Below are positions 1-64,000 of a DNA stretch of 64,000 nucleotides, piece by piece. A program made the position numbers and the translations under genes. This stretch comes from an uncultured Planctomycetota bacterium (GTDB taxonomy: Bacteria; Planctomycetota; Phycisphaerae; UBA1845; UTPLA1): the NCBI GenBank assembly GCA_900696465.1, contig CAADGE010000046.1, forward strand, positions 203,858-267,857, read 5' to 3'. The notes below the pieces were generated by a model. The model had not been told where the DNA came from. It did no database searches and was given only the letters and a program-made list of their open reading frames with translations. Each line of letters begins with the position of its first letter. Positions within the stretch are counted from its first letter, which is position 1.

Positions 1-80
1 GCAGACAGACACACGGCACGGCAGACAGGTTAGTGCAGATTCTCACTGGCCCGCAGCCGCCGATGGATCCCCACATCTAT

Positions 81-791
81 CTACTTATGGCAACTGTCCA
101 TGCCGCGCTTTTCGAGATATTGCTGGTGATACTCCTCGGCCCGCCAGAACTCTCCGGCCTGCACGATCTGCGTGGCAATGGGTCGTCGAAATCGACCGGA
201 GGCATCCAGCTTCTCCTTCGAGGACTTCGCCGCAGCTTCCTGCTCCGGCGTGCTGAAAAAGATCACCGAGCGATACTGCGTTCCTACGTCCGGTCCCTGC
301 CGGTTGACCTGCGTGGGGTCGTGGGACGACCAGAACAGATCGAGCAGCTTGTCGTACGACACGCGCGAAGGATCGTACTCCACGCGAACGACCTCGGCGT
401 GACCGGTACGTCCGCTGCACACGTCCTTGTAGGTCGGCCGGGACATGTCCCCGCCGGAATAGCCCACGGCCGTATCGACGACGCCGTCGATCTTGCGAAA
501 CGCGGCTTCCACTCCCCAGAAACAACCGGCGCCGAACATGGCCACTTCCGTCTTCATTTTCGCATCCTTCCTCATGGTAGGTCGATCGCTGGCCAGCCGG
601 GCTTCCGACGTGCCGACGGGCTGAACATTCATATCATGTGGTGCAGCAGGAGAAGCAATCGAGACCGGCGTGCGCGGCGTCTGACCTGTCGATTGATCAC
701 CGCAGCCGGCGAGCAGGGCGATGAAGGCCAGCACGACCAGCAGCGCCAGCAGTTGGATCTCATTCGATCGGGCCTGATTACGCGAGTACAT
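81..791 (-). CDS. msrA: Peptide-methionine (S)-S-oxide reductase MsrA, predicted lipoprotein
   Basis: Reduces the S-epimer of methionine sulfoxide in oxidised proteins. The chain is 236 residues from the ATG at 791, which follows a GGGAG ribosome-binding sequence; the frame stays open upstream but without such a site. Residues 13-30 are a hydrophobic signal ending in lipobox LLAGC (Cys30), so the enzyme probably sits on the outer face of the inner membrane or in the periplasm. The MsrA domain fills about 82 to the end, with the catalytic GCFWG motif (Cys90) and EVVRVEYDP. Cys234 in the C-terminal DSC is a candidate resolving cysteine. Envelope location of MsrA is known in other bacteria. No msrB is adjacent. 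Family assignment is secure; lipidation is inferred. Confidence 0.93.
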
Positions 792-979
792 GCGATCTCC
801 CTTGTGCGGATCAACCCGTTCAGGTTCCCGCAAATGGTTGCCATGAGTCTAGTTCGTGACACCCGGCCCGACCAGCGGACCTGGTATTTGGATGTCATCC
901 CGGCTGGAAAGGTTACGAAAGCGAATGAACGAATGGTCCGCCGCCTGCTCGAGTAGCTGCGATTGCACCCAGCGGCGGA

Positions 980-1753
980 TCAGATGAGGCACCGTTCCTG
1001 GAGCAATCGTCGATAGGCCGGTGAGGGGTCGGGGTAGGCGAACTTCTCCGGCAGGGTCCATTTGGCGAAGAGTTTCTCGTTGTCGCGGTCGATCACCGCC
1101 ATGTCGGCACTCTTGCGCTCGTCGATCAGTTCCTCGTGATAGACCAGCGCCTCTCGGCAACCGACGACCATCAGCCCCGCCTCGCGCTGTACCTTCAGGG
1201 CGAGGTCCGGGTCCCACGCGCAGAAATAGTAGCGTTCGTCGAGATAACCCAACCGCTCCATCAGCTCACGACGCAGCAGACCGAAATTCGCATACGGCAG
1301 ACCGCGGACGTTGTAAATGCTGAAGGATTCGCCCGCATGCTCGATCGTATCGAGCTTGTTCCACGCCCGATCCTCGTTGTGATAGAAGGCCACCATTCCC
1401 ACATCTGACAGGTCAGGACGCTCGATCATCCGCACGGCCGCCTCGACCGCGCCGGGCAGCGGATACGAGTCATCGTTGAGCCACATGACATAGCGACCGT
1501 TCGCTGCTCGAAACCCCTTGTTGTAGGCCCGAGTGGCCCCTTCGCGAACCGCCTCTCGTATGAAGTGAAGATCGGGCTGCGCCTCGGCCCACTCCTCGGT
1601 GCCGTCTCCCCTGCTGCCGCCGACGACGATGATCTCGCAAGGCAGATCGACATGCTCGCGGATCCTGACGATGCACCGCTGCAGTCGCGCGCAGCGATGG
1701 TAGGTGGCGATGACGATGCTGACGATCGGACTCGAAAGGGGGTGATCCGTCAT
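980..1753 (-). CDS. Family 2 glycosyltransferase
   Basis: A 257-residue GT-A fold glycosyltransferase of family 2, expected to move a sugar from a nucleotide sugar to a glycan or lipid acceptor at the cytoplasmic face. The start reads VSIVIATYHR, typical of the first strand of the family, and WLNDDSY at residues 91-97 supplies the acidic metal/nucleotide-binding motif. A later CAWDPDLALKVQ segment resembles the region holding the catalytic acid. No membrane segment is visible. It points away from the plus-strand glycan gene run starting at 1876, and the two probably share the intergenic region between them, so it likely belongs to the same surface glycan locus. Donor and acceptor cannot be read from sequence. 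Confidence 0.85.
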   Translation of the reverse strand: MTDHPLSSPIVSIVIATYHRCARLQRCIVRIREHVDLPCEIIVVGGSRGDGTEEWAEAQPDLHFIREAVREGATRAYNKGFRAANGRYVMWLNDDSYPLPGAVEAAVRMIERPDLSDVGMVAFYHNEDRAWNKLDTIEHAGESFSIYNVRGLPYANFGLLRRELMERLGYLDERYYFCAWDPDLALKVQREAGLMVVGCREALVYHEELIDERKSADMAVIDRDNEKLFAKWTLPEKFAYPDPSPAYRRLLQERCLI

Positions 1754-1875
1754 GAAGAAGTCCCGACCTGCGGCAAATCACAGCCGACGCCGGACTCGTC
1801 CGGCACGGCACAAAATGTATCGGCCGTGCAATCCGGGCGACGATAGATATCAGGAGCAGGAAGGACCCCGGCGCT

Positions 1876-4380
1876 ATGAATTCCACCCTCCTACCCAATG
1901 CAACAACCGCATCGGCAACGGCGCCGATCACGCTGGATGAGCTTTTCCATCGGGGAGATTACTACGCTGTCCTGCGGTCAACCCTGCCACTGCTCGGCCA
2001 TGCCGCTGCGGCCGTTGAACCGCAGCCCCCGATCGATGAGACCACGCGGGTCCACGCCGCTCTGCTCGCGGTTAAGTCCTATGTGGCCCTGGGGCTGATC
2101 GGACCCGCACGAGAATTGCTGGCGTCCTCAGCGAGTCCCCTGTCGGTCATCCCGGAGTTTGCCCCGCTGCTAGGGCAACTGCAGCAGATGCCGTCGGGTC
2201 GCATTCCCATCGAAGTGCTACGGCGACGCCTTGAGGTCAACGCGGCGCGCCTCTATACGCGGCACCCGCACCTGCGAGAGTTCGACCCATTCTTTCGATC
2301 GGCCCTCGATCAATTGGAGTTCTACTGGGGCTCGGACCATAACGTTCACATCCGACGGATCGGTAATGCGCTGCTAGGCGGCTGGACCCCTGCCCTGCTT
2401 CCGCTGAGGAAGCTCGCCGCGGAATGCACTCTGCCGCACAACCCAAAGGAACTCTTCTGTCAGCCGTACCTCGTGTGCGGCGATCATCTCGGGGTTTTGT
2501 TTCGCCGCGTCTTTGATGCCACGTCGCAGATGTTTATGACATTTTCTCCGCGACTGTACCTCATCGAGCAGGATGCGCTCCTGTTTGCAGCTTGTATACT
2601 GGCGCACGAGAACATTGACGCATGGTGCCATGAGCGTGTCAGTATCTTCGTCGGACCCGATGCCGTTACCCGGTTCGAGAAATACCTCCTCACGCATCGC
2701 GAACAGTCTCCGCCCGGCTTTTTCATGCGGCTGCCATTCATCGAACACGATTCCAGCGAAACGCTTACCGAGGCCGTGCGCCGCGTGGCCCTTGCGCACG
2801 GCGAGCAGGTCCGCGCAACCCACCAGCGTCTCACCACGTACTACGCCACAGTTCGCCCGAACCAATGGGCGGAACGGTTCGCCCGGGCGGTCTCACAGTC
2901 GCCGAGTCTGCCGTACGCCGCTCGACCGCTCCGAATTCTCGGATTGACCAGCCGATTCACGACGGTGCTTCAGTATGCGATGCGCGACCTGCAGGCGGCC
3001 TTCGCCGGCCTGGGGCACGACTTCCGTGTGCAGATGGAGCCGAGCGATCATGACCTGACCACCAACGTCGACATGGTCTCCTATGTGGAGGCGTTCAAGC
3101 CCGATCTGGTGTTTCTGATCGACCATCTTCGCCGTGAATACCCGCATTCCATCCCGCCGGGAGTGCCGTTCGTCTGCTGGATACAGGATCGCCTGCCGCA
3201 CTTGATGAACGTGGAGGCCGGTCGCTCGCACGGCCCGCTGGATTTCTACATCGCGCCGGCTTGTGCCGAGTTGACCGAGCAGTACCAGTATCCGCGTCGA
3301 CAGGGCATGACCTGGACCATGGCCACCAACGAAAAGGAATACGACGTTTCCCCACTGCCGGATTCGGAACTCGCCGACTACCGGTGTGATTTTTCGTACG
3401 TATCGAACCAGTCGAAACTGCCGGAATTATTTCACGCGGAACATCGCGAAACTTACGCACACAATGCGTCGCTCGTGCGCGTGCTCGATGATTTGTTCGA
3501 TCGAATCAGCCGGGCGGTACGTGAGGACCCTCGCACGGCCCCTTTCCGTCCGGCAAGTGAATGGATCGAGGATTCCCAGCGCGACCTGGGCTTGCGGGCG
3601 ACATCCGCCGAAATCCTCGATCGAATCTGCCGAAGTTACATTCACCCGCTCGTCGAGTTGCTGTTTCGTCAGTCAACCCTCGAGTGGGTGGCGGATTATT
3701 GTGATCGTACGAACCGCGTTCTTCATATCTACGGCAGCGGCTGGGAGAAGCACCCGCGATTCGCCCGCTACCACCGGGGAATCGCCGCCAACGGCCGGTC
3801 GCTGCGCGCCATCTATCAGGCCAGCCGCGTCAATCTTCAGATCATCGGAAGCGGGGCCGTGCATCCGCGTCTGTTGGACGGTCTGGCAGCCGGCGGCTTC
3901 TTCTTCATCCGCGGCTGTGCGCTGGACCGGATACACAAACCGTGTCGGAGCTTTGTCGAAATCATCCAACGGATCGGGCTCGTGGCGGATCACAACTATC
4001 TGGCTGAAGAGATTCCCGACCTGTCCGCCGTATTACCGCTGGTCGCTCCGGTACTCGGCTCTCGGGCCGGCGCGAAGATGGTCCGCTTCCGCACGGCCGA
4101 ATTGGAGCTGATCGAGTCCCTGGCAAGCGAGAACGCCAAGGGAGTCGCTGGTGCCGTCTTCGAAGACTATGAAGCCATCGCCTTTGATACGCGGGCCGAC
4201 TTCGAGCGCCTCGCGGAGCGATTCCTCACGAAGGACAGCGAACGCGCAGAAATTGCCGACCGGATGCGTCGCGCCGTGCTTGATCGGTTCACCTACACCG
4301 CGCTGGCCAAAGACCTCCTGGCCTTTCTGAGTGACCGCCTGACGAACGCAGCGGACAAACCGGCCGCAGTGCAGGTTTGA
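1876..4380 (+). CDS. CgeB-like glycosyltransferase with long N-terminal extension
   Basis: An 834-residue protein. The first 330 residues match nothing I recognise; they begin with helical, repeat-like sequence (residues 18-110) that could be a protein interaction region. From about residue 352 (RILGLTSRFTT) to 810 it resembles a GT-B glycosyltransferase of the CgeB/DUF3880 kind: PDLVFLIDHL, then VLHIYGSGWEKHPRF near 615-630, then AIYQASRVNLQI and HPRLLDGLAAGGFFF near 660, a typical donor-binding region. It opens the plus-strand glycan gene run. AGGAAGGA lies 10-17 bases before the ATG. CgeB-type enzymes decorate surface or spore glycans in other bacteria; the substrate here is unknown. The fold call is fairly sure, the N-terminal role open. 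Confidence 0.72.
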   Translation: MNSTLLPNATTASATAPITLDELFHRGDYYAVLRSTLPLLGHAAAAVEPQPPIDETTRVHAALLAVKSYVALGLIGPARELLASSASPLSVIPEFAPLLGQLQQMPSGRIPIEVLRRRLEVNAARLYTRHPHLREFDPFFRSALDQLEFYWGSDHNVHIRRIGNALLGGWTPALLPLRKLAAECTLPHNPKELFCQPYLVCGDHLGVLFRRVFDATSQMFMTFSPRLYLIEQDALLFAACILAHENIDAWCHERVSIFVGPDAVTRFEKYLLTHREQSPPGFFMRLPFIEHDSSETLTEAVRRVALAHGEQVRATHQRLTTYYATVRPNQWAERFARAVSQSPSLPYAARPLRILGLTSRFTTVLQYAMRDLQAAFAGLGHDFRVQMEPSDHDLTTNVDMVSYVEAFKPDLVFLIDHLRREYPHSIPPGVPFVCWIQDRLPHLMNVEAGRSHGPLDFYIAPACAELTEQYQYPRRQGMTWTMATNEKEYDVSPLPDSELADYRCDFSYVSNQSKLPELFHAEHRETYAHNASLVRVLDDLFDRISRAVREDPRTAPFRPASEWIEDSQRDLGLRATSAEILDRICRSYIHPLVELLFRQSTLEWVADYCDRTNRVLHIYGSGWEKHPRFARYHRGIAANGRSLRAIYQASRVNLQIIGSGAVHPRLLDGLAAGGFFFIRGCALDRIHKPCRSFVEIIQRIGLVADHNYLAEEIPDLSAVLPLVAPVLGSRAGAKMVRFRTAELELIESLASENAKGVAGAVFEDYEAIAFDTRADFERLAERFLTKDSERAEIADRMRRAVLDRFTYTALAKDLLAFLSDRLTNAADKPAAVQV

Positions 4381-4536
4381 TGCTCAGGCAGGGCCAATTC
4401 CCGCCCGATAAAACCCTGTGGATGGCCTCGGGCCGCACACGCTGAACATTGCGCGATACGGATGCAGTCCGACTTCGTGCGGGCGGGGATGCGGCGGAGA
4501 GTTTTCATCCGAACGGAAGCATTCCCTGGATCGTGC

Positions 4537-5280
4537 ATGACCAGAGTGATGGGGCTAATCACGGCGCGCGGTGGATCGAAGGGCGTACCGCGCAAGAACG
4601 TCCGCCTTCTCGCAGGCAAGCCCCTGATCGTCTGGACAATCGAGGCCGCGCAGGCAGCTCGACGGCTGGATCGGCTGATTGTCTCGACCGACGATGCGGA
4701 AATCGCTGAACTTTGCCGCTCGCATGGCGTCGAAGTCCCGTTCCTGCGGCCGGGCAAACTGGCAGACGACGCATCGCCCCACGCGGATGTCGTCCTCCAC
4801 GCGATTGAGTGGATGCGCGTCCATGCCGGCTATCTGCCGGATTATCTCGTGTTGCTCCAGCCGACCTCACCGCTGCGTATCGCTGCCGACATTGACTCGG
4901 CCGTCGAAATCGCCATCCGGCGGCAGACCGATGCCGTCATCAGCGTAACTCCGACACACAATCACCCCTGTCTTGTCCGGCAGATCGACGAACAGGGGTT
5001 GCTGCAACCCTTCGTGCCGTGCGAGTTGGCCTATCCTCGACGACAGGACCTCCCGCCGGCATATGCTCTGAACGGGGCCGTGTTTGTTTATCGCTTAGCG
5101 ACGATTCTCCAGAGACGAAGTCTGGCCTGCGCAAGCTGCCTGGCTTACGTCATGCCCGAGCAGCGATCGTTGCAGATCGATACACCGTGGGATTTTTTAC
5201 TCTGCGATCTCGTTGCTCGTCACACGACTGGCGACGAAAGTCTCAACACAGCATCAATGGCCGTTACACAGCCCGGATAA
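4537..5280 (+). CDS. CMP-sugar synthetase-like cytidylyltransferase (NeuA/PseF family)
   Basis: A 247-residue nucleotidyltransferase resembling acylneuraminate cytidylyltransferases, which activate nonulosonic or related acid sugars with CTP. The N-terminus carries the signature ARGGSKGVPRKN, followed by LIVSTDDAEIAELC and LLQPTSPLR, all diagnostic for the family; NGAVFVYR near residue 190 also fits. I chose the ATG at 4537, 12 bases before a second possible ATG at 4549; neither has a strong ribosome-binding site. It lies between two glycan genes and ends 6 bases before the next start. It implies that the locus makes or uses a CMP-activated acid sugar such as pseudaminic, legionaminic or Kdo-type sugar, though no synthase for such a sugar is in this window. 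Confidence 0.85.
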   Translation: MTRVMGLITARGGSKGVPRKNVRLLAGKPLIVWTIEAAQAARRLDRLIVSTDDAEIAELCRSHGVEVPFLRPGKLADDASPHADVVLHAIEWMRVHAGYLPDYLVLLQPTSPLRIAADIDSAVEIAIRRQTDAVISVTPTHNHPCLVRQIDEQGLLQPFVPCELAYPRRQDLPPAYALNGAVFVYRLATILQRRSLACASCLAYVMPEQRSLQIDTPWDFLLCDLVARHTTGDESLNTASMAVTQPG

Positions 5281-5286
5281 CATACG

Positions 5287-6885
5287 ATGTCCCTGGACGA
5301 CTGGCATCCCATACGTGAACTGCGCGAGCGCGAGGCCTGGGTCTTTCAGCACACCAGGAAGGCGTCCGACCCCCGCCACGTGCTGATCTACAGCATGGAT
5401 CCCTGGCAACTCGCAGCGTTTGAACAATTCCTGCACCTGGCGATCGAACGGAAAGGCCACCGCGCGACAACGGTATTCGACGACGGCCTCTTACCGCTCT
5501 GCGCCTGGGAAAACCACACCGTCGCCGCGCCGCCGCGCGAAAAGCTCACGCAGCGATTCGAGTTCATGCACGCCTGCTTCGGCATCGACGCCCGCGGCAC
5601 ATCGACATACCTGCCGAAAGAGGCGGCACAGCGCGCCGTGCGGCTGCTTATCGATCACACACCGGACGAGCGGCTCGCAACGATGGAGTACGGCGAACTG
5701 CCTGTCGGGCGGATCGCCCTGCGCGACCTGACGCAATACTCCCTCGGGCGATTCGAGCCGCGCGGACCCGAAGATGTTGCACTCCTTCGTCGGCATCTCG
5801 TGCACGCCGTCATGAGTATCGACCTCGCGCGGACGATACTCGACGCGGAGCAGCCGGACATCGTCGTCCTGGTCAACGGCAAGTCGATCATGTACTCCTA
5901 CATGTACGAACTGGCCCGGCATCGCGGCATCGCGGTGACCACCTGGGAAGAAGGCGGCTACCACGATGCCTCGGTTGTGCTGGCCAACGATGCACGGGCG
6001 ATCGACTTCCCCGTGGACGAGACCTGCTGGCAGGCGGCGCGGCGACGACCGCTCTCGCCGAGAGCCGTGGCCGAGGTGGACGGCTACTTCGACCGGCTCC
6101 GCCGACAGAAGGCGCGATTCTACACTTACTACGATCATGAAGAACGTGACTTCGTCCGCATTCGCCGCGAACTGCGCATTCCCGAAGATGCCAGGATCGT
6201 GTCACTCTTCAGCAACATCATCTGGGACACCAACGCCCTCGAGAAAGACCTGCCCTTTGCGAGCATGTTCGACTGGATTCGCGCGACCATCGACTGGGCA
6301 GCAGGACGGCCGGATCGCTGCCTCGTCGTGCGAGCCCATCCAGGCGAGGCGAAGCTCTGTTTCCGCACGCGGACGCCGATCAACGATCTGATCCGCGCCC
6401 ACTACGGCGATCGCTTGCCGGAGAATGTGCGTCTGGTCGATCCTCAGTCGGAATTCAGTTCCTACGAGATCGCCGCCCACAGTGAACACTGCGCCGTGTA
6501 CACCTCGACCCTGGGTGCCGAACTCACCCTTGCCGGTCTTCATCCGCTTATTTGCGGTACGCCCTTTTATCGCGGCAAAGCGGTCACCTGCGACATCGAT
6601 TCTCCCGAGCAGTACTTCGAGATTCTTGACGGGCGGCGCAAGCCCCCTGCCGCCGATGTGACGGCCTTGCGCAAGCTGCTGCACCTGGTCATCTTCCGGC
6701 TGGTGAAGCGGCCGGAGTTCTTTCACGGCATTCACGATCATCCGCAACGGCCCCGCGTGGCCATCGACACCTTTGAAGGGTTTCCCGAGTCGATGCCGAT
6801 CTTCAACGACATCGTCGACTGCATTCTCGAACGGCGCAGCTTCACCGCGAACGAGTCACCCGGGAGGATTGCATGTCCGGCCTGA
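5287..6885 (+). CDS. Capsule-polysaccharide-synthesis-like protein
   Basis: A 532-residue soluble protein that I place tentatively near the capsule synthesis (KpsC/KpsS, Kdo transferase) family. Supporting features are the two-domain GT-B-like layout, the central WEEGGYH (the family has a conserved E-x-G-region), LVVRAHPGEAKL near residue 345, and YTSTLGAELTLAGLHPLICG near 400, which resembles the sugar-nucleotide site where such proteins read S-x-G-xE-A...G-x-P. The preceding gene activates a CMP-linked sugar, which is the donor type used by Kdo transferases, so the pairing makes sense. The end overlaps the next gene by 13 bases. An ordinary GT-B enzyme of another family is the main alternative. 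Confidence 0.62.
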   Translation: MSLDDWHPIRELREREAWVFQHTRKASDPRHVLIYSMDPWQLAAFEQFLHLAIERKGHRATTVFDDGLLPLCAWENHTVAAPPREKLTQRFEFMHACFGIDARGTSTYLPKEAAQRAVRLLIDHTPDERLATMEYGELPVGRIALRDLTQYSLGRFEPRGPEDVALLRRHLVHAVMSIDLARTILDAEQPDIVVLVNGKSIMYSYMYELARHRGIAVTTWEEGGYHDASVVLANDARAIDFPVDETCWQAARRRPLSPRAVAEVDGYFDRLRRQKARFYTYYDHEERDFVRIRRELRIPEDARIVSLFSNIIWDTNALEKDLPFASMFDWIRATIDWAAGRPDRCLVVRAHPGEAKLCFRTRTPINDLIRAHYGDRLPENVRLVDPQSEFSSYEIAAHSEHCAVYTSTLGAELTLAGLHPLICGTPFYRGKAVTCDIDSPEQYFEILDGRRKPPAADVTALRKLLHLVIFRLVKRPEFFHGIHDHPQRPRVAIDTFEGFPESMPIFNDIVDCILERRSFTANESPGRIACPA

Positions 6886-8366
6886 TGGTCCAGAAGCACT
6901 CTCCCCAACAAGCCCTTGAACGGCTCCAGGCAGCCGCGGCGCATGCGCACTCCGCTGGTCCTCAGTCGATTCAGCTCGGCGACCTGTCTCTTAACTATGT
7001 CGATGCCCCTTCCCTCTACACGGCTTACAAGAACATCTTCGTCGACCGAATCTATCACCTTACACAGAGCAGCGACGCGCCAGTCCTGATCGACGGCGGC
7101 GCGCACATCGGCCTGGCGGCGATGTACTGGAAGCGACAGTTTCCCGGAGCGAAGATCACCTGTTTCGAGCCGGACGAAACCGCCCTGTCCCTGCTTCGGC
7201 AAAACCTTTCGGATAACGGCATCGATGATGTCACCATCGTCGCCGCGGGCCTGTCTGATCAGGAAGGCGTCGCTGCGTTTCAAGGCGACGGCGCCGACGG
7301 CGGACGCATCGAAACTCCGGACGCCACGATAAGAAGCCATTCCTCCGGCACCGTGCGCACGATACGACTCTCCAAACACCTCACCGGCCCCGTAGACCTT
7401 CTGAAGCTCAACATCGAAGGGCAGGAATGGCCCGTGCTCTGCGAACTGGAGCAGTCAGGCAGGATCGGTCTGATCCGACGAATGGTCATCGAATACCACG
7501 GCTGGCCCGGCAGCCGACAATCACTCGGTGACATGCTCAACCTATTGGATCGCTGCGGCTATCGCTACCTCCTTCACGATTTCGACCGGGAGACGAACCC
7601 CGCAACGAAGCCACCCTTTCGGATTCGCACCAACGCCCCGTGGTTTTGTCTTGTGTACGCGGAACAAGTAGCGGCGGCGGGAAGCAGTACAGCGCAGAAG
7701 GTTGAACTCGAAACAATCAACTGGGGCGAACTGCGGCGCGTCACGCCGGTCAGCCGGGTATTCGGACTCGATCGCGGCACGCCGGTGGACCGCTACTACA
7801 TTGAGAGATTTCTCGCGCACCATACGTCGGACATCTGCGGACACGTTCTCGAAATCGGCGATGCAACCTACACGCGAAAGTTCGGCGGCTCGAAGGTCAG
7901 CCGATCCGACGTACTCCACGCGGTCGAAGGCCATCGAGCCGCGACCATCATCGGTGATCTTTCCACCGGAGCCGGTATTCCGCCGTGTACTTTCGATTGC
8001 ATCCTGCTGACGCAGACCCTGCACGTCATCGAGGACTATCGCTCCGCAATCGTTAACGCCGCCCGCGCGCTCAAGCACGGCGGCGTGCTGCTGGCGACGC
8101 TGCCGGGCATCAGCCAGATCAGTCGATACGACATGGAGCGCTGGGGCGACTGGTGGCGCTTCACCAGTCGATCGGCTCATCGGCTGCTTGCCGACGTCTT
8201 CGGTAACGGCCGCGTCGAGATCAATATCTTCGGCAACGTGCTTGCGACGACGGCATTCCTCCAGGGAATCAGCGCGGAGGAACTCCGTCCCGACGAACTG
8301 GATCACTTCGACCAGGATTATGAGCTGGTTCTAGCCGTCCGCGCGTTCAAGGGAAACCCGTCATGA
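6873..8366 (+). CDS. FkbM-type methyltransferase fused to a class I SAM methyltransferase
   Basis: A 497-residue protein with two S-adenosylmethionine-dependent domains in tandem. Domain one (about 45-260) is FkbM-like: LIDGGAHIGLAAMYW is the SAM-binding loop, followed by TCFEPDETAL and LLKLNIEGQEWPVL. Domain two (about 300-490) has HVLEIGDATYTRKFGG, SDVLHA, FDCILLTQTLHVI and ALKHGGVLLATLPGI, a methyltransferase type often found in glycosyltransferase clusters. The start has a GGGAGGA site 4 bases before the ATG and overlaps the previous gene; the end overlaps the next gene as ATGA. It probably O-methylates two positions of the glycan, or one domain may have become structural. Both SAM loops look intact. 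Confidence 0.85.
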   Translation: MSGLMVQKHSPQQALERLQAAAAHAHSAGPQSIQLGDLSLNYVDAPSLYTAYKNIFVDRIYHLTQSSDAPVLIDGGAHIGLAAMYWKRQFPGAKITCFEPDETALSLLRQNLSDNGIDDVTIVAAGLSDQEGVAAFQGDGADGGRIETPDATIRSHSSGTVRTIRLSKHLTGPVDLLKLNIEGQEWPVLCELEQSGRIGLIRRMVIEYHGWPGSRQSLGDMLNLLDRCGYRYLLHDFDRETNPATKPPFRIRTNAPWFCLVYAEQVAAAGSSTAQKVELETINWGELRRVTPVSRVFGLDRGTPVDRYYIERFLAHHTSDICGHVLEIGDATYTRKFGGSKVSRSDVLHAVEGHRAATIIGDLSTGAGIPPCTFDCILLTQTLHVIEDYRSAIVNAARALKHGGVLLATLPGISQISRYDMERWGDWWRFTSRSAHRLLADVFGNGRVEINIFGNVLATTAFLQGISAEELRPDELDHFDQDYELVLAVRAFKGNPS

Positions 8367-9454
8367 CACCACGATCGAACCAACCAGCCCGTGAAACGGA
8401 CTCGACAGCGCAACATCGCTCACGCGGGGCGATCATACTCCTCTACCACCGGGTCATAGAGCTTTCCGGAGACCCCCAGCGGCTATGCGTTCACCCGCGA
8501 AACTTTCGCAGACACCTGGAGATTCTGCGGCGCGAGTTCCGGCCGATCTCGCTCCGCGAGCTGTGCAGTTGTCATTCGATGGGTAGCGTGCCTGATCGAG
8601 CCGTCGCGGTCACCTTTGACGACGGCTACACGGACAATGCACAGATTGCCGTCCCTATGCTGCAGGAGTTCGACATATCGGCGACGATCTTCGTCACGAC
8701 GGGAAACATCGGATCGGTTCGGGAGTTCTGGTGGGACGCGCTGGAGCGCATTCTCCTGCGAACGCCACATCTGCCTGCCTCGCTTTCGCTCAAGGTCGGC
8801 GGTCAGCGACACACCTGGCGCCTCGATGACGGCTCGGCAGACCGACCGAGTGATCCATCCTGGCATGTTGAATCCGATCAGCCGCTCACCAAGCGACAGG
8901 GGTTGTACCGCCTGTTGTGCCGCGTGCTCCGCGACATGCACGCCCGAAAGCAAAATGACGTTCTGACCGCCCTGTTTCGATGGGCACGCGTCAGCCCGGC
9001 AGCGCCGGCAACGCATCGCGCCATGACCATCGAACTGCTGCGGCGCGTCAGTCGCGAGGGCCTGATCGAAATCGGCTCGCACACAATGACGCACCCCGTG
9101 CTATCGAAGCAGCCACCCAGGCAGCAGTACGAGGAAATCGCCGCCAGCGGAGAAAGATTGTCCAGGATCATCGGTCGACCGGTCACAAGTTTTGCCTATC
9201 CCTACGGCTGCACGCGCGACTTCTCGCGGCAGACCATCGACCTGGTTCGAAGCGCTGGCTACCTCCGTGCATTCGCAAACACCGGTCGCTCGCCCGATGC
9301 ATCGGCGAGAATCACCGCAGATAGTCCCCGCTTCGCCTTGCCGCGTGCCATCGTGCGCGACTGGGATGCACCGACTTTTGCCCGATATCTTCACCGTGCG
9401 TTTCGTGACTCAACCCGAATCGAAAGCCCGCGACATGCAACGGCCGGCGCTTGA
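8363..9454 (+). CDS. Polysaccharide deacetylase (carbohydrate esterase family 4)
   Basis: A 363-residue NodB-domain protein that removes N- or O-acetyl groups from sugars. ILLYHRV near residue 30 starts the domain; TFDDGYTDN near 88-96 is motif 1 with the catalytic and metal-binding aspartates; GSHTMTHPVL near 237 is motif 2 with the two metal-binding histidines; FAYPYG near 277 is motif 3. The chain lacks an obvious signal peptide, and a stretch of about 110 residues separates motifs 1 and 2, so it may act in the cytoplasm or be exported by another route. It starts in an ATGA overlap with the fused methyltransferase and overlaps the following glycosyltransferase by 20 bases, showing tight translational coupling inside the glycan operon. 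Confidence 0.9.
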   Translation: MTPRSNQPARETDSTAQHRSRGAIILLYHRVIELSGDPQRLCVHPRNFRRHLEILRREFRPISLRELCSCHSMGSVPDRAVAVTFDDGYTDNAQIAVPMLQEFDISATIFVTTGNIGSVREFWWDALERILLRTPHLPASLSLKVGGQRHTWRLDDGSADRPSDPSWHVESDQPLTKRQGLYRLLCRVLRDMHARKQNDVLTALFRWARVSPAAPATHRAMTIELLRRVSREGLIEIGSHTMTHPVLSKQPPRQQYEEIAASGERLSRIIGRPVTSFAYPYGCTRDFSRQTIDLVRSAGYLRAFANTGRSPDASARITADSPRFALPRAIVRDWDAPTFARYLHRAFRDSTRIESPRHATAGA

Positions 9455-10961
9455 CATCCTCCAGATCAGCACGGCCGACGTCCTTGGTGGTGCGGAACGG
9501 GTCGCGTACGAACTTCACCGTTCGTATCGCCGACTCGGCCATCGCAGCCGCCTCCTCGTTGGTCGGCGGCGAACCGACGATCCGGACGTGCAGCTCCTGA
9601 CGCATGAACACGCGGGCGATCCGTGGCGGCGATTCTGGTGGAGGCGACATGCCCGGCTGCAACCGAACTTCACGACGACGCGCGGCGCGCGGTGGCTGGC
9701 GCGCTGGTATCAGCGGCTGGCCGAACCCGCCGGATGGCTCGACACGCTTCGCGGCGTGGAGGATTTTCACTATCCAGGAGCATGGGATCTGCTGGATCGT
9801 CTCCCGCGACGACCGGACATCATTCACGCCCACAATCTGCACGGGAAATACTTTGATTTGCGAGCCCTTCCGCAATGGTCGCGCGTGGCGCCACTCGTGC
9901 TCACGCTGCACGACGCCTGGCTGATGACCGGCCATTGTGCCCATTCGATGGATTGCACACGCTGGCAAAGCGGCTGCGGCGGCTGCCCGGACCTGTCGAT
10001 CTACCCGGCGATTCGCCGCGACGCCACGGCACGGAATCACCGACGCAAGGCCGATATCTTCCGGCAATGTCGGTGCTACGTCGCGACGCCCAGTCGCTGG
10101 CTGATGGATCGTGTGCATCGGTCCATTCTTGCGCCGGCGATCCTGGACGCAAAGGTGATTCCGAACGGCGTCGATACCACGGTCTTTCATCCGGGGGATC
10201 CGTTGGCCGCTCGCGACGCGCTGCGCCTGCCGAAGAATGCTGACATTCTGCTCTTCGCGGCCTATGGCATCACAAAAAACACCTTCAAGGATTACGAAAC
10301 GCTTCGCGCGGCAGCCACCCGACTCGGAAAGCAGGCAGATCAGAGAGCGGCGGATCGCCCGCTGTTGATTCTCGCGCTCGGCGATGACGGGCCGTCGCAG
10401 CGTGTCGGCCGCGCCGAGATCCGCCTCATTCCGCACGTATCGAATCCTCATATCGTCGCGGAGTACCACCGCGCCGCGGATTTCTATGTGCATGCCTCGA
10501 AAGCTGACACCTTCCCGACGTCGATCCTCGAAGCCATGGCCTGCGGGCGACCGGTCGTTGCTACTGCCGTCGGCGGCATTCCCGAACAGGTCGTTTGTCT
10601 TGAGGGCCGGACACGAGGGCAAAACGAAGCGACCGGCCTGCTGGTTCCACCGGGCGATGCCGATGCAATGGCATCTGGAATCGACCGTTTGCTGGGAGAT
10701 GATGCGCTTCGCAGTCGGCTGGGCCGAAACGCGGCACGCCGCGTCGATGCAATGTATCGACTCGAAACTCAGGTTGAAGCGTATCTGAACTGGTACGAAG
10801 CGATCACCGGCCGACACATTCGTTCACCAGCGACTGCTCAGGAGCAATCCGAAAAACAGCATGAGCGTGTAGGAAAAAAGCACCCCGACAAACGCCGCGA
10901 CGCCGGCGACCAGCCGGGCCCTCGGAAGCCGGAGGTAGTCGCTCAGGGCACGCCCCAGTAA
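9435..10961 (+). CDS. Family 4 glycosyltransferase (WcaC-like)
   Basis: A 508-residue GT-B retaining glycosyltransferase. The N-terminus has STADVLGGAERVAYEL, the acceptor-side glycine loop; residues near 130-190 hold HAHNLHG, TLHDAWLMTGHC and a cysteine cluster (SGCGGCPDL) seen in colanic-acid-type WcaC relatives; the C-terminal domain has HASKADTFPTSILEAMACG with the E-x7-E donor motif. I start at the ATG at 9435, whose product begins just before the first strand; the frame is open further upstream inside the deacetylase gene. The last 46 codons lie antisense to the end of the next, minus-strand gene and add a basic tail unlike the family. Last gene of the glycan run. Confidence 0.88.
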   Translation: MQRPALDILQISTADVLGGAERVAYELHRSYRRLGHRSRLLVGRRRTDDPDVQLLTHEHAGDPWRRFWWRRHARLQPNFTTTRGARWLARWYQRLAEPAGWLDTLRGVEDFHYPGAWDLLDRLPRRPDIIHAHNLHGKYFDLRALPQWSRVAPLVLTLHDAWLMTGHCAHSMDCTRWQSGCGGCPDLSIYPAIRRDATARNHRRKADIFRQCRCYVATPSRWLMDRVHRSILAPAILDAKVIPNGVDTTVFHPGDPLAARDALRLPKNADILLFAAYGITKNTFKDYETLRAAATRLGKQADQRAADRPLLILALGDDGPSQRVGRAEIRLIPHVSNPHIVAEYHRAADFYVHASKADTFPTSILEAMACGRPVVATAVGGIPEQVVCLEGRTRGQNEATGLLVPPGDADAMASGIDRLLGDDALRSRLGRNAARRVDAMYRLETQVEAYLNWYEAITGRHIRSPATAQEQSEKQHERVGKKHPDKRRDAGDQPGPRKPEVVAQGTPQ

Positions 10962-11819
10962 CACACCCAGCAGCAGGATGTAACCTGCTATTCCCCCGAA
11001 AAAAGTCGTCCACTGCCACCAGGGCAATCGCCAGAGACGGTGTTCTTCCATGTAGATAGGCACGATTCCGGTAAAGAGCTTCGAAGTCTTCGTGATCGCG
11101 AAAACCAGCAGCATCATGACCACATAGGCCCCGACCGGACCCGCGACGGCGGCGATCACTCGGAGAATCTGCGCCTTGCGGAGCCGGCAGCGACCGAAAG
11201 TCTGATGCATTAGAAACAAAACCAGCGCCGCGCCGAACAGACACAACAGCAGCGAAGCAGGCAGATGCAGGTAACGCAGATCGCCCATAGTCGGCCAGCG
11301 GGCAAGCCGCCATAGCTGCGCGAGCGAAGCGTCGCGCGGCCAGAACCAGATCGGCGGGCCCAGTCCGGTCCAGGCAGCAGCGCCGAAGACCTTAACGGCC
11401 AGCAGTACGACCGCAGCGGACACCGTGTGCAACGCTACGAGCGTAACCAGTATCGTCAGCAGAAGCTGAACGAGCAGCGCTCCGGAACGCACCGGGTCGT
11501 ACAACGTCACCCGTGTCCAATATCGCCGGGGTGCAAACGTAGCCAACAGTGTGCGAAACCACGAACGGATCGGCTGCCAGCGCCAGCAGTGCTCAAAGAG
11601 AAAATCTCCGCCGGCCAGCCGCCGCCGGAGCATCGGTCGCCACTGGAACTCAAGACCGCATTCCGGACACCGTGGTTGAGGCAGGCCGCGCAGATTGTAT
11701 CCACAGCGAGGACAGCACAGGTCGAAGGGGAGTCTCTCCCAGTCGGGTGCGCCGTTGATTAAGAGCGCATCGAGGTCCGCCGCGGACAAGTCGGTTTCCC
11801 GCGGGTGCGCGTCATCCAT
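10824..11819 (-). CDS. Zinc-ribbon multi-pass membrane protein
   Basis: A 331-residue protein of unknown function. Near residue 35 it carries the zinc ribbon CPRCGYNLRGL followed by RCPECG, a motif common in planctomycete membrane proteins. The rest (about 100-330) holds five or six hydrophobic segments, for example LLVQLLLTILVTLVAL, LLLCLFGAALVLFL and VVMMLLVFAI, so it is an inner-membrane protein with a cytoplasmic zinc-binding head. I chose the ATG at 11819; an in-frame TTG at 11873 is possible. Its 3' end overlaps the convergent family 4 glycosyltransferase by 138 bases. It follows a tiny hydrophobic peptide gene at 11890-11958 and may be in one transcript with it. No enzymatic motif is visible. 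Confidence 0.75.
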   Translation of the reverse strand: MDDAHPRETDLSAADLDALLINGAPDWERLPFDLCCPRCGYNLRGLPQPRCPECGLEFQWRPMLRRRLAGGDFLFEHCWRWQPIRSWFRTLLATFAPRRYWTRVTLYDPVRSGALLVQLLLTILVTLVALHTVSAAVVLLAVKVFGAAAWTGLGPPIWFWPRDASLAQLWRLARWPTMGDLRYLHLPASLLLCLFGAALVLFLMHQTFGRCRLRKAQILRVIAAVAGPVGAYVVMMLLVFAITKTSKLFTGIVPIYMEEHRLWRLPWWQWTTFFGGIAGYILLLGVLLGRALSDYLRLPRARLVAGVAAFVGVLFSYTLMLFFGLLLSSRW

Positions 11820-11889
11820 CGCGGACGGATTCGACACCGACGGCAGCCCTCGCACGCAACAACCGACCCTCAATGCAGCGGGACGTGTA

Positions 11890-11958
11890 TCAGAGGAAGA
11901 AGAAGATCAGATCGATGATCGCGAAGATCAACTGAATGATGATGGTAAAAATGTCCAT
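11890..11958 (-). CDS. 22-residue hydrophobic membrane peptide
   Basis: A very short frame: an ATG at 11958 and 22 codons that are almost entirely Ile, Leu and Phe with two Asp and one Gln, ending in IFFFL and TGA. It would form a single membrane helix. GAAAGGTAT lies upstream with AAAGG 10 bases from this ATG; an in-frame ATG at 11967 would give 25 residues but sits too close to that site. The same GAAAGGTAT precedes the 53-residue peptide at 40752-40913. Size and composition resemble type I toxin peptides (Ibs, TisB) or small subunits of membrane complexes, but there is no sequence match I can name. It lies between the thioredoxin-like lipoprotein gene and the zinc-ribbon membrane protein gene. 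Confidence 0.5.
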   Translation of the reverse strand: MDIFTIIIQLIFAIIDLIFFFL

Positions 11959-11999
11959 GGCACACATACCTTTCGGCGAGGCGACCCGCTCACTCGATT

Positions 12000-13106
12000 C
12001 TAGGGGGCTTCGCGCGTATCGGCGGCGAGGGAGGCCGTGGAATCGGCAGTGCCGATGTCACCGCGCAGCCAGCCGATCAGCAGGTAATCCGCCGAGATGC
12101 GCCCCTGAACGGCCGTGGGGTCGTATTCAACCGTGAGAATCGTCTGACCGGCTCCATCGAGCATGGACTGCGCACGCGCCGGCTCAATCTGATCGAAGAA
12201 TCCCCTGTCACGCAGATTCCTCGACAGGCGCGAAGCGACATCCAGCCCCAGCGGTCCGGCCTTCGCCCGACTCGGCAGCGATGAAAAGGGCACGATCGCC
12301 AGGCGCGGATTTCTCGTACGATCCAGGCGACGCTCTACAAGACCGGCGGCCTGTTCGGCGAGACGGGCCGGCTCGTCGTTGCGAGCCACCACTTCACCCA
12401 GCGTCTGCCCTTCCCCGGAAGCCACATTGATGAGCTTGAGCCGCAGGGCCGTCTCACCGGCGGTGAGTCGGTTGTCTTCCCGTGAACCGCCGCCGCGTAC
12501 CAGCTCGCGCACCTGCTGCTCCAGCGAGCTGATCGGCGTGTCGGAAAACGCCCGCATCACCACGCGACCCGAGCGATTAAGCACGAACCGCGCCGGCAGG
12601 TCATAGCTCCACTCGGGCTCCAGCCAGGCACGCAGGTCGGTCCGCGCTTCCCGTGGAATGACGACACAGGGAAAGTTCCCTCCCGCGCTGTGGAGGATCG
12701 GCACCGTCGTACGCGCCCATTCCTGTGACGGATCGAGGTTACAGGCGATCACCTGGAACCCTTGATCCCTCAAGTCGTTCTGCAGGCGGGCAAGCATTTC
12801 CATTTCCTCGCGATTCTGCCGCGACCACGACGCCCAGAAATCGAGCAGGACGACGTGGTGCCGATACTTCGACACAAAGTCCTGCAGGCCGGCGGCATCA
12901 AGTACCGGTGCCATGTCGGGATAGCGATAAGCGAAGGAAGAGCCCGCCGGAGGATTGGACGGCGCCTTGCCTTGATAGTGCCAGGTATTCTCGGCGGGGT
13001 AGCCGTCCTGCGTGCAACCGACCGAGAGCAACAGCCCGACGGCACACGGAAGACAAATAAAAAGGAACACACGGACCGACTTGCAGCAGGTTCCCGGCAA
13101 CATCAT
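12000..13106 (-). CDS. Thioredoxin-fold lipoprotein lacking the CxxC motif, with FlgO-like C-terminal domain
   Basis: A 368-residue protein starting at the ATG at 13106, six bases after a GGAGG site. Residues 10-31 form a signal peptide ending in GC (Cys31), so it is a predicted lipoprotein. Residues 65-215 look like a TlpA/thioredoxin-like domain: VVLLDFWASW aligns with the strand and motif before the active site, but the expected CxxC is SRQN at 95-98, so no disulfide chemistry is possible. A cis-proline-like region (PARFVLNRSGRVV) is present. Residues 260-350 resemble the FlgO/CsgG-like domain (PRLAIVPFSSL, GLDVASRLSRNL, DYLLIGWLRG) found in outer-membrane-associated lipoproteins. Function unknown; a structural or binding role at the envelope is likely. 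Confidence 0.72.
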   Translation of the reverse strand: MMLPGTCCKSVRVFLFICLPCAVGLLLSVGCTQDGYPAENTWHYQGKAPSNPPAGSSFAYRYPDMAPVLDAAGLQDFVSKYRHHVVLLDFWASWSRQNREEMEMLARLQNDLRDQGFQVIACNLDPSQEWARTTVPILHSAGGNFPCVVIPREARTDLRAWLEPEWSYDLPARFVLNRSGRVVMRAFSDTPISSLEQQVRELVRGGGSREDNRLTAGETALRLKLINVASGEGQTLGEVVARNDEPARLAEQAAGLVERRLDRTRNPRLAIVPFSSLPSRAKAGPLGLDVASRLSRNLRDRGFFDQIEPARAQSMLDGAGQTILTVEYDPTAVQGRISADYLLIGWLRGDIGTADSTASLAADTREAP

Positions 13107-13220
13107 CCTTGACCTCCGGGCAATCGAGTTGCCCTCTGACATTCACAGCGGCGATAAGACACTTGCAAAATCTTCGCCTGCTCCGCGAACGCACACCTGA
13201 TATATCGGACGTCCTTGCAC

Positions 13221-14267
13221 TCAGTCTTGCGATGCCCCGATGGTCTCGGGCTGGCCGACCGATTCTTCGGCCCTTTTTTCAAGCACATGCATCCGGTCGC
13301 GCACCTCGAGGGCCATCCGGGAGTTCGGAAACTCCTCGACGATCTGCCGGCCGACCTCGATGGCCTCGCGCCAGTTGTGCTCCGTCACGGCAAAGGAAAA
13401 CTGCAAGCCCAGGTTGTGCAGCTTGCTGCGGAAGACGCCGCGGGCAGACTCCTCGAGCGCGGCAGCTTCGTTGCGCGTCAGGTACTGATCCAGTTCCTTG
13501 AGTATGGCGATGCCGCGATCCACTTCGTTTCGGCGCACGGCGTCGTCCCACTCCTTGAGCAGCCGACGCTTGTGCTCGCCACGGCGAACGGCAAACAGGC
13601 GGGGAAGTTCACGAACCTCCGCGCTTTCCGGATGCTGTGTCAGCAGGCGGTCCATCGCACGGCGCGCAGCGTCCCAGTTCTGCGCGTCCAGAAGCGAGCG
13701 CACCTGGGCGATCGACTCATGCACCACATGGCTGTTGAGCCGCTGGCTGCACAGGTCTACTTCGGCGCGAAGGCGAGCGGCTTCGTTCTTATAGCCGTGG
13801 CGATCTTCCAATTGCTCGACAAGGGCGTAGGCCGCCTCCAGATCACCGCGGACAATCTCCTCGTTGATTGCAAGCCGAAGCGCCGTGCGTTCGCGATCGC
13901 GATGCGTCAGTGCCCGGACCGTCTCTGAAAGTTGAACGTTTTCGGCAATGGTATCGAGATGCTTAACCGCCGTCTGCATGCTCGAGTGCATCTCACGAAA
14001 CGTGTCATACATGCGAAAGCTCGTGCCCTCGAGCTTCAGGAGCACATCGAGCACGCCGCGCAGGAACAGATAGACAGCCGAGAGAAAAAACGCCCCCGAG
14101 ACAACCGCGACCCCGGTGAGAACTGCGAGAAATTGTCCGTCGCGCGTATCCGCGAGAACAAAATAGGACGCAGCGACGATCAGGCCGAAGACGCCCGAGA
14201 GCGCCAGAAGACCGGCCAGCAAAGCAGACCGCCTGACCTGCTCAAATCGTTGCGGCATATCCGACAT
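13221..14267 (-). CDS. Two-helix membrane protein with helical repeat domain
   Basis: A 348-residue protein of unknown function. Near the N-terminus there are two strongly hydrophobic segments (about residues 16-40 and 47-70), placing a long C-terminal part in the cytoplasm or periplasm. Residues 75-330 are charged and helical with TPR-like spacing: AAYALVEQLEDRHG, WDAARRAMDRLLTQHP, and a final NWREAIEVGRQIVEEFP. The start at 14267 is favoured because a strong promoter (TTGACA, 17 bases, TAAAGT) ends at 14340, which excludes the GTG at 14339 as a realistic start. A second ATG follows at 14258. Planctomycetes carry many TPR membrane proteins of this kind; a scaffold role is a guess only. Confidence 0.72.
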   Translation of the reverse strand: MSDMPQRFEQVRRSALLAGLLALSGVFGLIVAASYFVLADTRDGQFLAVLTGVAVVSGAFFLSAVYLFLRGVLDVLLKLEGTSFRMYDTFREMHSSMQTAVKHLDTIAENVQLSETVRALTHRDRERTALRLAINEEIVRGDLEAAYALVEQLEDRHGYKNEAARLRAEVDLCSQRLNSHVVHESIAQVRSLLDAQNWDAARRAMDRLLTQHPESAEVRELPRLFAVRRGEHKRRLLKEWDDAVRRNEVDRGIAILKELDQYLTRNEAAALEESARGVFRSKLHNLGLQFSFAVTEHNWREAIEVGRQIVEEFPNSRMALEVRDRMHVLEKRAEESVGQPETIGASQD

Positions 14268-14339
14268 CACGGCACTCAAAAAACAGGACGGCAACCGCCC
14301 GCCACACTCGATGGTCGTCCCAAGTGACTGGCTGTTCAC

Positions 14340-14368
14340 ACTTTAGGGTATCACCACGTGTCTGTCAA
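14340..14368 (-). promoter_or_regulatory. Sigma-70-type promoter for the TPR membrane protein gene
   Basis: On the minus strand TTGACA (14368-14363), a 17-base spacer and TAAAGT (14345-14340). The -35 is a perfect match to the housekeeping consensus and the spacing is ideal. Transcription would begin near 14333, 66 bases before the ATG at 14267. Confidence 0.6.
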
Positions 14369-14466
14369 TCGACATGATGTTTAACCATCGCCGTCTTGGA
14401 AGCTTATGAACTTCATCAGCGGCCGCCAAAGAACGGTGAGTCTAACCAGACAATCGGTACTTCCGG

Positions 14467-14679
14467 TCAGCGCAACGGGTCCGTTGTAAGGATGGTACGG
14501 CCACGGCGATCGCTTCGGGCCTCGTCTTCGCGCTGGGCAAGATTCAGGGCTTCGTGCTCGGAGGACGCCTGCCGGCGGGCATCGGCAAGCAGCCGAAGAT
14601 AGGTCAGCACGCCGACCGCCAGAAAAAAGAGACTCACGGCCGTGACCGAGTCAATAGGCAAAGATGCAACCGGGTCCAT
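14467..14679 (-). CDS. Small single-pass membrane protein
   Basis: A 70-residue protein of unknown function from the ATG at 14679, which follows AAAGGA by 9 bases. Residues 10-27 form one membrane helix (VTAVSLFFLAVGVLTYL), followed by a charged helical tail rich in Arg, Glu and Ala (residues 30-60). It is the last member of a likely five-gene minus-strand operon that begins with the rhomboid gene at 18080, and starts 31 bases after the stop of the lipoprotein gene at 14711. No family recognised; length and topology fit an accessory membrane anchor. Confidence 0.6.
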   Translation of the reverse strand: MDPVASLPIDSVTAVSLFFLAVGVLTYLRLLADARRQASSEHEALNLAQREDEARSDRRGRTILTTDPLR

Positions 14680-14710
14680 GCCATTTATTCCTTTGCGAAC
14701 TTCAACCCGA

Positions 14711-15043
14711 TCAGCGGCTGAAGTCGGCATCATGCGTCGGCGAGAGCAGAATTACGTTCTGACTGAGAAACTCGCTCTCTTCCATGATGAGCGGGCGATA
14801 ACCCGGCTTGGACAGGCGGATCTGGCCATTGCCGTGGATTTCGTGCTTGAAGATGTTCCAGGCGCCTTTGCCGTCGGTATGGCCGATCAGTCGCCAGTTG
14901 CCGTTCGGCTCTTTCTGCTCGATGCGAACATTGTTCACCGAACTGGAAGTCTGGCGATCGCTGACCTGCCCGAAATGGGAAAACTCCGTGCAGCCGCCCA
15001 CCGCCACGAGGACGAGCAGCGCGGAAAAGCGCCCGGCCCGCAT
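14711..15043 (-). CDS. Small lipoprotein of unknown function
   Basis: A 110-residue predicted lipoprotein. The first 18 residues are MRAGRFSALLVLVAVGGC, a signal peptide with Cys18 at the lipobox. The mature part has a beta-rich look (VRIEQKEPNGNWRLIGHT, QIRLSKPGYRPLIM), and the last third resembles surface-exposed PEGA or carboxypeptidase-regulatory-like folds, though I cannot assign a family. The ATG at 15043 lies 8 bases after the stop of the ThiF/MoeB-like gene, so the two are surely co-transcribed. Much longer frames upstream run through that gene and are rejected because the signal peptide starts at 15043. Confidence 0.72.
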   Translation of the reverse strand: MRAGRFSALLVLVAVGGCTEFSHFGQVSDRQTSSSVNNVRIEQKEPNGNWRLIGHTDGKGAWNIFKHEIHGNGQIRLSKPGYRPLIMEESEFLSQNVILLSPTHDADFSR

Positions 15044-15050
15044 GCGCCGG

Positions 15051-16151
15051 TCAGTTACCGATGTACTTCGCGTAGACCGAGCGGGCCGTGTCGGGTTCAT
15101 GCGTGCCCTTGATGATCGCCCGGCCGTCGCGAAAGAGTGTGATCTCATAGTCCTCCACCTTGAAGCGTAGTAAGTATCGGTTGATCTGCGGGGGGAACTT
15201 GGCCACCGCGGCCACTCGAGCGGAAACGGCCTGTAAATCCACCTCCGGGCCGCTGGCGCCGATCTGCACGGCGTCACGTCCGCATAAGGAAGCCGTCCGG
15301 CTGCCGCCCGACGAATTGAGATAGTCGAATCGCCTGCCCTTGCAGCAGGGGCAATCGCCGGACTCAAAGGCATTTTGCAGATCGAAGGCGTCGAAGCGAC
15401 CCGCCCAAGCGTCTATCTGGATCAATTTGCGGCTCAATTGCTCGAATTTGCCGGTCAGTACTTTGACAGTTTCCACGCATTGCAGCGCGGCCACCAGATG
15501 CACGACGGGCGCCAGCACACCGGCCGTGTCGCAGGTCGGGCTCATGCCCGGCGGCGGTGGCTGCTCCCAGATACATCGAAGGCACGGCGTTCGACTCGGA
15601 AGGATCGGCATGACCATCCCCGTCGCAGCGACACAGGCGCCGTAGATCCACGGCATCCCGTGCTTGACCGCAACGTCGTTGATCAGAAAGCGGGTTTCAA
15701 AATTGTCGGTGCCGTCGAGAATCAACTGAGCACCGTCGATGTACGTCTCGATCGTGCCGGGATGTGCATCGGCGACGACCGGCTCGATCATGACGGTGGA
15801 ATTCACGGCGGATAGCTTCTGCGCGGCGGCAACGGCCTTGGGCATACCGTCGGCGGCGTCGCGCTCGTCAAAGAGTACCTGGCGCTGCAGGTTGTTCATC
15901 TCAACAAAGTCACGATCAACAATCCGCAGGAAGCCGACCCCGGCACGCACGAGGGTATCGGCGATCACCGTCCCCAGCGCCCCGCAGCCGATGAGCGTCA
16001 CACGTGACGCCAGCAGCGCGCGTTGACCGCACTCACCGATGGCGTCGAACAGCACCTGCCGGCTGTATCGCATCAGGTCGGAAGCTTCGTCGATGCGTCG
16101 GGCTTGATCAGATATCGGCATGGCGTCGGTACCGGAGGGGGGGGTACTCAT
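15051..16151 (-). CDS. thiF: ThiF/MoeB-family adenylyltransferase (E1-like)
   Basis: A 366-residue E1-like enzyme that adenylates the C-terminal glycine of a small sulfur-carrier protein (ThiS- or MoaD-like). The nucleotide fold shows LIGCGALGTVIADTLVRAGVG and DRDFVEMNNLQRQ; DGTDNFETRFLIND is the adenylation site. Two cysteine pairs, TPCLRC and GDCPCC, form the structural zinc site. PTCDTAGVLAPVV aligns with the segment holding the reactive cysteine of ThiF. The C-terminus (LCGRDAVQIGA and GRAIIKGTHEPDTA) matches the longer ThiF form seen in Gram-positive bacteria. No thiS, thiG or moaD is in view. The start could also be the ATG at 16121. It sits between a small membrane protein and a lipoprotein gene in an operon headed by a rhomboid protease. 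Confidence 0.88.
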   Translation of the reverse strand: MSTPPSGTDAMPISDQARRIDEASDLMRYSRQVLFDAIGECGQRALLASRVTLIGCGALGTVIADTLVRAGVGFLRIVDRDFVEMNNLQRQVLFDERDAADGMPKAVAAAQKLSAVNSTVMIEPVVADAHPGTIETYIDGAQLILDGTDNFETRFLINDVAVKHGMPWIYGACVAATGMVMPILPSRTPCLRCIWEQPPPPGMSPTCDTAGVLAPVVHLVAALQCVETVKVLTGKFEQLSRKLIQIDAWAGRFDAFDLQNAFESGDCPCCKGRRFDYLNSSGGSRTASLCGRDAVQIGASGPEVDLQAVSARVAAVAKFPPQINRYLLRFKVEDYEITLFRDGRAIIKGTHEPDTARSVYAKYIGN

Positions 16152-16211
16152 GTCTTGAATCCACCGACATCGTAATCGAATCGCGCGAGAGAATGAAGAC
16201 GCCCGGCGGGC

Positions 16212-16769
16212 CTACTGGTACGACGCAGATGGTGGTTCGTCTTCTTCCTTCGAAAGTGCCGCGAGGTAACCGTCGGGCGGCGGCGGCTCCTGCTCGTCGG
16301 GTAGACTCGGTGGGTGGATGCTGGCCGGATGCACGGCCTCGTAGTCCGACATCGCATCGGGCGCGACGCACAGTGACGCGCCTTCGGCACTCTCCATTCG
16401 ATAGTGATTCCACGAGTTGCGGGCCGAGCCCAGAAACATCGCCCCCAGGACGAGCACGACCATGTGGTTAAGACTCATCCCCAGACCGGCCGTAACGCCC
16501 GAGACTGAGTAAAGCAGCATGATCACGCCGCACAGACCGGTCACCGCGGCATCAATGAGCAGACCGGCTTTCTGCCGCGCGAAACAGAGCGCACCGGTCA
16601 CGAGCAGCAGCGCGCCGCCGATGCGGAGCATCCAGTAAAAAACGTCCACCATCGCGTTGTAAAAGCGGCTGTCGCTGATGCCGGTGGCGGCGAAAAACCA
16701 GCCGAAAAGGGACATGATGATGCCGGCGGCACACGCATGCGTGGCGACCTGTCGACATCGATCGATCAT
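16212..16769 (-). CDS. Four-helix membrane protein with acidic proline-rich tail
   Basis: A 185-residue inner-membrane protein of unknown function. Four hydrophobic segments are visible between about residues 14 and 115 (starting IIMSLFGWFFAATG, then MLRIGGALLLVTGALCF, LCGVIMLLYSV and MVVLVLGAMFLG). Residues 130-185 form a hydrophilic tail rich in Pro and Glu (DEQEPPPPDGY) that probably lies in the cytoplasm. It stands 60 bases after the rhomboid protease stop and 60 bases before the ThiF-like start, so it is likely in the same transcript. No family match is apparent. Confidence 0.68.
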   Translation of the reverse strand: MIDRCRQVATHACAAGIIMSLFGWFFAATGISDSRFYNAMVDVFYWMLRIGGALLLVTGALCFARQKAGLLIDAAVTGLCGVIMLLYSVSGVTAGLGMSLNHMVVLVLGAMFLGSARNSWNHYRMESAEGASLCVAPDAMSDYEAVHPASIHPPSLPDEQEPPPPDGYLAALSKEEDEPPSASYQ

Positions 16770-16829
16770 GTTGCGGCCCTCGATCGTCGTCCTCTCGTGC
16801 TTCGGCCAGATCGTCTCCGGCTGCTTGTC

Positions 16830-18080
16830 TCACGATGCCGTGCGCGGTCCGCGACGGCCCAGCGACGCGGTAACGGATTCCAGCCATTCCGTGGCCTGGC
16901 GGATGAGGTCGGGATTGGTCAGTCGCTTGAGACTGTCGTTCAGGCAGCGCTGGGCCTTCTCATACTCTTCCAGGTATTTCGCGTAGAGAATGCCAAGCAC
17001 CAACTGCACCTGCTGGGCCTCGCCGTCAGACGGATAATGCTTGAGGAACTTTTCGTATGCCTCTGCGGCCTGCGGATACTTCGCCGTACGCATGAGATGG
17101 TTCGCCACGTCGAGCATCTGCCGCCGCGGCAGACACTGCTTCGAATCGTGTGATAGCAGCGCCGCGTAGCGGGTTGCCGCCCCCTCATAGTCCTCCGATT
17201 CGAGCTGCTCGGCGATCTCGCTTCTCAGGCGGACAACGTCGCCATCGGGCTCCGGCGCTGCCTCGACCACCTCGCCGCTCTCAGCAGCCACCGGGCGGGC
17301 CACACGGCCATACGCCATCTGTGCCCGAACATTGGGATCAGCCATCATGGCCCGGTACTGCTGTCTCTGGTAGTAACGTTTGCCCATGGCGATGATGTCG
17401 TACTGATCGCGCGGCAGCGCGCGAATCAGCAGCATCAGTGCGCAACAAAGGAAGCCGAAAATGTAACCGGCAATGTGGGCGGAGTAAGCCACGGAGACGT
17501 AATCCCGACCGCCGGCCAGACTCGGCGCGAGGATGTTGTCCCAGAGAATGATCTTCACCACGATCAAGAGCAGCGCCTGAATCTGAGCCGTACCGATGAA
17601 CCAGACGAACCAGTAGACCACGGTGACATGCGTCCGCGGAAAGAGCACGAGGAAGGCCGTCGTGATTCCGGCGATCGATCCGCTGGCGCCAAGGCATGGA
17701 CTCGTCCCGCCGAGCGAAAAACCCAGCCCGGCGAACACGCCGCAGGCCAGATAGAAGAGCAGATACGTCACATGCCCCATCTTGGAGTTAACGGCATTGC
17801 CGAAGACCCACAGAAATAGCATGTTGCCCAGCAGATGCATCAAGTCGCCGTGCAGGAACTGGTAACTGAAGAACTGAATGACCGAGAGATTCTCCGGATC
17901 GAGCATGTACTGCCGCTTCCAGAGCGCAAGGCCCGTGGGCATGGGACGACCGGAGAAGACATCCACCACCAGAAAGATCAGCACGTTGGCAATGATCAGG
18001 AAGTAGTTAACAGCGGGTGTGCGCCGAAACTGTGTATCCGTTCGTATGGGCAGAATCAGCAAATCCGAACTCCGAGGCAA
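16830..18080 (-). CDS. Rhomboid-family intramembrane serine protease with TPR-like tail
   Basis: A 416-residue protein. Residues 22-235 form a six-helix rhomboid core that cleaves membrane proteins within the bilayer. The catalytic serine is Ser133 in GASGSIAG, the histidine is His202 in YSAHIAGYIFG, and HGDLMHLLGNMLFLW (about 78-92) is the conserved helix with His and Asn that line the oxyanion hole. The C-terminal 150 residues are soluble with helical repeats (DYEGAATRYAALLSH, YPQAAEAYEKFLKHYP), a TPR-like extension absent from the minimal protease. It is the first gene of a likely minus-strand operon with a membrane protein, a ThiF-like E1 enzyme and a lipoprotein. The substrate is unknown. 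Confidence 0.9.
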   Translation of the reverse strand: MPRSSDLLILPIRTDTQFRRTPAVNYFLIIANVLIFLVVDVFSGRPMPTGLALWKRQYMLDPENLSVIQFFSYQFLHGDLMHLLGNMLFLWVFGNAVNSKMGHVTYLLFYLACGVFAGLGFSLGGTSPCLGASGSIAGITTAFLVLFPRTHVTVVYWFVWFIGTAQIQALLLIVVKIILWDNILAPSLAGGRDYVSVAYSAHIAGYIFGFLCCALMLLIRALPRDQYDIIAMGKRYYQRQQYRAMMADPNVRAQMAYGRVARPVAAESGEVVEAAPEPDGDVVRLRSEIAEQLESEDYEGAATRYAALLSHDSKQCLPRRQMLDVANHLMRTAKYPQAAEAYEKFLKHYPSDGEAQQVQLVLGILYAKYLEEYEKAQRCLNDSLKRLTNPDLIRQATEWLESVTASLGRRGPRTAS

Positions 18081-18194
18081 GGGTCGTGATCAATCGCCGG
18101 GAGGGCGTCTGCGAACGACTTCGGCCGGCAAGGCCCGCGGCAACGTCGAACATTTTAGTCCGTCCAGCGGCCTGCGGCGAGCGTCCGAACAACG

Positions 18195-19442
18195 CTAGCG
18201 GGCGAAGAAGTAGAGAAGGATCTTATCGAAGCGTTCGGCCCATGCGGCCTCGTTATGCTCGCCTTCGTAGACCTCCTGGTAGTAATAGTCCCTCCCGGGC
18301 GACAAACCGGCCCGGTCGAGGATCGAGATCAGCTCCCGGGTTCGAGCGATGCCCTGGTGTAAGGCCTCGATCTGCCGGCCTTCCCGAGTGCCCATGTCCA
18401 CCCAGAAGCGCATTCGTTTCATCCAGGCCTTGTCGCCGGCCTCGATCTGCCGCAGCAGAGCGCCGTCGTTCCACATCAGTGCCGGTGAAATGACACCGCA
18501 CATCGAGAACGTCTGCGGGTACTCCATGCAGATCGACAGCGACACCAGACCGCCGAGCGAGGAACCGGCCACCCCTGCATGCGCCCGGCCCGGCTTGGTG
18601 CGATACGTCTGGTCGATGAACGGCTTGACCTCCTCGACGAGGAAGCGGGCATAGTCAGATGCCCGCCCCCCGGTACCTCGCGATTCATCGCGATCCGGCG
18701 TGTATTCGTTCATCCGATCCGGCGTGTTGGCGATGCCGACGATGATCAACGGCTTGATCCGGCCGGTCTCGATCAGACGCTGAGCGTGCTCGTCAGCCCG
18801 CCATTCGATCCCGATGAACGACGTCGCCGCGTCAAACAGATTCTGGCCGTCGTGCATGTAAAGCACGGGGAATCGCTGCGTCTCCAGAACCGCGTAGCCG
18901 GGAGGCAGATACACGTAGATATCCCGCCGATTGCCGAGGATCTCCGACTTGAAACTGGCATGAACTCGAATATCGCCGGTCTTCGTCGATCGCCGCTCGG
19001 TCGTCGGCCGCGGGCCGGTCTTTCCGTCGTCCGCCCAGCGCGCCACCTTAAGGCGTACGACCTGCTTGAGCGCTGCGTCCTCCGGCTTTGTCGTGTCCGT
19101 AGAATCCGTCGGGGGCCCCACCGTGATCGTGCGATTGGCGATATCGCTGCCGCGCTCGTCCTTCTCGACAGTGGACCAGTCGCCACGCGTCACCTTGAAC
19201 TCGATCGCGCGACCAGCAGGCAGCAGCGCCTGACCGCGCCACTCACCACCGTCGGTCCGTTTGAGCTTGAGGCCGCTGCCGGACCAGTTGCCCAGGAGCG
19301 GATGACTGCCGCAGATGAACAGTTCAGCATCCGCAGGCGTCTGTTCGGGCGGCTGAACGATGAATACCACGGTCACATCCCGTGCCGCCGCCGGCGAAGC
19401 AAAGAAGACCAGACCGCACAGAATCTTCAAAATCGTTCTCAT
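18195..19442 (-). CDS. Secreted esterase with N-terminal starch-binding-like domain
   Basis: A 415-residue exported hydrolase from the ATG at 19442. The first 21 residues are a signal peptide (LKILCGLVFFASPAAAR). Residues 22-108 resemble a CBM20 starch-binding module (VTVVFIVQPP, GSHPLLGNWS). From about 160 the chain is a Fes/esterase-D-type alpha/beta hydrolase: DIYVYLPPGY, VLYMHDGQNLFD, then GSSLGGLVSLS with the nucleophilic serine, and EGEHNEAAW with the catalytic histidine near 397. Such enzymes release acyl groups from polysaccharides or iron chelates; with a carbohydrate module, a feruloyl- or acetyl-type esterase acting on extracellular polysaccharide is more likely. It stands alone, 114 bases upstream of the rhomboid operon. 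Confidence 0.88.
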   Translation of the reverse strand: MRTILKILCGLVFFASPAAARDVTVVFIVQPPEQTPADAELFICGSHPLLGNWSGSGLKLKRTDGGEWRGQALLPAGRAIEFKVTRGDWSTVEKDERGSDIANRTITVGPPTDSTDTTKPEDAALKQVVRLKVARWADDGKTGPRPTTERRSTKTGDIRVHASFKSEILGNRRDIYVYLPPGYAVLETQRFPVLYMHDGQNLFDAATSFIGIEWRADEHAQRLIETGRIKPLIIVGIANTPDRMNEYTPDRDESRGTGGRASDYARFLVEEVKPFIDQTYRTKPGRAHAGVAGSSLGGLVSLSICMEYPQTFSMCGVISPALMWNDGALLRQIEAGDKAWMKRMRFWVDMGTREGRQIEALHQGIARTRELISILDRAGLSPGRDYYYQEVYEGEHNEAAWAERFDKILLYFFAR

Positions 19443-19563
19443 GGCAACGGCAGATTCTAGGCGCTGAGCACATTCCATGCGACAGCGCCGATGCAGGGAA
19501 TACAGCCACAGCGGCTCCGATTTCTGATGCGTGTGCAGAATGCCCCATCAATACGAGTGCTGC

Positions 19564-20931
19564 TCACTGGCTCACAACAGGTTCAGTGATGTCGCGTTCC
19601 TCGCGGGCCAGTTTCGCGAAGAGAAACAGCCCCACCAGTGAAACGGCCAAGGCCACGCCGAAGACGCCGTAATCGATCCATTCATACAGAAACGCTCCGA
19701 GAAACGGCGCAATCAACCCGCGGAAGCCGGTCAGAGACACATGAATGCCCATGTAAAGCTCGGCCTTGTGGTCTTCGGCAAAGTGAAGATGTCCGATGTT
19801 CCACGCAATCGCCCCGCCGCTCTGGGCCATGCCGTCGCACACGCGACCGAGACAGTAGGCCACCAACGCGGCGGACAGCGCCCAGGTCATCCCATCCTCG
19901 CTCCAGAACATCGCCAGCATGGCGCCGAGGCCGCAGAGCGTCAGCGAACCCGACCAGCAGACCGAATTCACCACGCGAAAACGCAGGACGCCCACGCGAT
20001 CAAACAATCTTGCCCAGATCGGGAGCATCAGGATCGTGATGAAGCGAGGGACGACATCCAGCAGCCCGTTGCTCGCGGTGTACGAAAGCTGGAGCACCTT
20101 TGTCAGCACGATCGTGTTGACCGGCATGGCCATGAGATTCGCGCTGCCCAGGCACATCTGCGCCGTGCAATACCGCGCGAAGCGGCGATCCTGTCGCAGT
20201 GCTTCGCGCATCCGCCCGACAATCTGCCACGGTGAGATCAACGCCACCAGGGAGAATGGCGCCACCAGACCGGATTCAGCGATGCTGTCATCGTTACCGC
20301 CGTTTCGACCATTGGCCAGGGCTTTCTTCTCGCCGCGGACGTGAATCCTGCGGAAAACAAGCAGCCCGATGGCCCCGATGATGGCCACCGCCGGGTAGAA
20401 CCACTGATAGGCGAGATGGTCATAATCGAACAGCGCGCCGCAACCGAGGATGATCGGCAGACTGACCGACGTTCGGACAATCTGCAGGCCGGCGGTAATT
20501 CGCCCGCGATGCGACTTCGGGTAGTTGCTCCGCCAGAGACTTGCCCGCGTCGTGACCACGCCGGACATGAACACCCGCGCCAGGCAGATCTGCAGGGCGA
20601 AAATCCACCCGCCCATGGGTGAACTGGGCGTCATAAATACCGTGAGTGCTGCTGAAACGCTGCCGGCTGCCAGTGCGTAGAAGACCGGCATCTTTGCCCG
20701 GCCGACAATCAATGCCCCCCAGAGCAGACTGACGAGATTGGCAAAGGCCGGCGTGGCCTGCACGATGGTGATCAGCAGGTTGCTCCCGCCGAAGGTCTTG
20801 CTGACGACGACGGCGGAAACAGTCCCCTCGACGAGGCCGGCGAACAGGCCCCAAAGCATGAGATGCTGGATTTCGATAAGAAAATTGCGCCGGGCCATGA
20901 AGGGCAGCCGGCGAATTCGCAGCAGGTCCAT
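19564..20931 (-). CDS. Major facilitator superfamily transporter
   Basis: A 455-residue membrane protein with about twelve hydrophobic segments and the MFS two-half layout, split by a charged loop near residues 195-225 (RIHVRGEKKALANGRNGG). The first helices (LMLWGLFAGLVEGTVSAVV, LVSLLWGALIVGRAKMP) match the planctomycete MFS proteins in which the A-motif loop is short and basic. The substrate is not evident; a permease of the sugar or drug group is possible. It lies between a secreted esterase and a zinc-ribbon membrane protein gene, both on the same strand, with gaps of about 100 to 120 bases, so co-transcription is uncertain. Confidence 0.75.
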   Translation of the reverse strand: MDLLRIRRLPFMARRNFLIEIQHLMLWGLFAGLVEGTVSAVVVSKTFGGSNLLITIVQATPAFANLVSLLWGALIVGRAKMPVFYALAAGSVSAALTVFMTPSSPMGGWIFALQICLARVFMSGVVTTRASLWRSNYPKSHRGRITAGLQIVRTSVSLPIILGCGALFDYDHLAYQWFYPAVAIIGAIGLLVFRRIHVRGEKKALANGRNGGNDDSIAESGLVAPFSLVALISPWQIVGRMREALRQDRRFARYCTAQMCLGSANLMAMPVNTIVLTKVLQLSYTASNGLLDVVPRFITILMLPIWARLFDRVGVLRFRVVNSVCWSGSLTLCGLGAMLAMFWSEDGMTWALSAALVAYCLGRVCDGMAQSGGAIAWNIGHLHFAEDHKAELYMGIHVSLTGFRGLIAPFLGAFLYEWIDYGVFGVALAVSLVGLFLFAKLAREERDITEPVVSQ

Positions 20932-21032
20932 TAACGCAATGCCCCCTGTCAGGGTCGGTTCCGTCCGCCCCGGAGCCGTGGGAGTATATCGTAAACGGAC
21001 CGGCGCGCCACTTCGCTGTATCGACCAGCGGC

Positions 21033-22349
21033 CTACTCAAAAACCAAAGTGAATCGTCGCTTGAAATGGAGGTAATACAGGCCGATCAATCTCATCGAGA
21101 TGATCGTCAGGTAGACGTCCAGCAGGTTCATGAAGACCTTGAAGCCCAATCCGTCAAAAGGCAGCGACGGCAGCGATACATCCACATCGAACTCGGCAAG
21201 CAGTTCGATCGCCAGCGGAATCGTCCACGTGAACCCGACCAGCAGAAGCATCAGCCAGATGACCAGGTACGCACTGAGCGTGCGATACACCGTGGTGATG
21301 ATCAGGTCCACCCGATAGATCATGTCGAGGGCGTTGAAGGCGAAGAGCAGTATGAAGACCGGGAGCAGGAACAACCCGAGGCAGATCCACGCGACCAGAG
21401 CGAGACCGGACGACATCCAATCCGGCAGGAGGTCTGTCGCCAGCAGAATCGTATAGGCAACCGCGGGACCCAGGGCTGATGCATAGGCCCCGAGGTACTT
21501 GAGCATCGGCTTGAGGATGTCATCAATCGGGCCGTCTTCCATCTTGATGCCTGGCAGGTCTTCCGAGGCCACGGCCGTATCCTGCACGATGGACAGATAG
21601 AGCGAGCAAAACCAGCCGTAGATGAACAGAATCCCCATCAGCCCGAGGATGCCCGCATAGTTCAGCGGAATGCGCACCAGCGACACGAGGCAGATGACGG
21701 CAAACGTGACACAGTTGTTCACGTTGGCGAAGGGATAAACGAAACTATGAAATGCATCGGCCCAGAAAGTACGCGTCGGCGACTGGATCACATCCCGACT
21801 GGAGCCGCGCGAGGTAGAGGGTCGAAGTGAGCCATCCCGTGCATAGGAAAGCTCGACCGCGCCGGTCTCGGTGGATTCGCCTTCCGCCGCCGACTGGGGC
21901 GAAAAGGTCTGTACGGGATCAAGCTCCAGCTTCGGCGGCTCTTCGTCCGCCAGTTTAAGTTCATCATCCGGTCGAGCGGGAAGGTCGTCGACCAGCGAGC
22001 CGGAAAGGTCGGCAATCTCGGAATCCAGATCAAACTCGACGGACTCTTCGTCGAGCTTCTTCATTGGCGACTTTAAAGCCGTGGGCACCGTAGCTGAGTC
22101 GTCCTCGAATGCGGCGGAAATCGGCGACGCTTTGGAAGGTACAGCACCGGTAGTTGGCGATGAAATCGGATGCTCCTGCGCTCGTGCGGCTTTGGGACCC
22201 GGCGGCGCAGCTGGCGGAGGGACCGCTTCGAATCGCTCTTTCGGGATACTGAAGTGCTTACCGCATGCGGCGCAGGCGAGCTTTATTCCCGCCAGCTTCG
22301 ACGAGATCAGAATAACTTTGCCGCAGGAACACTTGATCCGTAGCGCCAT
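21033..22349 (-). CDS. Zinc-ribbon membrane protein with YIP1-like helices
   Basis: A 438-residue protein of unknown function. It begins with a zinc ribbon (CSCGK near residue 9 and CAACGKHF near 29). Residues 40-195 are acidic, Ser/Pro-rich and probably disordered. Residues 205-435 hold six membrane segments (NCVTFAVICLVSLV, ILGLMGILFIYGWF, LGPAVAYTILLA, LVAWICLGLFLLPVF, LVIWLMLLLVGFTW, plus a final helix) in an arrangement like the YIP1/DUF4013 group often found in planctomycetes. The head likely binds zinc in the cytoplasm while the body spans the inner membrane. It is the first gene of the minus-strand series here and no partner is clear. Confidence 0.72.
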   Translation of the reverse strand: MALRIKCSCGKVILISSKLAGIKLACAACGKHFSIPKERFEAVPPPAAPPGPKAARAQEHPISSPTTGAVPSKASPISAAFEDDSATVPTALKSPMKKLDEESVEFDLDSEIADLSGSLVDDLPARPDDELKLADEEPPKLELDPVQTFSPQSAAEGESTETGAVELSYARDGSLRPSTSRGSSRDVIQSPTRTFWADAFHSFVYPFANVNNCVTFAVICLVSLVRIPLNYAGILGLMGILFIYGWFCSLYLSIVQDTAVASEDLPGIKMEDGPIDDILKPMLKYLGAYASALGPAVAYTILLATDLLPDWMSSGLALVAWICLGLFLLPVFILLFAFNALDMIYRVDLIITTVYRTLSAYLVIWLMLLLVGFTWTIPLAIELLAEFDVDVSLPSLPFDGLGFKVFMNLLDVYLTIISMRLIGLYYLHFKRRFTLVFE

Positions 22350-22575
22350 CGCACGTCAGATATAAATCGTATCCGCCACGTCCGGGACATCCTCGACGGC
22401 CCGGAAGTGCCCCTATCTTACCAAACTTAACCCTCTTTTCCATAAACTCTTACACGAAATTAACAACCTGATTTGCCTATCCGCTACAAATAACGGATGC
22501 TTAATGGACGATCGAGGAAGGCCATACGCCGGAGCCGCCTCTTCCTTTCGCCACCGCCAAACCGAGAAGCAACAG

Positions 22576-24825
22576 ATGGACAGGCCGGCCGTTAAACGAT
22601 TCTTGCGCTGCGCTGCTGCACTGGCACTGACACTTGCATTCGCCGGATGCCAGGGCGAGACAGGTCCGGATGGTGGAGGAAGCAGCGGCGGTACCAACAA
22701 CCCGCTTCTCGGTCCGTTGGGACTCGGACAAGGCAACGGCAACGCCAACTCCGGCAACAACACTGGCAACGATCCCGGCGCCACTCCTCCTCCGCCACCA
22801 CCACCACCGCCGCCGCCGCCACCTCCAATCGAAGTAAACCTCCCGGCGCAAAAGCACTACGTCATGACCAACCGGCAGAAGTATGTCGGTTTGCAGGGAT
22901 ACGTTCCCGGTGTGGAATACGACAGCATGGCCTTTGCCGTCGTCGAGCAACCCACCAACGGCGTACTGCTTGGAACGGCCCCGAACCTCGCTTACGTCCC
23001 GAATGCCAGCTTTACCGGCGTCGACTCCTTTGAATACACGGCCACCGGCGGCGGCTATGCACTGCGACGTCGTATTGACCTGCACGTCGAGCCCGACTTC
23101 GTTCTGCCGATCGGCGTCCCCGAGCCGGAGTTCGGCATCGCCGAAACGCACATGATGTACGTCGGGGAAATGTTCGATTTCGGCAACGGCCCGGAACTCT
23201 ATCGCAATGCCGGAAACGGCCCCTACACGCACTACATCAACTTCAATACAGGCAACGATACCAACAACCCCTTCGGTACGGCAGCGAACCCGCGACGTAC
23301 GCTTCCCGCCAACCTGCCGGCCGGCAGCGTCGTGGAACTGCACGGCGTCGGCTTCAATGCGACGCATCGCCATACGATCCGTGGCGACGGCACCGCGCAA
23401 AAGCCCATCTTCGTGCGCGGCAGCAGTCCGCTGGCCAAGCCGGTCTTCCGCCGGCCGATCTGGATCGAAGGCGACTACATCGTTCTGGAAAACGTCGACT
23501 TCGATTGCAGCGAGAACAACTCAGGATTGAGCAACACCGGCACGACTTGGATTCGCATCAGCGAAACGATCAATCCGAATCTGCGCACGTACCACCATGT
23601 TGCCATCCGGCACTGCCTGTTCCGAGATCAACCGACTCGAAACACTTCCGGCATGGCAGCCATCAGCGCCTTGGTCGATCGTACTTCGGAACTGGCCAAC
23701 ACCAGCACCGACCTGATTGAGCACGTCGTGGTCTACGATGTCGAGGTGCGCAACTTCGCCCAATGGAATGACTACGCAGGCACGCAGGACTACGGCGGCG
23801 TGACCTTCCACGCAAACACCCGCTACGGCTGGGTGCTCGACTGCCACCTGCACCACATCCGCGGCGATGCAACGGCCGTATCCCGCAACAAGGGTCTCTC
23901 CAACCAGGTGCCGCCGCACTACATCCACTTCGGCCGCAACTACATGCACAACCTCAAAGAGAATGGAATCGACTACAAGCTGGCCCGACACAGCGTCTTC
24001 AGTCAGAACATCGTGCATACCGTCCGCCAGTCGGATGCCTCCAACGGCGATGCCGTGCTCATCCAGAGCACCGATACCAATCTCACCTGGCAGTCCTGCG
24101 ACGACATCTGGGTTATCTTCAACGAAATCTACGACGCCGAACGCGGTATCTTCCACGCCAGCTCCGGCGTGCCTGAGCCGGGCTTCCAGTCACGCTCCTA
24201 CATGATTGGAAACGTGATCTACGATATCCGAGCCATCCGCGGAAACCCCGATCAGCGCGGCATCGGCATCTCCAAGCCACAGCTCTCACAGGCCCGCATC
24301 ATCGGGAACACCATCTACAACTGCGAACACGGCATCTGGTCAGGTCTGACGTCCAACCCCTACCTGGACCTGTCCGGCGTGGTGATTCGCAACAACGTCA
24401 TCGCGGACCTGTCGGAGCGCTACTTCAACGACACCGGCCAGCACGGTCTCCACCTGATGATCCGCCCGCATGCGGCGATCCCCTATACCGAAATCGACCA
24501 CAACCTGCACTGGGAAAGCGTCGGCTCGATTCGACTGGGAATTGTCAACTCCAACGGCAGTCTGATCGGATACACCAGCTCGGCGGCCATGCAGGCGGTC
24601 TATCCGCAATTCGGCAGCGGCAATGTCGATCAACTGCCGCTGTTTGAGAACGCACCCTTCGCCGTCCTCAACCCGCAGATCGGAAGCCCCTGCACCGACG
24701 GCGGCACCGACGACGAGGCCTACACCCTCTTCGAAACCCAGTACGGCAGATCGATCCGCTTCTATCAGGACGAAACGCCCATCACGCCGGGACACATCAC
24801 GCTCGGTGCGCTCCCGGCGAAGTGA
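22576..24825 (+). CDS. Large beta-helix lipoprotein with Ig-like domain and polyproline linker
   Basis: A 749-residue predicted surface lipoprotein from the ATG at 22576. Residues 8-25 (ending AFAGC) form a lipobox signal. A low-complexity Gly/Asn-rich stretch and about thirteen consecutive prolines (residues 73-85, encoded by a CCN repeat) follow, then an Ig-like or cadherin-like module (NAPNLAYVP, FTGVDSFEYTATGG). From about residue 230 to the end it looks like a right-handed parallel beta-helix: repeated coils with YIVLENVDFDCSENN, VVYDVEVRNF, GIDYKLARHSVFSQNIVHT and RIIGNTIYNCEHGIW. Such helices bind or cleave polysaccharides in lyases and are also found in adhesins; I see no clear catalytic triad. 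It stands alone and is probably an outer surface polysaccharide-binding or -degrading protein. Confidence 0.78.
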   Translation: MDRPAVKRFLRCAAALALTLAFAGCQGETGPDGGGSSGGTNNPLLGPLGLGQGNGNANSGNNTGNDPGATPPPPPPPPPPPPPPIEVNLPAQKHYVMTNRQKYVGLQGYVPGVEYDSMAFAVVEQPTNGVLLGTAPNLAYVPNASFTGVDSFEYTATGGGYALRRRIDLHVEPDFVLPIGVPEPEFGIAETHMMYVGEMFDFGNGPELYRNAGNGPYTHYINFNTGNDTNNPFGTAANPRRTLPANLPAGSVVELHGVGFNATHRHTIRGDGTAQKPIFVRGSSPLAKPVFRRPIWIEGDYIVLENVDFDCSENNSGLSNTGTTWIRISETINPNLRTYHHVAIRHCLFRDQPTRNTSGMAAISALVDRTSELANTSTDLIEHVVVYDVEVRNFAQWNDYAGTQDYGGVTFHANTRYGWVLDCHLHHIRGDATAVSRNKGLSNQVPPHYIHFGRNYMHNLKENGIDYKLARHSVFSQNIVHTVRQSDASNGDAVLIQSTDTNLTWQSCDDIWVIFNEIYDAERGIFHASSGVPEPGFQSRSYMIGNVIYDIRAIRGNPDQRGIGISKPQLSQARIIGNTIYNCEHGIWSGLTSNPYLDLSGVVIRNNVIADLSERYFNDTGQHGLHLMIRPHAAIPYTEIDHNLHWESVGSIRLGIVNSNGSLIGYTSSAAMQAVYPQFGSGNVDQLPLFENAPFAVLNPQIGSPCTDGGTDDEAYTLFETQYGRSIRFYQDETPITPGHITLGALPAK
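22791..22829 (+). repeat. CCN trinucleotide run encoding a polyproline linker
   Basis: Consecutive CCT, CCG and CCA proline codons inside the beta-helix lipoprotein gene give a polyproline stretch of about 13 residues between the lipid anchor region and the first globular domain. Such runs are prone to length variation. Confidence 0.7.
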
Positions 24826-24844
24826 TCGACGGGTGCGTCGTCGC

Positions 24845-25570
24845 TCAGCCGTAGTTCGCATCGAGCGCGGCATCGACCGCTGCGCGAATCCGGCGGGCAT
24901 CCGTGACCAGGGTATCGACCTTTCGCCGTAGCCCCGCGCGAAGTTCAGGGTCGTGAAGACCCGGCAGATTGATCAGGACATTGAGCCGAGCAGCGTCCAG
25001 CGCGGCATGGGCGCAGAGTGCCGCACACCCGGCATCTGACAGACAATTCTTCTTCGATCGCTCCAGCCCCTGGAGCGACAGCTCCATGACTTCGACGGCC
25101 TTTTCCATGATCGTCAGTGGTGATTGCGTCGCCCGCAACACCGCGGCCTGCTTCCGTTCTCGCTGGTCCGCATCCTCTTCGGAAAGTTTCCACGAGGCCG
25201 CCAGCTCGTTGAACGCTGCGATGTCTTCATCCACAAGGGCGCACAGTCGGGCACGCAATTCGTCGGCCGGCTCGATGATCTCGTGAAGCGCTCCGGGGGT
25301 GCCGTCCTTCTTGTCGTTCAGCCGTCCCACCATCGCACACAGGGCTGCCGCGGTCGCGCCGACGAGCGCCGCCGCGCTGCCGCCGCCGGGCGTCGCCGCA
25401 CGGGAAGAAAGTTCACTTAAAAAGGTTTCGAGTGATTGACTCAACTGTGACAAGGGCTGCCGACTCCGATCTTGCACCGTGAGAGCTAACTCCGCACGCG
25501 CGGCATCATAAGACCTCGCCCATACCGCGCGAAGTCCTGTACGGACGGCAATCGATTCAGCGACGATCAA
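24845..25570 (-). CDS. Cyclodeaminase/methenyltetrahydrofolate cyclohydrolase-like protein (FTCD_C)
   Basis: A protein of the FTCD_C/FchA family, whose members are formiminotetrahydrofolate cyclodeaminases or methenyl-THF cyclohydrolases. The domain covers about residues 42-240 with ATPGGGSAAALVGATAAALC near 60, VDEDIAAFNELAASW near 118 and CAALCAHAALDAARLNVLINLP near 185. The longest frame starts with TTG at 25570, overlapping the stop of the metal permease gene as TTGA, giving 241 residues. A GTG at 25477 would give 210, closer to the usual 205-210 length. It is the last gene of the metal transport operon; why a folate enzyme sits there is not obvious. Function beyond family is uncertain. 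Confidence 0.75.
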   Translation of the reverse strand: MIVAESIAVRTGLRAVWARSYDAARAELALTVQDRSRQPLSQLSQSLETFLSELSSRAATPGGGSAAALVGATAAALCAMVGRLNDKKDGTPGALHEIIEPADELRARLCALVDEDIAAFNELAASWKLSEEDADQRERKQAAVLRATQSPLTIMEKAVEVMELSLQGLERSKKNCLSDAGCAALCAHAALDAARLNVLINLPGLHDPELRAGLRRKVDTLVTDARRIRAAVDAALDANYG

Positions 25571-26904
25571 CCCTCGCCTTGTTCCGGCGGAATCGCGCGG
25601 CCATGCGGATCGTGCTGCGGCGAGGTCAGATCAGCCGACATCTCGTCGCGCATCTCCGACGTGATGTAGTGCTCGACGCGCTCCGCCGACAAATGCAGAT
25701 GTGAAGTGGGCAGCTTGAAGTGCTTGTCGATGTACGCTTCCCAAAGCCGATGAGAGCGAATCAGGCCGGTCGCGCGGCTCAATCCCGATGCGGTCAATTT
25801 CATCCCGTCTGCGTCATCACCGCGTCCCGTCCGATCCAACATCACATAACCACTTCGGACCAGTGTACGCAGTGACCATCTGGTCAGCGGTGAATCGCCG
25901 ATGGCCGCCAGCACCTCCGCTTGGCGAATCGGCCGTCCCCCCTCCGGTCGAACCTCCTGCCAGCGCAGAAGCAGCGAGAGCACATCGTCGCGAATGATGT
26001 TCAAGCTCAGTATCAGTCGATGCCAGGCCCGACTGATGACCCCGTGGCGCGGCGCCAGCAGCACCGCGATCAGAAGCAGCCCGCCGGCTACGACCGCCAT
26101 CATCGCCGAGGTGTGCGTCGAACCCGGCAGGCCGATCCATGCGGGGCCGAACGCTGCAAACACGTGTCCGACGACCGCTGAGAAGACCGCCACGATGATC
26201 GAGACTGCGATCATGGCCCCGAGCCGGTCGGTCAGCAGGTGCGCCGTTACACCGGGGACGATCAGCATGGCGATCACCAGGATGGACCCGACGGATTCGA
26301 AATTCGCCACCGTCGTGACAGAGACAAGGACCATCAGCGCGTAGTGCATCAGGTCGGCAGGGATACCAACCGTGGTCGCAAGCTGAGGATCAAACGTGGA
26401 GATTTTCATCTCCTTGTAGAACAGTGCAATAAAGGCCACATTCACCAGTAGAACGATGCCCAGGTTGAGGATCGGCGGCGGCAGTGCGCTTCCGATGGCA
26501 TCCAGCGGGATCTGATTGATGTTTCCGTAGAGTACGCAGCCCGGGTCCAGATCGACGTGGTCCGCCGCCTGTCGAATCAGTATCAGCCCGAGCGCAAAGA
26601 GCACGCTGAAGACGACGCCCATCGCGGCGCCGTGCTCCACCTTGCCGTAGCGATGCACCGTCTGGGAGAGCACGGCCGTCAGCAGGCCGGCCGATACCGC
26701 ACCGACGAACATCGGAACCGACGAGCGACTGTGCGAAATGAGAAACGCGATCGCCAGACCCGGCAGCACGGCGTGCGAAATCGCATCGCCCATGAGACTC
26801 ATCCGGCGAAGCACGAGATAGTTCCCCAGCAGGGCGCAGGAGACGGCGCTGAGAATCCCCGCCAGCACGATCCAGCCGTCGATGTCCCACTGCCAGCCCG
26901 TCAT
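25567..26904 (-). CDS. Manganese/zinc ABC transporter permease fused to a DtxR-like domain (second permease)
   Basis: A 445-residue protein of two parts. Residues 1-290 form an ABC-3 family permease (TroD/MntD/ZnuB-like) with about eight membrane helices; LRRMSLMGDAISHAVLPGLAIAF near 32-54 is the coupling-helix region contacting the ATPase. Residues 310-445 resemble the winged-helix and dimerisation domains of DtxR/MntR regulators: ILAAIGDSPLTRWSLRTLVRSGYVML and LIRSHRLWEAYIDKHFKLP, then LHLSAERVEHYIT, the metal-binding helix. It overlaps the preceding permease by 4 bases (ATGA-type) and is coupled to the next gene. With the other permease it likely forms a heterodimer. Whether the tail senses metal or binds DNA is unknown. 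Confidence 0.88.
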   Translation of the reverse strand: MTGWQWDIDGWIVLAGILSAVSCALLGNYLVLRRMSLMGDAISHAVLPGLAIAFLISHSRSSVPMFVGAVSAGLLTAVLSQTVHRYGKVEHGAAMGVVFSVLFALGLILIRQAADHVDLDPGCVLYGNINQIPLDAIGSALPPPILNLGIVLLVNVAFIALFYKEMKISTFDPQLATTVGIPADLMHYALMVLVSVTTVANFESVGSILVIAMLIVPGVTAHLLTDRLGAMIAVSIIVAVFSAVVGHVFAAFGPAWIGLPGSTHTSAMMAVVAGGLLLIAVLLAPRHGVISRAWHRLILSLNIIRDDVLSLLLRWQEVRPEGGRPIRQAEVLAAIGDSPLTRWSLRTLVRSGYVMLDRTGRGDDADGMKLTASGLSRATGLIRSHRLWEAYIDKHFKLPTSHLHLSAERVEHYITSEMRDEMSADLTSPQHDPHGRAIPPEQGEG

Positions 26905-28340
26905 GATGCGCTGCGGCTCCCATGCGGCGAGGGCGGCACGCCGGTGATGTCGGTCAGTTCGTCTTCGAGTTCGCGCACGATCCCCTCGGACAGCACGTGC
27001 TCCACGTCATCGGCGTCACGGTCCACGTGCGACGGCGCGATATCGGCATGACGAATCAGGTACAACTCCCAGAGCCGGTGATTCCGGAGCATCCGCCGGG
27101 CCTGCGCGCGCCCTGATGGTGTCAAAGTGATGACATCTTGCTCCCGGCGTTCGATGGCCCCGCGCCGCCGGGCCGCCGCCAGGCAGCTCCGCATGTGCAG
27201 CGGCGACCAGCGCCGCGCGCCGGCCAACCGTGCAGACGGTATTTCCGCCCCCTCGCCGAACTGTTCTTCCAACTCAGCCAGTGCCCGTAGCAGATGCTGG
27301 TAGGCCGTGTTCCGTCGGAGTGCCCAGTGTCGATAACTGGCGGCCAGCAGCCCGCGCTTCGGCGCCAGCAGCATGCTCATACCGAAGACACCGCCCGCGC
27401 AAAGTACGATCACCGCCCCAGTCGGCAAACGCGGAAGCAGGGCGCTGAACGTCGAGCCGAAGTATCCCGACAACGCCCCGAAAACAGCTGATAGGATCGT
27501 CATCATTCGTAAGTCGTCAGTCCAGAAACGCGCCGCCGCCGCAGGGATGATCAACAGGGCGACGATCAGAATCAGCCCGACGGCCTGCAGTCCGACAACC
27601 GTCGTGAGGACGACCAGCGCCATCATGATGAAATCCACCAGGTGAACCCGAACCCCGATGGACGAGGCGAACTGCGGATCAAAACAAACTGCGCGAAACT
27701 CCTTGAACAGCAGCCCGCATCCGGCGACCACCACGATGGCTGCGACCCCGATCAGCCAGGCATCCGCGGCGAGCATGGCAGCAGCTTTCCCATAGATAAA
27801 GCCGGAAAGCCCCGCCTCCTGTCCCGTTCGCATCTGCTGGATGACTCCAAGAAGGACCATGCCGACGCCGAAAAACACGCTCAGCACGATCCCGATCGCG
27901 GCGTCTTCGCGAATGCGCGGAATCGTTCGCAGGCCGATCACCGCGAAAACGCCGAGCACGCCGGTGATCGTCGCGCCGACCAGCAGCAGCGGAAGACTCT
28001 TGGCCCCCAGCAGGATGAACGCGATGGCAATGCCTGGTAGCGTTGCGTGACTCAGGGCGTCGCCCATGAGGGCCCGCTTACGTAGATACGCAAAGGTGCC
28101 GATGACCCCGGCAGCGGCGCCAAGCAACGTCGTGCCGATCACCACCACGCGGGTGTTGTAATCGCGAAACAGCAGCACACGCGCCAGCGTCTCGCCGCTC
28201 GGCCATTGCAGCGACGTGTCGGTGATGGAACGCGATCGCGATGGTTCGCCCGATGCCCAAGCCGGCGATGCTGCCGGGACACTTACCAACAGCATAACCG
28301 CAAGTGCCAGCAGCGACCGAGCTGTTCGGAGCGAGTACAT
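26901..28340 (-). CDS. Manganese/zinc ABC transporter permease fused to a DtxR-like domain (first permease)
   Basis: A 479-residue protein. A signal-like hydrophobic N-terminus (residues 5-30, ending PAWASG) precedes an ABC-3 family permease core (about 60-330) with eight helices; LRKRALMGDALSHATLPGIAIAF near 87-109 is the ATPase-coupling segment. Residues 340-470 are a DtxR/MntR-like module: LAAARRRGAIERREQDVITLTPSGR is the winged-helix wing, NHRLWELYLIRHADI and VDRDADDVEHVLSEGIV the dimerisation and metal-site region. It overlaps the ATPase gene at 28340 by one base and the second permease by 4 bases, so translation is coupled. The extra N-terminal segment may be a cleaved signal or an additional helix. 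Confidence 0.88.
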   Translation of the reverse strand: MYSLRTARSLLALAVMLLVSVPAASPAWASGEPSRSRSITDTSLQWPSGETLARVLLFRDYNTRVVVIGTTLLGAAAGVIGTFAYLRKRALMGDALSHATLPGIAIAFILLGAKSLPLLLVGATITGVLGVFAVIGLRTIPRIREDAAIGIVLSVFFGVGMVLLGVIQQMRTGQEAGLSGFIYGKAAAMLAADAWLIGVAAIVVVAGCGLLFKEFRAVCFDPQFASSIGVRVHLVDFIMMALVVLTTVVGLQAVGLILIVALLIIPAAAARFWTDDLRMMTILSAVFGALSGYFGSTFSALLPRLPTGAVIVLCAGGVFGMSMLLAPKRGLLAASYRHWALRRNTAYQHLLRALAELEEQFGEGAEIPSARLAGARRWSPLHMRSCLAAARRRGAIERREQDVITLTPSGRAQARRMLRNHRLWELYLIRHADIAPSHVDRDADDVEHVLSEGIVRELEDELTDITGVPPSPHGSRSAS

Positions 28341-29152
28341 CAGTGCCTGCCGATCCGGGCCATCGCTTGGGCCGCCTTGTCGAGCAGAGTCAGCCGGCCG
28401 CCGTAGGTCTTCTGCAGGTTCTCCTGCGTGAAGACCTCCTCAACTGGTCCTGCGGCGATGATCCGCATGTTCAGGAGCATGACCTCGTCGAAGTATTCTC
28501 GCACCGTCTGGATGTCATGATGAACAATCAGCACAGTGCGGCCCCGGGCCTTCAGCGCGCGCAGCAGCGTGACAATCGCCGCCTCCGTAGACGCGTCAAC
28601 CCCTGCAAAGGGCTCATCCATGAAGTAGATCAACGCATCTTGGGCCAACGCCCGTGCGAGAAACACGCGCTGCTGCTGCCCGCCGGAAAGTCTGCTGATC
28701 TGCCGGTGCGAAAATTCCGCCATGCCCACCTGCTCGAGTGCTGCCAGGGCCGCGTTCTTATCCCGTCGCCGTGGCGGGATGCACCACGGCAAACGCCCGT
28801 AGCGACCCATCGTGACCACATCGAGTGCGCTGGCGGGAAAATCCCAGTCCACGCTCTCGCGCTGCGGCACATAACCGACGATCTGCCGCTGCGCTCGATA
28901 GGGCTTGCCGTAGAAGCGAACACTCCCCGACGCCAACGGAAGCAGGCCCATACAGGCCTTGATGAGGGTGCTCTTGCCGGCACCGTTTGGACCGACGATT
29001 CCGATCAACTTTCCCTGGGGCGCGGCATAATCGATATCCCACAGCACCGGCCGTCGGTGATACGCAACCGTCATGTCATGAATCGAGACCGGACAGGCGG
29101 GATCATGATCGTCGCCGCCGTTCTGATGCCTGCTTGCGAATATGTTGCTCAT
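28340..29152 (-). CDS. Manganese/zinc ABC transporter ATP-binding protein
   Basis: A 270-residue ABC ATPase that powers metal import. Walker A is GPNGAGKST near residue 54, the Q-loop follows at [10 protein letters not shown], the ABC signature is LSGGQQQRV near 152, and Walker B is [13 protein letters not shown] near 172, with the switch His in IVHHDIQTV near 209. The sequence between ([13 protein letters not shown]) matches MntB/ZnuC/TroB-type ATPases. The start at 29152 is the first ATG; residues 1-26 before the domain look unstructured, so a later start is possible. It ends one base into the first permease gene and follows the binding-protein gene after a 143-base gap holding an inverted repeat. 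Confidence 0.92.
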
Positions 29153-29192
29153 ACGTGCTCATTCATGCATCCGTCTTCTCGAATGCTTTGGT

Positions 29193-29206
29193 ATTCATGC
29201 TTGAAT
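29193..29206. repeat. Inverted repeat ATTCA-4-TGAAT between the binding-protein and ATPase genes
   Basis: A perfect 5-base inverted repeat with a 4-base spacer, ATTCATGCTTGAAT, in the 143-base gap between the two metal-transport genes. A related ATTCATGCAT lies at 29161-29170. It could be a weak operator or a short RNA hairpin; evidence is thin. Confidence 0.3.
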
Positions 29207-29295
29207 GCGCGTCCATCGATGGTCAGATTGTCACCGCTATTCCCGCTTGCCGTCTCACGTTTCATACCCAACCACATTCGCCACAGCCGCTCGCC

Positions 29296-30267
29296 TCATT
29301 CCGAAAGCTTGCCCTGCATCCCGCGGGCCGGCGCCTCCCCGCCAAGGGCCCTGGCAATCGTGGTCACGTTGTGGTCGATCATCCCGACATAGGTGCCTTC
29401 ATAGGTCCCGGCCTTGCCCATGGCATCCGAGTAAAGCGTGCCTCCGATGCGCACCTGGTGGCCGCGCGAAGCCGCCCCTTCGAGCAGGGCCTTGACGTTT
29501 TTATCCGACACGCTCGACTCCACGAACACGGCACGTACCTTCCGATCGACCAGCGTCGCCACGATGCGATTGATATCGGCGATCCCCGCTTCCGATTCGG
29601 TGCTGATCCCTTGTATGCCAATCACCTCAATATCGTAGGCCCGGCCAAAGTAGTTGAAGGCATCGTGCGCCGTCACAAGAACGCGATGCGCGCGAGGGAT
29701 CGTGGCGATGGTACGCCTAGCGTATTCGTGCAGGCGGTCCAGCTCCTCGGCCAGTGTCCGCAGATTGCCCTGATAGCGTTCGACGCTGCCTGGGTCGAAC
29801 TCCCCAAGCGTCCGGGCGACCATCGCGGCGCAGCGCTTCCACAGCGAAACGTCCATCCACACATGAGGGTCAGAATGCCCCTCGAACTCGGGCGGCTCCA
29901 GCAGGAGCGATTCGTCGATCAGCTCGGTCACGGCGTAGACCGGCCGCTTTCGCGCCACTTTGATCAGCGCGTCTGCCATCTTCCCTTCAAGCATCAGGCC
30001 GTTGTAAAAAACCACATCGGCCGCCAGCAGTGATGCGATATCCGATCGCGTGGCCTGGTAGAGATGCGGATCGACCCCTTCGCCGATGAGGCCCTCGACC
30101 CGCGCCCGATCGCCGGCGATTCGATGGACGATGTCGGTCACCATGCCCACGGTGCAGACAATCCGATAGGGCGCGCGACGCGGAGGCGACTTGCTTTCGT
30201 CGGCCGGCGCAGCGGTGACGAGGACGACTATCGACAACGCCATCTGAAGACAGGTTCCAATATGCAT
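29296..30267 (-). CDS. Metal-binding lipoprotein-like receptor of a Mn/Zn ABC transporter (ZnuA/TroA family)
   Basis: A 323-residue solute-binding protein of cluster A-I that captures Mn or Zn in the periplasm and passes it to the permease. Residues 1-22 are a signal peptide (LQMALSIVVLVTAAPADES) without a lipobox cysteine. The metal site residues typical of the family are visible: DPHLYQ near 66, HSDPHVWMD near 130, TAHDAFNYF near 195, and ESSVSDKNVK/YSDAMG near 255-280. A long histidine loop is lacking, which points more to Mn than Zn. I chose the ATG at 30267 because the longer frame adds charged residues before the signal. Head of the metal operon, divergent from mntR. Confidence 0.9.
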   Translation of the reverse strand: MHIGTCLQMALSIVVLVTAAPADESKSPPRRAPYRIVCTVGMVTDIVHRIAGDRARVEGLIGEGVDPHLYQATRSDIASLLAADVVFYNGLMLEGKMADALIKVARKRPVYAVTELIDESLLLEPPEFEGHSDPHVWMDVSLWKRCAAMVARTLGEFDPGSVERYQGNLRTLAEELDRLHEYARRTIATIPRAHRVLVTAHDAFNYFGRAYDIEVIGIQGISTESEAGIADINRIVATLVDRKVRAVFVESSVSDKNVKALLEGAASRGHQVRIGGTLYSDAMGKAGTYEGTYVGMIDHNVTTIARALGGEAPARGMQGKLSE

Positions 30268-30344
30268 ACTGAATACTCCGTGGCCCCGCCTGAGGAAGAG
30301 GATAGCGGCCGATGGGAGCGCGGTCAAGTTCCAGCAACAAATTG

Positions 30345-30356
30345 TAGTATATGCTA
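30345..30356. promoter_or_regulatory. Candidate MntR operator in the divergent metal-operon region
   Basis: TAGTATATGCTA is a near-perfect palindrome (10 of 12 positions symmetrical) set in an AT-rich stretch between the binding-protein gene and mntR. It resembles the ATAGCA/TGCTAT half-sites of known MntR boxes. It overlaps the proposed -10 of the transporter promoter and lies just upstream of the mntR promoter, the layout expected for repression under high manganese. Confidence 0.5.
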
Positions 30357-30379
30357 TATTTTAGCAACCGAGGCGTCAA
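30351..30379 (-). promoter_or_regulatory. Promoter candidate for the metal transport operon
   Basis: On the minus strand TTGACG (30379-30374), 17 bases, then TAGCAT (30356-30351). The -10 falls in the MntR operator candidate. Transcription would start near 30344, leaving a leader of about 77 bases before the binding-protein ATG at 30267. Confidence 0.4.
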
Positions 30380-30391
30380 GTTGTAATGGGC

Positions 30392-30420
30392 TTGTAAAAC
30401 ATCGGCCCCGCCCGCATAAT
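30392..30420 (+). promoter_or_regulatory. Promoter candidate for mntR
   Basis: TTGTAA (30392-30397), a 17-base spacer and CATAAT (30415-30420). Five of six -10 positions match consensus. The start would lie near 30427, about 16 bases before the ATG at 30443, with the ribosome site AGGAGA between them. Confidence 0.5.
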
Positions 30421-30442
30421 GATCACTTCCAGGAGATACCGG

Positions 30443-30889
30443 ATGCCCGTTCGCACCCGAAGAAAAAACCCCCGCCGAGCCGTAGCCACGGAAACCGCCG
30501 CCCATGGCCATCGTCGCACCCGGATGGACCACGCCCAGGAACTGGCCGAGGACTACGTTGAGCTGATTGATGATCTGATCCAGAAATGCGGTGAGGCCCG
30601 CGCCGTTGATATTGCCCGCCATCTGGGCGTCACCCATGTGACCGTCACCAAGAGCATCGCCCGTCTGCAGAACGAAGGCCTCGTCACCTCCGCCCCCTAC
30701 CGATCAATCTTTCTTACCGACAAGGGCCGGCTGCTGGCTCGACGGGCACGGGAGCGCCACCGCCTCGTACTGGATTTCCTGATTGCACTGGGCGTACCGC
30801 GAAACGATGCGGAGATCGACGCCGAAGGCATCGAGCACCACATCAGCCCACGCACGCTCGACGCAATGAAGCGATTCCTCAAGCGATGA
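30443..30889 (+). CDS. mntR: Manganese-dependent transcriptional regulator MntR
   Basis: A 148-residue DtxR-family repressor that, when bound to Mn, shuts off metal uptake genes. The ATG at 30443 has AGGAG 8 bases upstream. After a basic N-terminus, residues 28-95 form the winged helix (AEDYVELIDDLIQ, ARAVDIARHLGVTHVTVTKSIARL, SIFLTDKGRLLA); residues 100-148 form the metal-binding and dimerisation helices with RARERHRLVLDFLIALGV and DAEGIEHHIS, the conserved acidic/histidine ligands. It lacks the SH3-like third domain of DtxR, as in proteobacterial MntR. It diverges from the metal transport operon, with a palindrome in the shared promoter, so autoregulation plus operon repression is likely. 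Confidence 0.93.
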   Translation: MPVRTRRKNPRRAVATETAAHGHRRTRMDHAQELAEDYVELIDDLIQKCGEARAVDIARHLGVTHVTVTKSIARLQNEGLVTSAPYRSIFLTDKGRLLARRARERHRLVLDFLIALGVPRNDAEIDAEGIEHHISPRTLDAMKRFLKR

Positions 30890-30890
30890 T

Positions 30891-31976
30891 CTAGTTCGAC
30901 GGAGAACCGCCGATGCGGCGGATACCTCGGAAGGCCATGGCCAGGGCCTCGGGGTTTGATGCCCAGCGAAGCGCCTCGGTGCCGCTGATCGACTTCTCGT
31001 TGTACATTCGCAGCAGGTGCTGGTCGAAGCTCTGCATCCCGGACTCGCCCGATTCGATGTACGTCAGCAGTTCGCCCAGCCGCTTCTCACGGATGAACTT
31101 CTCCGCCACCGGCGTGCCGCGAAGCACCTCCACCGCCGGACGACGCTTGCCGGCGGTCGTCGCCACCAGCCGCTGAGAGATGATGGATTCGATCGAACCC
31201 GATAGTTGCGAGAGCAGAATGTCGTGCTCATTGTGGGGGAACATCGCGATGATCCGCTCAATGGCCTGGGCGGCATTCTGACAGTGCAGCGTCGAGAAGA
31301 CCTGGTGACCGGTATCGGCGGCGCGAAGGGCCATCCGCAGCGTCTCAACATCCCGCAGCTCGCCAACGAGAATCACATCCGGATCCTGCCGCAGCGCCTG
31401 CCGCAGCGCCTGCTCGAACGATGGCGTATCCGTGCCCACCTCGAGCTGCGAGATCATCGACTTCTTGTTCGTATGAACAAACTCGATCGGGTCCTCGATG
31501 GTGATGATCTTGTTGCGATACTTTTGATTGATCAGGTCGATCATCGCCGCCAGCGTCGAACTCTTTCCGCAGCCGGTCGTACCAGTGATCAGAGTAAGCC
31601 CGCGCTGGGAAAGCGCCACTTCCTGGATAACCGCCGGAAGCAGCAGGTCATCGAACGTCGGGATGCTCGCTTTGATGACGCGCATGACGATGCCGTAGCG
31701 GCCGAACTGGCTGTAAGCGCTGCAGCGGAAGCGAATGGAATTCTGCGACTGGTAGGAAAAGTCAATGCCGTGAAGGATTGCCCGATCGGCGTCGTTCCGG
31801 ACAGGCGGAGGTAGAATCGACAGGACAAAGTCGCGTGTCTGTGCGTCGGTCAGCGGCGTGGACTCGATAAACCGCGACTGGCCTTCGATGCGCAGCATCG
31901 GGACCGAGCCCGCCTGCAAATGCAGATCGGAGGCCTTGCTCTCCACGGCAAAACGCAGAAGCTCGTTAAGATCCAT
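30891..31976 (-). CDS. pilT: Twitching motility/type IV pilus retraction ATPase PilT
   Basis: A 361-residue secretion ATPase of the GspE superfamily that drives pilus retraction. The N-terminal PAS-like part has MDLNELLRFAVESKASDLHL; the core has Walker A GTTGCGKSS near 133, the Asp box KIITIEDPIEFVH, Walker B DPDVILVGELRD near 206 and the PilT-specific AIRNLIRE-like region as EKFIREKRLGELLTYIESG. It belongs to the PilT group rather than PilB because of its length and the DLHL start. The start at 31976 is 31 bases downstream of a TSS predicted from TATACT at 32019-32014; a start at 32000 would leave almost no leader. The pseudopilin cluster at 44236-55609 may be its partner. Confidence 0.93.
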   Translation of the reverse strand: MDLNELLRFAVESKASDLHLQAGSVPMLRIEGQSRFIESTPLTDAQTRDFVLSILPPPVRNDADRAILHGIDFSYQSQNSIRFRCSAYSQFGRYGIVMRVIKASIPTFDDLLLPAVIQEVALSQRGLTLITGTTGCGKSSTLAAMIDLINQKYRNKIITIEDPIEFVHTNKKSMISQLEVGTDTPSFEQALRQALRQDPDVILVGELRDVETLRMALRAADTGHQVFSTLHCQNAAQAIERIIAMFPHNEHDILLSQLSGSIESIISQRLVATTAGKRRPAVEVLRGTPVAEKFIREKRLGELLTYIESGESGMQSFDQHLLRMYNEKSISGTEALRWASNPEALAMAFRGIRRIGGSPSN

Positions 31977-32013
31977 GATCCCACCGGAAAAATGGAGCAT
32001 CGCGACCGATGAA

Positions 32014-32019
32014 AGTATA
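32014..32019 (-). promoter_or_regulatory. -10 element candidate for pilT
   Basis: TATACT on the minus strand, with CTGTTC 17 bases further upstream as a weak -35. The start would fall near 32007, before the pilT ATG at 31976. The weak -35 keeps confidence low. Confidence 0.3.
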
Positions 32020-32129
32020 ACACGCTGCGCGATGTCGAACAGCCGCAGCGGCTGCCGGTTGCCTCCGGACGGTCCCACGCGACCGCGGCCGCACCGGGCC
32101 ATACAATCTTGGCAGAGAAGGAGTGTACC

Positions 32130-32342
32130 ATGCGCGGAAGAGCATTGACGATCTGGTTGCTGGCGTTCGGGCTGGGAATGGCCGCCCCATCCGTCACCGG
32201 CTGCGTCAAGTACGAGCGAAGGGTCGAAAAAGACGGCACGCGTGTCAAAGTCCGAGCCCCCTTCACCCGGGTCGATGTCCATACTCCGGCAGGCGACGAC
32301 GATGACACGGACGTCGACGTGGATGTCGACGTGGATCGCTGA
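32130..32342 (+). CDS. Small lipoprotein with acidic DVD-repeat tail
   Basis: A 70-residue predicted lipoprotein. The ATG at 32130 follows AAGGAG by 7 bases, a strong ribosome site. Residues 5-25 form a signal peptide ending in VTGC (Cys25). The mature part starts KYERRVEKDGTRVKVRAP, then turns into an acidic tail GDDDDTDVDVDVDVDR encoded partly by a perfect 12-base tandem repeat. The tail could bind divalent cations at the membrane surface. It diverges from pilT. Family unknown; composition and start signal make a real gene likely. Confidence 0.68.
   Translation: MRGRALTIWLLAFGLGMAAPSVTGCVKYERRVEKDGTRVKVRAPFTRVDVHTPAGDDDDTDVDVDVDVDR
32313..32336 (+). repeat. 12-base tandem repeat encoding an acidic VDVD tail
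   Basis: GTCGACGTGGAT occurs twice in direct succession inside the small lipoprotein gene, giving VDVDVDVD. The unit is itself nearly two copies of a 6-base GTSGAY motif, so the tail probably grew by slippage. Confidence 0.7.
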
Positions 32343-32381
32343 CGGCTTCGCACGGGTGCGCCTCACTCACTCGGCAGTCGC

Positions 32382-33626
32382 TCACCGCGGCGCCGCGGAT
32401 GATTCGACCTGCCAATCGGCGCCCTGTCGAAACACACGCCGATAGAGTGTGTCGCGCTCGACCGGAACGCGCCCCGCCTCACGGATGAGCGCTTGCATCC
32501 GCTCGATGGTCATCTCCTGATGCGTACTGCCCGCCCCACCTTCACGCTTGGTGATGTCATACCAGACCACCGTGCCGTCCATGTCATCGCAGCCGAAGTT
32601 CAGTGCCACCTGGGCCAGCTTGGCCGACTGCATAATCCAGAAGGCCTTGATGTGCGGGATGTTGTCCAGCATCAGCCGACTGATGGCCAGCGTCTTGAGA
32701 TCCGTCAGCCCGGTCGGCCCGGGCAATTCGCCCAGTTCGCTGCCCTCGGGAATGAACGACAGCGGGATAAAACAGTTGAACGCCGCCTTGCGCGTAGCCA
32801 GCGATTCATCCTGGTGCTCGCGCAGCTTGATCATGTGCGTGATCCGCTCCTCGGGTCGCTCGATGTGGCCGTAGAGCATCGTGGCATTGGTGTACATGCC
32901 GATCTCGTGGGCCGTGCCATGGACGTCGAACCATCCCTGCTCGCCCACCTTGTTGCGGTACGCCTCGTCATGAACGCGGTCGTCAAAAATCTCCGCCCCG
33001 CCGCCGGGCAGACTGCCGAGCCCCGCGTCTCGAAGCCGCTCCAGCACCTCGCGAATGCTCAGCCGAGGGCGGGAAATCCGCGTGAAATGGATGATCTCGA
33101 TGGCGGTAAAGGCCTTGATGTGCAGTTTCGGTGCTGCCGCACAAATGGCACGACACATGTCGAGATAGTATGAAAACGGCAACTTCGGATGCAGCCCGCC
33201 CACGATGTGCACCTCCGTCGCTCCTGCGGCCGCGGCCTGACGGGCCAGCTCCGCGATCTCCTCGACGGTGTACTCGTACGAGTTCAGCTTCGGCGCGTCG
33301 CCGGCCATCGGCAGACTCAGCGCGCCGTCGTGCCCCACTTCCAGGCCGCGCGGATGCGGAGGCGCATCGCCCTTCTCGTATGGTCGGTAAAACGAACAGA
33401 ACTTGCACCGCAGGACACAGTAATTCGTGTAGTTAATATGCCGGTTGACGTTGTAGTAAGCAATATCGCCGTGCTGCCGCTCGCGTACGATGTTCGCCAG
33501 ACGGCCGATCTCGTGGATATCGCGCGAACAGTAGAGGCGCACGCCGTCCGCGTGGGTCAGCCGCTCGCCGGCCTCGACCTTCTCCGCGATGTCCTCCAGC
33601 GACGTGGCAGAAAGCGAAGCGATCAT
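32382..33626 (-). CDS. mqnE: Aminodeoxyfutalosine synthase MqnE
   Basis: A 414-residue radical SAM enzyme that joins 3-[(1-carboxyvinyl)oxy]benzoate with S-adenosylmethionine to form aminodeoxyfutalosine, the second step of the futalosine route to menaquinone. The 4Fe-4S cluster motif CVLRCKFC is at residues 70-77 after NVNRHINYTNY. HIVGGLHPKLPFSYY, FTAIEI, LPGGGAEIFDD and MYTNATMLYGHIE are conserved MqnE/MqnC-group segments, and the C-terminus has HIKAFWIM and NFGCDDMDGTVV. The last, together with length, separates MqnE from MqnC. It is 70 bases downstream of tRNA-Arg on the same strand. mqnA and mqnC are at 41177-43218; the remaining step genes are not seen. Confidence 0.93.
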   Translation of the reverse strand: MIASLSATSLEDIAEKVEAGERLTHADGVRLYCSRDIHEIGRLANIVRERQHGDIAYYNVNRHINYTNYCVLRCKFCSFYRPYEKGDAPPHPRGLEVGHDGALSLPMAGDAPKLNSYEYTVEEIAELARQAAAAGATEVHIVGGLHPKLPFSYYLDMCRAICAAAPKLHIKAFTAIEIIHFTRISRPRLSIREVLERLRDAGLGSLPGGGAEIFDDRVHDEAYRNKVGEQGWFDVHGTAHEIGMYTNATMLYGHIERPEERITHMIKLREHQDESLATRKAAFNCFIPLSFIPEGSELGELPGPTGLTDLKTLAISRLMLDNIPHIKAFWIMQSAKLAQVALNFGCDDMDGTVVWYDITKREGGAGSTHQEMTIERMQALIREAGRVPVERDTLYRRVFRQGADWQVESSAAPR

Positions 33627-33696
33627 AGACGAGCTGATTCTATCCCCGAGTCGCCAGGCACGGTGCGACGCACCAATGGAATTGAAAACTCGAAAA

Positions 33697-33770
33697 CGAC
33701 CCCGAGACGATTCGAACGTCCGACCTCAGCCTTCGCAGGGCTGCGCTCTATCCAGCTGAGCTACGGGGTC
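33697..33770 (-). tRNA. tRNA-Arg, anticodon GCG
   Basis: A 74-base cloverleaf on the minus strand. The acceptor GACCCCG pairs perfectly with CGGGGTC; D stem GCTC/GAGC; anticodon stem CAGCC/GGCTG closes loop CTGCGAA, giving anticodon GCG, which reads CGC and CGU arginine codons; T stem GGACG/CGTCT with loop TTCGAAT. A20 in the D loop and a G discriminator fit arginine identity. CCA is not encoded. Most bacteria use ACG with inosine for these codons, so G34 is uncommon. Confidence 0.9.
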
Positions 33771-33827
33771 AGGTCCTTCGCAGCGCCAACGACGCAACCG
33801 CGATCAGGCACTGCGGCGAACTCTCTT

Positions 33828-33855
33828 AGATAACCTGTCTTCGCCGCCCTGTCGA
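33828..33855 (-). promoter_or_regulatory. Promoter candidate for tRNA-Arg
   Basis: On the minus strand TCGACA (33855-33850), 16 bases, then TTATCT (33833-33828). The start would be near 33821, 50 bases before the mature tRNA 5' end. mqnE lies downstream on the same strand and could be reached by read-through. Confidence 0.45.
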
Positions 33856-34221
33856 GCAATGGGCTTCCCAACATGGGCTGAAGCTGGATAGCCAGCCCCC
33901 ATCCGACCAATCACCTCAACGACTACGACTGAGATTCTATTAGGGAAAATCGCGCGCTCTCGCACGAGAAAATCCATCGCCTCCGAAGATCAGTTAGTCA
34001 GACAAGCCGTCACAATAATTCCGTGCATGCAGAATTCACACCAATCGAGCCAGTTCGGATAAATCCCTAACACAAGCATTTACAGTAGTTTACGCTCCAG
34101 CATCCTCGCGTTGGCTGCATGAATCAGTCCGAAATGAACAAATTAGCAGCCTGGCATGTATAAGAAGTAGGGAAAATGTTTCCCAAGGCCCGAGAATTAT
34201 GGGGTTCTCCGCGGAAAATTG

Positions 34222-34249
34222 TTGACTGAACGATTTTGGACATTATAGT
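34222..34249 (+). promoter_or_regulatory. Strong promoter candidate upstream of an orphan small RNA
   Basis: TTGACT (34222-34227), a 16-base spacer and TATAGT (34244-34249). Both boxes are close to consensus. No plus-strand protein gene follows. A second TATAAT at 34322-34327 has no good -35. Confidence 0.5.
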
Positions 34250-34255
34250 CCCCGG

Positions 34256-34470
34256 CAGTATTAAACGATTGTAGGGTTTGGAGAAAATTACCGATAAAGT
34301 GGATGTTGGAATCCAGCGGCGTATAATCTCTTGGCGGCCTCGGCCGCACGCCATCATTCGGAGGATCTTCAGATAATCGCGGGCCCCTTTTCGCCCGCTA
34401 GAACGATTCGGCTTCTTTCCCCTCCGGAAAGCACCGGGATTGCCCTTGAGGCGCTCGGTGCTTTCTTTTT
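34256..34470 (+). ncRNA. Candidate small RNA with intrinsic terminator
   Basis: A stretch of about 215 bases between a near-consensus promoter and a strong intrinsic terminator. It contains no open frame with a ribosome site, but several predicted hairpins: TGGAT/ATCCA near 34300-34315, GCGGGC with GCCCGC around a CCCTTTTC loop near 34379-34398, and the terminator stem GAAAGCACCG/CGGTGCTTTC. I could not match it to 6S, SRP, RNase P or tmRNA: the hallmark loops of those RNAs are missing. A regulatory RNA or a leader whose gene was lost are the alternatives. Boundaries are inferred. Confidence 0.4.
34427..34470 (+). terminator. Rho-independent terminator of the orphan RNA
   Basis: GAAAGCACCG (34427-34436) pairs perfectly with CGGTGCTTTC (34456-34465) around a 19-base loop and is followed by five T. 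On the minus strand the hairpin lacks a T run, so it ends plus-strand transcription. Confidence 0.75.
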
Positions 34471-34546
34471 GCGCGAAACTAACACTCAATGTTAATTCAG
34501 GAAATCTGTTGCGATTGTGACTGTTGTGAGCGTTGAATGGCTACCG

Positions 34547-36304
34547 TCAGGGAGCGAGCGGCGGTAGCTCTCGCTGCCCTGTCACCAGATCAGCAAACAT
34601 GCCGATGATGCTCTGCGGATCAGAGGCCTCGGCGGCGAGGCGGAGATTTCGCATCCCCTCTTCTGGAAGGCCGGAGTAAAGCTCGAGATAACCGAGCAGG
34701 AATCTCAGTTCCGGACTGTCAACCTTCTCAAGCTTGGATTCGAGATCGGCACGTCGTACGTCAAACACATCGAGCCGTCCGACCAGCCCCGGCAGATCGA
34801 TCCGAAATGCGGCAATCTGCGGGAAGCGCTCAATCCCGAGCATCAGCAAGCGAACGGCCGAACGATAGTCGCCTGCCGCGGCAAGGGCGTGGCCGCGCGC
34901 CAGCAATGGAAGCGGATTGAGCGGGTCGATGGTCGATGCAAGTTCGAAGTAGCGAGCCGCGTCATAGTATCGACCGGCTTGCAGTTCCATCTCACCGGCG
35001 CGGATGTATTCATTCAGGCGGTTCTGGTGTCGGCCGGCAAAAGTCGTCAGCGGGTGCTCCAAGGTCTGTGCTGCCCAGCGAGCCGCGGTTGAAAGTTCCA
35101 GGAACCCTTCGCTCGGCTTTCGAAGCAGGCCGCCGCGCTGAAGCTCTGCGGCCGAAGGGGTCTGCCCGATCGCATCCGCCGGAGCGGCCGATACGGGCTG
35201 GACCGAGACGGCATCAAACCCAAGGCGCGTCACACCCATCGACTGTGCCGCACCTACGGCACTGTAAAGGTCCGCGAAGCGATCGGCTCCCAGCGCTGCG
35301 GGCGGCTGTCCGGGATCTGCGGCCAGGCCCTCTGCAACGGGCATAAGAGGCGATCCATCCGTGGTTAGAACAGCAGCCCCATCCGCAGCGCCGACCGGTG
35401 TCGCCAGCGGCGATTGATCCGGAGGAGGCACGGAAGTATCAATTCTGCGAAGGGCGGGATCCTCGCTCAGCAGGCCGCCGCGCGACAGGGTTTCCTCCTC
35501 GGGAGTGGTCGTGCCGGGGGTGAGCGGTAACGACGACGAGGGCAGCACGGAAGTCGAACTCAGCGCCGACGGCCGGCTGGGCGGCGGCGGCGAGCCGAAG
35601 ATCGAAGAGCCCATCGCGTCTCGGTAGGGAGCAAGCGTTCGAGCGATGTCCCGACGGTCTAGACCGGTGCCGGCCGGCGTCAGCTTGATGCCGTATTCCG
35701 AGGCGGGCGTTCGTGGCGTCACGTTCGGCGTGGTCACGTTGACGCGGCGATCCTCTGCGGGCCGCAAGTCCTGCAAGAGTGAGGACGGCTTATAGTCAAT
35801 CGTAGCAGGATTGGGCGGGATAAAATTCGTGCTCTGCACCGTCGGCGAGCCCGGTTGATTCAGCCCGGCCCGGATGAACCCCAGGTCGGAGAAGGTCTCC
35901 GGCTGACCGTAGAAGAAATTCGATTCATAGGTATTGCCGCTCAGCACGTCGCGCAATCCAACGCTGCGCGCCTGAAAGCCCGAAAGACCCGCCGACGGCA
36001 GCGATCCGCGGAACTGATTGTTCTGCACGACCGGTGAGTAGCCCTTGAACCCCGCCAGACCGGTGACGTTCCCCGTGATGATCGCATTGGCCCGTGCACC
36101 GGGATCGTTCAGCCCAGGGCGGGTAATGTTGAAGCCCGAAGAGCCGACCTGCGGATTGTTGTCGAGCAGCCGACCGGCAGCGGAAGCATTCCCCTGGTTG
36201 ACACGGTGATCGATCTGCGCAATCGCGGAGCTTGTGCAGATCAGCGCGAGGCCGATCGACGCCCCCGACAGGATTCGCGATGAACGAGTCATGATGGCAC
36301 GCAT
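34547..36304 (-). CDS. Exported protein with C-terminal TPR-like repeats
   Basis: A 585-residue exported protein of unknown function. Starting at the ATG at 36304 the N-terminus is a signal peptide (SRILSGASIGLALICTSSAIAQ); ATGs at 36352 and 36292 are alternatives, none with a clear ribosome site. Residues 30-160 are Asn/Gly/Ser-rich with short repeated NNP/NNQ motifs, residues 180-380 are Pro/Ser/Thr-rich and likely disordered, and residues 420-585 hold TPR-like helices (YIRAGEMELQAGRYYDAARYFELAS, ALAAAGDYRSAVRLLMLGIERFP). It probably works as a periplasmic or surface scaffold. No neighbour suggests a partner. Confidence 0.65.
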   Translation of the reverse strand: MRAIMTRSSRILSGASIGLALICTSSAIAQIDHRVNQGNASAAGRLLDNNPQVGSSGFNITRPGLNDPGARANAIITGNVTGLAGFKGYSPVVQNNQFRGSLPSAGLSGFQARSVGLRDVLSGNTYESNFFYGQPETFSDLGFIRAGLNQPGSPTVQSTNFIPPNPATIDYKPSSLLQDLRPAEDRRVNVTTPNVTPRTPASEYGIKLTPAGTGLDRRDIARTLAPYRDAMGSSIFGSPPPPSRPSALSSTSVLPSSSLPLTPGTTTPEEETLSRGGLLSEDPALRRIDTSVPPPDQSPLATPVGAADGAAVLTTDGSPLMPVAEGLAADPGQPPAALGADRFADLYSAVGAAQSMGVTRLGFDAVSVQPVSAAPADAIGQTPSAAELQRGGLLRKPSEGFLELSTAARWAAQTLEHPLTTFAGRHQNRLNEYIRAGEMELQAGRYYDAARYFELASTIDPLNPLPLLARGHALAAAGDYRSAVRLLMLGIERFPQIAAFRIDLPGLVGRLDVFDVRRADLESKLEKVDSPELRFLLGYLELYSGLPEEGMRNLRLAAEASDPQSIIGMFADLVTGQRELPPLAP

Positions 36305-36590
36305 GACGCGAGCGGAAAGTCCGACGTCTGTTTCACACGAATCTCTATACATTATAAGCTCGCGAGCTTCGCATGTCCGCAGATTTCCCGAAACACCGCA
36401 GGGGGCTGGCGAGTGGACTCCGAGGATGCGGCTGCACGGGCCGCGCGCGGTCCTGCCCACTAAAGATCGGCCCCCTGCTCCTGTCGCCTTGAAATTCTCA
36501 CGGAATCGCACGAAGCATCCGCCCGCGGGATCGCCTCGGATGGCCCGCAGGCGATGCCTTCGACTTGACGCCGCATCGGCGATCGGGACC

Positions 36591-37028
36591 ATGGATCACA
36601 TGCATCCGTCGCCCATAACGCATTCTGGGCTCCTGAAGGTGATCCTGCTTCTGGTCACTCTCAGCATTGGCGGACAAGCCCCTGCGCAGAATCGTTCTCC
36701 GTCCGCCCCCGTCGATCCCCGAACCGCGGTCCTGCAGCAGCTCCGCTCGCAACCGATCGGCGAGGTCACATTGAAGGAGCTTTGCCCGTCGGACGAATTC
36801 CTGGGCCGCGTAGCGGATCGGATCATCCGCATGGACTATCCGGATCGATACCGTACGGTCCTCGCGCAGGTCGATGCATCGCAATTGATACAAACATCGA
36901 AGCCGGATGCGACGGCGGAACAGCGAAACGGTTCGACCGATCGACCGTTGGGCTATCTGCTCGTCGTCGCCGCTTTGATGATTTTCGTTCTCCTCTTTCG
37001 TCTGCTCCGGCGAAGGACCGCACCATGA
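36591..37028 (+). CDS. Small exported protein with C-terminal membrane helix
   Basis: A 145-residue protein of unknown function. The N-terminus carries a signal peptide (LKVILLLVTLSIGGQAPAQ) and the C-terminus a single membrane helix (LGYLLVVAALMIFVLLFRLL) with basic residues after it, so the middle 80 residues (including EVTLKELCPSDEFLGRVADRII) face the periplasm. The ATG at 36591 is followed by another at 36600. Its stop overlaps the next start (ATGATGA), so it is translationally coupled to the guanidino-modifying-type enzyme and may anchor or regulate it. Confidence 0.65.
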   Translation: MDHMHPSPITHSGLLKVILLLVTLSIGGQAPAQNRSPSAPVDPRTAVLQQLRSQPIGEVTLKELCPSDEFLGRVADRIIRMDYPDRYRTVLAQVDASQLIQTSKPDATAEQRNGSTDRPLGYLLVVAALMIFVLLFRLLRRRTAP

Positions 37029-38908
37029 TGAAGCGATCACAAACATTCCTGCTGGGCGTGTTTTCTACAACGCTGCTGCCGGTCGCCGCCATCGCGCAGT
37101 CGACCGAAACGGCAAGCCCGACCGTACAGGTCGTGCGCTACCAGCCCCGCCCGGAACTGCTCTCGGCGATCTCCGTATTGCGCGCGGACGTCCCTGTAGT
37201 GCGTGGCTTTCGCGCACCGCTGACCATGGAGGTCTTCTGGCCGCACGAGTTGCCGGACGCGCACAGCCCGCCGGAGTTTCGTGCCGCCGCCGCCCTCGTG
37301 ATGTCGCAACTCGCCTGCGACGGCCTGCTGCCGACGACGGTGCGCGCCGTGGACATCCTCAAGCTGCAGAATCACCCCGCGATGGGGCATCGCAAGCTGC
37401 TCCTGCTCCGCGCGGTCGGTCTGCCGGTCGATCTGTACGATTGGTTTCGCCCGCCGGGAAGCGCATCCGACGTCACTCTCATCGATTACATCACCACACT
37501 GCTCGCCCAGGGCCGAAGCGCCGAATCGATCATCCCCGAAGTGATGCAAGCGGCTTTTCTGCCGAAGCCGACGGTGCCGGGGCTTCGACTGGCCGCCGAG
37601 GACGGCCGCAGCCCGGTATCGCTCGTTCGTCTGCAACTTTCCCGAGGCAGCTACTGGCGCGCACCCGGCGACGGCAGCTCGGTCGACGTTGCGCGGCAGC
37701 TCGTTGATGCCCTCGACGGCGCGCGCGTCATGATCTCCACGAACTACGAAGCCCAGGCGGAAGTGATCGCTGCTGCCGAGACATGGGCGAGCGGTCGCAA
37801 AGGTGAGATCATCGTCGTTGCATCGCCCTGGAAGCCCGAGCAATGGGCGCAGGACAACGGCAAGCCCGCCGTCGTCGCCGCATCCGACGGGCGGCGTGAG
37901 ATCGTCACCCTCGCCCCGCGTTACGCCAGTCGCGGCGAGGAGCGGACCCGCTTCGATCCGGATGAGACCTTCACGCTCGTCGCTCTCTCCACCGCCGGCC
38001 TTCGTGTCGTGCAGTCGCCGCTTCTCTTCCAAGGTGGAAATCTACTGGTGATCGAAGATGCCAGCGGTCGCCGTACCCTGCTGGTGGGTGAAGCGGAGAT
38101 CATGCGAAATACCGCCCTGGGTCTGACGCGCGAACAGGTGCTTGGCGCCCTCGCCGTCGAGTGCGGCATCGAGCGATGTCTGGCCCTGCCGGCCGTTTCG
38201 TTTCACATCGATGTTGAGCTGTGTGCCCGGCGACATCGTAATCAGGTCGTCATTCTTGTGAATGATGAAGGTGCCGCTGCTCGCGGCATCGTTTCCATCG
38301 GCACAGAATGCCTCTCTCGCGGCGGCAAGCTGAATTCGCAAATCGCCGAGAAGGTGAGAGCCGCATTGGCCCGTGGTGAAGAAGCGAAGGCAGTCGAAAT
38401 GATCGCTCCGCAGGTGCTCAAACTCGGCGAAGGTGGCGCCTACCCGGAAAGCGTGGCGGAACTTTTCTCACGCGGCGAGACCGATGCAGCCGTCGCCAAC
38501 TTCGAACGATTCATGCTGGCGCTGGACATCCTGGCGGCGCGCAACATGGGTGAGGGCAATCTGCCATCGGACCCCGTCACACGCGCCTACATTATGTCCC
38601 TGCAACGACGACAGACAGAACGCGACCGGATGCACGCGACCCTGCGCAACGAGGGCTGGAGGATCGCAGCCATTCCCAGTCTGTCCGATGAACGGCGCGG
38701 ACTAAATTATGTCAATGGATTTCACGTTCCCGGCCGCTACCTCATGCCGGCCTACGGCGGTGTCTTTGCAGAGCAGGACGAAACTGCGGCGAAGGCCATC
38801 CGGTCGGTTTTCGACGGCGAGGTCGAAGTGGTACCCATCCTCTGCGGTGAGACTCAGCGTCGACTCGGCGCCATCCACTGCGCGGCTTCGATCTATCCTG
38901 AGGGATAA
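37025..38908 (+). CDS. Exported guanidino-modifying-superfamily enzyme (agmatine/peptidyl-arginine deiminase-like)
   Basis: A 627-residue exported protein. Residues 1-25 are a signal peptide (FLLGVFSTTLLPVAAIAQ). I place it in the GME superfamily that includes agmatine deiminase and Porphyromonas-type peptidyl-arginine deiminase from a set of motifs in the right order: WAQDNG at 274-279 (first catalytic Asp), QGGN at 336-339, FHIDVE with His394, and near the C-terminus LNYVNGFHVP, YGGVFAEQDETAAKAI and GAIHCAAS with Cys619 as nucleophile. Residues 55-230 form an N-terminal region not found in agmatine deiminases. It would hydrolyse a guanidino group outside the cytoplasm; the substrate is unknown. 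It is coupled to the small membrane protein gene before it. Superfamily call fairly firm, reaction inferred. Confidence 0.68.
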   Translation: MMKRSQTFLLGVFSTTLLPVAAIAQSTETASPTVQVVRYQPRPELLSAISVLRADVPVVRGFRAPLTMEVFWPHELPDAHSPPEFRAAAALVMSQLACDGLLPTTVRAVDILKLQNHPAMGHRKLLLLRAVGLPVDLYDWFRPPGSASDVTLIDYITTLLAQGRSAESIIPEVMQAAFLPKPTVPGLRLAAEDGRSPVSLVRLQLSRGSYWRAPGDGSSVDVARQLVDALDGARVMISTNYEAQAEVIAAAETWASGRKGEIIVVASPWKPEQWAQDNGKPAVVAASDGRREIVTLAPRYASRGEERTRFDPDETFTLVALSTAGLRVVQSPLLFQGGNLLVIEDASGRRTLLVGEAEIMRNTALGLTREQVLGALAVECGIERCLALPAVSFHIDVELCARRHRNQVVILVNDEGAAARGIVSIGTECLSRGGKLNSQIAEKVRAALARGEEAKAVEMIAPQVLKLGEGGAYPESVAELFSRGETDAAVANFERFMLALDILAARNMGEGNLPSDPVTRAYIMSLQRRQTERDRMHATLRNEGWRIAAIPSLSDERRGLNYVNGFHVPGRYLMPAYGGVFAEQDETAAKAIRSVFDGEVEVVPILCGETQRRLGAIHCAASIYPEG

Positions 38909-38945
38909 TGCCGATCGCATCGCGGCAGACTTTCTCGACGATCGA

Positions 38946-40118
38946 TCACAACTGCGGATTCATCCAATACCTGTCGATCACCTCAAAGCCAAGCTCGACA
39001 AACTGACGACGCAGCGAATCGTCGAGCCCCTGCCCGTCGATCTGAATCGTCGAAAACTCCCGCCGGGTCGCACAGCGCGCACGAAGTGAATCGAATAACG
39101 CAGCTGGATCGTTCGAAGCAAGCCCGCGACGCAATTCATCATCGATCTCCAGCAGGCCCGTGGCGGCAAGCAGTCCGTCCGCAAGCGACTCAGGACCGCA
39201 AATCATCACCGGAAGTGGGAATTCCTCGCTCATCGGTTCGATCGCCGAGGGCGTTACTTTCCGGGCATCGCTCGGTAAGGCCGGTCGGATCCATGCGTCA
39301 AGCGCGTCGCGGATCATCGCAGCGGCACGTTGGCGGGATTCATGCGTATAGCCGGCGATGTGCGGTGTGGCAATCGTCGCACGATCAGCGAGCGCGGCGT
39401 TGATCCGTGGCTCATTCTGCCAGACATCGATCACCGCGTGTGAAACATGCCCCGACTCGATGGCCGCAAGCAGGTCCGCCTCGCACACGACCTGCCCGCG
39501 CGAGGTGTTGATGACCGCCGTGCCCGGTCGAAGCGATGACAACCATGCAGCATTCACCATGCCCCGGGTTGCATACTGGCCGTCGTCGGTCAACGGTACA
39601 TGCAGCGTGACCAGGTCACTATCAGCGAGAAGTTGCTCCAACTCTACCAGCTCCGCCGCTCCGGCCGCCCTGCGCGGCGGGTCACAACCGAGCACGCGCA
39701 GCCCAAGCCGACCGGCCATGTCACGGACCATCGCACCGATCCGCCCGACACCGATCACCCCCAGTGTTCGCTCGCGCGGCTCGATTTCCTGCAATTCGCA
39801 AAGATGCAGGATGGCGGCCAGTACGTATTCCGCGACGGCCCGGCTGTTGCACCCTTCGGCCGCAACGTAATGAATACCTCTGGCAGCTAGCCAGGCGCTA
39901 TCGACATGATCCGACCCGCTCGTGGCCGAGCCGACGAAGCGAATCCGCGACCCTTCCAGTAGTGCGCCGTCCACGCGCGTGACTGAACGCACCACCAACG
40001 CATCAGCATCGCGGAGATCAATCGGCGCGACCCGGCGACCATCGAAGGTACGAACCTCGCCCAACTCACCAAAGAGCCGAGCGCCGCATGGAATGGCTTC
40101 GTCCACGAGTATCAGCAT
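38946..40118 (-). CDS. pdxB: 4-phosphoerythronate dehydrogenase PdxB
   Basis: A 390-residue D-2-hydroxyacid dehydrogenase that oxidises 4-phosphoerythronate in the DXP-dependent pyridoxal phosphate pathway. The start MLILVDEAIPCGARLFGELGEV and DADALVVRSVTRVD match PdxB; SGSDHVD follows. The NAD site is GVIGVGRIG near 118 and the catalytic residues lie in NTSRGQVV (Arg), DVWQNEP (Glu) and TPHIAGYTHE (His). The C-terminal 110 residues are the PdxB-specific dimerisation domain. I start at the ATG at 40118; another is at 40130. No other pdx genes are in view. It diverges from the DinB-like gene by 35 bases. Confidence 0.9.
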   Translation of the reverse strand: MLILVDEAIPCGARLFGELGEVRTFDGRRVAPIDLRDADALVVRSVTRVDGALLEGSRIRFVGSATSGSDHVDSAWLAARGIHYVAAEGCNSRAVAEYVLAAILHLCELQEIEPRERTLGVIGVGRIGAMVRDMAGRLGLRVLGCDPPRRAAGAAELVELEQLLADSDLVTLHVPLTDDGQYATRGMVNAAWLSSLRPGTAVINTSRGQVVCEADLLAAIESGHVSHAVIDVWQNEPRINAALADRATIATPHIAGYTHESRQRAAAMIRDALDAWIRPALPSDARKVTPSAIEPMSEEFPLPVMICGPESLADGLLAATGLLEIDDELRRGLASNDPAALFDSLRARCATRREFSTIQIDGQGLDDSLRRQFVELGFEVIDRYWMNPQL

Positions 40119-40153
40119 GGTGCATATCATAGCCGCCGGCGCCGCCGAGGCGT

Positions 40154-40693
40154 ATGATGTCGCCCATGCAGCAGAGCAAGCTGGCAGCCGAATTCGTGTC
40201 CTACGCCTCGCGTAAGCTCGGGGATCACCTCGCACAGATCCGCCGCTGCGTTGCGCTTCTCTCCGAAGAACAGGTCTGGTTCCGGCCCAATGACAACAGT
40301 AACAGCGTCGCCAACCTGCTGCTTCACTTGTCGGGCAATCTTCGACAATGGATCATCGGCGGCGTTGCCGGTCGGCCGATCACGCGCAATCGGCAGGCCG
40401 AGTTCGATGCCCGGGGAGGCATCTCGAAGGATGAAGCGCTGGCCCGGCTGGAACAGACCGTGCATGAGGTCTGCGCGGTGATGGAAAGCGCCGGCGACGA
40501 CGTGCTGACGCAAATTTACGAGATCCAGAGGTACCGGGTCAGCGGCGCGGCGGCCATCCTCCACGTCGTCGAACACTTCGCCTTTCACACGGGTCAGATT
40601 GTCACGACGACGAAATGGCTGCTCGACGTGGACCTGAGTCTCTACAACGAACACGGGCACCGTCGCGATGGCCGGGATGCCGGCGTGCCGTAG
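40154..40693 (+). CDS. DinB-like four-helix protein
   Basis: A 179-residue protein of the DinB/YfiT-like metal-binding four-helix-bundle family, often thiol-dependent transferases or stress proteins. LAQIRRCVALLSEEQVWFRP (helix one), LLLHLSGNLRQWI (His in HLSGN) and HVVEHFAFHTGQIV (two His in H-x3-H) supply the expected three-histidine metal site near residues 55, 137 and 141. GAGG-like GAGG lies 6 bases before the ATG at 40154; a second ATG is adjacent. No pathway context: it sits between pdxB (divergent) and a small peptide gene (convergent). Confidence 0.8.
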   Translation: MMSPMQQSKLAAEFVSYASRKLGDHLAQIRRCVALLSEEQVWFRPNDNSNSVANLLLHLSGNLRQWIIGGVAGRPITRNRQAEFDARGGISKDEALARLEQTVHEVCAVMESAGDDVLTQIYEIQRYRVSGAAAILHVVEHFAFHTGQIVTTTKWLLDVDLSLYNEHGHRRDGRDAGVP

Positions 40694-40751
40694 CAAGGGT
40701 ATGATCACCGACGCATCGATACGCGTCGTGGTTCCGTGGCGCCGACAGTGC

Positions 40752-40913
40752 TCATGCGGACGGTATCGCGCCGAAGATGGCGCTGAAGATATGGCCGAAA
40801 ACATCCGTGAGGAGCGTCTGAAACACCGTAAGGCCGACGTTCAGGAAAATGCCCACGAACTGAAACACGATCTCGATGACAGCAAGCTGAATCTCGTTCT
40901 CCATAGGCGTCAT
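40752..40913 (-). CDS. 53-residue hydrophobic peptide
   Basis: A 53-codon frame from the ATG at 40913, six bases after AAAGG in GAAAGGTAT, the same leader sequence found before the 22-residue peptide at 11890-11958. The product starts MTPMENEIQ and then has an amphipathic to hydrophobic stretch (IVFQFVGIFLNVGLTVFQ, then HIFSAIFGAI) with Gln and Asp spaced about one turn apart, suggesting a membrane-associated helix or pair of helices. It stands alone between the DinB-like gene (convergent) and mqnA (divergent). Could be a toxin peptide, a small regulator or a subunit of a membrane complex; no family known to me. Confidence 0.5.
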   Translation of the reverse strand: MTPMENEIQLAVIEIVFQFVGIFLNVGLTVFQTLLTDVFGHIFSAIFGAIPSA

Positions 40914-41082
40914 GGAATACCTTTCGCGAACAGGGGTCCGTGGTTCGAACGTACGAGGATGCCGGGCCGGGGCGGTCCGACCGCGCATGATACGGCCATG
41001 CCGCCGGCAGGTTGCAGCCGCCGTTGACCGGCCCCCCCTTTTTTCAATGTCGGTGAAACTTTCACCCGCCCCACAACCGCCC

Positions 41083-41110
41083 TTTGCGGTGAGAGCGATT
41101 TCCCTATAAT
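41083..41110 (+). promoter_or_regulatory. Promoter candidate for mqnA-mqnC
   Basis: TTTGCG (41083-41088), 16 bases, then a perfect TATAAT (41105-41110). The -35 is weak. Transcription from about 41117 would leave a 60-base leader before the mqnA ATG. Confidence 0.4.
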
Positions 41111-41176
41111 TCGTGACCCTGCCCGTCGGACGTCCGAACCGACGCGGCGAACCTTGCCATCGAAAGCTGACCTCCA

Positions 41177-41998
41177 ATGACCAGCCCACCTGCCCTGATC
41201 GACCAAACCGCGACATCAACCACGGCCCTGACGACCTACGGCGTGGTCTCCTTCCTCAACGCCCGCCCGCTGCGGGAGTACCTGCCGGTCGGCGAAACCG
41301 TCGCTGTGCGACCGGAAGTCCCTTCCCGCCTGATCGAGTTGCTCGATGCGGGACAGTGCGACATCGCCCTTCTGCCGGTGGTCGACTACTGGCGAAACCA
41401 GGACCGCCTTGAGATCGTGTCCGACGCCTGTATCGCCAGCGACGGTGAGACGATGACCGTGCGGGTCTTTTCGCGCTGTCCCCCGGACCAGGTGGAGCGG
41501 CTGTTCGTCGATGGCGATTCGCACACCTCGATCGTGCTGGCACGGTTGATCTGGCTGGAGCTTTATGGTCGCCGGTTGGAGGTCATCCCCTGGCGTCCGG
41601 GCGAAGTCGGCGAATCGCCGGGATCCGATCCGGATGTGAAATCGATCCTCCTGATCGGCGACAAGGTCGTGCGCAGTGCGCCGCGCGGCTTCGGCTTTGA
41701 AGTGGACCTCGGCGCGGCCTGGAAACACCTGACGAATCTGCCGTTCGTCTTCGCCGCATGGTACGGGCGAAAAGGAAAGAATCATCTGCACATTGCACGG
41801 ATGCTCTCCGCCGCGCGCGATCAGGGCGTGCGCGAAGCGCGGCGGATCGCCCGGGAGTCGGCCGCTTCGCACGGCTGGCCCGTGGAAACTGCCGAGCGCT
41901 ACCTGTGCGACATCATGAAGTACAAGCTGACGCCGGCCATGCGCGCCGGGATGGACCGCTTCTTCTTCATGGCAGAGAACCACGGACTGTTCGAATGA
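41177..41998 (+). CDS. mqnA: Chorismate dehydratase MqnA
   Basis: A 273-residue enzyme with a periplasmic-binding-protein fold that dehydrates chorismate to 3-[(1-carboxyvinyl)oxy]benzoate, the first step of futalosine-dependent menaquinone synthesis. VVSFLNARPLREYLP at 24-38 holds the conserved N-A-x-P-L motif; PSRLIELLDAGQCDIALLPVVDY and ILLIGDKVV follow, with LPFVFAAWYGRKG near 190 matching the family. It ends in an ATGA overlap with mqnC, so the two are co-translated. The ATG at 41177 lacks a strong ribosome site, in line with many genes here. MqnE, which uses its product, is encoded 8 kb away. Confidence 0.93.
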   Translation: MTSPPALIDQTATSTTALTTYGVVSFLNARPLREYLPVGETVAVRPEVPSRLIELLDAGQCDIALLPVVDYWRNQDRLEIVSDACIASDGETMTVRVFSRCPPDQVERLFVDGDSHTSIVLARLIWLELYGRRLEVIPWRPGEVGESPGSDPDVKSILLIGDKVVRSAPRGFGFEVDLGAAWKHLTNLPFVFAAWYGRKGKNHLHIARMLSAARDQGVREARRIARESAASHGWPVETAERYLCDIMKYKLTPAMRAGMDRFFFMAENHGLFE

Positions 41999-43218
41999 GC
42001 GTCGCCGCCCTGTCACCGACCTCTGCCGCGCGAATTAGCACGGACGACCTGCGCGAGCTTTACCTGAGCAGTTCCATCCATGAGCTGGGCCGGCAGGCCT
42101 ACGAACGGACCCAGCGCCTGCACCCCGAGGACTACCGCACTTACGTCGTCGATCGCAACATCAACTACGCAAACTGGTGCACCGCCAAGTGCATCTTCTG
42201 CAACTTCAAGTCCGACCCGCCGGGAATGAACACCGGGCGAACCGATCTTCCCGCGGGCTACACGCTTACCTATGACGAGATCGGACGCAAGATCGAGGAA
42301 CTCGTCGCCATCGGCGGCACGCAACTGCTCATGCAGGGCGGGCTCGTGCCTTCGGAAGGTGCGGCGGGGCTGTCGTTCGACTGGTATCTCGACCTGATGC
42401 GCTTCATCCGGCGAAACTTCCCGACGGTTCACATCCACGCCTTCAGCCCGCCGGAGATTTTTGCGTTTCATCAGATCTTCGGCATGTCCATCCGCGAGGT
42501 CATCGCGCGGCTCATGGAAGCCGGCTTGAACACGATCCCCGGCGGGGGCGGGGAGATTCTGTCGGATCGCGTACGGCGGAAAATCGGCATCGGCAAGACG
42601 CTGACGCATGAATGGCTCGACGTGATGCGCGAAGCCCACAAGCTGGGCATGGTCACGAGCTGCACGATGATGTTCGGCCACATCGAGACGATCGACGAAC
42701 GATTTGAGCACCTGCGGCTCCTGCGCGACTTGCAGGATGAATCGCTCGCCCGCGGAAACGGCGGCGGCTTCGGGGCCTATATCTGCTGGACCTTTCAGCC
42801 GGACAACACCCCGCTGGGGCGGATGAAGAAGCTGAACGTCGAAACGTCAAAACATCGAAAGGTCGAAACGGTAAGAATCCAAAATCCAAAATCCAAAATC
42901 CAAAATCGGCCTGTCAACGACGGCAAGCATCTACTTCTCGCCGACGCGCATGAGTATCTGACGATGCTCGCCCTGTCGCGGCTTTATCTCGACAACATTC
43001 CCAATATCCAATCGAGCTGGGTGACGATGGGGCCGAAGATCGGGCAACTCGCCCTCTTCTACGGAGCCAACGACATGGGCAGCGTGATGATGGAGGAAAA
43101 CGTCGTCAGCGCCGCCGGGACGACCTATCGCCTCAACGAGCCCGAGATCCGCCGGCTCATCACCGACGCCGGCTGGCGACCGCAGAAGCGGGATTACTAT
43201 TACCGGCCGATCGGGTAA
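41995..43218 (+). CDS. mqnC: Cyclic dehypoxanthinyl futalosine synthase MqnC, with a repeat-derived insertion
   Basis: A 407-residue radical SAM enzyme that cyclises dehypoxanthinyl futalosine. The cluster motif is CTAKCIFC (Cys62, Cys66, Cys69) after DRNINYANW; LLMQGGLVPSEG, FSPPEIFAFH, LNTIPGGGGEIL and CTMMFGHIETIDERF are conserved, and NIPNIQSSWVTMGPKIGQLAL is typical near the C-terminus. Between FQPDNTPLG and ADAHEYLTMLALSRLYLDN sits an extra basic stretch of about 30 residues (about 278-308) encoded largely by 8-base and 7-base tandem repeats. Other MqnC proteins have only a short loop here. The frame is kept, so the enzyme is probably active with an enlarged surface loop. ATGA overlap with mqnA. 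Confidence 0.92.
   Translation: MSVAALSPTSAARISTDDLRELYLSSSIHELGRQAYERTQRLHPEDYRTYVVDRNINYANWCTAKCIFCNFKSDPPGMNTGRTDLPAGYTLTYDEIGRKIEELVAIGGTQLLMQGGLVPSEGAAGLSFDWYLDLMRFIRRNFPTVHIHAFSPPEIFAFHQIFGMSIREVIARLMEAGLNTIPGGGGEILSDRVRRKIGIGKTLTHEWLDVMREAHKLGMVTSCTMMFGHIETIDERFEHLRLLRDLQDESLARGNGGGFGAYICWTFQPDNTPLGRMKKLNVETSKHRKVETVRIQNPKSKIQNRPVNDGKHLLLADAHEYLTMLALSRLYLDNIPNIQSSWVTMGPKIGQLALFYGANDMGSVMMEENVVSAAGTTYRLNEPEIRRLITDAGWRPQKRDYYYRPIG
42838..42907 (+). repeat. Two adjacent short tandem repeats inside mqnC
   Basis: 42838-42869 holds four copies of an 8-base unit (GTCGAAAC, GTCAAAAC, ATCGAAAG, GTCGAAAC). After six bases, 42876-42907 holds 4.6 perfect copies of the 7-base unit AATCCAA. The second array encodes a 7-residue period (IQNPKSK). 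Composition is AT-rich against the GC-rich gene. Confidence 0.9.
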
Positions 43219-43283
43219 CTCCATAGGAGGAAAACTCCCACGATGCGGAACCATTCTATACTCTTTATGTTAGGATGCATGAC

Positions 43284-43550
43284 ATGCCCGATATCGGACT
43301 GTCAGTCGAAGGCACGACCACGGCCGGAACACCTCGGATGAACCCCGAGGAGGGCATTGCGCGCTGGCTGGACGTGATGGACGCCTGTGAACAGTTCCTG
43401 TTGACTGGTCTCAGTCAGAATACAGTTCAGGACGGCGACCTGGCCACCGCCTATCGAAAGTGGTACGCGCGTCAAATGGCCGAACACGACAAAATGATCC
43501 ACGGAATGATCCGTCGCTTCAGCGATTCGGACGGCAAGCATGTCGGGTAA
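43284..43550 (+). CDS. Small soluble protein upstream of a nucleotidyltransferase
   Basis: An 88-residue protein of unknown function, helical and charged (GIARWLDVMDACEQFLLTGL, RKWYARQMAEHDKMIHGMIRRF). The ATG at 43284 has AGGA 8 bases upstream; an ATG at 43275 is closer to it and less likely. Its last 11 bases overlap the start of the nucleotidyltransferase gene, so the two form a coupled pair. The size and order resemble bicistronic toxin-antitoxin or modulator systems, but no antitoxin fold is recognisable. Confidence 0.7.
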   Translation: MPDIGLSVEGTTTAGTPRMNPEEGIARWLDVMDACEQFLLTGLSQNTVQDGDLATAYRKWYARQMAEHDKMIHGMIRRFSDSDGKHVG

Positions 43551-44127
43551 CGTCGTCCTCGAGACACTTCGTCACGCATGGCAAACCCTTGAGCCCATTC
43601 ACGCGCCGATGGCGGTCATGGGTGGGCTCGCGCTGGCCGCATGGCAACACGTTCGTGCAACACAGGATGTGGATTTGCTGGTCGGCACAGAGCTCGAAAA
43701 GATTCCCGAAGTTCTCAAACGGATGGAGTCTGCTGGATTTCGCGCGAAGAATTCTCCGCCCACGAAGACGCTGGGCGATATTCGATTGATACAGTTCCTC
43801 TACCAGCCGTCCGCGATTCTCGTCGACATTCAGGTTGATCTGATCATTGTCGAATCGGCCTACCATCGCACCGCATTGTCGCGATGTCTGGCCACGCGCC
43901 TGCCGGGACTGGATACTGAAATACGCGTTCTGGCTTGCGAAGACCTGATCCTGCACAAACTTCTCGCCGGGCGAATCGTGGACCGTGCCGATGTTGTGGC
44001 GCTTCTGCTTGCCAATCGTGCAGCGCTGGACACTGCATACCTGCTTCAATGGTCCGGTCGACTTGGCCTCAACGAAGATCTTGTCGAAGCCTGGGGTGCC
44101 GCGTTTCACGGTGAGCGGCTCGTATAA
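43540..44127 (+). CDS. AbiEii/DUF6036-like nucleotidyltransferase
   Basis: A 195-residue protein of the polymerase-beta-type nucleotidyltransferase group. MAVMGGLALAAWQ near 25 gives the GG/S-like motif and ATQDVDLLV near 41-49 the paired aspartates (DVD); a third acidic residue is likely in VDIQVDLIIV near 95. ACEDLILHKLLAGRIVDRADVV near 130-155 is the helical region typical of AbiEii-like and DUF6036 proteins. Relatives include toxins that modify tRNA 3' ends. The gene overlaps the 88-residue gene and is followed by a bidirectional terminator. Toxin function is an inference from family and gene pairing. Confidence 0.72.
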   Translation: MSGNVVLETLRHAWQTLEPIHAPMAVMGGLALAAWQHVRATQDVDLLVGTELEKIPEVLKRMESAGFRAKNSPPTKTLGDIRLIQFLYQPSAILVDIQVDLIIVESAYHRTALSRCLATRLPGLDTEIRVLACEDLILHKLLAGRIVDRADVVALLLANRAALDTAYLLQWSGRLGLNEDLVEAWGAAFHGERLV

Positions 44128-44160
44128 TATGATCGCGCGGGGGTTGGTCATCGCACAACA

Positions 44161-44195
44161 AAAAAGCCCGAGGCGTTTTAAGCCCCGGGCTTTTT
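44161..44195. terminator. Bidirectional intrinsic terminator
   Basis: AAAAAGCCCG (44161-44170) pairs with CGGGCTTTTT (44186-44195) around a 15-base loop; T runs result on both strands. It lies between the plus-strand nucleotidyltransferase and the minus-strand pseudopilin gene and can stop both transcripts. Confidence 0.85.
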
Positions 44196-44235
44196 GATGC
44201 TTGCATCGAAGCGAGTTGCGAATCGAACCGGGCGA

Positions 44236-45246
44236 TCAGCGCTCGGTCGAGAGTACCTGGAAGTTGGCAACGTCGTCGAGGTTGCCGAAGATGCCGTCCT
44301 TGCCGGCCGACCACAGGATGAACCGGTCGGCCTTCACCGGCCGCGGCCACTGGATCAGGTTCGGGTTCGCAGTCTGGTAGGTCGTGGCCCGGAACGAACG
44401 AATGAACTCCGCAAAGTTATGCGGCAGGTTCTCGTTGTTGTACTGCGTTGTTGCAAGGACATAGTTGTTTGGATCGCGGACGCGGTGAGCGGCGTTCGGC
44501 GGTGAAACAGTGTCGTAGTTAGTGAAAACTTCATTGTCCACGCCGTCGTAGACGCCGTTGCCGTAGAAGGCCGTCGGCATCGGGGTGACGTCGTTTGCCG
44601 AGATGATCGGCGTGTTCTGATTGGCGGTCGGACTTGCTCGATAGTAGAGAATCGGCCAGCCGAACTTGTCGCGGAAGACGCGGCAGACCAGGTTATCGAT
44701 CGTCGGCTGCGGGCTGTTTCCACCGACACTCGGATTCGGAACCGTGCCGAAACCGTCCTCCGGCGGTTGATTCACCGAGGTTACGTCCACACCGTCGGCC
44801 GGTATGTACGGCTTGCGGCGATCGTTCATCGCATCCCAGCGATTGTAGGTCGTTGGAGCGCCGGCACCCGGTGCCTTGGGATCATACCCGAGAAAGTCGC
44901 GGCCCACGAGGGCATCGACCAGCAGGTGCGCACCCTGAAGAATGTTCGCACCGTTGACCACCTCCCAGTCTGTTGCCGTGCCCGTACCGGGTCCACCGGC
45001 CACAGGGTTGTTAATATCTCGGGCATACAGGTAAGCATTCGACGGCGGGAACCGATCCTCATCGCCGCTGAAGGCCTCCAGCCCCACTTCCATGGCATTC
45101 AGCTGGGCACGGACTGCCGTGGCCCGGGCGCGGTCGCGCGCCGCGCCCAGCGCCGGCGTGAGGATGCCGATGAGCAGCGTGATGATGGCCATCACGGTCA
45201 GAAGCTCGATCAGGGTAAATGCCGTTCGATGATATCGCCTGAGCAT
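44236..45246 (-). CDS. Type II secretion/type IV pseudopilin (GspG-like), last of cluster
   Basis: A 336-residue prepilin-like protein from the ATG at 45246, 8 bases after AAGGAG. The N-terminus RYHRTAFTLIELLTVMAIITLL has a class III signal: cleavage before FTLIE (A instead of G at -1 is unusual), with Glu at +5, then a membrane helix. The helix continues as ARDRARATAVRAQLNAMEVGLEAF, the GspG-type alpha-1. The body, with FPPSNAYLYARDIN and a C-terminal ILWSAGKDGIFG (a calcium-loop-like or G-x-D-G motif), is much longer than the 140 residues usual for GspG. It lies 243 bases after the giant GspK-like gene. Confidence 0.88.
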   Translation of the reverse strand: MLRRYHRTAFTLIELLTVMAIITLLIGILTPALGAARDRARATAVRAQLNAMEVGLEAFSGDEDRFPPSNAYLYARDINNPVAGGPGTGTATDWEVVNGANILQGAHLLVDALVGRDFLGYDPKAPGAGAPTTYNRWDAMNDRRKPYIPADGVDVTSVNQPPEDGFGTVPNPSVGGNSPQPTIDNLVCRVFRDKFGWPILYYRASPTANQNTPIISANDVTPMPTAFYGNGVYDGVDNEVFTNYDTVSPPNAAHRVRDPNNYVLATTQYNNENLPHNFAEFIRSFRATTYQTANPNLIQWPRPVKADRFILWSAGKDGIFGNLDDVANFQVLSTER

Positions 45247-45489
45247 GGTCTGGCTCCTTCGTGGAATGCGCATTCGCGTGGCCCCGCCGCTTGTATGCCA
45301 TCTTACTCCACGGCACCGGGGCGGGTAAAGGCGGGCGATCGTCTTGAGCCCTCATCCTTATTCTTGGACCGAACTACGTGTCTGACAACCTCCGGCAGGT
45401 CCGAAATCGCGCAAGAGGTCTTCCGATTCGACAATTGCGCCATCTTCCTGCAGCGGTTTCCCCCTGACTGCACCGGGGCGGCCATCCGT

Positions 45490-48400
45490 TCAGCGGGCGG
45501 TCTCGCGGTAGCTGCCGTCCTCCCGGGTCAGAATCCGCGGCAGGATCATGCTCCGGACATCGCCCCCCACCGGTGCCCGGCGGAAACATTCGGAGCGGTC
45601 CAGTGTGACCTGGCTGCGGCGGACATAATTGCCGTGGTCGTCGAGCAGGGCGATGTAGACGGTGAACACGTCGGATCGAACCGAGAGCATATTCGTCCAT
45701 CGGGAGAGGAACACATCACGGGCCCGCATGCCACCGGTGGACCGGTCGAACGGACCAGCCGAGAGCGGCCGCCGCAGTGCGTTCTCGTACACCCACACGT
45801 CCTGATTGGGATCGAACGAGCCATCCTGGTCGGTATCCAGCCGGCGGGCCCAGAAATCCGGCGAGAACACATCGAGCGGGCCGAGGATCGGATCCGGCGC
45901 GATGGCCTGGTGGCTGTAAAGATCCAGCGCCGTATTCGACGGCTGGTAGGTGAATCGGTCGATCCGGAACAGACTGGCCTGCGGATCGCTTGACGATCCG
46001 GAGATCCCGGTCAACTGTCGCAGATTGGCCAGTTGGAGCACGTCGCGGAGCGGGCCGCTGTCGCTCCCCGTCGGCCGACCCAGGTCCGTCGCGCGCCGCG
46101 CGGCCGTTACGGTCTGCATCTCTTGCATGGCGACGTTCCACAATCGCAGCGGCACCGTACGCCGCTCGCGTCGTGCAATGATCGCGGTAGCGTAGTCCCA
46201 GAAGCGGCCGGTAAAGGCAGGATTGAAGAAATCATCGGCCGGGCTGCCGCTCCCGAAGCCGCGGGCGACAAAGCCGGTCGAATCCGGCAGCAGCGTCATG
46301 AACGGCACGCTGCGCAGGACGCTCTTCGGCGCCGTATTGATGTTGATCGAACCAGGCCGGCGGTAGAGCACGGCAAACGCCTCGGCCGGATCGTTCAGAT
46401 CGGCCAGGCCGTTGCCGTCGTTGTCTACGCCGTCAAACAGCATGCTGCGCGGTGTGAAATACGATGCAAGGCGATGCGACCACTGTCGTCCTCGCGCCGT
46501 CTGGGCGCTGCGGTAGTCCACCCGGCCCGCCATGATCCGATCCGGCGCATCGCCCGCCAGATCAAAGATCGACCCGGCAGGATCGTGTCGAGCGACGAAC
46601 TCCGCGAGAACCTCGGTCGTCGGTATCGAGCCCGGCATCATGAGCCGCGCTTCGCGATCGAGCAGATACGGAGGATCCACCGAGGATGAGCGGCGAAGGG
46701 CGCCGATGATCATGAGCCGGCTCAGGTCGGCGACGGAATCGAAATCACGATAGGGCTCGGTCGAAGCAAACGTATCCGGTACGGTGCCGACGGCCGCGGG
46801 ATTGACCGGGTTGGCAAGCTGACGCGACGGCCAGGGAGATTCCGGAATGAAGCGATCGAGCGTCTCGCTGGTGTTGTTCGGCTGACCCAGCGACTGCCGC
46901 ACGCCGGTCGGCGGACGGCTGACCGGCAGCGGGCCAGTCGAGGGCGTTCCGCTGGCGAAGATGTGCCACGCGGTCGTGAAGCGCCAGCCGCGGGTGCTCC
47001 GCAGCAGGGAGAATTCCCTGGTATCGCCGGGATTGAGCGTCGGCGGGCCGGGGTTGCGTGCCCACTCATCACCGACGGTGTTGGCGATGAAATCATCGAA
47101 GTTGACAGCCGGAGCACGACCGGCACTGCGCGGTCCGATGACATCGAGCACGTGCTCCGTGGCATCACCGGGAATCCCGGTGGCGGAATAGACGAGCTCC
47201 ACGTAGCCGGTGCCGTCGGTCGGAATGCTGAACTGCGTATTGCGATAGTAGCTGTTGGGCGTCACGGTCGAGGGTGCGTACAGCGTCGACCCGCACAGCA
47301 CGATGAAACGGCCGCGATCTCCGTCGCCGTTGAGCGGCGGCGGGAAGTTGCCCAGCACGCTCAGGAAACTCGACAGCGGCAGCATCAGACTCGACGCGCT
47401 GCTCGGTGAGCGCGTGCGGATGAAAAGCCGATTCGTCGGAATCTCCCAGTGCGGAGGTACAAAGAGCTCCACCGCGAAGAACCACTGATCGCCGGGCCGG
47501 CTGACCGGGCTGGGCGTCGCTCGGGGGTCGCCGGCCGTCAGATGCGCGTAGGCCTCGGTGAAGAAGGGCTGCTTCTCCACACCGTAGATGAACCGGCCGG
47601 AATTGGGCGGCCACTGGATGATCGTCGGCTCGTCGTCGTAATCGCGATAGTCTGCGAGGTTCACGGCGAACTGCCACGCGAAATACTCACGGTTGTACCG
47701 GCCCTCGACGGTATTGGCGTCAACCGTCTGGCCCTGGTAGCTGGTCACGCCTTCGAGGGCGGCGTACATCGCCGCCGCGGCATAGCGGATGAAGTCCTGC
47801 TTCGCACCGTCAGGATTGCCCACGTCGCCCATGTTCAGATCGATTCGGGTCAATCGCGCCCAGTCAGGCAGTGGCTCGGTGACGGCGGCCAGGGCGCCGG
47901 ACAGCGTGGCTCCGGCACCGTAGCGCGGTGCGCCGAGGATCGGCCAGTCCATACCGCGCTCGCGGAACTTCCGCTGGACGAACTCCAGCTCGCTCTCGCC
48001 CGACTGACGCACGGCGCTGGAGAACGGGAAGCTCGCAGGGTTCGCGCTCATGTACAGCAGGTGGTGCAGACTCAGTGGCGCGTCGACCTGGTGGCTCACC
48101 GTCGTCAGCATGTGTCGGCGGATCGCGTACGGCTCATCTTCCTGAAGCAGTGTCCGCCAGCCCTTGATGGTCGGGTTCGCAATCTGATCGCGCCCTTCGT
48201 ACTCGTTGCCCGAACCCCACTGAGCGTTAAAGCGCGTCCAGCGCGAATCGCCGCCGGTGTAGGCGTAGTCATTCGTCGGATCGACCTGCCGCGTCCATTG
48301 CAGTGTGTTCGGCAGGGCGCGATCGAGCGTCGAATAACCGGCCATCGTGTATTCCCGTCGCCGTGCGTATGGCACGAGAATACCGCGGTGCCGCAGCGAG

Positions 48401-49668
48401 GCCTCGTCATCGAGCCCATAGAGCAGCACGTTCGGCGCCCCGCTGACCGGCGGTGTTCCGCCGGCGAGAAGATTGCGCACGATGTTGTCGTCGTAAGCCA
48501 TCGGCCAGACCGATGGAAACTGCCCGTTGTTCCGGAAGCCGACCATCCGGCCGGAACGGTTGCCCGCGTTCAGAAAACTGTCGCGTCGGTGCACGACCTC
48601 GTCCAGCAGCAACTCCGTCGGACGATGGCCGCGGCGCTGCAGACCGGCCAGCGACTCGTCGAAAACCGCGTTGCCCGAGGGCAGTGCAGAACCAGAAGCC
48701 ACGTTCACGTTCAGCATACTGCCGTGGTCCACGACGCGAATCACCGCGTAGAGCTGTCGCGGTGCGCTCGGGTCGCTCTGGTCCGTGGGAATGATGAAGC
48801 TGATCGGCGAGTCCGGCACGCCGTCACCGTCGGCATCGTACAGATCGATCACCCCATCGGCATTCGTGTCGAAGTATGGAAAGCGATGCGTCACGCCGGG
48901 CATCGTGGCCGTGAGCAGACTCTGATGCGCCGGGTCGTACCATCGCTCTCGCGCCTCGGCGATGGTCAGGTTCGTCGTCGAACCGGGCACCATCGGCGCG
49001 CCGGTCGCAAAGAGCACCGGCGGCGGCGTCTGAAGAATACGGACATTTTCCAGATTCGAAGCCGAGTAAGATACCGGGATCGGCGCCTCGGAGCGAGAAT
49101 TCGTCGCCCATGCAAAGGGCTGGAGCGTATCGGGTGTGAGCAGATCACTGCCCAGGTAAGAGACATAATGCCAGACCAGAACACCCTCCTCGACGAGCGG
49201 ATAGCCCGGCGGAAAAGTCGCGCCGTTGTAGGTCGGCCACGAATCGACGTGATACGGCACCGTCGAAGCCAGCCAGCGATCGTCGGGGCCGGGGGCGTCG
49301 TACGGCTCGTTGTTCTCGAGCATCGCCGGCGGCGTCGCCATCCGATCCTTGTTGCTGTCGAGCGGCATGGGATGCAGCGGGTCCGGCGCGGGCCCCCAGA
49401 TGTCGCGCCACAGCGTCTCCTGCACCCCGCGAATCACTCCGTTGACCATGCTCCGCGAAGACTGCGCATCCGTATCAAGTGATACACGGCGGGATTCACC
49501 GTGCGTTCGGGTGATCAGCACCAGGCCGACCAGGGCCAGCAGGGTGAGCACGCCGAGCACAAAGACCAGAATCGTGCCCCGCCGGTGAACAGACGGCCTG
49601 AAAGGGTGGTTACCGTTTGCCGATGGGGTCTTCACAGCCGTACTCCGTGAGATCGTTCTCATCGTCAT
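45490..49668 (-). CDS. Giant GspK-like minor pseudopilin
   Basis: A 1392-residue protein, about four times the usual GspK length. Near the N-terminus RRGTILVFVLGVLTLLALVGLVLITRTHGE is the single membrane helix of PilX/GspK proteins, without the standard Glu+5 as in GspK. Near residue 1130 SININTAPKSVLRSVPFM is the GspK signature and helix-hairpin-helix-like region. Between them lie about 1000 residues with many Asn, Tyr and Asp-rich loops (NTDADGDGVPD-type segments such as NADGVIDLYDADGDGV, which could bind calcium) and probable beta structure. GspK caps the pseudopilus in type II systems. The gene follows the GspJ-like gene by 86 bases. Start chosen as ATG at 49668. Confidence 0.78.
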   Translation of the reverse strand: MTMRTISRSTAVKTPSANGNHPFRPSVHRRGTILVFVLGVLTLLALVGLVLITRTHGESRRVSLDTDAQSSRSMVNGVIRGVQETLWRDIWGPAPDPLHPMPLDSNKDRMATPPAMLENNEPYDAPGPDDRWLASTVPYHVDSWPTYNGATFPPGYPLVEEGVLVWHYVSYLGSDLLTPDTLQPFAWATNSRSEAPIPVSYSASNLENVRILQTPPPVLFATGAPMVPGSTTNLTIAEARERWYDPAHQSLLTATMPGVTHRFPYFDTNADGVIDLYDADGDGVPDSPISFIIPTDQSDPSAPRQLYAVIRVVDHGSMLNVNVASGSALPSGNAVFDESLAGLQRRGHRPTELLLDEVVHRRDSFLNAGNRSGRMVGFRNNGQFPSVWPMAYDDNIVRNLLAGGTPPVSGAPNVLLYGLDDEASLRHRGILVPYARRREYTMAGYSTLDRALPNTLQWTRQVDPTNDYAYTGGDSRWTRFNAQWGSGNEYEGRDQIANPTIKGWRTLLQEDEPYAIRRHMLTTVSHQVDAPLSLHHLLYMSANPASFPFSSAVRQSGESELEFVQRKFRERGMDWPILGAPRYGAGATLSGALAAVTEPLPDWARLTRIDLNMGDVGNPDGAKQDFIRYAAAAMYAALEGVTSYQGQTVDANTVEGRYNREYFAWQFAVNLADYRDYDDEPTIIQWPPNSGRFIYGVEKQPFFTEAYAHLTAGDPRATPSPVSRPGDQWFFAVELFVPPHWEIPTNRLFIRTRSPSSASSLMLPLSSFLSVLGNFPPPLNGDGDRGRFIVLCGSTLYAPSTVTPNSYYRNTQFSIPTDGTGYVELVYSATGIPGDATEHVLDVIGPRSAGRAPAVNFDDFIANTVGDEWARNPGPPTLNPGDTREFSLLRSTRGWRFTTAWHIFASGTPSTGPLPVSRPPTGVRQSLGQPNNTSETLDRFIPESPWPSRQLANPVNPAAVGTVPDTFASTEPYRDFDSVADLSRLMIIGALRRSSSVDPPYLLDREARLMMPGSIPTTEVLAEFVARHDPAGSIFDLAGDAPDRIMAGRVDYRSAQTARGRQWSHRLASYFTPRSMLFDGVDNDGNGLADLNDPAEAFAVLYRRPGSININTAPKSVLRSVPFMTLLPDSTGFVARGFGSGSPADDFFNPAFTGRFWDYATAIIARRERRTVPLRLWNVAMQEMQTVTAARRATDLGRPTGSDSGPLRDVLQLANLRQLTGISGSSSDPQASLFRIDRFTYQPSNTALDLYSHQAIAPDPILGPLDVFSPDFWARRLDTDQDGSFDPNQDVWVYENALRRPLSAGPFDRSTGGMRARDVFLSRWTNMLSVRSDVFTVYIALLDDHGNYVRRSQVTLDRSECFRRAPVGGDVRSMILPRILTREDGSYRETAR

Positions 49669-49754
49669 CGTAGGGCCTGACCAGGAGTCTGCCGACCCCA
49701 CCTTGCGGAATCTTCAGCCACGGGTGCCCCCGGAACGGCCCTGCCGAAACGGTC

Positions 49755-51281
49755 TCAGGGAAGGGCCACAACCACGGAAAACTCCTGACCATGGCGGCTG
49801 ACAATGTAGGGCTCCGCGGCGGGCATCGCCGGTGTTCCGGGGTCCGAGATGCCGTCCTCATTCAGATCGAGCGCCGTCGGCTGCTGGAGCCGCTTGTTGG
49901 CGTCGTAGATCCGGTAGGTAAAACGCAGGGCCCGCGGACGGTACTGTTCGTAGTCATTGCCGCGCCAGACGGCCCGATAGCGCGCCTGTACGTGTGGCGT
50001 CGCGCCGCGGCCGTCTGCCCACTCGATCCGCGATGCGAAGGCGTTCGTCGCTGCCGGGTCATTATCCGGATTGTCCGGGTTGGGATTGCTCGGATTCTGC
50101 GCGACGGCCAGACCGCGCAGCCGGGCTTGGTAACGCAGGCCGTTGGGATTCGACAGATTCGGAACATTCGCCGCGTCCACGCTCAGCGGAGCCGGTGCAA
50201 GACCGAACCAGCGCGTTCGAAAATCCTCATCGCCGGTCGCCGCGATGTTGTCCGGACCGAGCGGATCAACCCGGCCGCCGTCCGTCCATTCGATGCGGAA
50301 ATCCGCCAGGCGCGGCATGAACGTCCAGCCGGAGCGCGTGAAAAAGTCGGCATGCAGAGGATTGGCGTAGCTCGCCGTCACGGGGGTCAGACCCGGCTCC
50401 CACAGGGCGCGGGCTCGGGCCGTCGACTCGTCTCCGTGAAAGAGCGTTTGAAAACCGGCATTCGTAACGGTCAACGTGTTGATAAGCGAGATTAGTGCCG
50501 CCGATGTGGCATCCATACCGCCCGGTGCCGTATCGGAGATCACCGCGTCCATCCGCCCTTCGTGGAAGTTCGGGTAAGTGTTCTCCAGCGTGCCGCCGTC
50601 GAGCATGCCGCCGGCCCCAAAAACCTGGCTCATCGTCGGCGGCCCGGACGGTGCATTCCAATCCGGATGTTCGGCAGGAAAGAAGCCCGTCAGCAGCAGG
50701 ATCGCCCGGTGCATGAAGACCCACTCCGACGCCGTCAGGCCGATCGTCTCGTCGTCAAAGGGCAACGCCCGTCCGCTGACGGTCGCGTTGCCTTCGACCG
50801 GAATGCCCGGGCCGAAATAGACCAGGGCCTCGGTGCTGGTCGCCGGAGCCCGCGTGGGAAAGGCGGGCGTGCCGCGCGTCGGATCGGTAAACGACTCAAA
50901 AGCGCCTTCGCCGCCGTGCGACGCCAGAAAGACGAGTCGATCATGCCGCAACCTGAAGTAACGCGGACCCTCGCGCGATTCGGCACGGGCCAGCGTCGGC
51001 GGCGGGCTTTCGATGATCAACAGACCCGGCACGATGTGCGAAAGCTTGTCGTTCAGCTCACCATGAACCGCCGCGGAGGCCTCCAGTAGCTGCACATGCG
51101 CCGCAGTACGACCCGCGGCATCAGAACTGATGTTGAAAATCGTCGCCACCGTAATGATCGCCAGCAGCAGAACACCCATCGACACCGTCAGTTCGATGAG
51201 CGTGAAACCCGGGCGCGGTATCGAGACCTCCGGCGCTGCCGGTGTGCGTGGCGGAAGCATGCGATGGGCCTCGCGCGTCAT
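49755..51281 (-). CDS. GspJ-like pseudopilin
   Basis: A 508-residue prepilin-like protein from the ATG at 51281, which overlaps the previous stop by one base (TGATG). PRPGFTLIELTVSMGVLLLAII gives a standard prepilin peptidase site (G then FTLIE, Glu+5) and the membrane helix, after a leader of about 25 residues. The GspJ assignment rests on gene order and on length being greater than GspH; YFRLRHDRLVFLASHGG and a body with NPDNDPAATNAFASRIEW are not diagnostic. The body is over twice the usual length. Cluster partner of GspF, GspG-, GspH- and GspI-like genes. Confidence 0.8.
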   Translation of the reverse strand: MTREAHRMLPPRTPAAPEVSIPRPGFTLIELTVSMGVLLLAIITVATIFNISSDAAGRTAAHVQLLEASAAVHGELNDKLSHIVPGLLIIESPPPTLARAESREGPRYFRLRHDRLVFLASHGGEGAFESFTDPTRGTPAFPTRAPATSTEALVYFGPGIPVEGNATVSGRALPFDDETIGLTASEWVFMHRAILLLTGFFPAEHPDWNAPSGPPTMSQVFGAGGMLDGGTLENTYPNFHEGRMDAVISDTAPGGMDATSAALISLINTLTVTNAGFQTLFHGDESTARARALWEPGLTPVTASYANPLHADFFTRSGWTFMPRLADFRIEWTDGGRVDPLGPDNIAATGDEDFRTRWFGLAPAPLSVDAANVPNLSNPNGLRYQARLRGLAVAQNPSNPNPDNPDNDPAATNAFASRIEWADGRGATPHVQARYRAVWRGNDYEQYRPRALRFTYRIYDANKRLQQPTALDLNEDGISDPGTPAMPAAEPYIVSRHGQEFSVVVALP

Positions 51282-52462
51282 CACAGCGGCACCTTCCAGT
51301 CGAGCACCGGCGATTCGCGACCCACGGCCCCGCCTTCGATCGCCGGCGGGAAGACCCATACGTCGAACGTCACGCCCATGCTGACGCCGAAATCAAAGCA
51401 GGGCACACCCGACAACTCGCCCACCACCTCCACGGTGTGCGAATCCACGATGTCGGAGACGGTCAGAATTCGCCCCGAAGCCATGGGTAGCAGCGGCACG
51501 CCGAACGACTGGGCAGCGCCGGAAATCATCATCTTGCTGCCGACGGGGGCCAGCGCCGCCAGACCGATCGAGCCGGACAACGCACTACCCGGTGACATCG
51601 CATTGCTGATCTGGTTCGGGGCACACACACCGGTGATTGAATTCGCCGGTCGGGCCACCGTCACCCGCCAGGGCACGGGAAGTCGGCGATCTTCTCGGAA
51701 AACCGTCGGCCGCGAGGCGAGCGTGTACGGAGTTGCGTCACTGGAAACATCCTGCTCGGCAAACCGCAGGTTGCGGCGCTGCTTGCAGACCGCAATGGCA
51801 ACTTCAAACGACCCGCTCGCACGGCGACGATAGAAGCCGTACCACACCAGCCGATTCGGTGCCTCCATCAGCTCGTCATCGGTGAACGGCGATGCCGACG
51901 CATGCAACGCGCCGGGCATGGCCATCGGACACGTCGTGCCGGTATTGAGCAGGCGAAACGGCGCCAGACGATCGCTCAGGATGTCCAGACCGAACAGGGT
52001 GGGAACGTTCCCCGTCGAAGGCGCTGCGCCGTTGATCCAGTTGGCATAGAAGTTCTGATTTGGACCGGACTCCTGCACCATCGCATCCCAGCAGTTGTTG
52101 CCCATTGCAAGGTTCACCGTCGGCAACAGGTACCAGGGCGAATCCAGGTGCGAGAGCGTTCCGCCCGGCAGCGGGCCCGGTACATAGGCAGGGTGAACCC
52201 ACAGATCGGCCGGGTTGATCTTTGCAGCTAGCATCGCGTGGGCCTTCGACACGACCTCGATGACCAGCGACTGCTCGGTGCTGTTGCGATGCTGCGTGAG
52301 CGCGACGGGAAAGACCGCGGCGACCATGATCAACCCAATGCCGAGGATTCCGACGGCGATGGTCGTTTCGAGCAGCGAGAAGCCGCCGCGCCGATGGAGC
52401 GGCTCTGACCGGACATCTCCCGGTATATGCGGCGTATTCAAATGGTGAATCATCGTCCGCAT
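51281..52462 (-). CDS. GspI-like pseudopilin
   Basis: A 393-residue prepilin-like protein. RRGGFSLLETTIAVGILGIGLIMVAAVFP has the cleavage site (G then FSLLE, Glu+5); LLETTIAVGILG is typical for GspI/PilV. After the helix TQHRNSTEQSLVIEVVSKAHAMLA continues the alpha-1 spine. The C-terminal body of about 330 residues has a beta-rich appearance with ILTVSDIVDSHTVEVVG. Length is about three times the family usual. It starts one base after the stop of the GspH-like gene and overlaps the next one, so all are translated from one mRNA. Confidence 0.82.
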   Translation of the reverse strand: MRTMIHHLNTPHIPGDVRSEPLHRRGGFSLLETTIAVGILGIGLIMVAAVFPVALTQHRNSTEQSLVIEVVSKAHAMLAAKINPADLWVHPAYVPGPLPGGTLSHLDSPWYLLPTVNLAMGNNCWDAMVQESGPNQNFYANWINGAAPSTGNVPTLFGLDILSDRLAPFRLLNTGTTCPMAMPGALHASASPFTDDELMEAPNRLVWYGFYRRRASGSFEVAIAVCKQRRNLRFAEQDVSSDATPYTLASRPTVFREDRRLPVPWRVTVARPANSITGVCAPNQISNAMSPGSALSGSIGLAALAPVGSKMMISGAAQSFGVPLLPMASGRILTVSDIVDSHTVEVVGELSGVPCFDFGVSMGVTFDVWVFPPAIEGGAVGRESPVLDWKVPL

Positions 52463-52463
52463 G

Positions 52464-53384
52464 TCAGAATGCTCCCACCAGTTCACTGCCCGAAAATCGA
52501 TTCAGAATCACGGTGCTCGCGGCATCGGAATGTCGGCCGCCGGGGCGCGTCTGCATCAGCCAGTTATTCACCAGTTCGAGCGTGGTCGGCTGCGGGCCGA
52601 GCACCTGCCGGAACTTCGGCCGTTCGGAAATGACAAAGCCCACCGTCGAGGTGATCGGCGTATCCCCGTTGACACCGCCCTGAACCATTGGCCCGAACAA
52701 GCGCACGGACAAGTCCGGCGATTCGTCAAGCAGACGATTTCGGTCGTTCAGATTCCGCTCCGCGCCGTTGCGTAGCGTATAGGTCCGCGTCGCGATCCGC
52801 CGCGTGCGGATGACCAGCTTGCCGCTCTTGTCGAAACAGAAGGCGGCCCACGTCAGATTGTCATAGTTGGCATCGCTGTCGACCTGAAACGGCCGCAGGT
52901 CGTTGTCTGCGAAATCGATCGGGTGTACCACGGCCAACGGCCGGCCGCTGCGATCGAGCGGAAGCCGCGCGCCGGAATCCAGCACCGGAGCGAAGGCGTA
53001 GCCATCGGTCATCGGCGGCGACGTACCCGAAGAAAGCGGATCGAACGGCCCGCCGCCGTAGGGCGGATTCAGGTGCCACAGTTCAAAGCGACCGTTGCGC
53101 GGATTGACCACCATCATCGTCTCGATCTGATGAGCGATGGCATAGCTCCGTGCGATCTTGGCATACGTCAGCACGGCGTTGCGGGACTGCGCGAGGATGT
53201 TTGAATCGCGCAGCCGGTTAAGGGCGTAGGCGCTGATGCCCACCAAAAGCGAAATGATTCCGACGGCCGCCAGCGTTTCGACCAGCGTGAACCCCCGCGG
53301 CAAACGGCGCACACGCACGACCCGGCGCGATGCCGACTCTCGCAGTGCCTGAGCGTTTCCGAAATGTCGCGGTGCCGGGTTCAT
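52464..53384 (-). CDS. GspH-like pseudopilin
   Basis: A 306-residue prepilin-like protein. LPRGFTLVETLAAVGIISLLVGISAYALNRL has a cleavage site (G then FTLVE) and membrane helix, preceded by a basic 30-residue leader. ILAQSRNAVLTYAKIARSYAIAHQIETMMVV, the spine helix, then VNPRNGRFELWHLNP resembles the GspH/FimT body. Later a GKLVIRTRRIATRTYTL segment adds beta structure. The start at 53384 lies 8 bases after the GspG-like stop; a longer frame exists but runs inside that gene and has no signal. Part of the translationally linked pseudopilin run. Confidence 0.82.
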   Translation of the reverse strand: MNPAPRHFGNAQALRESASRRVVRVRRLPRGFTLVETLAAVGIISLLVGISAYALNRLRDSNILAQSRNAVLTYAKIARSYAIAHQIETMMVVNPRNGRFELWHLNPPYGGGPFDPLSSGTSPPMTDGYAFAPVLDSGARLPLDRSGRPLAVVHPIDFADNDLRPFQVDSDANYDNLTWAAFCFDKSGKLVIRTRRIATRTYTLRNGAERNLNDRNRLLDESPDLSVRLFGPMVQGGVNGDTPITSTVGFVISERPKFRQVLGPQPTTLELVNNWLMQTRPGGRHSDAASTVILNRFSGSELVGAF

Positions 53385-53392
53385 GCTGCTGC

Positions 53393-54223
53393 TCACGGTG
53401 AAGTCACCAGGTTGTCCTCCGCGTCGGCGATTTCCTGCGCGGTCGGGTTGATCTTCCAGACATTGCCGAACTTGCGGTCCGGTCCGGCGGATTCCAGCAC
53501 GTAGCCGACGGCGATCTGCTTCGCGGCCGGCTCGGCCGGCTGATCGAACGCGGCGTTCTGCACGCCGAGCGGGCTGTTGTCGCCTGCGATGGGCGCGAAA
53601 TCGACCGGCAGGTAGCCGCGGTGTGAAGTCCGCGAGGCATCGCGGTAAACCCAGAAGTACCGCAACGGTGTGCCCCACGGATCGACGATCACCTCGGCCG
53701 GGCGCGACCCGCCGCCGCTGCAGAAGCCGGGATACAGAATTCGCGTCGCCCCGCTCACCAGCTTCGCTGCCTCTACCATTCCGGCACCGGGGCGATCGGT
53801 CAGGTAAGGCCCCTTGCCGGACGACGCGAGCAGTTGAAACGCCAGCGTGGTGTTCGTGTCCAGTCGCAGGATGTCGTCCGAGATCCACTGCGGCCCGGCG
53901 TACATGACGTAATCATTAAAATTCATGATCGTTTCATAAGGACCGTAACCGTTGCTGCACATCGCAAACACGCGGCCGGGGGCAAAATCCGGCCAGCCCT
54001 TGTCGGCGATCGTCACCGATCCGATCCGCCACGCCGGCCAGAAGCCGGCATAGCGATCAATTGCCGTCGAGACCATCTGAAGCTGCTGCAGCGCCGTCGC
54101 ACGTTTTCGCGAGTTACTCACGATGCGACTGGAGAAAACGAGCGTCCCCATCAGGATCGTCAGGATGGTGACCGTGACCAGCACCTCGACGAAGCTCCAT
54201 CCGCCGCGGCGTTCACGATTCAT
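53393..54223 (-). CDS. GspG-like pseudopilin (first of cluster)
   Basis: A 276-residue prepilin-like protein. RRGGWSFVEVLVTVTILTILMGTLVF has a cleavage site before WSFVE with Glu at +5 and Trp at +1, unusual but tolerated. VSNSRKRATALQQLQMVSTAIDRYAG is the helical spine as in the major pseudopilin GspG; WGTPLRYFWVYRD and LESAGPDRKFGN near the end are typical of GspG C-terminal calcium-loop regions (DPWGTPY-like). It is the first pseudopilin after GspF and may be the major subunit. The start at 54223 is preferred over the ATG at 54247. Confidence 0.84.
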   Translation of the reverse strand: MNRERRGGWSFVEVLVTVTILTILMGTLVFSSRIVSNSRKRATALQQLQMVSTAIDRYAGFWPAWRIGSVTIADKGWPDFAPGRVFAMCSNGYGPYETIMNFNDYVMYAGPQWISDDILRLDTNTTLAFQLLASSGKGPYLTDRPGAGMVEAAKLVSGATRILYPGFCSGGGSRPAEVIVDPWGTPLRYFWVYRDASRTSHRGYLPVDFAPIAGDNSPLGVQNAAFDQPAEPAAKQIAVGYVLESAGPDRKFGNVWKINPTAQEIADAEDNLVTSP

Positions 54224-54313
54224 CTTGATGGCTGGCTTTCGACACATCCTGCTGGCTCGTTTCTTACTTGCTCGCTCCCTCAGCCGTACATCCTCCCGAC
54301 GAACCTCGGATCA

Positions 54314-55609
54314 TCAACCACCTGCTGCACCGCCGCCGGTCAGCGAGTTAACCAGACTCACCATCGGCAGAAAGAGGGCGATGACGATGAAACCGACGAT
54401 GCCGCCGAGCACGATGACCATGATCGGTTCGAGCAGACTCACCAGGCCGGCGACGAGAGTTTCAACTTCGTCGTCGTAGTTGTCGGCCACCTTGATGAGC
54501 ATCTTGTCAAGATCGCCGGTCTCTTCGCCGACGTCGATCATGTTCACGACGAGGTTGTCCACGACCTTGGTCGCCTTGAGCGGAACGGCGAAGCTCTCGC
54601 CTTCCCGAATCGAATCGTGCACTTTCTCCAGCGCCCGGGAATAGACCTCGTTGCCGGCCGTGTCCTTGGTGATGTTCAGCGCTTCGAGAATCGGCACACC
54701 GGCCGCCACCAGCGTTCCCAGCGTTCGCGTGAATCGGGCAATGCCGGACTTGCTGAGGATCGTCCCCAGGATCGGTATCTTCAGCTTGACGATGTCCAGA
54801 AACAGACGACCGCCCTCGAATTTTCTCGTCACCTTGTACGCCGTGATGAAGGCCAGTGGACTGACGATGATGATCGCCCAGCCCGGAATGAGCATGTCCA
54901 CCTCCTTCCCGGAGGCATCGTACGACTTGCCCACCATCCAGTCGGACATCGAGAGCAGCATCACCGTAAGACCAGGCAGCTGCGTATCGAAGTCGGAGAA
55001 GATCGTCTTGAACTTGGGCACCACGAAATACATGATGCCCGCCACAATCAGAAAGGCGAAACCGATGACGCAGGCCGGGTAGATCATCGCCCCGATGACC
55101 TTGCGCTTGAGCTTCTGCGCCTTCTCCATGAAGTCGGCCAGACGCTGGAGAATCACGTCGAGCACACCGCCCGCCTCCCCGGCCGCGATCATGTTCGTGT
55201 ACAAACGGTCAAAGACCTTCGGATGCCGCGCCATTGCCTCAGAAAGCGTGGCCCCGCCTTCGACGTCCTCACCCACGTACCGAAGCGCCACGCGAAGCGT
55301 ACCAGGCTTCTGCTGCTGTTCGAGAATGCGGATCGACCGAAGAATCGGCAGGCCGGCGTCCATCAGCGTCGAGAGCTGACGGGTAAACTGCGTCAACTGC
55401 TTAACCGATACTTTGCCGAGATTGGCCGAGCGGCGCTTCTGCGCGCCGGGCGCGGCCGGTTTCTTGGTCCCGCCCTTCTGACGAACCTTCGTCGGGAAGT
55501 AACCCTGCTGACGAATTTTCGCGATGGCCTCTTCGGAATTGGCGGCGTCGACCTCGTCCTTGACCTCCTGTCCGGCGGCGTTCATCGCTTCAAATTGAAA
55601 CTTGGGCAT
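54314..55609 (-). CDS. gspF: Type II secretion/type IV pilus inner-membrane platform protein GspF/PilC
   Basis: A 431-residue polytopic platform protein that links the assembly ATPase to pseudopilin extraction. MPKFQFEAMNAAGQEVKDEVDAAN is the GspF start, KQLTQFTRQLSTLMDAGLPIL the first T2SSF domain, ARFTRTLGTLVAAGVPILEALNI the second one, and LLEPIMVIVLGGIVGFIVIALFLPM the last helix. Three membrane segments in total fit the family. First gene of the cluster, on the minus strand, with a 395-base gap upstream. The cognate GspE/PilB ATPase and secretin are not in this window, though PilT is at 30891-31976. Confidence 0.93.
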   Translation of the reverse strand: MPKFQFEAMNAAGQEVKDEVDAANSEEAIAKIRQQGYFPTKVRQKGGTKKPAAPGAQKRRSANLGKVSVKQLTQFTRQLSTLMDAGLPILRSIRILEQQQKPGTLRVALRYVGEDVEGGATLSEAMARHPKVFDRLYTNMIAAGEAGGVLDVILQRLADFMEKAQKLKRKVIGAMIYPACVIGFAFLIVAGIMYFVVPKFKTIFSDFDTQLPGLTVMLLSMSDWMVGKSYDASGKEVDMLIPGWAIIIVSPLAFITAYKVTRKFEGGRLFLDIVKLKIPILGTILSKSGIARFTRTLGTLVAAGVPILEALNITKDTAGNEVYSRALEKVHDSIREGESFAVPLKATKVVDNLVVNMIDVGEETGDLDKMLIKVADNYDDEVETLVAGLVSLLEPIMVIVLGGIVGFIVIALFLPMVSLVNSLTGGGAAGG

Positions 55610-56004
55610 GACACACAAACTCCACGACTACCCGACGCTTGCATCAGCCCGGCCGATGCCGTCGGTTGCCTTCACCCACGCGCGATACAGACCCTGCCTG
55701 CGGCGCGCGCCGCGACGGACCAAGCCCGCTGATTCAGCCACTACCGGCTGAAATCGAATCGCCCCGGTCCGTACCGCAGCGTCGAATTATTGTTCCCTGC
55801 AAGGTGTCTGACGAGCCGCGGATGGGATTCAGGCACCATGTCAGGCCAGACATCTCATCACATAACCAATTATATTACAATAAATTACGGACATGGCGTG
55901 CCGGCCTGCGATACACGGGTCGATCACCCTGATCGTCGGGCACGCAGCCGAGGACAGGCCTTATAATGACCCGACGCCGAATCTTCACCAGCAGAGGTTG
56001 CCGA
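55610..56004. other. Divergent intergenic region between gspF and nadK
   Basis: No protein gene is visible. It contains a 7-base inverted repeat (TTCAGCC/GGCTGAA at 55733-55752), which would be a hairpin in the gspF leader but has no T run, an AT-rich patch near 55865-55890 (AATTATATTACAATAAATT) that may hold promoters, and TATAAT before nadK. Confidence 0.5.
55962..55967 (+). promoter_or_regulatory. -10 element candidate for nadK
   Basis: Perfect TATAAT with no good -35. A start near 55974 would put the ATG at 56005 with a 31-base leader and rule out the upstream ATG at 55966. Confidence 0.35.
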
Positions 56005-56856
56005 ATGACCCCATCGAAGCACCGACGCAGAATCTTCCTCATCGGCAACGCAAACAAGCCCAGAGTTCAGGAGTCTTTCGATCGGATCGCCTGTTGGCTC
56101 GACGGGCTCGGGCTGCTCGCCGGATCCGATCTCTCCTGCCAACTTGATCTGATCCAGCAGGTTCGCCCAGACCTGGTTATTGCCCTCGGCGGCGACGGAA
56201 CGATTCTCGCGGTCGGTCAGGCCATGAAGCATCGCCAGGTGCCGATCGTCGGCGTCAACATGGGCAAGCTCGGCTACCTCGCCGACTTCAGCGTCGATGA
56301 ACTGGAGGCCCACCTTGAACAGATCATCAGCGATCACGAACTCGTCAGCCGGCGAATGATGCTCGATGTCCGGCTCTCGAATCCGGACGGCACGATGCAC
56401 GACGGCGTGGCTCTTAACGATTGCGTCGTGCGCGTCGCCGAACCCTTTCGCACGATCCCGCTCAACATCGAGATCGACGACTACCCCGTCACCACGATCG
56501 TCAGCGACGGCCTGATTCTCGCCACGCCCACTGGCTCGACGGCGCACAACATGTCCTGTGGAGGACCGATCGTGCAGCCCGAAGTCGAAGCCATCATAAT
56601 GACACCGCTTGCTCCCCATTCGCTCACCCATCGCCCGGTCGTCGTCGGCCCGATGACCACGATCGGCATCACCGCCGGCCGCACGAGCGAAGGCGCCGCC
56701 ATGGTCCTCGACGGACGCTATATCTGCCCCATTCCCGCCGGTTCGCGCCTGACCGTCGCGCGCTCCGCCGATACGTTTCAACTGATTCGAAACCCTCGCC
56801 GAAAGGGTTGGGAAACCCTCGTGCAGAAACTCAAATGGGGCCAGGCGCTGACGTGA
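56005..56856 (+). CDS. nadK: NAD kinase
   Basis: A 283-residue enzyme that phosphorylates NAD to NADP using ATP or polyphosphate. LVIALGGDGTILAVGQAM near 57-74 holds the GGDGT motif, VGVNMGKLGYLADFS the following one, LNDCVV near 135 the NE/D-type motif, and TPTGSTAHNMSCGGPIV near 172-188 the conserved TGSTAY-like site. GAGG lies 8 bases before the ATG at 56005; a longer frame from 55966 is less likely because of the -10 position. The stop is overlapped by a GTG start of the membrane protein gene, so the two are coupled. The other glycan-independent neighbours give no extra hint. Confidence 0.94.
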   Translation: MTPSKHRRRIFLIGNANKPRVQESFDRIACWLDGLGLLAGSDLSCQLDLIQQVRPDLVIALGGDGTILAVGQAMKHRQVPIVGVNMGKLGYLADFSVDELEAHLEQIISDHELVSRRMMLDVRLSNPDGTMHDGVALNDCVVRVAEPFRTIPLNIEIDDYPVTTIVSDGLILATPTGSTAHNMSCGGPIVQPEVEAIIMTPLAPHSLTHRPVVVGPMTTIGITAGRTSEGAAMVLDGRYICPIPAGSRLTVARSADTFQLIRNPRRKGWETLVQKLKWGQALT

Positions 56857-58526
56857 CGGGACCGGTCGCGCCAGACCGACGGCTGCTGATAATGACGGCG
56901 TGCGGGTTCTTCCTGCTCACGCTTGTGCTCGGGTTGCTGTCTGAAGGCGTCTACCACGACGACGACCTGACGCACTTCCTGATCGCCCGATGGTCGCGGT
57001 GGTACCCGGAATACCTGTTGCACATCTGGGGCCGACCAGGGTTTACGGTGACGGTGGCGGCCGTTTCGTGGATGAACAACGTGGACGTGGCCTGGCACGG
57101 TGCTAGAGCACTGTCGGCATGTATCTCACTGCTGGCAGCGTTGGCGGCTGTGCGGCTCGCCGCACAACTCGGAGTGGCACGGCCGCGCCTTGCGGTCCTC
57201 TTTTGCTATGCACAACCGCTTTACGTCGTCCTTGCGACCACGACGCTGACGGAGAACTTCGCCGCGCTTTATCTGACAGCCGCCCTCTGTCTGCTCTATT
57301 CGCGACGGATCGTCGCGGCGTCGCTGATCTTCTCACTGACGCTGGTAACGCGACACGAGGCGGCAGTCTTTGTACCGATCTGGCTGATTGCCCTGATAGC
57401 GACACCGCCCACGACGGCCTCGTGGAAAGGGCGTATCTCAGCGGCCGCCGCAACATTCTGGGCGCCCGTGGCCCACAATCTCATCTTCTTTGCAGTGTTT
57501 CAGCGATGGCCCGCGGAGATGTTCCTGCGCCCGACCGGATCCACCGAGTATCCCGCAGCGGGAATGCTGTCGTACCTGCCGGACGCTGCATACGCGGTAA
57601 CGCCGCTAATCCTTGGCCTGGCGTTCATCGGCGCTGCGAAGCTGATACGGCGCGGTGAATGGTTGATTCCCGTGCTGGCCAGTGCATTTTTCATGACGCA
57701 TGTACTGGTCAAAGCGATCGGCGTCTTCGCCAGCGGCGGCTACGGAAGATTTCTCGTGACCATCTCCCCGCTGTTGGCGATCTGCGCCCTCGCCGGTTGG
57801 AACCATCTGCGCAGCGCAGCCGAAGAAAGAAGCCGCGGCGCCGGTGGCTGGCTCGCATTCACCCTGATCTGGCTGCTGGTCTGGTGGGCGATGGAAAATG
57901 CTTTTGACGCAGGCCGATTCGAGGTCGGTCGTGACGTCCTGACGGCGACGCGCGTGGCCGCTGTCGTCCTGATTGCCTCCTGCGCAGCCATGATCGTTCT
58001 TCATCGCAGCGGACGTATGCAATTTGCGGCGATGGGGCTGCTCGTTCTCACCTGCGCGGTCCAGTGGTGCATCCTGGTACGACCGCTTGGCCCGCAGGAG
58101 GATCAACTCCTGGTAAGCCGCGTGGTCACCTGGCATGAAAAGCATCAGCCGCCGGATACGCCGATCCTGGCGACCAATCCGTGGTTTTCTTACTACTTCA
58201 ACCTGGTAGAACATCCCCGCGCCCACAAGGGCGTGGCCCTCCTGGCATCCATGCCCGAAGGCACCATCTTCTACTGGGATTCAAAGTACAGCGAAAGTGA
58301 CTTCCACCGATTGCGCTATCGCTCAATCAACGAAATCGACGGCACAGAGTTGCTGGAAACCTTCCGCACCCTCGTCGGCAGACCCTTGAAGGTGGCGGCA
58401 TTTCGGATGAACAAGCCGCAGCAAGTCGCTTCAGAAGAACTTGACATGCCTGTCTATCCGCGCGACCTCGCCGCGGAAGCGCAGCCCGTACGCGGAATCT
58501 ACTATCTGCGACCCGCCGTGGAGTAG
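56853..58526 (+). CDS. GT-C family membrane glycosyltransferase
   Basis: A 557-residue membrane protein with about ten hydrophobic segments in its first 420 residues and a C-terminal soluble domain of about 130. GVYHDDDLTHFLIARWSR near residue 30 carries the acidic loop characteristic of GT-C glycosyltransferases (mannosyl- or arabinosyltransferases using polyprenyl-phosphate sugars). TRHEAAVFVPIW and ASGGYGRFLVTISPLLAI further fit this group. The GTG at 56853 overlaps the nadK stop (GTGA); an in-frame ATG at 56835 is an alternative. It may glycosylate exported proteins or build a lipid-linked glycan. Acceptor unknown. Confidence 0.72.
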   Translation: MTGPVAPDRRLLIMTACGFFLLTLVLGLLSEGVYHDDDLTHFLIARWSRWYPEYLLHIWGRPGFTVTVAAVSWMNNVDVAWHGARALSACISLLAALAAVRLAAQLGVARPRLAVLFCYAQPLYVVLATTTLTENFAALYLTAALCLLYSRRIVAASLIFSLTLVTRHEAAVFVPIWLIALIATPPTTASWKGRISAAAATFWAPVAHNLIFFAVFQRWPAEMFLRPTGSTEYPAAGMLSYLPDAAYAVTPLILGLAFIGAAKLIRRGEWLIPVLASAFFMTHVLVKAIGVFASGGYGRFLVTISPLLAICALAGWNHLRSAAEERSRGAGGWLAFTLIWLLVWWAMENAFDAGRFEVGRDVLTATRVAAVVLIASCAAMIVLHRSGRMQFAAMGLLVLTCAVQWCILVRPLGPQEDQLLVSRVVTWHEKHQPPDTPILATNPWFSYYFNLVEHPRAHKGVALLASMPEGTIFYWDSKYSESDFHRLRYRSINEIDGTELLETFRTLVGRPLKVAAFRMNKPQQVASEELDMPVYPRDLAAEAQPVRGIYYLRPAVE

Positions 58527-58534
58527 ATATCGAA

Positions 58535-58777
58535 TTACCGCCAGCGAGTTCGACGCCGACGGCGGAAGAGTGCCGCCGCTGCGACACCCACGTAAACGAG
58601 CGTCGCCGGTTCCGGCACATTCACGGTGGCTCGATGAACCGTCGCATCGTCCGGCGCTTCGCCCCGCGCCTGCAATACCGGGAGAACGCCGATCAGGCAC
58701 GCCGCCATGAGCACTATCAGCCATCGACCACGGCGCGCAAAGCGCCCCCCTGATGTCATCCTGCCGCGCCCTGTCAT
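58535..58777 (-). CDS. Minimal PEP-CTERM protein
   Basis: An 80-residue protein with an N-terminal signal peptide (WLIVLMAACLIGVLPVLQARG) and a C-terminal sorting tail: VPEP, a hydrophobic helix ATLVYVGVAAAALF and an Arg-rich end. This PEP-CTERM layout is recognised by exosortases that process exported proteins in bacteria with extracellular polysaccharide systems. Only about 20 residues separate the signal from the VPEP motif, so the mature product is tiny. ATGs at 58792, 58777 and 58759 are all possible starts. No exosortase gene is in this window. Convergent with the GT-C gene, 8 bases apart. Confidence 0.8.
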   Translation of the reverse strand: MTGRGRMTSGGRFARRGRWLIVLMAACLIGVLPVLQARGEAPDDATVHRATVNVPEPATLVYVGVAAAALFRRRRRTRWR

Positions 58778-59049
58778 CCTGAAATCCCCCATTCAGACGG
58801 CTGTCGGCGTACAGCCGCTGATACAAGTTTACAATACCGGCGAATCTCTCTGCAAAATCGATTTCAAAACGTCCGCAGACGGCTGCAAGCACCATAATCC
58901 TTGCATTTATCACCCCTTATGATCGATTTTCTACTACGATGAACGTCCGACTCCGGGCGACCGAGAAAAAAATCTCGAGTACAACTAAACGCCGACACGT
59001 GCGGCGACATTACCCCTTCTGATGACACGTTGCGACGCGGACCGAAACG

Positions 59050-59583
59050 ATGCCCGACGGCCCGATGAAACCGATTACCCAAGCCGATTCGGGCACTGGC
59101 CGGATCAACCGCAACGTCACAGAGATCAACGCGCTCTGCCGCCGACTCGTCGGCCTGGCCGTCAAGCTGATCTGGAATCGGCACGACGCAGAGGAAATCG
59201 CCCAGGAAGCCATGAAGCTCGCCGTGATGCAGCGTATCGACATCAATGATGCCCGCGCCCTGCCGTGGCTCTTGCGTACGACGGCGAACCTTTGTCTGAA
59301 CCGGCGGCGCAGGCGTCGACCCGAACCGCTGGACCCGTGGGTCGATCGTCCCGCTGGCGAATCACCCCTGCAAACGGCAGAGCGGATCGAACAACTGGAA
59401 CGGCTGCGGAAGGCGATCGAAACGCTGCCTCCACAGCAACGGACGGCGCTGGTGCTACGAACAATGGAGCAGATGGAGTACGAAGCGATCGCGGAAGCAA
59501 TGGAAATCACCGTCGCCGCTGTTCGCACGCACGTGCACGCGGCGCGGCGAAGACTCGCCGAGTGGTTTGAAGCGAACGAATGA
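59050..59583 (+). CDS. ECF-family RNA polymerase sigma factor
   Basis: A 177-residue extracytoplasmic-function sigma factor. Region 2 spans about residues 22-90 (INALCRRLVGLAVKLIWNRHDAEEIAQEAMKLAV, with the DAEE-AQE motif for core binding); region 4 about 112-172 (LEAIETLPPQQRTALVLRTM-like LRKAIETLPPQQRTALV and the HTH YEAIAEAMEITVAAVRTHVHAARRRL). It lacks region 1 and 3. The following gene, a likely anti-sigma factor, begins just after its stop, and a secretin-domain protein ends the operon, so the regulon likely concerns the envelope. Its own promoter is not identified. Confidence 0.92.
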   Translation: MPDGPMKPITQADSGTGRINRNVTEINALCRRLVGLAVKLIWNRHDAEEIAQEAMKLAVMQRIDINDARALPWLLRTTANLCLNRRRRRRPEPLDPWVDRPAGESPLQTAERIEQLERLRKAIETLPPQQRTALVLRTMEQMEYEAIAEAMEITVAAVRTHVHAARRRLAEWFEANE

Positions 59584-59611
59584 TACAGATGACTTGAGTA
59601 AATCAGGCAGG

Positions 59612-60166
59612 ATGATGATCGGCTGCGAAAAAATCCGTGTACGACTCGACGACTGGCTCGATGGCCGGCTCGATGCCGACGCGCTCGGTGAAGTAAAAGA
59701 TCACCTCGCTTTCTGCGAGGACTGCCGTCGCCTCTTCGATCGCCATCTGCGAATCACCATGGACCTGACCGCCCTGGGCCGGGTCGCAGACCGCATGGCC
59801 GACCCAGCTTCATCCGGGCTTCGACGAGAACACACGCCGATCCGGCTCGGCCGCATGATCGCCGCCGCGGCCAGTCTGCTGCTGGCGGTCGGCACGATCT
59901 ACTACGCCGCGCGCCGCCCGACGACTCTCCTCCCGCAGGATACCCTCGTCGAAGTCCAGACGCGCCCGAGCATTCCCTCAATGCCGACGGATTCGCCCGC
60001 CGTCGCGCTGGGGGACCTGCTGCTGCGACGCGTCGATTCGCAGCAGTTCCGCATCGACAACGCGCCGCAGTGCGTGGCCGTAAACGTCGAGACCGACAAC
60101 CCGAACGTGCACATCGTCTGGCTGTACGGGAAGTGTGCAACATCCTCCGGCCGGACCGTGCAATGA
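59612..60166 (+). CDS. Anti-sigma factor with zinc-finger domain
   Basis: A 184-residue protein that probably sequesters the sigma factor encoded just before. The N-terminal 45 residues form a putative zf-HC2 zinc finger: Cys near 5, then a helix ending in KDHLAFCEDC (H-x3-C-x2-C). Residues near 95-112 are the single membrane helix (MIAAAASLLLAVGTIYYA), and the C-terminal 70 residues face the periplasm with two cysteines and VNVETDNPNVHIVWLYG. I start at the ATG at 59612, 28 bases after the sigma stop; a TTG at 59567 inside the sigma gene is less likely. The release mechanism is unknown. Confidence 0.85.
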   Translation: MMIGCEKIRVRLDDWLDGRLDADALGEVKDHLAFCEDCRRLFDRHLRITMDLTALGRVADRMADPASSGLRREHTPIRLGRMIAAAASLLLAVGTIYYAARRPTTLLPQDTLVEVQTRPSIPSMPTDSPAVALGDLLLRRVDSQQFRIDNAPQCVAVNVETDNPNVHIVWLYGKCATSSGRTVQ

Positions 60167-60203
60167 TAAATCACCCACAATTACACGTAAGGAGACTTGA
60201 TCC

Positions 60204-61196
60204 ATGTTCACGAATTACCTTATCACCGTCGCCCTTCAACTCACGCTTCTTGCCATTCCGCTTGCTCAAACGACACCCTCAGAGCCAGGCACAACGCGTT
60301 CCGGCCGCAGCGCCGCGGAACCACAGACCGGCACGCCGGCCGCTCGAAGCGATACGGCCCGCAGCATACGCGCATTTCGCTTCAAGCACATTGATGCATA
60401 CGAGGCGCGAAACAACTTCCGGGAACTGATTCACGACGTCTTCATGTCCGTCGTGCCGCACACCAACACCCTCCTGTGCCGCTGCGACGATCAGCAGGCA
60501 GCTGCCATCGCCGGCGCGATCGAGCTGATCGACGTCGCGGGGGCATCACAGACGAAGACCTCGCTGCACATCTTTCCCATCCAGCATCGTTCGGCTACCG
60601 AGATGCTCGAGCACCTGACCCCGGTCACGGATCGCGGCACTGCCGAGGTCTATGCAGATGAGAGCCGGTCCAGTCTGGTCGTCGTCAGCCAGTCGGATGA
60701 AGACGTCAATTCCATCAAGGACCTGCTGCGCACGCTCGATACGCCGATGCCAACGGTCCGGCTTGAGTTCGCCGTCTTCCTGGCGGACTTGAACGCGTCC
60801 GATCCGGCAGCGCCGATTCCCGATGATCTCCAGCCCGTGGCAAAGGAACTGTCTCGCTTCGGCCGCGTGAAGCTGCTCGGCCGCTGCGGCACCGCATCGA
60901 CCCAGGGGCAGGACTATCGCGTGCGAGGTCTCATTCAGAACGTGCTCGAATCTGACATTCGCGGCACGATCCTCCGTGCAGACGCCGGCTCGCCCGTGCA
61001 GATTCGTGTCGATGCCCGCCTGTTCACCTGGGGGCAACCCGCCACGACCACCGACGAGAAGGCCTCCCGCAACGGCTCCTTTGAAATCTCGACGAAGCTG
61101 GCCCTGCCGCCTGGCGAGTTCGTCGCCATCGGCGCCGCCGCAGCCGGTGCGGCCGAAGGACAGTCGCTGATCCTCGTCCTCCGCGCACAGATTTGA
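60204..61196 (+). CDS. Exported protein with secretin N-terminal-like domain
   Basis: A 330-residue exported protein. The ATG at 60204 has AAGGAG 9 bases upstream and starts a signal peptide (YLITVALQLTLLAIPLAQ). Residues 125-190 resemble a secretin N1/N2 domain: HIFPIQHRSATEMLEHLTPVT, then VYADESRSSLVVVSQ and SIKDLLRTLDTPMP. Residues 55-120 may be another such domain. A secretin gate (beta-barrel) domain is absent. The last 140 residues are beta-rich and of unknown fold. It follows the sigma/anti-sigma genes in what looks like one operon. It could pair with the type II-like cluster or be a stand-alone envelope protein. Confidence 0.75.
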   Translation: MFTNYLITVALQLTLLAIPLAQTTPSEPGTTRSGRSAAEPQTGTPAARSDTARSIRAFRFKHIDAYEARNNFRELIHDVFMSVVPHTNTLLCRCDDQQAAAIAGAIELIDVAGASQTKTSLHIFPIQHRSATEMLEHLTPVTDRGTAEVYADESRSSLVVVSQSDEDVNSIKDLLRTLDTPMPTVRLEFAVFLADLNASDPAAPIPDDLQPVAKELSRFGRVKLLGRCGTASTQGQDYRVRGLIQNVLESDIRGTILRADAGSPVQIRVDARLFTWGQPATTTDEKASRNGSFEISTKLALPPGEFVAIGAAAAGAAEGQSLILVLRAQI

Positions 61197-61212
61197 AGCC
61201 GACTGGCGACGT

Positions 61213-62301
61213 TCAATTGGACCGTGGAGCTGGCGAATCGGATCGTAGCGATTGAATCACGTGGTACGGCGCCTGGATGAGCAGCTCGTCTCCGACGGAG
61301 AGAATCGTGTCCGGCGTGGGAAACAAACACCCCTGGGCCTTGCCCCGCACACGATGCTCGATGACGCAGATGCCGTGATCGGAGATTGCCTGGCCGACCC
61401 GTTTACCTGCCAGCAGACCGCCGGAACGCACCTTCCAGCGCTGCATGACGATCAACTGGTCATCGAGCACGAAGCTGCCAACGATGGATGACTCGATCGC
61501 CGAGACGGCAAACGCCGGCGCGCTGATCGCCGACTGGCTCATCGCCGTGTGCATGTTGAAGCCCTCGCGGATCTTGTCCGCCATGTTCTGATCGAACATC
61601 CGCAGCACCACGCGAATCCCCGGCACGAGCTTCCGCGCATCCAGAGCGATCTCCAGATTCGCAAGGTCGTCATCCGTCGCCAGGATGATGCTCTTGGCCC
61701 GGGCGATGTTCGCATCACTGAGGATCGCCTCGCGACGGGCATCGCCGATCAGCACCGGTGCGCCGTTCCGCCGCGCCTCTTCGAGGAATTGCCCTTCGGC
61801 GTTGCGCTCGATGATCACCACCGGTTCACCGAGCTGATGCAGCACGCGATAAGTGCGGAAGCCCAGCTTGCCGAATCCGACGAGGATGATGTGCTGCGAC
61901 ATCGATGCGGCCATCATGGTGCACCAGCTCCTTTCATACCGGCGGCGATCGCCCATCATCAGGGCCAGGTCAACGATTCCCTCGATGATGACCGTCAGCC
62001 CCAGGACGGGAACAATGAAGAACAGGGCCTGCAAAAATCTCGACTCCGGAAATTCCTCCGGCGGTTCCGCGAAGACCAGGCACCAGGTGTAGTACGTCGC
62101 CTTGGGAAGCGAATGTTCCTTCTCAGGTTCCAGATATTGAAATGCGAGTCCGCCGCCAAGGAGAATCGACGCCATGAGCAGCATGCGTATCCGCAGGTGC
62201 TTGAAAGCGGCGCGAAGAAAGCACCACTCTCGCCAGAGACGCGATTGATGCAGTCCACGGCGAGCGGACGAGCGGAACGATGAAATGTTTCCGTGGTTCA
62301 T
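61213..62301 (-). CDS. TrkA-N/TrkA-C protein with two membrane helices and a degenerate pore region
   Basis: A 362-residue protein built like a bacterial two-helix potassium channel. After a basic N-terminus, a helix near 38-55 (LLMASILLGGGLAF) and one near 85-115 (LFFIVPVLGLTVIIEGIVDLAL) frame a loop where the selectivity filter TVGYG would lie, but the loop reads YYTWCLVFAEPPEEFPE. From about 140 there is a Rossmann RCK/TrkA-N domain (HIILVGFGKLGFRTY, GDARREAIL, ATDDDLANLEIAL) and near 290 a TrkA-C domain (GRLLAGKRVGQAISDHGI-like). The start at 62301 has AGGG upstream. Divergent from recA. It may be a non-potassium channel or a sensor. Confidence 0.8.
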   Translation of the reverse strand: MNHGNISSFRSSARRGLHQSRLWREWCFLRAAFKHLRIRMLLMASILLGGGLAFQYLEPEKEHSLPKATYYTWCLVFAEPPEEFPESRFLQALFFIVPVLGLTVIIEGIVDLALMMGDRRRYERSWCTMMAASMSQHIILVGFGKLGFRTYRVLHQLGEPVVIIERNAEGQFLEEARRNGAPVLIGDARREAILSDANIARAKSIILATDDDLANLEIALDARKLVPGIRVVLRMFDQNMADKIREGFNMHTAMSQSAISAPAFAVSAIESSIVGSFVLDDQLIVMQRWKVRSGGLLAGKRVGQAISDHGICVIEHRVRGKAQGCLFPTPDTILSVGDELLIQAPYHVIQSLRSDSPAPRSN

Positions 62302-62490
62302 TTCGCCCTGACGCGCCAACGACACCGCCGACTTCGATCGAATCCTCCGACGCCGGCGGCAAGATACGTCGCCGCGTTTCCGGCAACAAGCCGAGCGGCC
62401 CTGCCAACTCGCCCGCCGAATGTATAACGCATTGTATTGATAAGACTTACAACCGCAAGCCACATACCTAACATTTTCCTAAAAATACGC

Positions 62491-62519
62491 TTGTCAGCCC
62501 GTCGATAACATGGCATGAT
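62491..62519 (+). promoter_or_regulatory. Promoter candidate for recA
   Basis: TTGTCA (62491-62496), 17 bases, then CATGAT (62514-62519). An imperfect inverted repeat CGAAGG/CCTTTCG (62532-62550) follows just downstream of the probable start; it is not a known LexA box. Confidence 0.4.
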
Positions 62520-62594
62520 ACGCTGGGCATTCGAAGGGAACGGCCTTTCGAGCACCGATCATCGCGAACCCTACGCCACGCGGAGATGCCATCG

Positions 62595-63752
62595 ATGTCA
62601 GCCAACACCAGCGACGGCAAACGACAGCAGGCCCTCGACCGGGCCCTTCAGCAGATCGAGAAGACCTACGGCAAAGGTGCCATCATGCAGATGGATGGCT
62701 CGGTCGCCGCGGCCAAGGATGGTATCAGCACCGGCGCCCTCTCGCTGGACCTGGCCCTCGGCGGCTTCGGCGTGCCGCGCGGTCGCATCGTCGAAATCTT
62801 CGGCCCCGAGTCCAGCGGCAAGACGACCCTTGCCCTGAACATCGTGGCTTCCGCCCAGCGGGCCGACGGCGTCGCCGCGTTTGTCGACGCCGAGCACGCC
62901 CTCGACCCCGCCTGGATGAAGCGCTGCGGTGTCAACCCTGAGACCCTGCTTGTCAGCCAGCCCGACTGCGGCGAACAGGCCCTGGAGATCACCGACATGC
63001 TCGTGCGATCCAACGCGGTCGACGTCATCGTCGTGGACTCCGTCGCCGCGCTTACGCCCAAAAGCGAACTCGAAGGAGAGATGGGACAGTCGTCCGTCGG
63101 CGTTCAGGCCCGGCTTATGAGCCAGGGCATGCGCAAGCTCACGGCCGCCATTGCCAAGAGCCGCACCATCGTCATCTTCATCAACCAGATCCGCGAGAAG
63201 ATCGGCGTCATGTTCGGCAACCCGGAAACCACTCCCGGCGGCCGCGCCCTGAAGTTCTACAGCTCCCTGCGCATCGATGTCCGCCGCATCGCCTCCATCA
63301 AGGAGGGCGAGCGCGTCATCGGCAGCCAGGTCAAGGCCCGCGTGGTCAAGAACAAGGTCGCCCCCCCCTTCCGTGAGACAACCTTCGACATCATGTTCGA
63401 CAGCGGCATCAGCCGCGAAGGCGATCTGATTGACCTCGCTGTCAAGCACACGCTCATCGAGAAGCAGGGCGCGTGGCTTCGCTACGGCGATATCCAACTC
63501 GGCCAGGGCAAGGAAAACGCCAAGGTCTTCCTCAAGGACAACCCCGACCTCTGCGACGAAATCCGCCGCAAGGTCCTCGAAGTCAACGGCCTGCTCAACG
63601 GACAGAAAACCGCGGAATCAAAACCGGCAGCCGCCAAAGACGCCGAGGAGACCAGGGTAAAAAAAGCCGAAGCAGCGGTCGTGGGTAAGGGTACGCCGGC
63701 CAAGGGCAAGCCCCCGGTCGCCGGTCGTAAGCCCGCCACGGCCTCACGCTGA
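62595..63752 (+). CDS. recA: Recombinase RecA
   Basis: A 385-residue recombinase for homologous repair and SOS induction. Walker A is GPESSGKTT near 74, the central region has VDAEHALDP, Walker B is [12 protein letters not shown], loop L1 is [16 protein letters not shown] and L2 [20 protein letters not shown]; the C-terminal domain ends [15 protein letters not shown] Lys/Ala/Pro-rich tail of about 40 residues follows, longer than in E. coli. I chose the ATG at 62595, with GGAG 9 bases upstream; an ATG at 62586 is also in frame. A weak promoter lies at 62491-62519. It diverges from the TrkA-type gene. Confidence 0.98.
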
Positions 63753-63979
63753 CGCACCGCCGGCGCACAATCCGCGCGCTCCGAATCTGACGATGGAAGT
63801 ATGCACCGCGCACGCCGGCATGCGCCGCGCGCCGATCACATCGAGCATGCAATTCCTGCCGTTGCTTACGGCTTGGCGAAGATACGACCGGTACCGTCGT
63901 CTGGCACGCAACACCCGCGACCGTGTATCATGCACGAATCAAGGAGTATCTTGGCTGCGCCCCATCATCGAGGATCACC
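63753..63979. other. Intergenic region after recA
   Basis: About 227 bases with no gene seen and no clear terminator after recA. Near its end AAGGAG at 63941-63946 and GAGG at 63970-63973 are ribosome-site-like; the latter serves the partial gene at 63980. Confidence 0.45.
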
Positions 63980-64000
63980 ATGACACGACGCCGACCGTCC
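63980..64000 (+). CDS. Start of a gene cut by the window edge
   Basis: An ATG at 63980 with GAGG six bases upstream opens a frame of seven codons (MTRRRPS) before the window ends. The signal is good but the product cannot be identified. Confidence 0.5.

Follow-up and report, generated by a model that had tools for sequence, protein, structure and literature searches.

A gene-free stretch of a Phycisphaerae genome is very probably the source of a small RNA from a family not catalogued before

Results

The locus and its likely transcript

The DNA analysed here, called the window, is a whole stretch of 64,000 nucleotides; the features of its gene-free part are collected in Table 1. An earlier note, made from the letters alone, had described this part as AT-richer, and its GC content is indeed 0.44-0.52, versus about 0.60-0.67 in most flanking 250-base segments. 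Beyond the tRNA-Arg lies mqnE (NCBIfam TIGR03700, above cut-off), and no same-strand protein gene with a family match stands upstream. A coding reading (a 54-aa frame on the plus strand and a 121-aa frame on the minus strand) was set aside, because outside the conserved core the copies of the region show numerous insertions and deletions relative to one another. A search of 34200-34500 against Rfam gave no match at E≤10, and the rest of the window gave the tRNA alone; no covariance-model match to 6S RNA, SRP RNA, RNase P RNA or tmRNA was obtained, in agreement with the note, which had seen no hallmark of housekeeping RNAs.

Table 1. Features of the locus, with the predicted target site
Feature	Position	Strand	Remarks
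tRNA-Arg(gcg)	33696-33771	minus	Rfam match; conserved neighbour of the window copy
CCGATAA box	34291-34297	+	conserved in 8 family copies (identity 0.93), 5′ of the likely promoter
TATAAT, likely -10 element	34322-34327	+	aligned in 11/13 family copies
Probable sRNA transcript, ~136 nt	34335-34470	+	inferred from promoter and terminator positions
CGGAGG	34359-34364	+	can pair with CCTCCG 34421-34426
5′ hairpin GCGGGC...GCCCGC	34379-34398	+	sequence varies among copies; structure weakly supported
Conserved single-stranded seed GGCTTCTTTCCCCTCC	34410-34425	+	anti-Shine-Dalgarno-like
Intrinsic terminator hairpin + TTTTT	34427-34470	+	helix covaries over 85 sequences
Convergent gene, weak TPR matches	34547-36592		3′ of the window copy
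Predicted seed target site GGAGGGGAAAGAAGC			lipoprotein leader

The hexamers TTGACT-16-TATAGT, which the note took for a strong promoter, are present at 34222-34249, but over 8 family copies they are not conserved (the -35 has a mean identity of 0.40, the -10 of 0.46), and a search of the nearest relative that tolerated up to 3 mismatches did not find them. TATAAT, on the other hand, occurs in 8/8 rows of the alignment, with a shift of 1-2 columns in some and a raw column identity of 0.69. Since this element and the CCGATA box are conserved whereas those hexamers are not, the 5′ end had been misassigned, and transcription probably starts near 34335. The arrangement CCGATA-N18-32-TATAAT has a single occurrence in the window genome; promoter-like sites in the region number 3, versus 1.4 expected, which is not clearly above chance. 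The CCGATAA box is probably a regulator site, and CGATA lies 60-140 nt ahead of the core in 58/107 copies. A fixed -40 element was considered for CCGATA and discarded: it fits the window type, but the box lies further upstream in copies linked to mnmE (see below) and near the seed in AT-rich families.

The perfect 10-bp terminator stem that had been reported (34427-34436 with 34456-34465, followed by TTTTT at 34466-34470) was confirmed. The claim that the whole stretch of about 215 bases is structured held for the 3′ 141 nt (z -3.41 against shuffles, 1/200 as good) and was less clear for the full 216 nt (z -1.77, 11/200 as good). For folding of the 5′ hairpin, mean z was -0.82 versus -0.15.

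Distribution of the family

BLAST with a 281-base query gave matches in 96/101 genomes, the window's own included, and revealed a second copy within that genome. Nearly all matches corresponded to query bases 207-276, i.e., the seed plus terminator that form the core, and the first 200 bases were hardly matched, even within the same genus. From 85 of the 88 distinct cores (alignment A1) a covariance model was built, which matched 172 of 298 Phycisphaerae genomes at E≤0.01, about 139 of these (counted by hand) at E≤1e-7. When a sample of the phylum was searched, 65/294 genomes matched at E≤0.01; outside the class no match was better than 2.3e-6 and nothing was convincing, those inspected resembling bare terminators or chance. 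The plasmids searched gave no matches. Among the pattern matches listed, named records were mostly Phycisphaerae, Phycisphaerales or Planctomycetota MAGs, and exact matches in other phyla (e.g., Flavobacteria) lacked a terminator and were removed by the terminator filter. In the rows of A1 found by pattern the seed letters were set by the search pattern, which by itself accounts for part of their invariance; no such constraint applies to the BLAST and model matches. A MAG contig labelled 'Alphaproteobacteria' (L100) is probably mis-binned, because its gene order matches that of the Phycisphaerae contigs L061, L070 and L103.

Those portions of the literature available to us on small or structured RNAs of Phycisphaerae and Planctomycetes, and on CCCCUCC, describe no such RNA. 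That the family is a new one, although of a kind of regulator already known, is well supported.

Seed and terminator

The terminator helix shows covariation, which the note had named as a check: 11 of 15 pairs are changed on both sides, 93.3% of cells are paired (A1), 0/500 shuffles scored as high and slid versions scored far lower. One pair is broken (A-C) in 17 sequences of the GGAGAGC subtype. Thirty of 35 class loci passed a CTCCGG filter (L292, L294, L316, L319 and L320 failed and were left unread), and CCCCTCCGG was found in 30/30 loci read. In the f11 and f13 families the terminator arms vary independently of the seed while CCCCTCCGG stays constant, which argues that the seed is conserved for something outside the hairpin. 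In four copies (L032, L046, L069 and L112) the -10 of a TTGAC promoter ends 6 nt before the core and only seed and terminator remain; the smallest unit is therefore seed plus terminator.

The upstream CGGAGG may have a counterpart in many copies, in that 43/79 GGAAAGC copies have GGAGG at 20-90 nt before the core, versus 4/79 at a control offset; the corresponding figures are 7/25 for GGAGAGC (control 0) and 0/7 for GGAAGGC copies (control 2). Folding of the window copy gave a probability of 0.99 for pairing of CCUCC with upstream sequence. In copies of the main subtype, GGAAAGC, the predictions agree with this, the mean being 0.67, versus 0.42 with distant upstream DNA, and for GGAGAGC and GGAAGGC copies it was 0.44 and 0.18. 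The remaining seed was predicted to be about half unpaired (0.52-0.54 versus 0.50 in the control), so that its openness is no signal in itself.

Candidate targets

The wobble pattern GGRGGGGRRRGRRGC matches the window genome (G000) at three places, i.e., the two RNA copies and a site 26 nt ahead of the GTG of a gene encoding a 103-aa protein, which we take to be a lipoprotein from its N-terminal TGC motif; no Pfam family reached cut-off for it. This 5′ leader holds the sole perfect 15-nt seed complement in the genome outside the family copies, with a duplex energy of -33.8 kcal/mol; this complement lies 5′ of the purine-rich stretch that serves the gene itself for ribosome binding, and not on it. 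The site is identical in the orthologues from G001 and G009, where it precedes the start by 29 and 25 nt, and carries one G-U change in that from G012, whereas the full site is absent from those in G002 (same genus), G010, G006 and G014, i.e., 4 of the 8 read. The comparison covers 8 motif-bearing orthologues, weaker matches having been left out, and three of the four site-bearing ones were first noticed via the site itself. The lipoprotein mRNA is a good hypothesis for a target.

With one mismatch allowed, GGAGGGGAAAGAAG was found at 114 places in 21 genomes, versus 31 for a reversed control, an excess that includes RNA copies and ordinary Shine-Dalgarno stretches. The exact site precedes other proteins with secretion-like N-termini in G006 and G010. 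In the AT-rich families, one-mismatch sites for GGAGGGGAGAAAAC stand right before the start codons of two secretion-like proteins (L333 and L334) and others are not so placed; as a target signature this is suggestive only. A 15-nt seed complement also occurs in a nearly identical stretch in genera G001 and G009 (L213:1127-1140 and L216:11-24) that is not obviously a leader.

Mode of action

The locus probably encodes a stand-alone, trans-acting base-pairing sRNA, the anti-Shine-Dalgarno seed of which would lower translation from mRNA leaders; pairing through the seed appears the likeliest mechanism. It has what is, by sequence and conservation, a promoter of its own, together with an intrinsic terminator and a conserved seed predicted to be unpaired. 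The earlier suggestion of a new regulatory RNA gains support from the class-wide conservation, the covarying terminator, the conserved neighbourhoods and the lack of an Rfam match, although regulation itself is inferred. Transcription would begin near 34335 from the CCGATA/TATAAT promoter and end at the terminator, giving an RNA in which a variable 5′ domain is followed by the pyrimidine seed GCUUCUUUCCCCUCC and, immediately after this, the terminator hairpin. The internal CGGAGG could mask the CCUCC end of the seed. The seed would bind purine-rich stretches at or near the ribosome-binding sites of mRNA leaders and reduce their translation; the targets are probably envelope or secreted proteins, the first candidate here being the 103-aa lipoprotein mRNA. 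Hfq (PF17209) was found in 0/17 genomes, with a control search positive in 5/14 known genomes, so the RNA may act alone or with another chaperone.

It is unlikely, in our judgement, that the seed serves instead as a decoy for a protein or the ribosome, either as an anti-Shine-Dalgarno mimic or as a titrator of CsrA via GGA, and not as a partner for mRNA. CsrA is encoded in 15/17 genomes, the RNA has GGA motifs (CGGAGG, CCGGAAA), and conservation of the seed exceeds the need of a single target. However, GGAGG is missing from the upstream interval in about half of the GGAAAGC copies, and the minimal copies lack the 5′ domain altogether. GGA motifs are few compared with a CsrB-like titrator, where many sit in hairpin loops, and the one in the core belongs to the basal part of the terminator stem, where L308 and L315 have GGT. 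Nor would a decoy be expected to have a perfect 15-nt match in the leader of an mRNA.

Genomic settings of the copies

In the window's own family, tRNA-Arg(gcg) lies within the locus in 12/13 copies. Elsewhere, as judged by C-terminal motifs, an nrdJ-like gene ends ≤420 nt upstream in 42/107 distinct copies and an mnmE-like gene in 15/107; representatives were identified via NCBIfam, where MnmE and most NrdJ scores were below the curated full-length cut-offs, the frames being partial or divergent. The mnmE-linked copies often have a TTGAC promoter, with the -10 ending 45-74 nt ahead of the core.

These neighbours would suit a conserved terminator, or 3′ processing element, of nrdJ and mnmE that makes no stand-alone RNA, as would the seed-like CTTCTTTCCCCTCC right before unrelated terminator-like hairpins at L189, L223 and L229, stretches that are possibly further siblings of the RNA. 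We nevertheless regard such an element as very improbable: the conserved 16-nt stretch is not needed for termination, copies including the minimal ones have promoter-like sequences of their own, and the window copy is not preceded by a same-strand protein gene backed by a family match. A cis-acting switch that would control the terminator, with GCUUCUUUCC either pairing with GGAAAGC (CCUCC in the loop) or freeing GGAAAGC for the terminator, is hardly credible. The window and the AT-rich families allow either pairing, and once the 3′ arm is removed the first reaches a mean probability of 0.30 to 0.64, depending on subtype; but in the full RNA the alternative falls to 0.00 to 0.12, and only a convergent gene lies downstream of the window copy. 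The local form (CUUUCC-CCUCC-GGAAAG versus terminator) was abandoned, since changes of the terminator arm in f11 and f13 are not matched in the upstream segment.

A fourth gene order is common to the GGAAGGC copies L061:2292, L070:2209, L100:5357 and L103:2795, in that a presumed lpxA-like gene precedes them, and a secreted-looking protein and a presumed tdh-like gene follow (names taken from N-termini). In the AT-rich families (L153:568-1143, L295:1904-2497 and L300:1986-2564) the RNA follows a conserved protein of some 195 aa at a distance of roughly 350-440 nt. This protein has no Pfam match and, in the two scanned, no NCBIfam match.

Discussion

The gene-free stretch described here very probably gives rise to a small RNA whose family had not been catalogued before. 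A C-rich segment is conserved in this RNA and seems designed for pairing with mRNAs at their ribosome-binding regions. Nearest to it in function, so far as the available parts of the sources allow a comparison, are alpha-r14/cuckoo and 6C RNA. The alpha-r14/cuckoo sRNAs often occur as several siblings. Like the present family, they combine a conserved C-rich anti-Shine-Dalgarno motif with stems that vary in sequence; in the excerpts of PMC10746234 available, the members in Alphaproteobacteria (NfeR1, CcsR) are credited with an ultraconserved, unpaired motif and differing stem sequences. They carry CCUCCUCCC in three hairpins, whereas the Phycisphaerae RNA has just one CUUCUUUCCCCUCC stretch, immediately ahead of the terminator (in the window copy a single CCCCUCC, with no Rfam match), belongs to another phylum and occurs without Hfq.

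6C RNA of Actinobacteria also has a C-rich segment conserved across a large taxon. It has two stem-loops with about six C in each loop, according to the accessible part of PMC4046766, and binds mRNAs without RNA chaperones, to go by a title cited in PMC6789036. In contrast, the Phycisphaerae stretch is mixed C/U and lies outside such a hairpin loop; 34335-34470 contains no six-C run and gave no Rfam match at E≤10. The Rhodopirellula-1 motif (Weinberg 2010) is likewise a candidate RNA motif listed for Planctomycetes, but it is also listed for Proteobacteria, in an entry that gives no Rfam accession, whereas nothing convincing was found outside the class here.

Annotated sRNAs are few in the Planctomycetes/Verrucomicrobia/Chlamydiae group, for which a table of PMC9029176 gives 8 distinct ones. 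With its fixed seed and its class-wide spread in genomes where Hfq was not detected, the family offers a handle on the workings of sRNA pairing there and on the functions that such pairing controls, and the predicted lipoprotein leader provides a testable first target.

A wider proposal, which we put forward tentatively and hold to be doubtful, is that the seed-terminator cassette acts as a core, Hfq-free global riboregulator of the class Phycisphaerae. A constant seed would then be combined with exchanged promoters, 5′ domains and neighbours, several siblings per genome would answer different signals, and envelope and secreted proteins would be controlled jointly; the proposal also takes in a copy on a phage-like contig. 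The latter is an IMG/VR contig of 72.9 kb (L342), which has seed and terminator of the GGAAGGC subtype at 6391-6411, together with family matches to RecT-like, RusA-like, HNH endonuclease and DNA methyltransferase proteins; here the RNA may have been borrowed by a phage.

Follow-up and report, generated by a model that had tools for sequence, protein, structure and literature searches.

Within a 64,000-nucleotide stretch of DNA from an uncultured Planctomycetota bacterium (the window), two overlapping genes encode an enzyme of the pentein fold, exported by the reading of its sequence, and a small partner protein, and the data argue strongly that the two work in physical partnership across their family. 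This coupling of enzyme and partner domain is the strongest result of our analysis. We interpret the enzyme as belonging to a distinct exported pentein family with a dedicated partner domain, which most likely acts on exported proteins or peptides and converts their arginine side chains to citrulline by deimination, a reading to which we give a probability of about one half. To our knowledge, almost all that is known of bacterial protein citrullination comes from a single oral pathogen, and literature searches returned nothing on this enzyme family. A distinct family of this kind, widespread in the environment and equipped with a partner of its own, would suggest that bacteria modify arginine extracellularly as a matter of course, and our findings point to a previously undescribed bacterial route for modifying proteins outside the cell. 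Furthermore, the enzyme and its partner would be amenable to study as a pair, and natural fusions are at hand for structural work on their purpose.

Coupling of the enzyme to a partner domain

The partner and enzyme genes (Table 1) overlap by four bases (ATGA). The enzyme starts at ATG 37025; the mechanical ORF start, at TTG 36782, is not the start. Both the membrane helix of the partner and the export signal of the enzyme are read from the sequence, the latter by inspection of the N-terminus.

Table 1. Features of the partner and enzyme genes (positions in the window)
Feature	Position	Strand	Description and basis
Partner gene	36591-37028	+	145 aa; signal peptide, then the conserved domain (~52 aa), a linker, a single membrane helix at the C-terminus and the basic tail RRRTAP (ORF and translation)
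Conserved partner domain	36717..36872	+	LPxxFLRRxADRxIRxSYxxRxRxVV (alignment of 38 copies)
Predicted partner C-terminal transmembrane helix, LLVVAALMIFVLLFRLL	36957..37007	+	Hydropathy 2.96 over 17 residues
Pentein (guanidino-group-modifying) enzyme, exported by sequence	37025-38908	+	627 aa (translation, Pfam, AlphaFold model, fold match)
Predicted enzyme signal peptide, MMKRSQTFLLGVFSTTLLPVAAIA-Q	37025..37099	+	Sequence; model disordered at residues 1-24
Enzyme extra N-terminal domain, mainly helical	37097..37564	+	About residues 25-180, ~155 aa (model secondary structure and confidence)
Catalytic pentein domain	37565..38905	+	Residues 181-627 (invariant columns; fold Z 27)
Codon of Asp277	37853-37855	+	
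Codon of His394	38204-38206	+	
Codon of Asp396	38210-38212	+	
Codon of Asn564	38714-38716	+	
Codon of Cys619	38879-38881	+	
QWAQDNGK motif with Asp277	37841..37864	+	Human PAD4 counterpart QWMQDEME
PRYASRGEE motif with Arg299	37916..37942	+	Arg299 conserved 27/27
LLFQGGN motif with Gln336	38021..38041	+	27/27; compared with AgDI and PPAD-like sequences
Large helical insertion in catalytic domain	38267..38650	+	About residues 415-542 (model secondary structure)

Across 53 loci, the partner domain is a separate protein directly upstream of the enzyme in 17, is fused to the enzyme N-terminus in 27 (four of these calls rest on weak matches, E 1e-4 to 1e-2) and is absent from nine, three of which begin at a contig end; six loci, mostly from Verrucomicrobiota, seem to be without it. 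All 17 split partners paired with an enzyme, a count that omits one unrelated weak match in locus L043, carry a membrane helix at the C-terminus (mean hydropathy 2.1-3.2) with a short basic tail behind it; the N-terminus is hydrophobic in almost every one. Fused forms have no membrane helix between partner domain and enzyme. The split or fused state changes at least five times on a quick tree, on which the well-supported branches alone force one change of the split state.

Co-occurrence of the two genes, which the first-pass annotation had proposed as a check, was strong. Specifically, among 101 genomes (the source genome of the window together with 100 relatives), 24 hold relatives of the enzyme, two further weak matches (E 1e-5 and 1e-4) being left out, and strong matches to the partner domain occur in 21 of these 24 and in none of the other 77. 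Each strong match adjoins an enzyme or is fused to one, with the exception of one in genome G083 that lies on a separate contig and is cut by the contig end; two matches near 22-24 bits are weak. No partner domain was found in 30 control loci with other PF04371 enzymes, and the domain has no matching Pfam family. Taken together, the natural fusions and the exclusive co-occurrence make a strong case for physical partnership, and the coupling to a small membrane-anchor protein is thus much firmer than had been claimed from the window by itself.

Each enzyme would accordingly be paired with a dedicated partner domain of ~52 aa. In split loci such as that of the window, the separate membrane-anchored partner would hold the exported enzyme on the outer side of the membrane, and in the fused form the partner domain would make up the N-terminal part of the enzyme. 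Two loci (L054:3628-7707 (+) and L028:2656-6444 (+)) carry a membrane 4Fe-4S polyferredoxin with TPR repeats in frame ahead of the partner domain and enzyme, and in a third (L045:2610-4641 (+)) a polyferredoxin gene is the directly upstream neighbour of the enzyme; these arrangements again place the enzyme at the membrane.

Fold, catalytic residues and phylogeny

The first-pass annotation had described an exported guanidino-modifying-type enzyme, and this description is borne out by the signal peptide in the sequence, by Pfam and by the fold. Pfam PAD_porph (PF04371) covers residues 251-625 (E 7e-13; 48.9 bits against a gathering cut-off of 25) and is matched by 24 of the 27 aligned family members at E up to 0.1, and NCBIfam has a model for neither the enzyme nor the partner gene. 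The AlphaFold model (pLDDT 90, pTM 0.89) has the five-fold alpha/beta propeller of the pentein superfamily. Fold similarity had been set beforehand as the test on which the assignment could fail; VIA-align returned Z 27.5 to an agmatine deiminase (AgDI; 2jer), 27.4 to the Porphyromonas-type deiminase (PPAD; 6i0x), 23.2 to PAD3 and 23 to PAD4, with AgDI and PPAD tied. The first Foldseek ranks were taken by 1xkn, agmatine deiminases, PPAD and human PAD. A PDB sequence search with the enzyme profile found no pentein because the profile is too divergent, whereas a single-sequence search did find 1xkn.

Hydrolase, dihydrolase and amidinotransferase chemistries all occur within the pentein superfamily (PMC8826395), and Gln336 of the window enzyme is unusual, which could suit an amidinotransferase, a dihydrolase or a demethylating hydrolase, with arginine in exported proteins or peptides as the substrate. 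We regard such a reaction as decidedly improbable, given that AgDI and PPAD rank first by both sequence and fold and that DDAH and arginine dihydrolase fall far lower.

Asp277, His394 and Cys619 are present as had been proposed, with correct numbering from ATG 37025, and Asp396 and Asn564 complete the residue set of the pentein superfamily; none of the five varies among the 27 aligned members. Also invariant are W274, R299, Q336-G-G-N339, E356, R361, N362, N492 and D501, and Arg303 is present in 26 members. Over their full length, relatives from across an order are 33-50% identical to the window protein, conservation that places the family far beyond chance. That the protein is a catalytically dead scaffold is very improbable in the face of five catalytic residues kept by members so divergent. 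In an active enzyme of this kind, Cys619 would act as the nucleophile and His394 as the acid/base, while Asp277 and Asp396 would hold the guanidinium and Asn564 would polarise the Cys.

The best structural alignments mostly begin at residues 181-186, which sets off residues 25-180 as the extra N-terminal domain that had been noticed earlier. A large helical insertion between His394 and Asn564, absent from the first-pass annotation, is longer than in PPAD or AgDI. His394 and Asn564 of the window enzyme are 170 residues apart, compared with 61 for the PPAD pair and 117 for that of PAD4, whose catalytic His we take to be H471. The PPAD residues behind this spacing are H236 and N297, and the PAD4 Asn is N588 (PMC4487231).

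A quick tree, which has long branches and of which the separation alone is used, shows three separate groups, namely the window family, the PPAD-like proteins encoded in related genomes, and the canonical AgDIs (SH-aLRT 100 for the window family and 97 for the PPAD-like group). This sequence-based placement makes the family a third clade, next to the agmatine deiminases and the PPAD-like enzymes. A scan of 84,980 genomes yielded 40 loci, which by record title come from Planctomycetota/Phycisphaerae or Verrucomicrobiota MAGs, a few being labelled only "bacterium". The window's own genome has a second copy of the enzyme (L023:5001-6935 (-)), which comes with a split partner of its own and with two of the lysyl-oxidase-like neighbours discussed below. 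It also has a separate long PPAD-like deiminase (L001:994-2796 (-)), a type found likewise in L134-L148. The earlier statement that such chemistry is rare in bacteria needs qualifying, in that this different, long PPAD-like class (PF04371 match) is present in about 45 of the 101 related genomes, and exported enzymes of the citrullinating type may be common across this order.

Comparison with known deiminases and the likely substrate

Three known groups invite comparison. The window enzyme resembles PPAD in its predicted export, its pentein fold (Z 27), its Cys/His/Asn/Asp/Asp set, its GGN at the site where AgDI has LEGG (TGGN in PPAD) and an Arg 22 residues past the first Asp. Unlike PPAD, which has WxRD and YNRPRPND, the window family has WxQD (WAQD) and PRYASR, along with the helical insertion, the extra N-terminal domain, the partner domain and a clade of its own; the separate clade and the missing motifs set it apart from PPAD proper. 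With AgDI the enzyme shares the pentein fold (Z 27) and the catalytic set, yet it is predicted to be exported, lacks FNAWxKY, is about 250 residues longer and falls in a separate clade; the Gln that replaces the Glu of LEGG in all 27 members places it outside the agmatine deiminases. The animal and cyanobacterial-type PADI enzymes (PAD2, PAD4) are similar in fold (Z 20-23), in QWxQD and in the helical insertion that interrupts the catalytic domain, and PRxxxRG of the window family resembles their PRNRG. Unlike them, the window enzyme has no Ig-like domains, and none of the Pfam PAD domains by which we defined PADI membership (PAD_N, PAD_M, PAD_C) was detected in it, PF04371 alone being reported at E up to 1. 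At the positions of PAD4 E353 and E411, presumably its Ca1 ligands, the window family has Lys/Arg and Leu/Ile/Met.

The motifs also bear on the substrate. In PPAD, C351, H236 and N297 are catalytic, D130 and D238 grip the guanidinium, and R152 and R154 bind the substrate backbone (PMC4487231). Arg299 of the window enzyme lies 22 residues past Asp277, which is the spacing of PPAD Arg152 after Asp130; Arg303 misses the position of the second substrate-binding Arg (PPAD, PAD4) by two residues, and the backbone-binding pair is matched in part only. The Glu of the agmatine-deiminase LEGG corresponds to Gln336, whereas canonical AgDIs of related genomes keep LEGG. Since profile comparisons gave only local matches, in the Cys/Asn region (against the PPAD-like paralogue) and at QWxQD (against a PAD4 stretch), elsewhere the residues were equated by motif and spacing. 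The Gln in place of the LEGG Glu, together with an invariant Arg at the PPAD/PAD backbone-binding spacing, makes agmatine an unlikely substrate, and the motifs appear to favour amino-acid-like or peptidyl arginine. The original suggestion of arginine or agmatine chemistry is therefore narrowed to its first half, and protein citrullination by the window enzyme is plausible.

It is also conceivable, if rather doubtful, that the family comprises exported deiminases that act on a small guanidino compound, free arginine or another, and serve nitrogen scavenging or acid resistance. The pentein fold with its full catalytic set and the tied Z of AgDI and PPAD would fit such an enzyme, as would the arginines, because a backbone-binding pair is common to PADs and arginine deiminases (PMC4487231). 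AgDIs and arginine deiminases process free substrates, and their active sites are closed (PMC4487231). However, no arginine catabolism genes were seen in the neighbour clusters, the AgDI Glu has given way to Gln throughout the family, and a membrane-anchored dedicated partner with large exported neighbours would better suit a macromolecular substrate. We infer that the enzyme more probably deiminates peptidyl arginine and that the split form would be tethered at the membrane.

Neighbouring proteins with a probable lysyl-oxidase fold

In 25 of the 53 loci the enzyme has, within 1.5 kb, a large exported protein that belongs to a single family, and in 24 of the 25 the two are encoded on the same strand. 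Matches to this family reach 1e-136 or better for close neighbours, against weak ones of about 1e-6 to 1e-8 in control loci. Many members carry a dockerin-like C-terminal tail, and weak matches to the profile may be to that tail alone. The family, made up of large exported planctomycete proteins, is multi-copy (members include L035:3180-4631 (-), L023:3160-4626 (-), L085:8004-9461 (+) and L037:2291-4696 (-)) and extends to genomes that lack the enzyme; its profile matches 99 of the 101 genomes, often many times, and we rejected the idea that it is exclusive to enzyme-bearing genomes.

The neighbour family likely has a lysyl-oxidase-like fold. The top structural match for a model of one member (pLDDT 78) was LOXL2 (Z 10.0 over 164 residues), and the family profile is collinear with lysyl oxidases (pairwise P 6e-5). 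The local match sets invariant K112 and Y143 on the quinone-forming Lys and Tyr of lysyl oxidase, which in LOXL2 are K653 and Y689 (PMC9694262). Two motifs, SWLKHGF and CSDPYTAxRNG, are invariant or nearly so. The proteins have no match to PF01186 (lysyl oxidase), and the HxHxH copper site of lysyl oxidases is not kept: H84, before K112, is invariant, and the next positions are Val, Ile and Gln/Gly.

Present at about half of the loci, these neighbours would be the best candidates for substrates or co-acting proteins of the enzyme. A fuller version of the preferred reading, in which a peptidyl-arginine deiminase, tethered to the membrane when split and self-contained when fused, depends on its partner domain and acts on the neighbouring lysyl-oxidase-fold proteins, and arginine and lysine modification of a bacterial surface layer are linked, is unlikely in our estimation. 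The neighbour is absent from the window locus and from its nearest clade (L024, L025 and L026).

The other conserved neighbours that we examined are confined to the window's own clade. ABC and UvrA ATPases, present in several loci, were considered as linked genes and rejected as a generic cluster. In the window, a TPR protein with a likely signal peptide (34547-36592 (-)) is divergent from the partner gene and keeps its place in L024, L025 and L026 by synteny. The ATG listed for it (36592) overlaps the partner start, and the true start is probably further in. Flanking genes at 32382-33626 (-), 41177-41998 (+) and 41758-43218 (+) resemble, by eye, those of the futalosine menaquinone pathway (MqnA-like and MqnC/MqnE-like).
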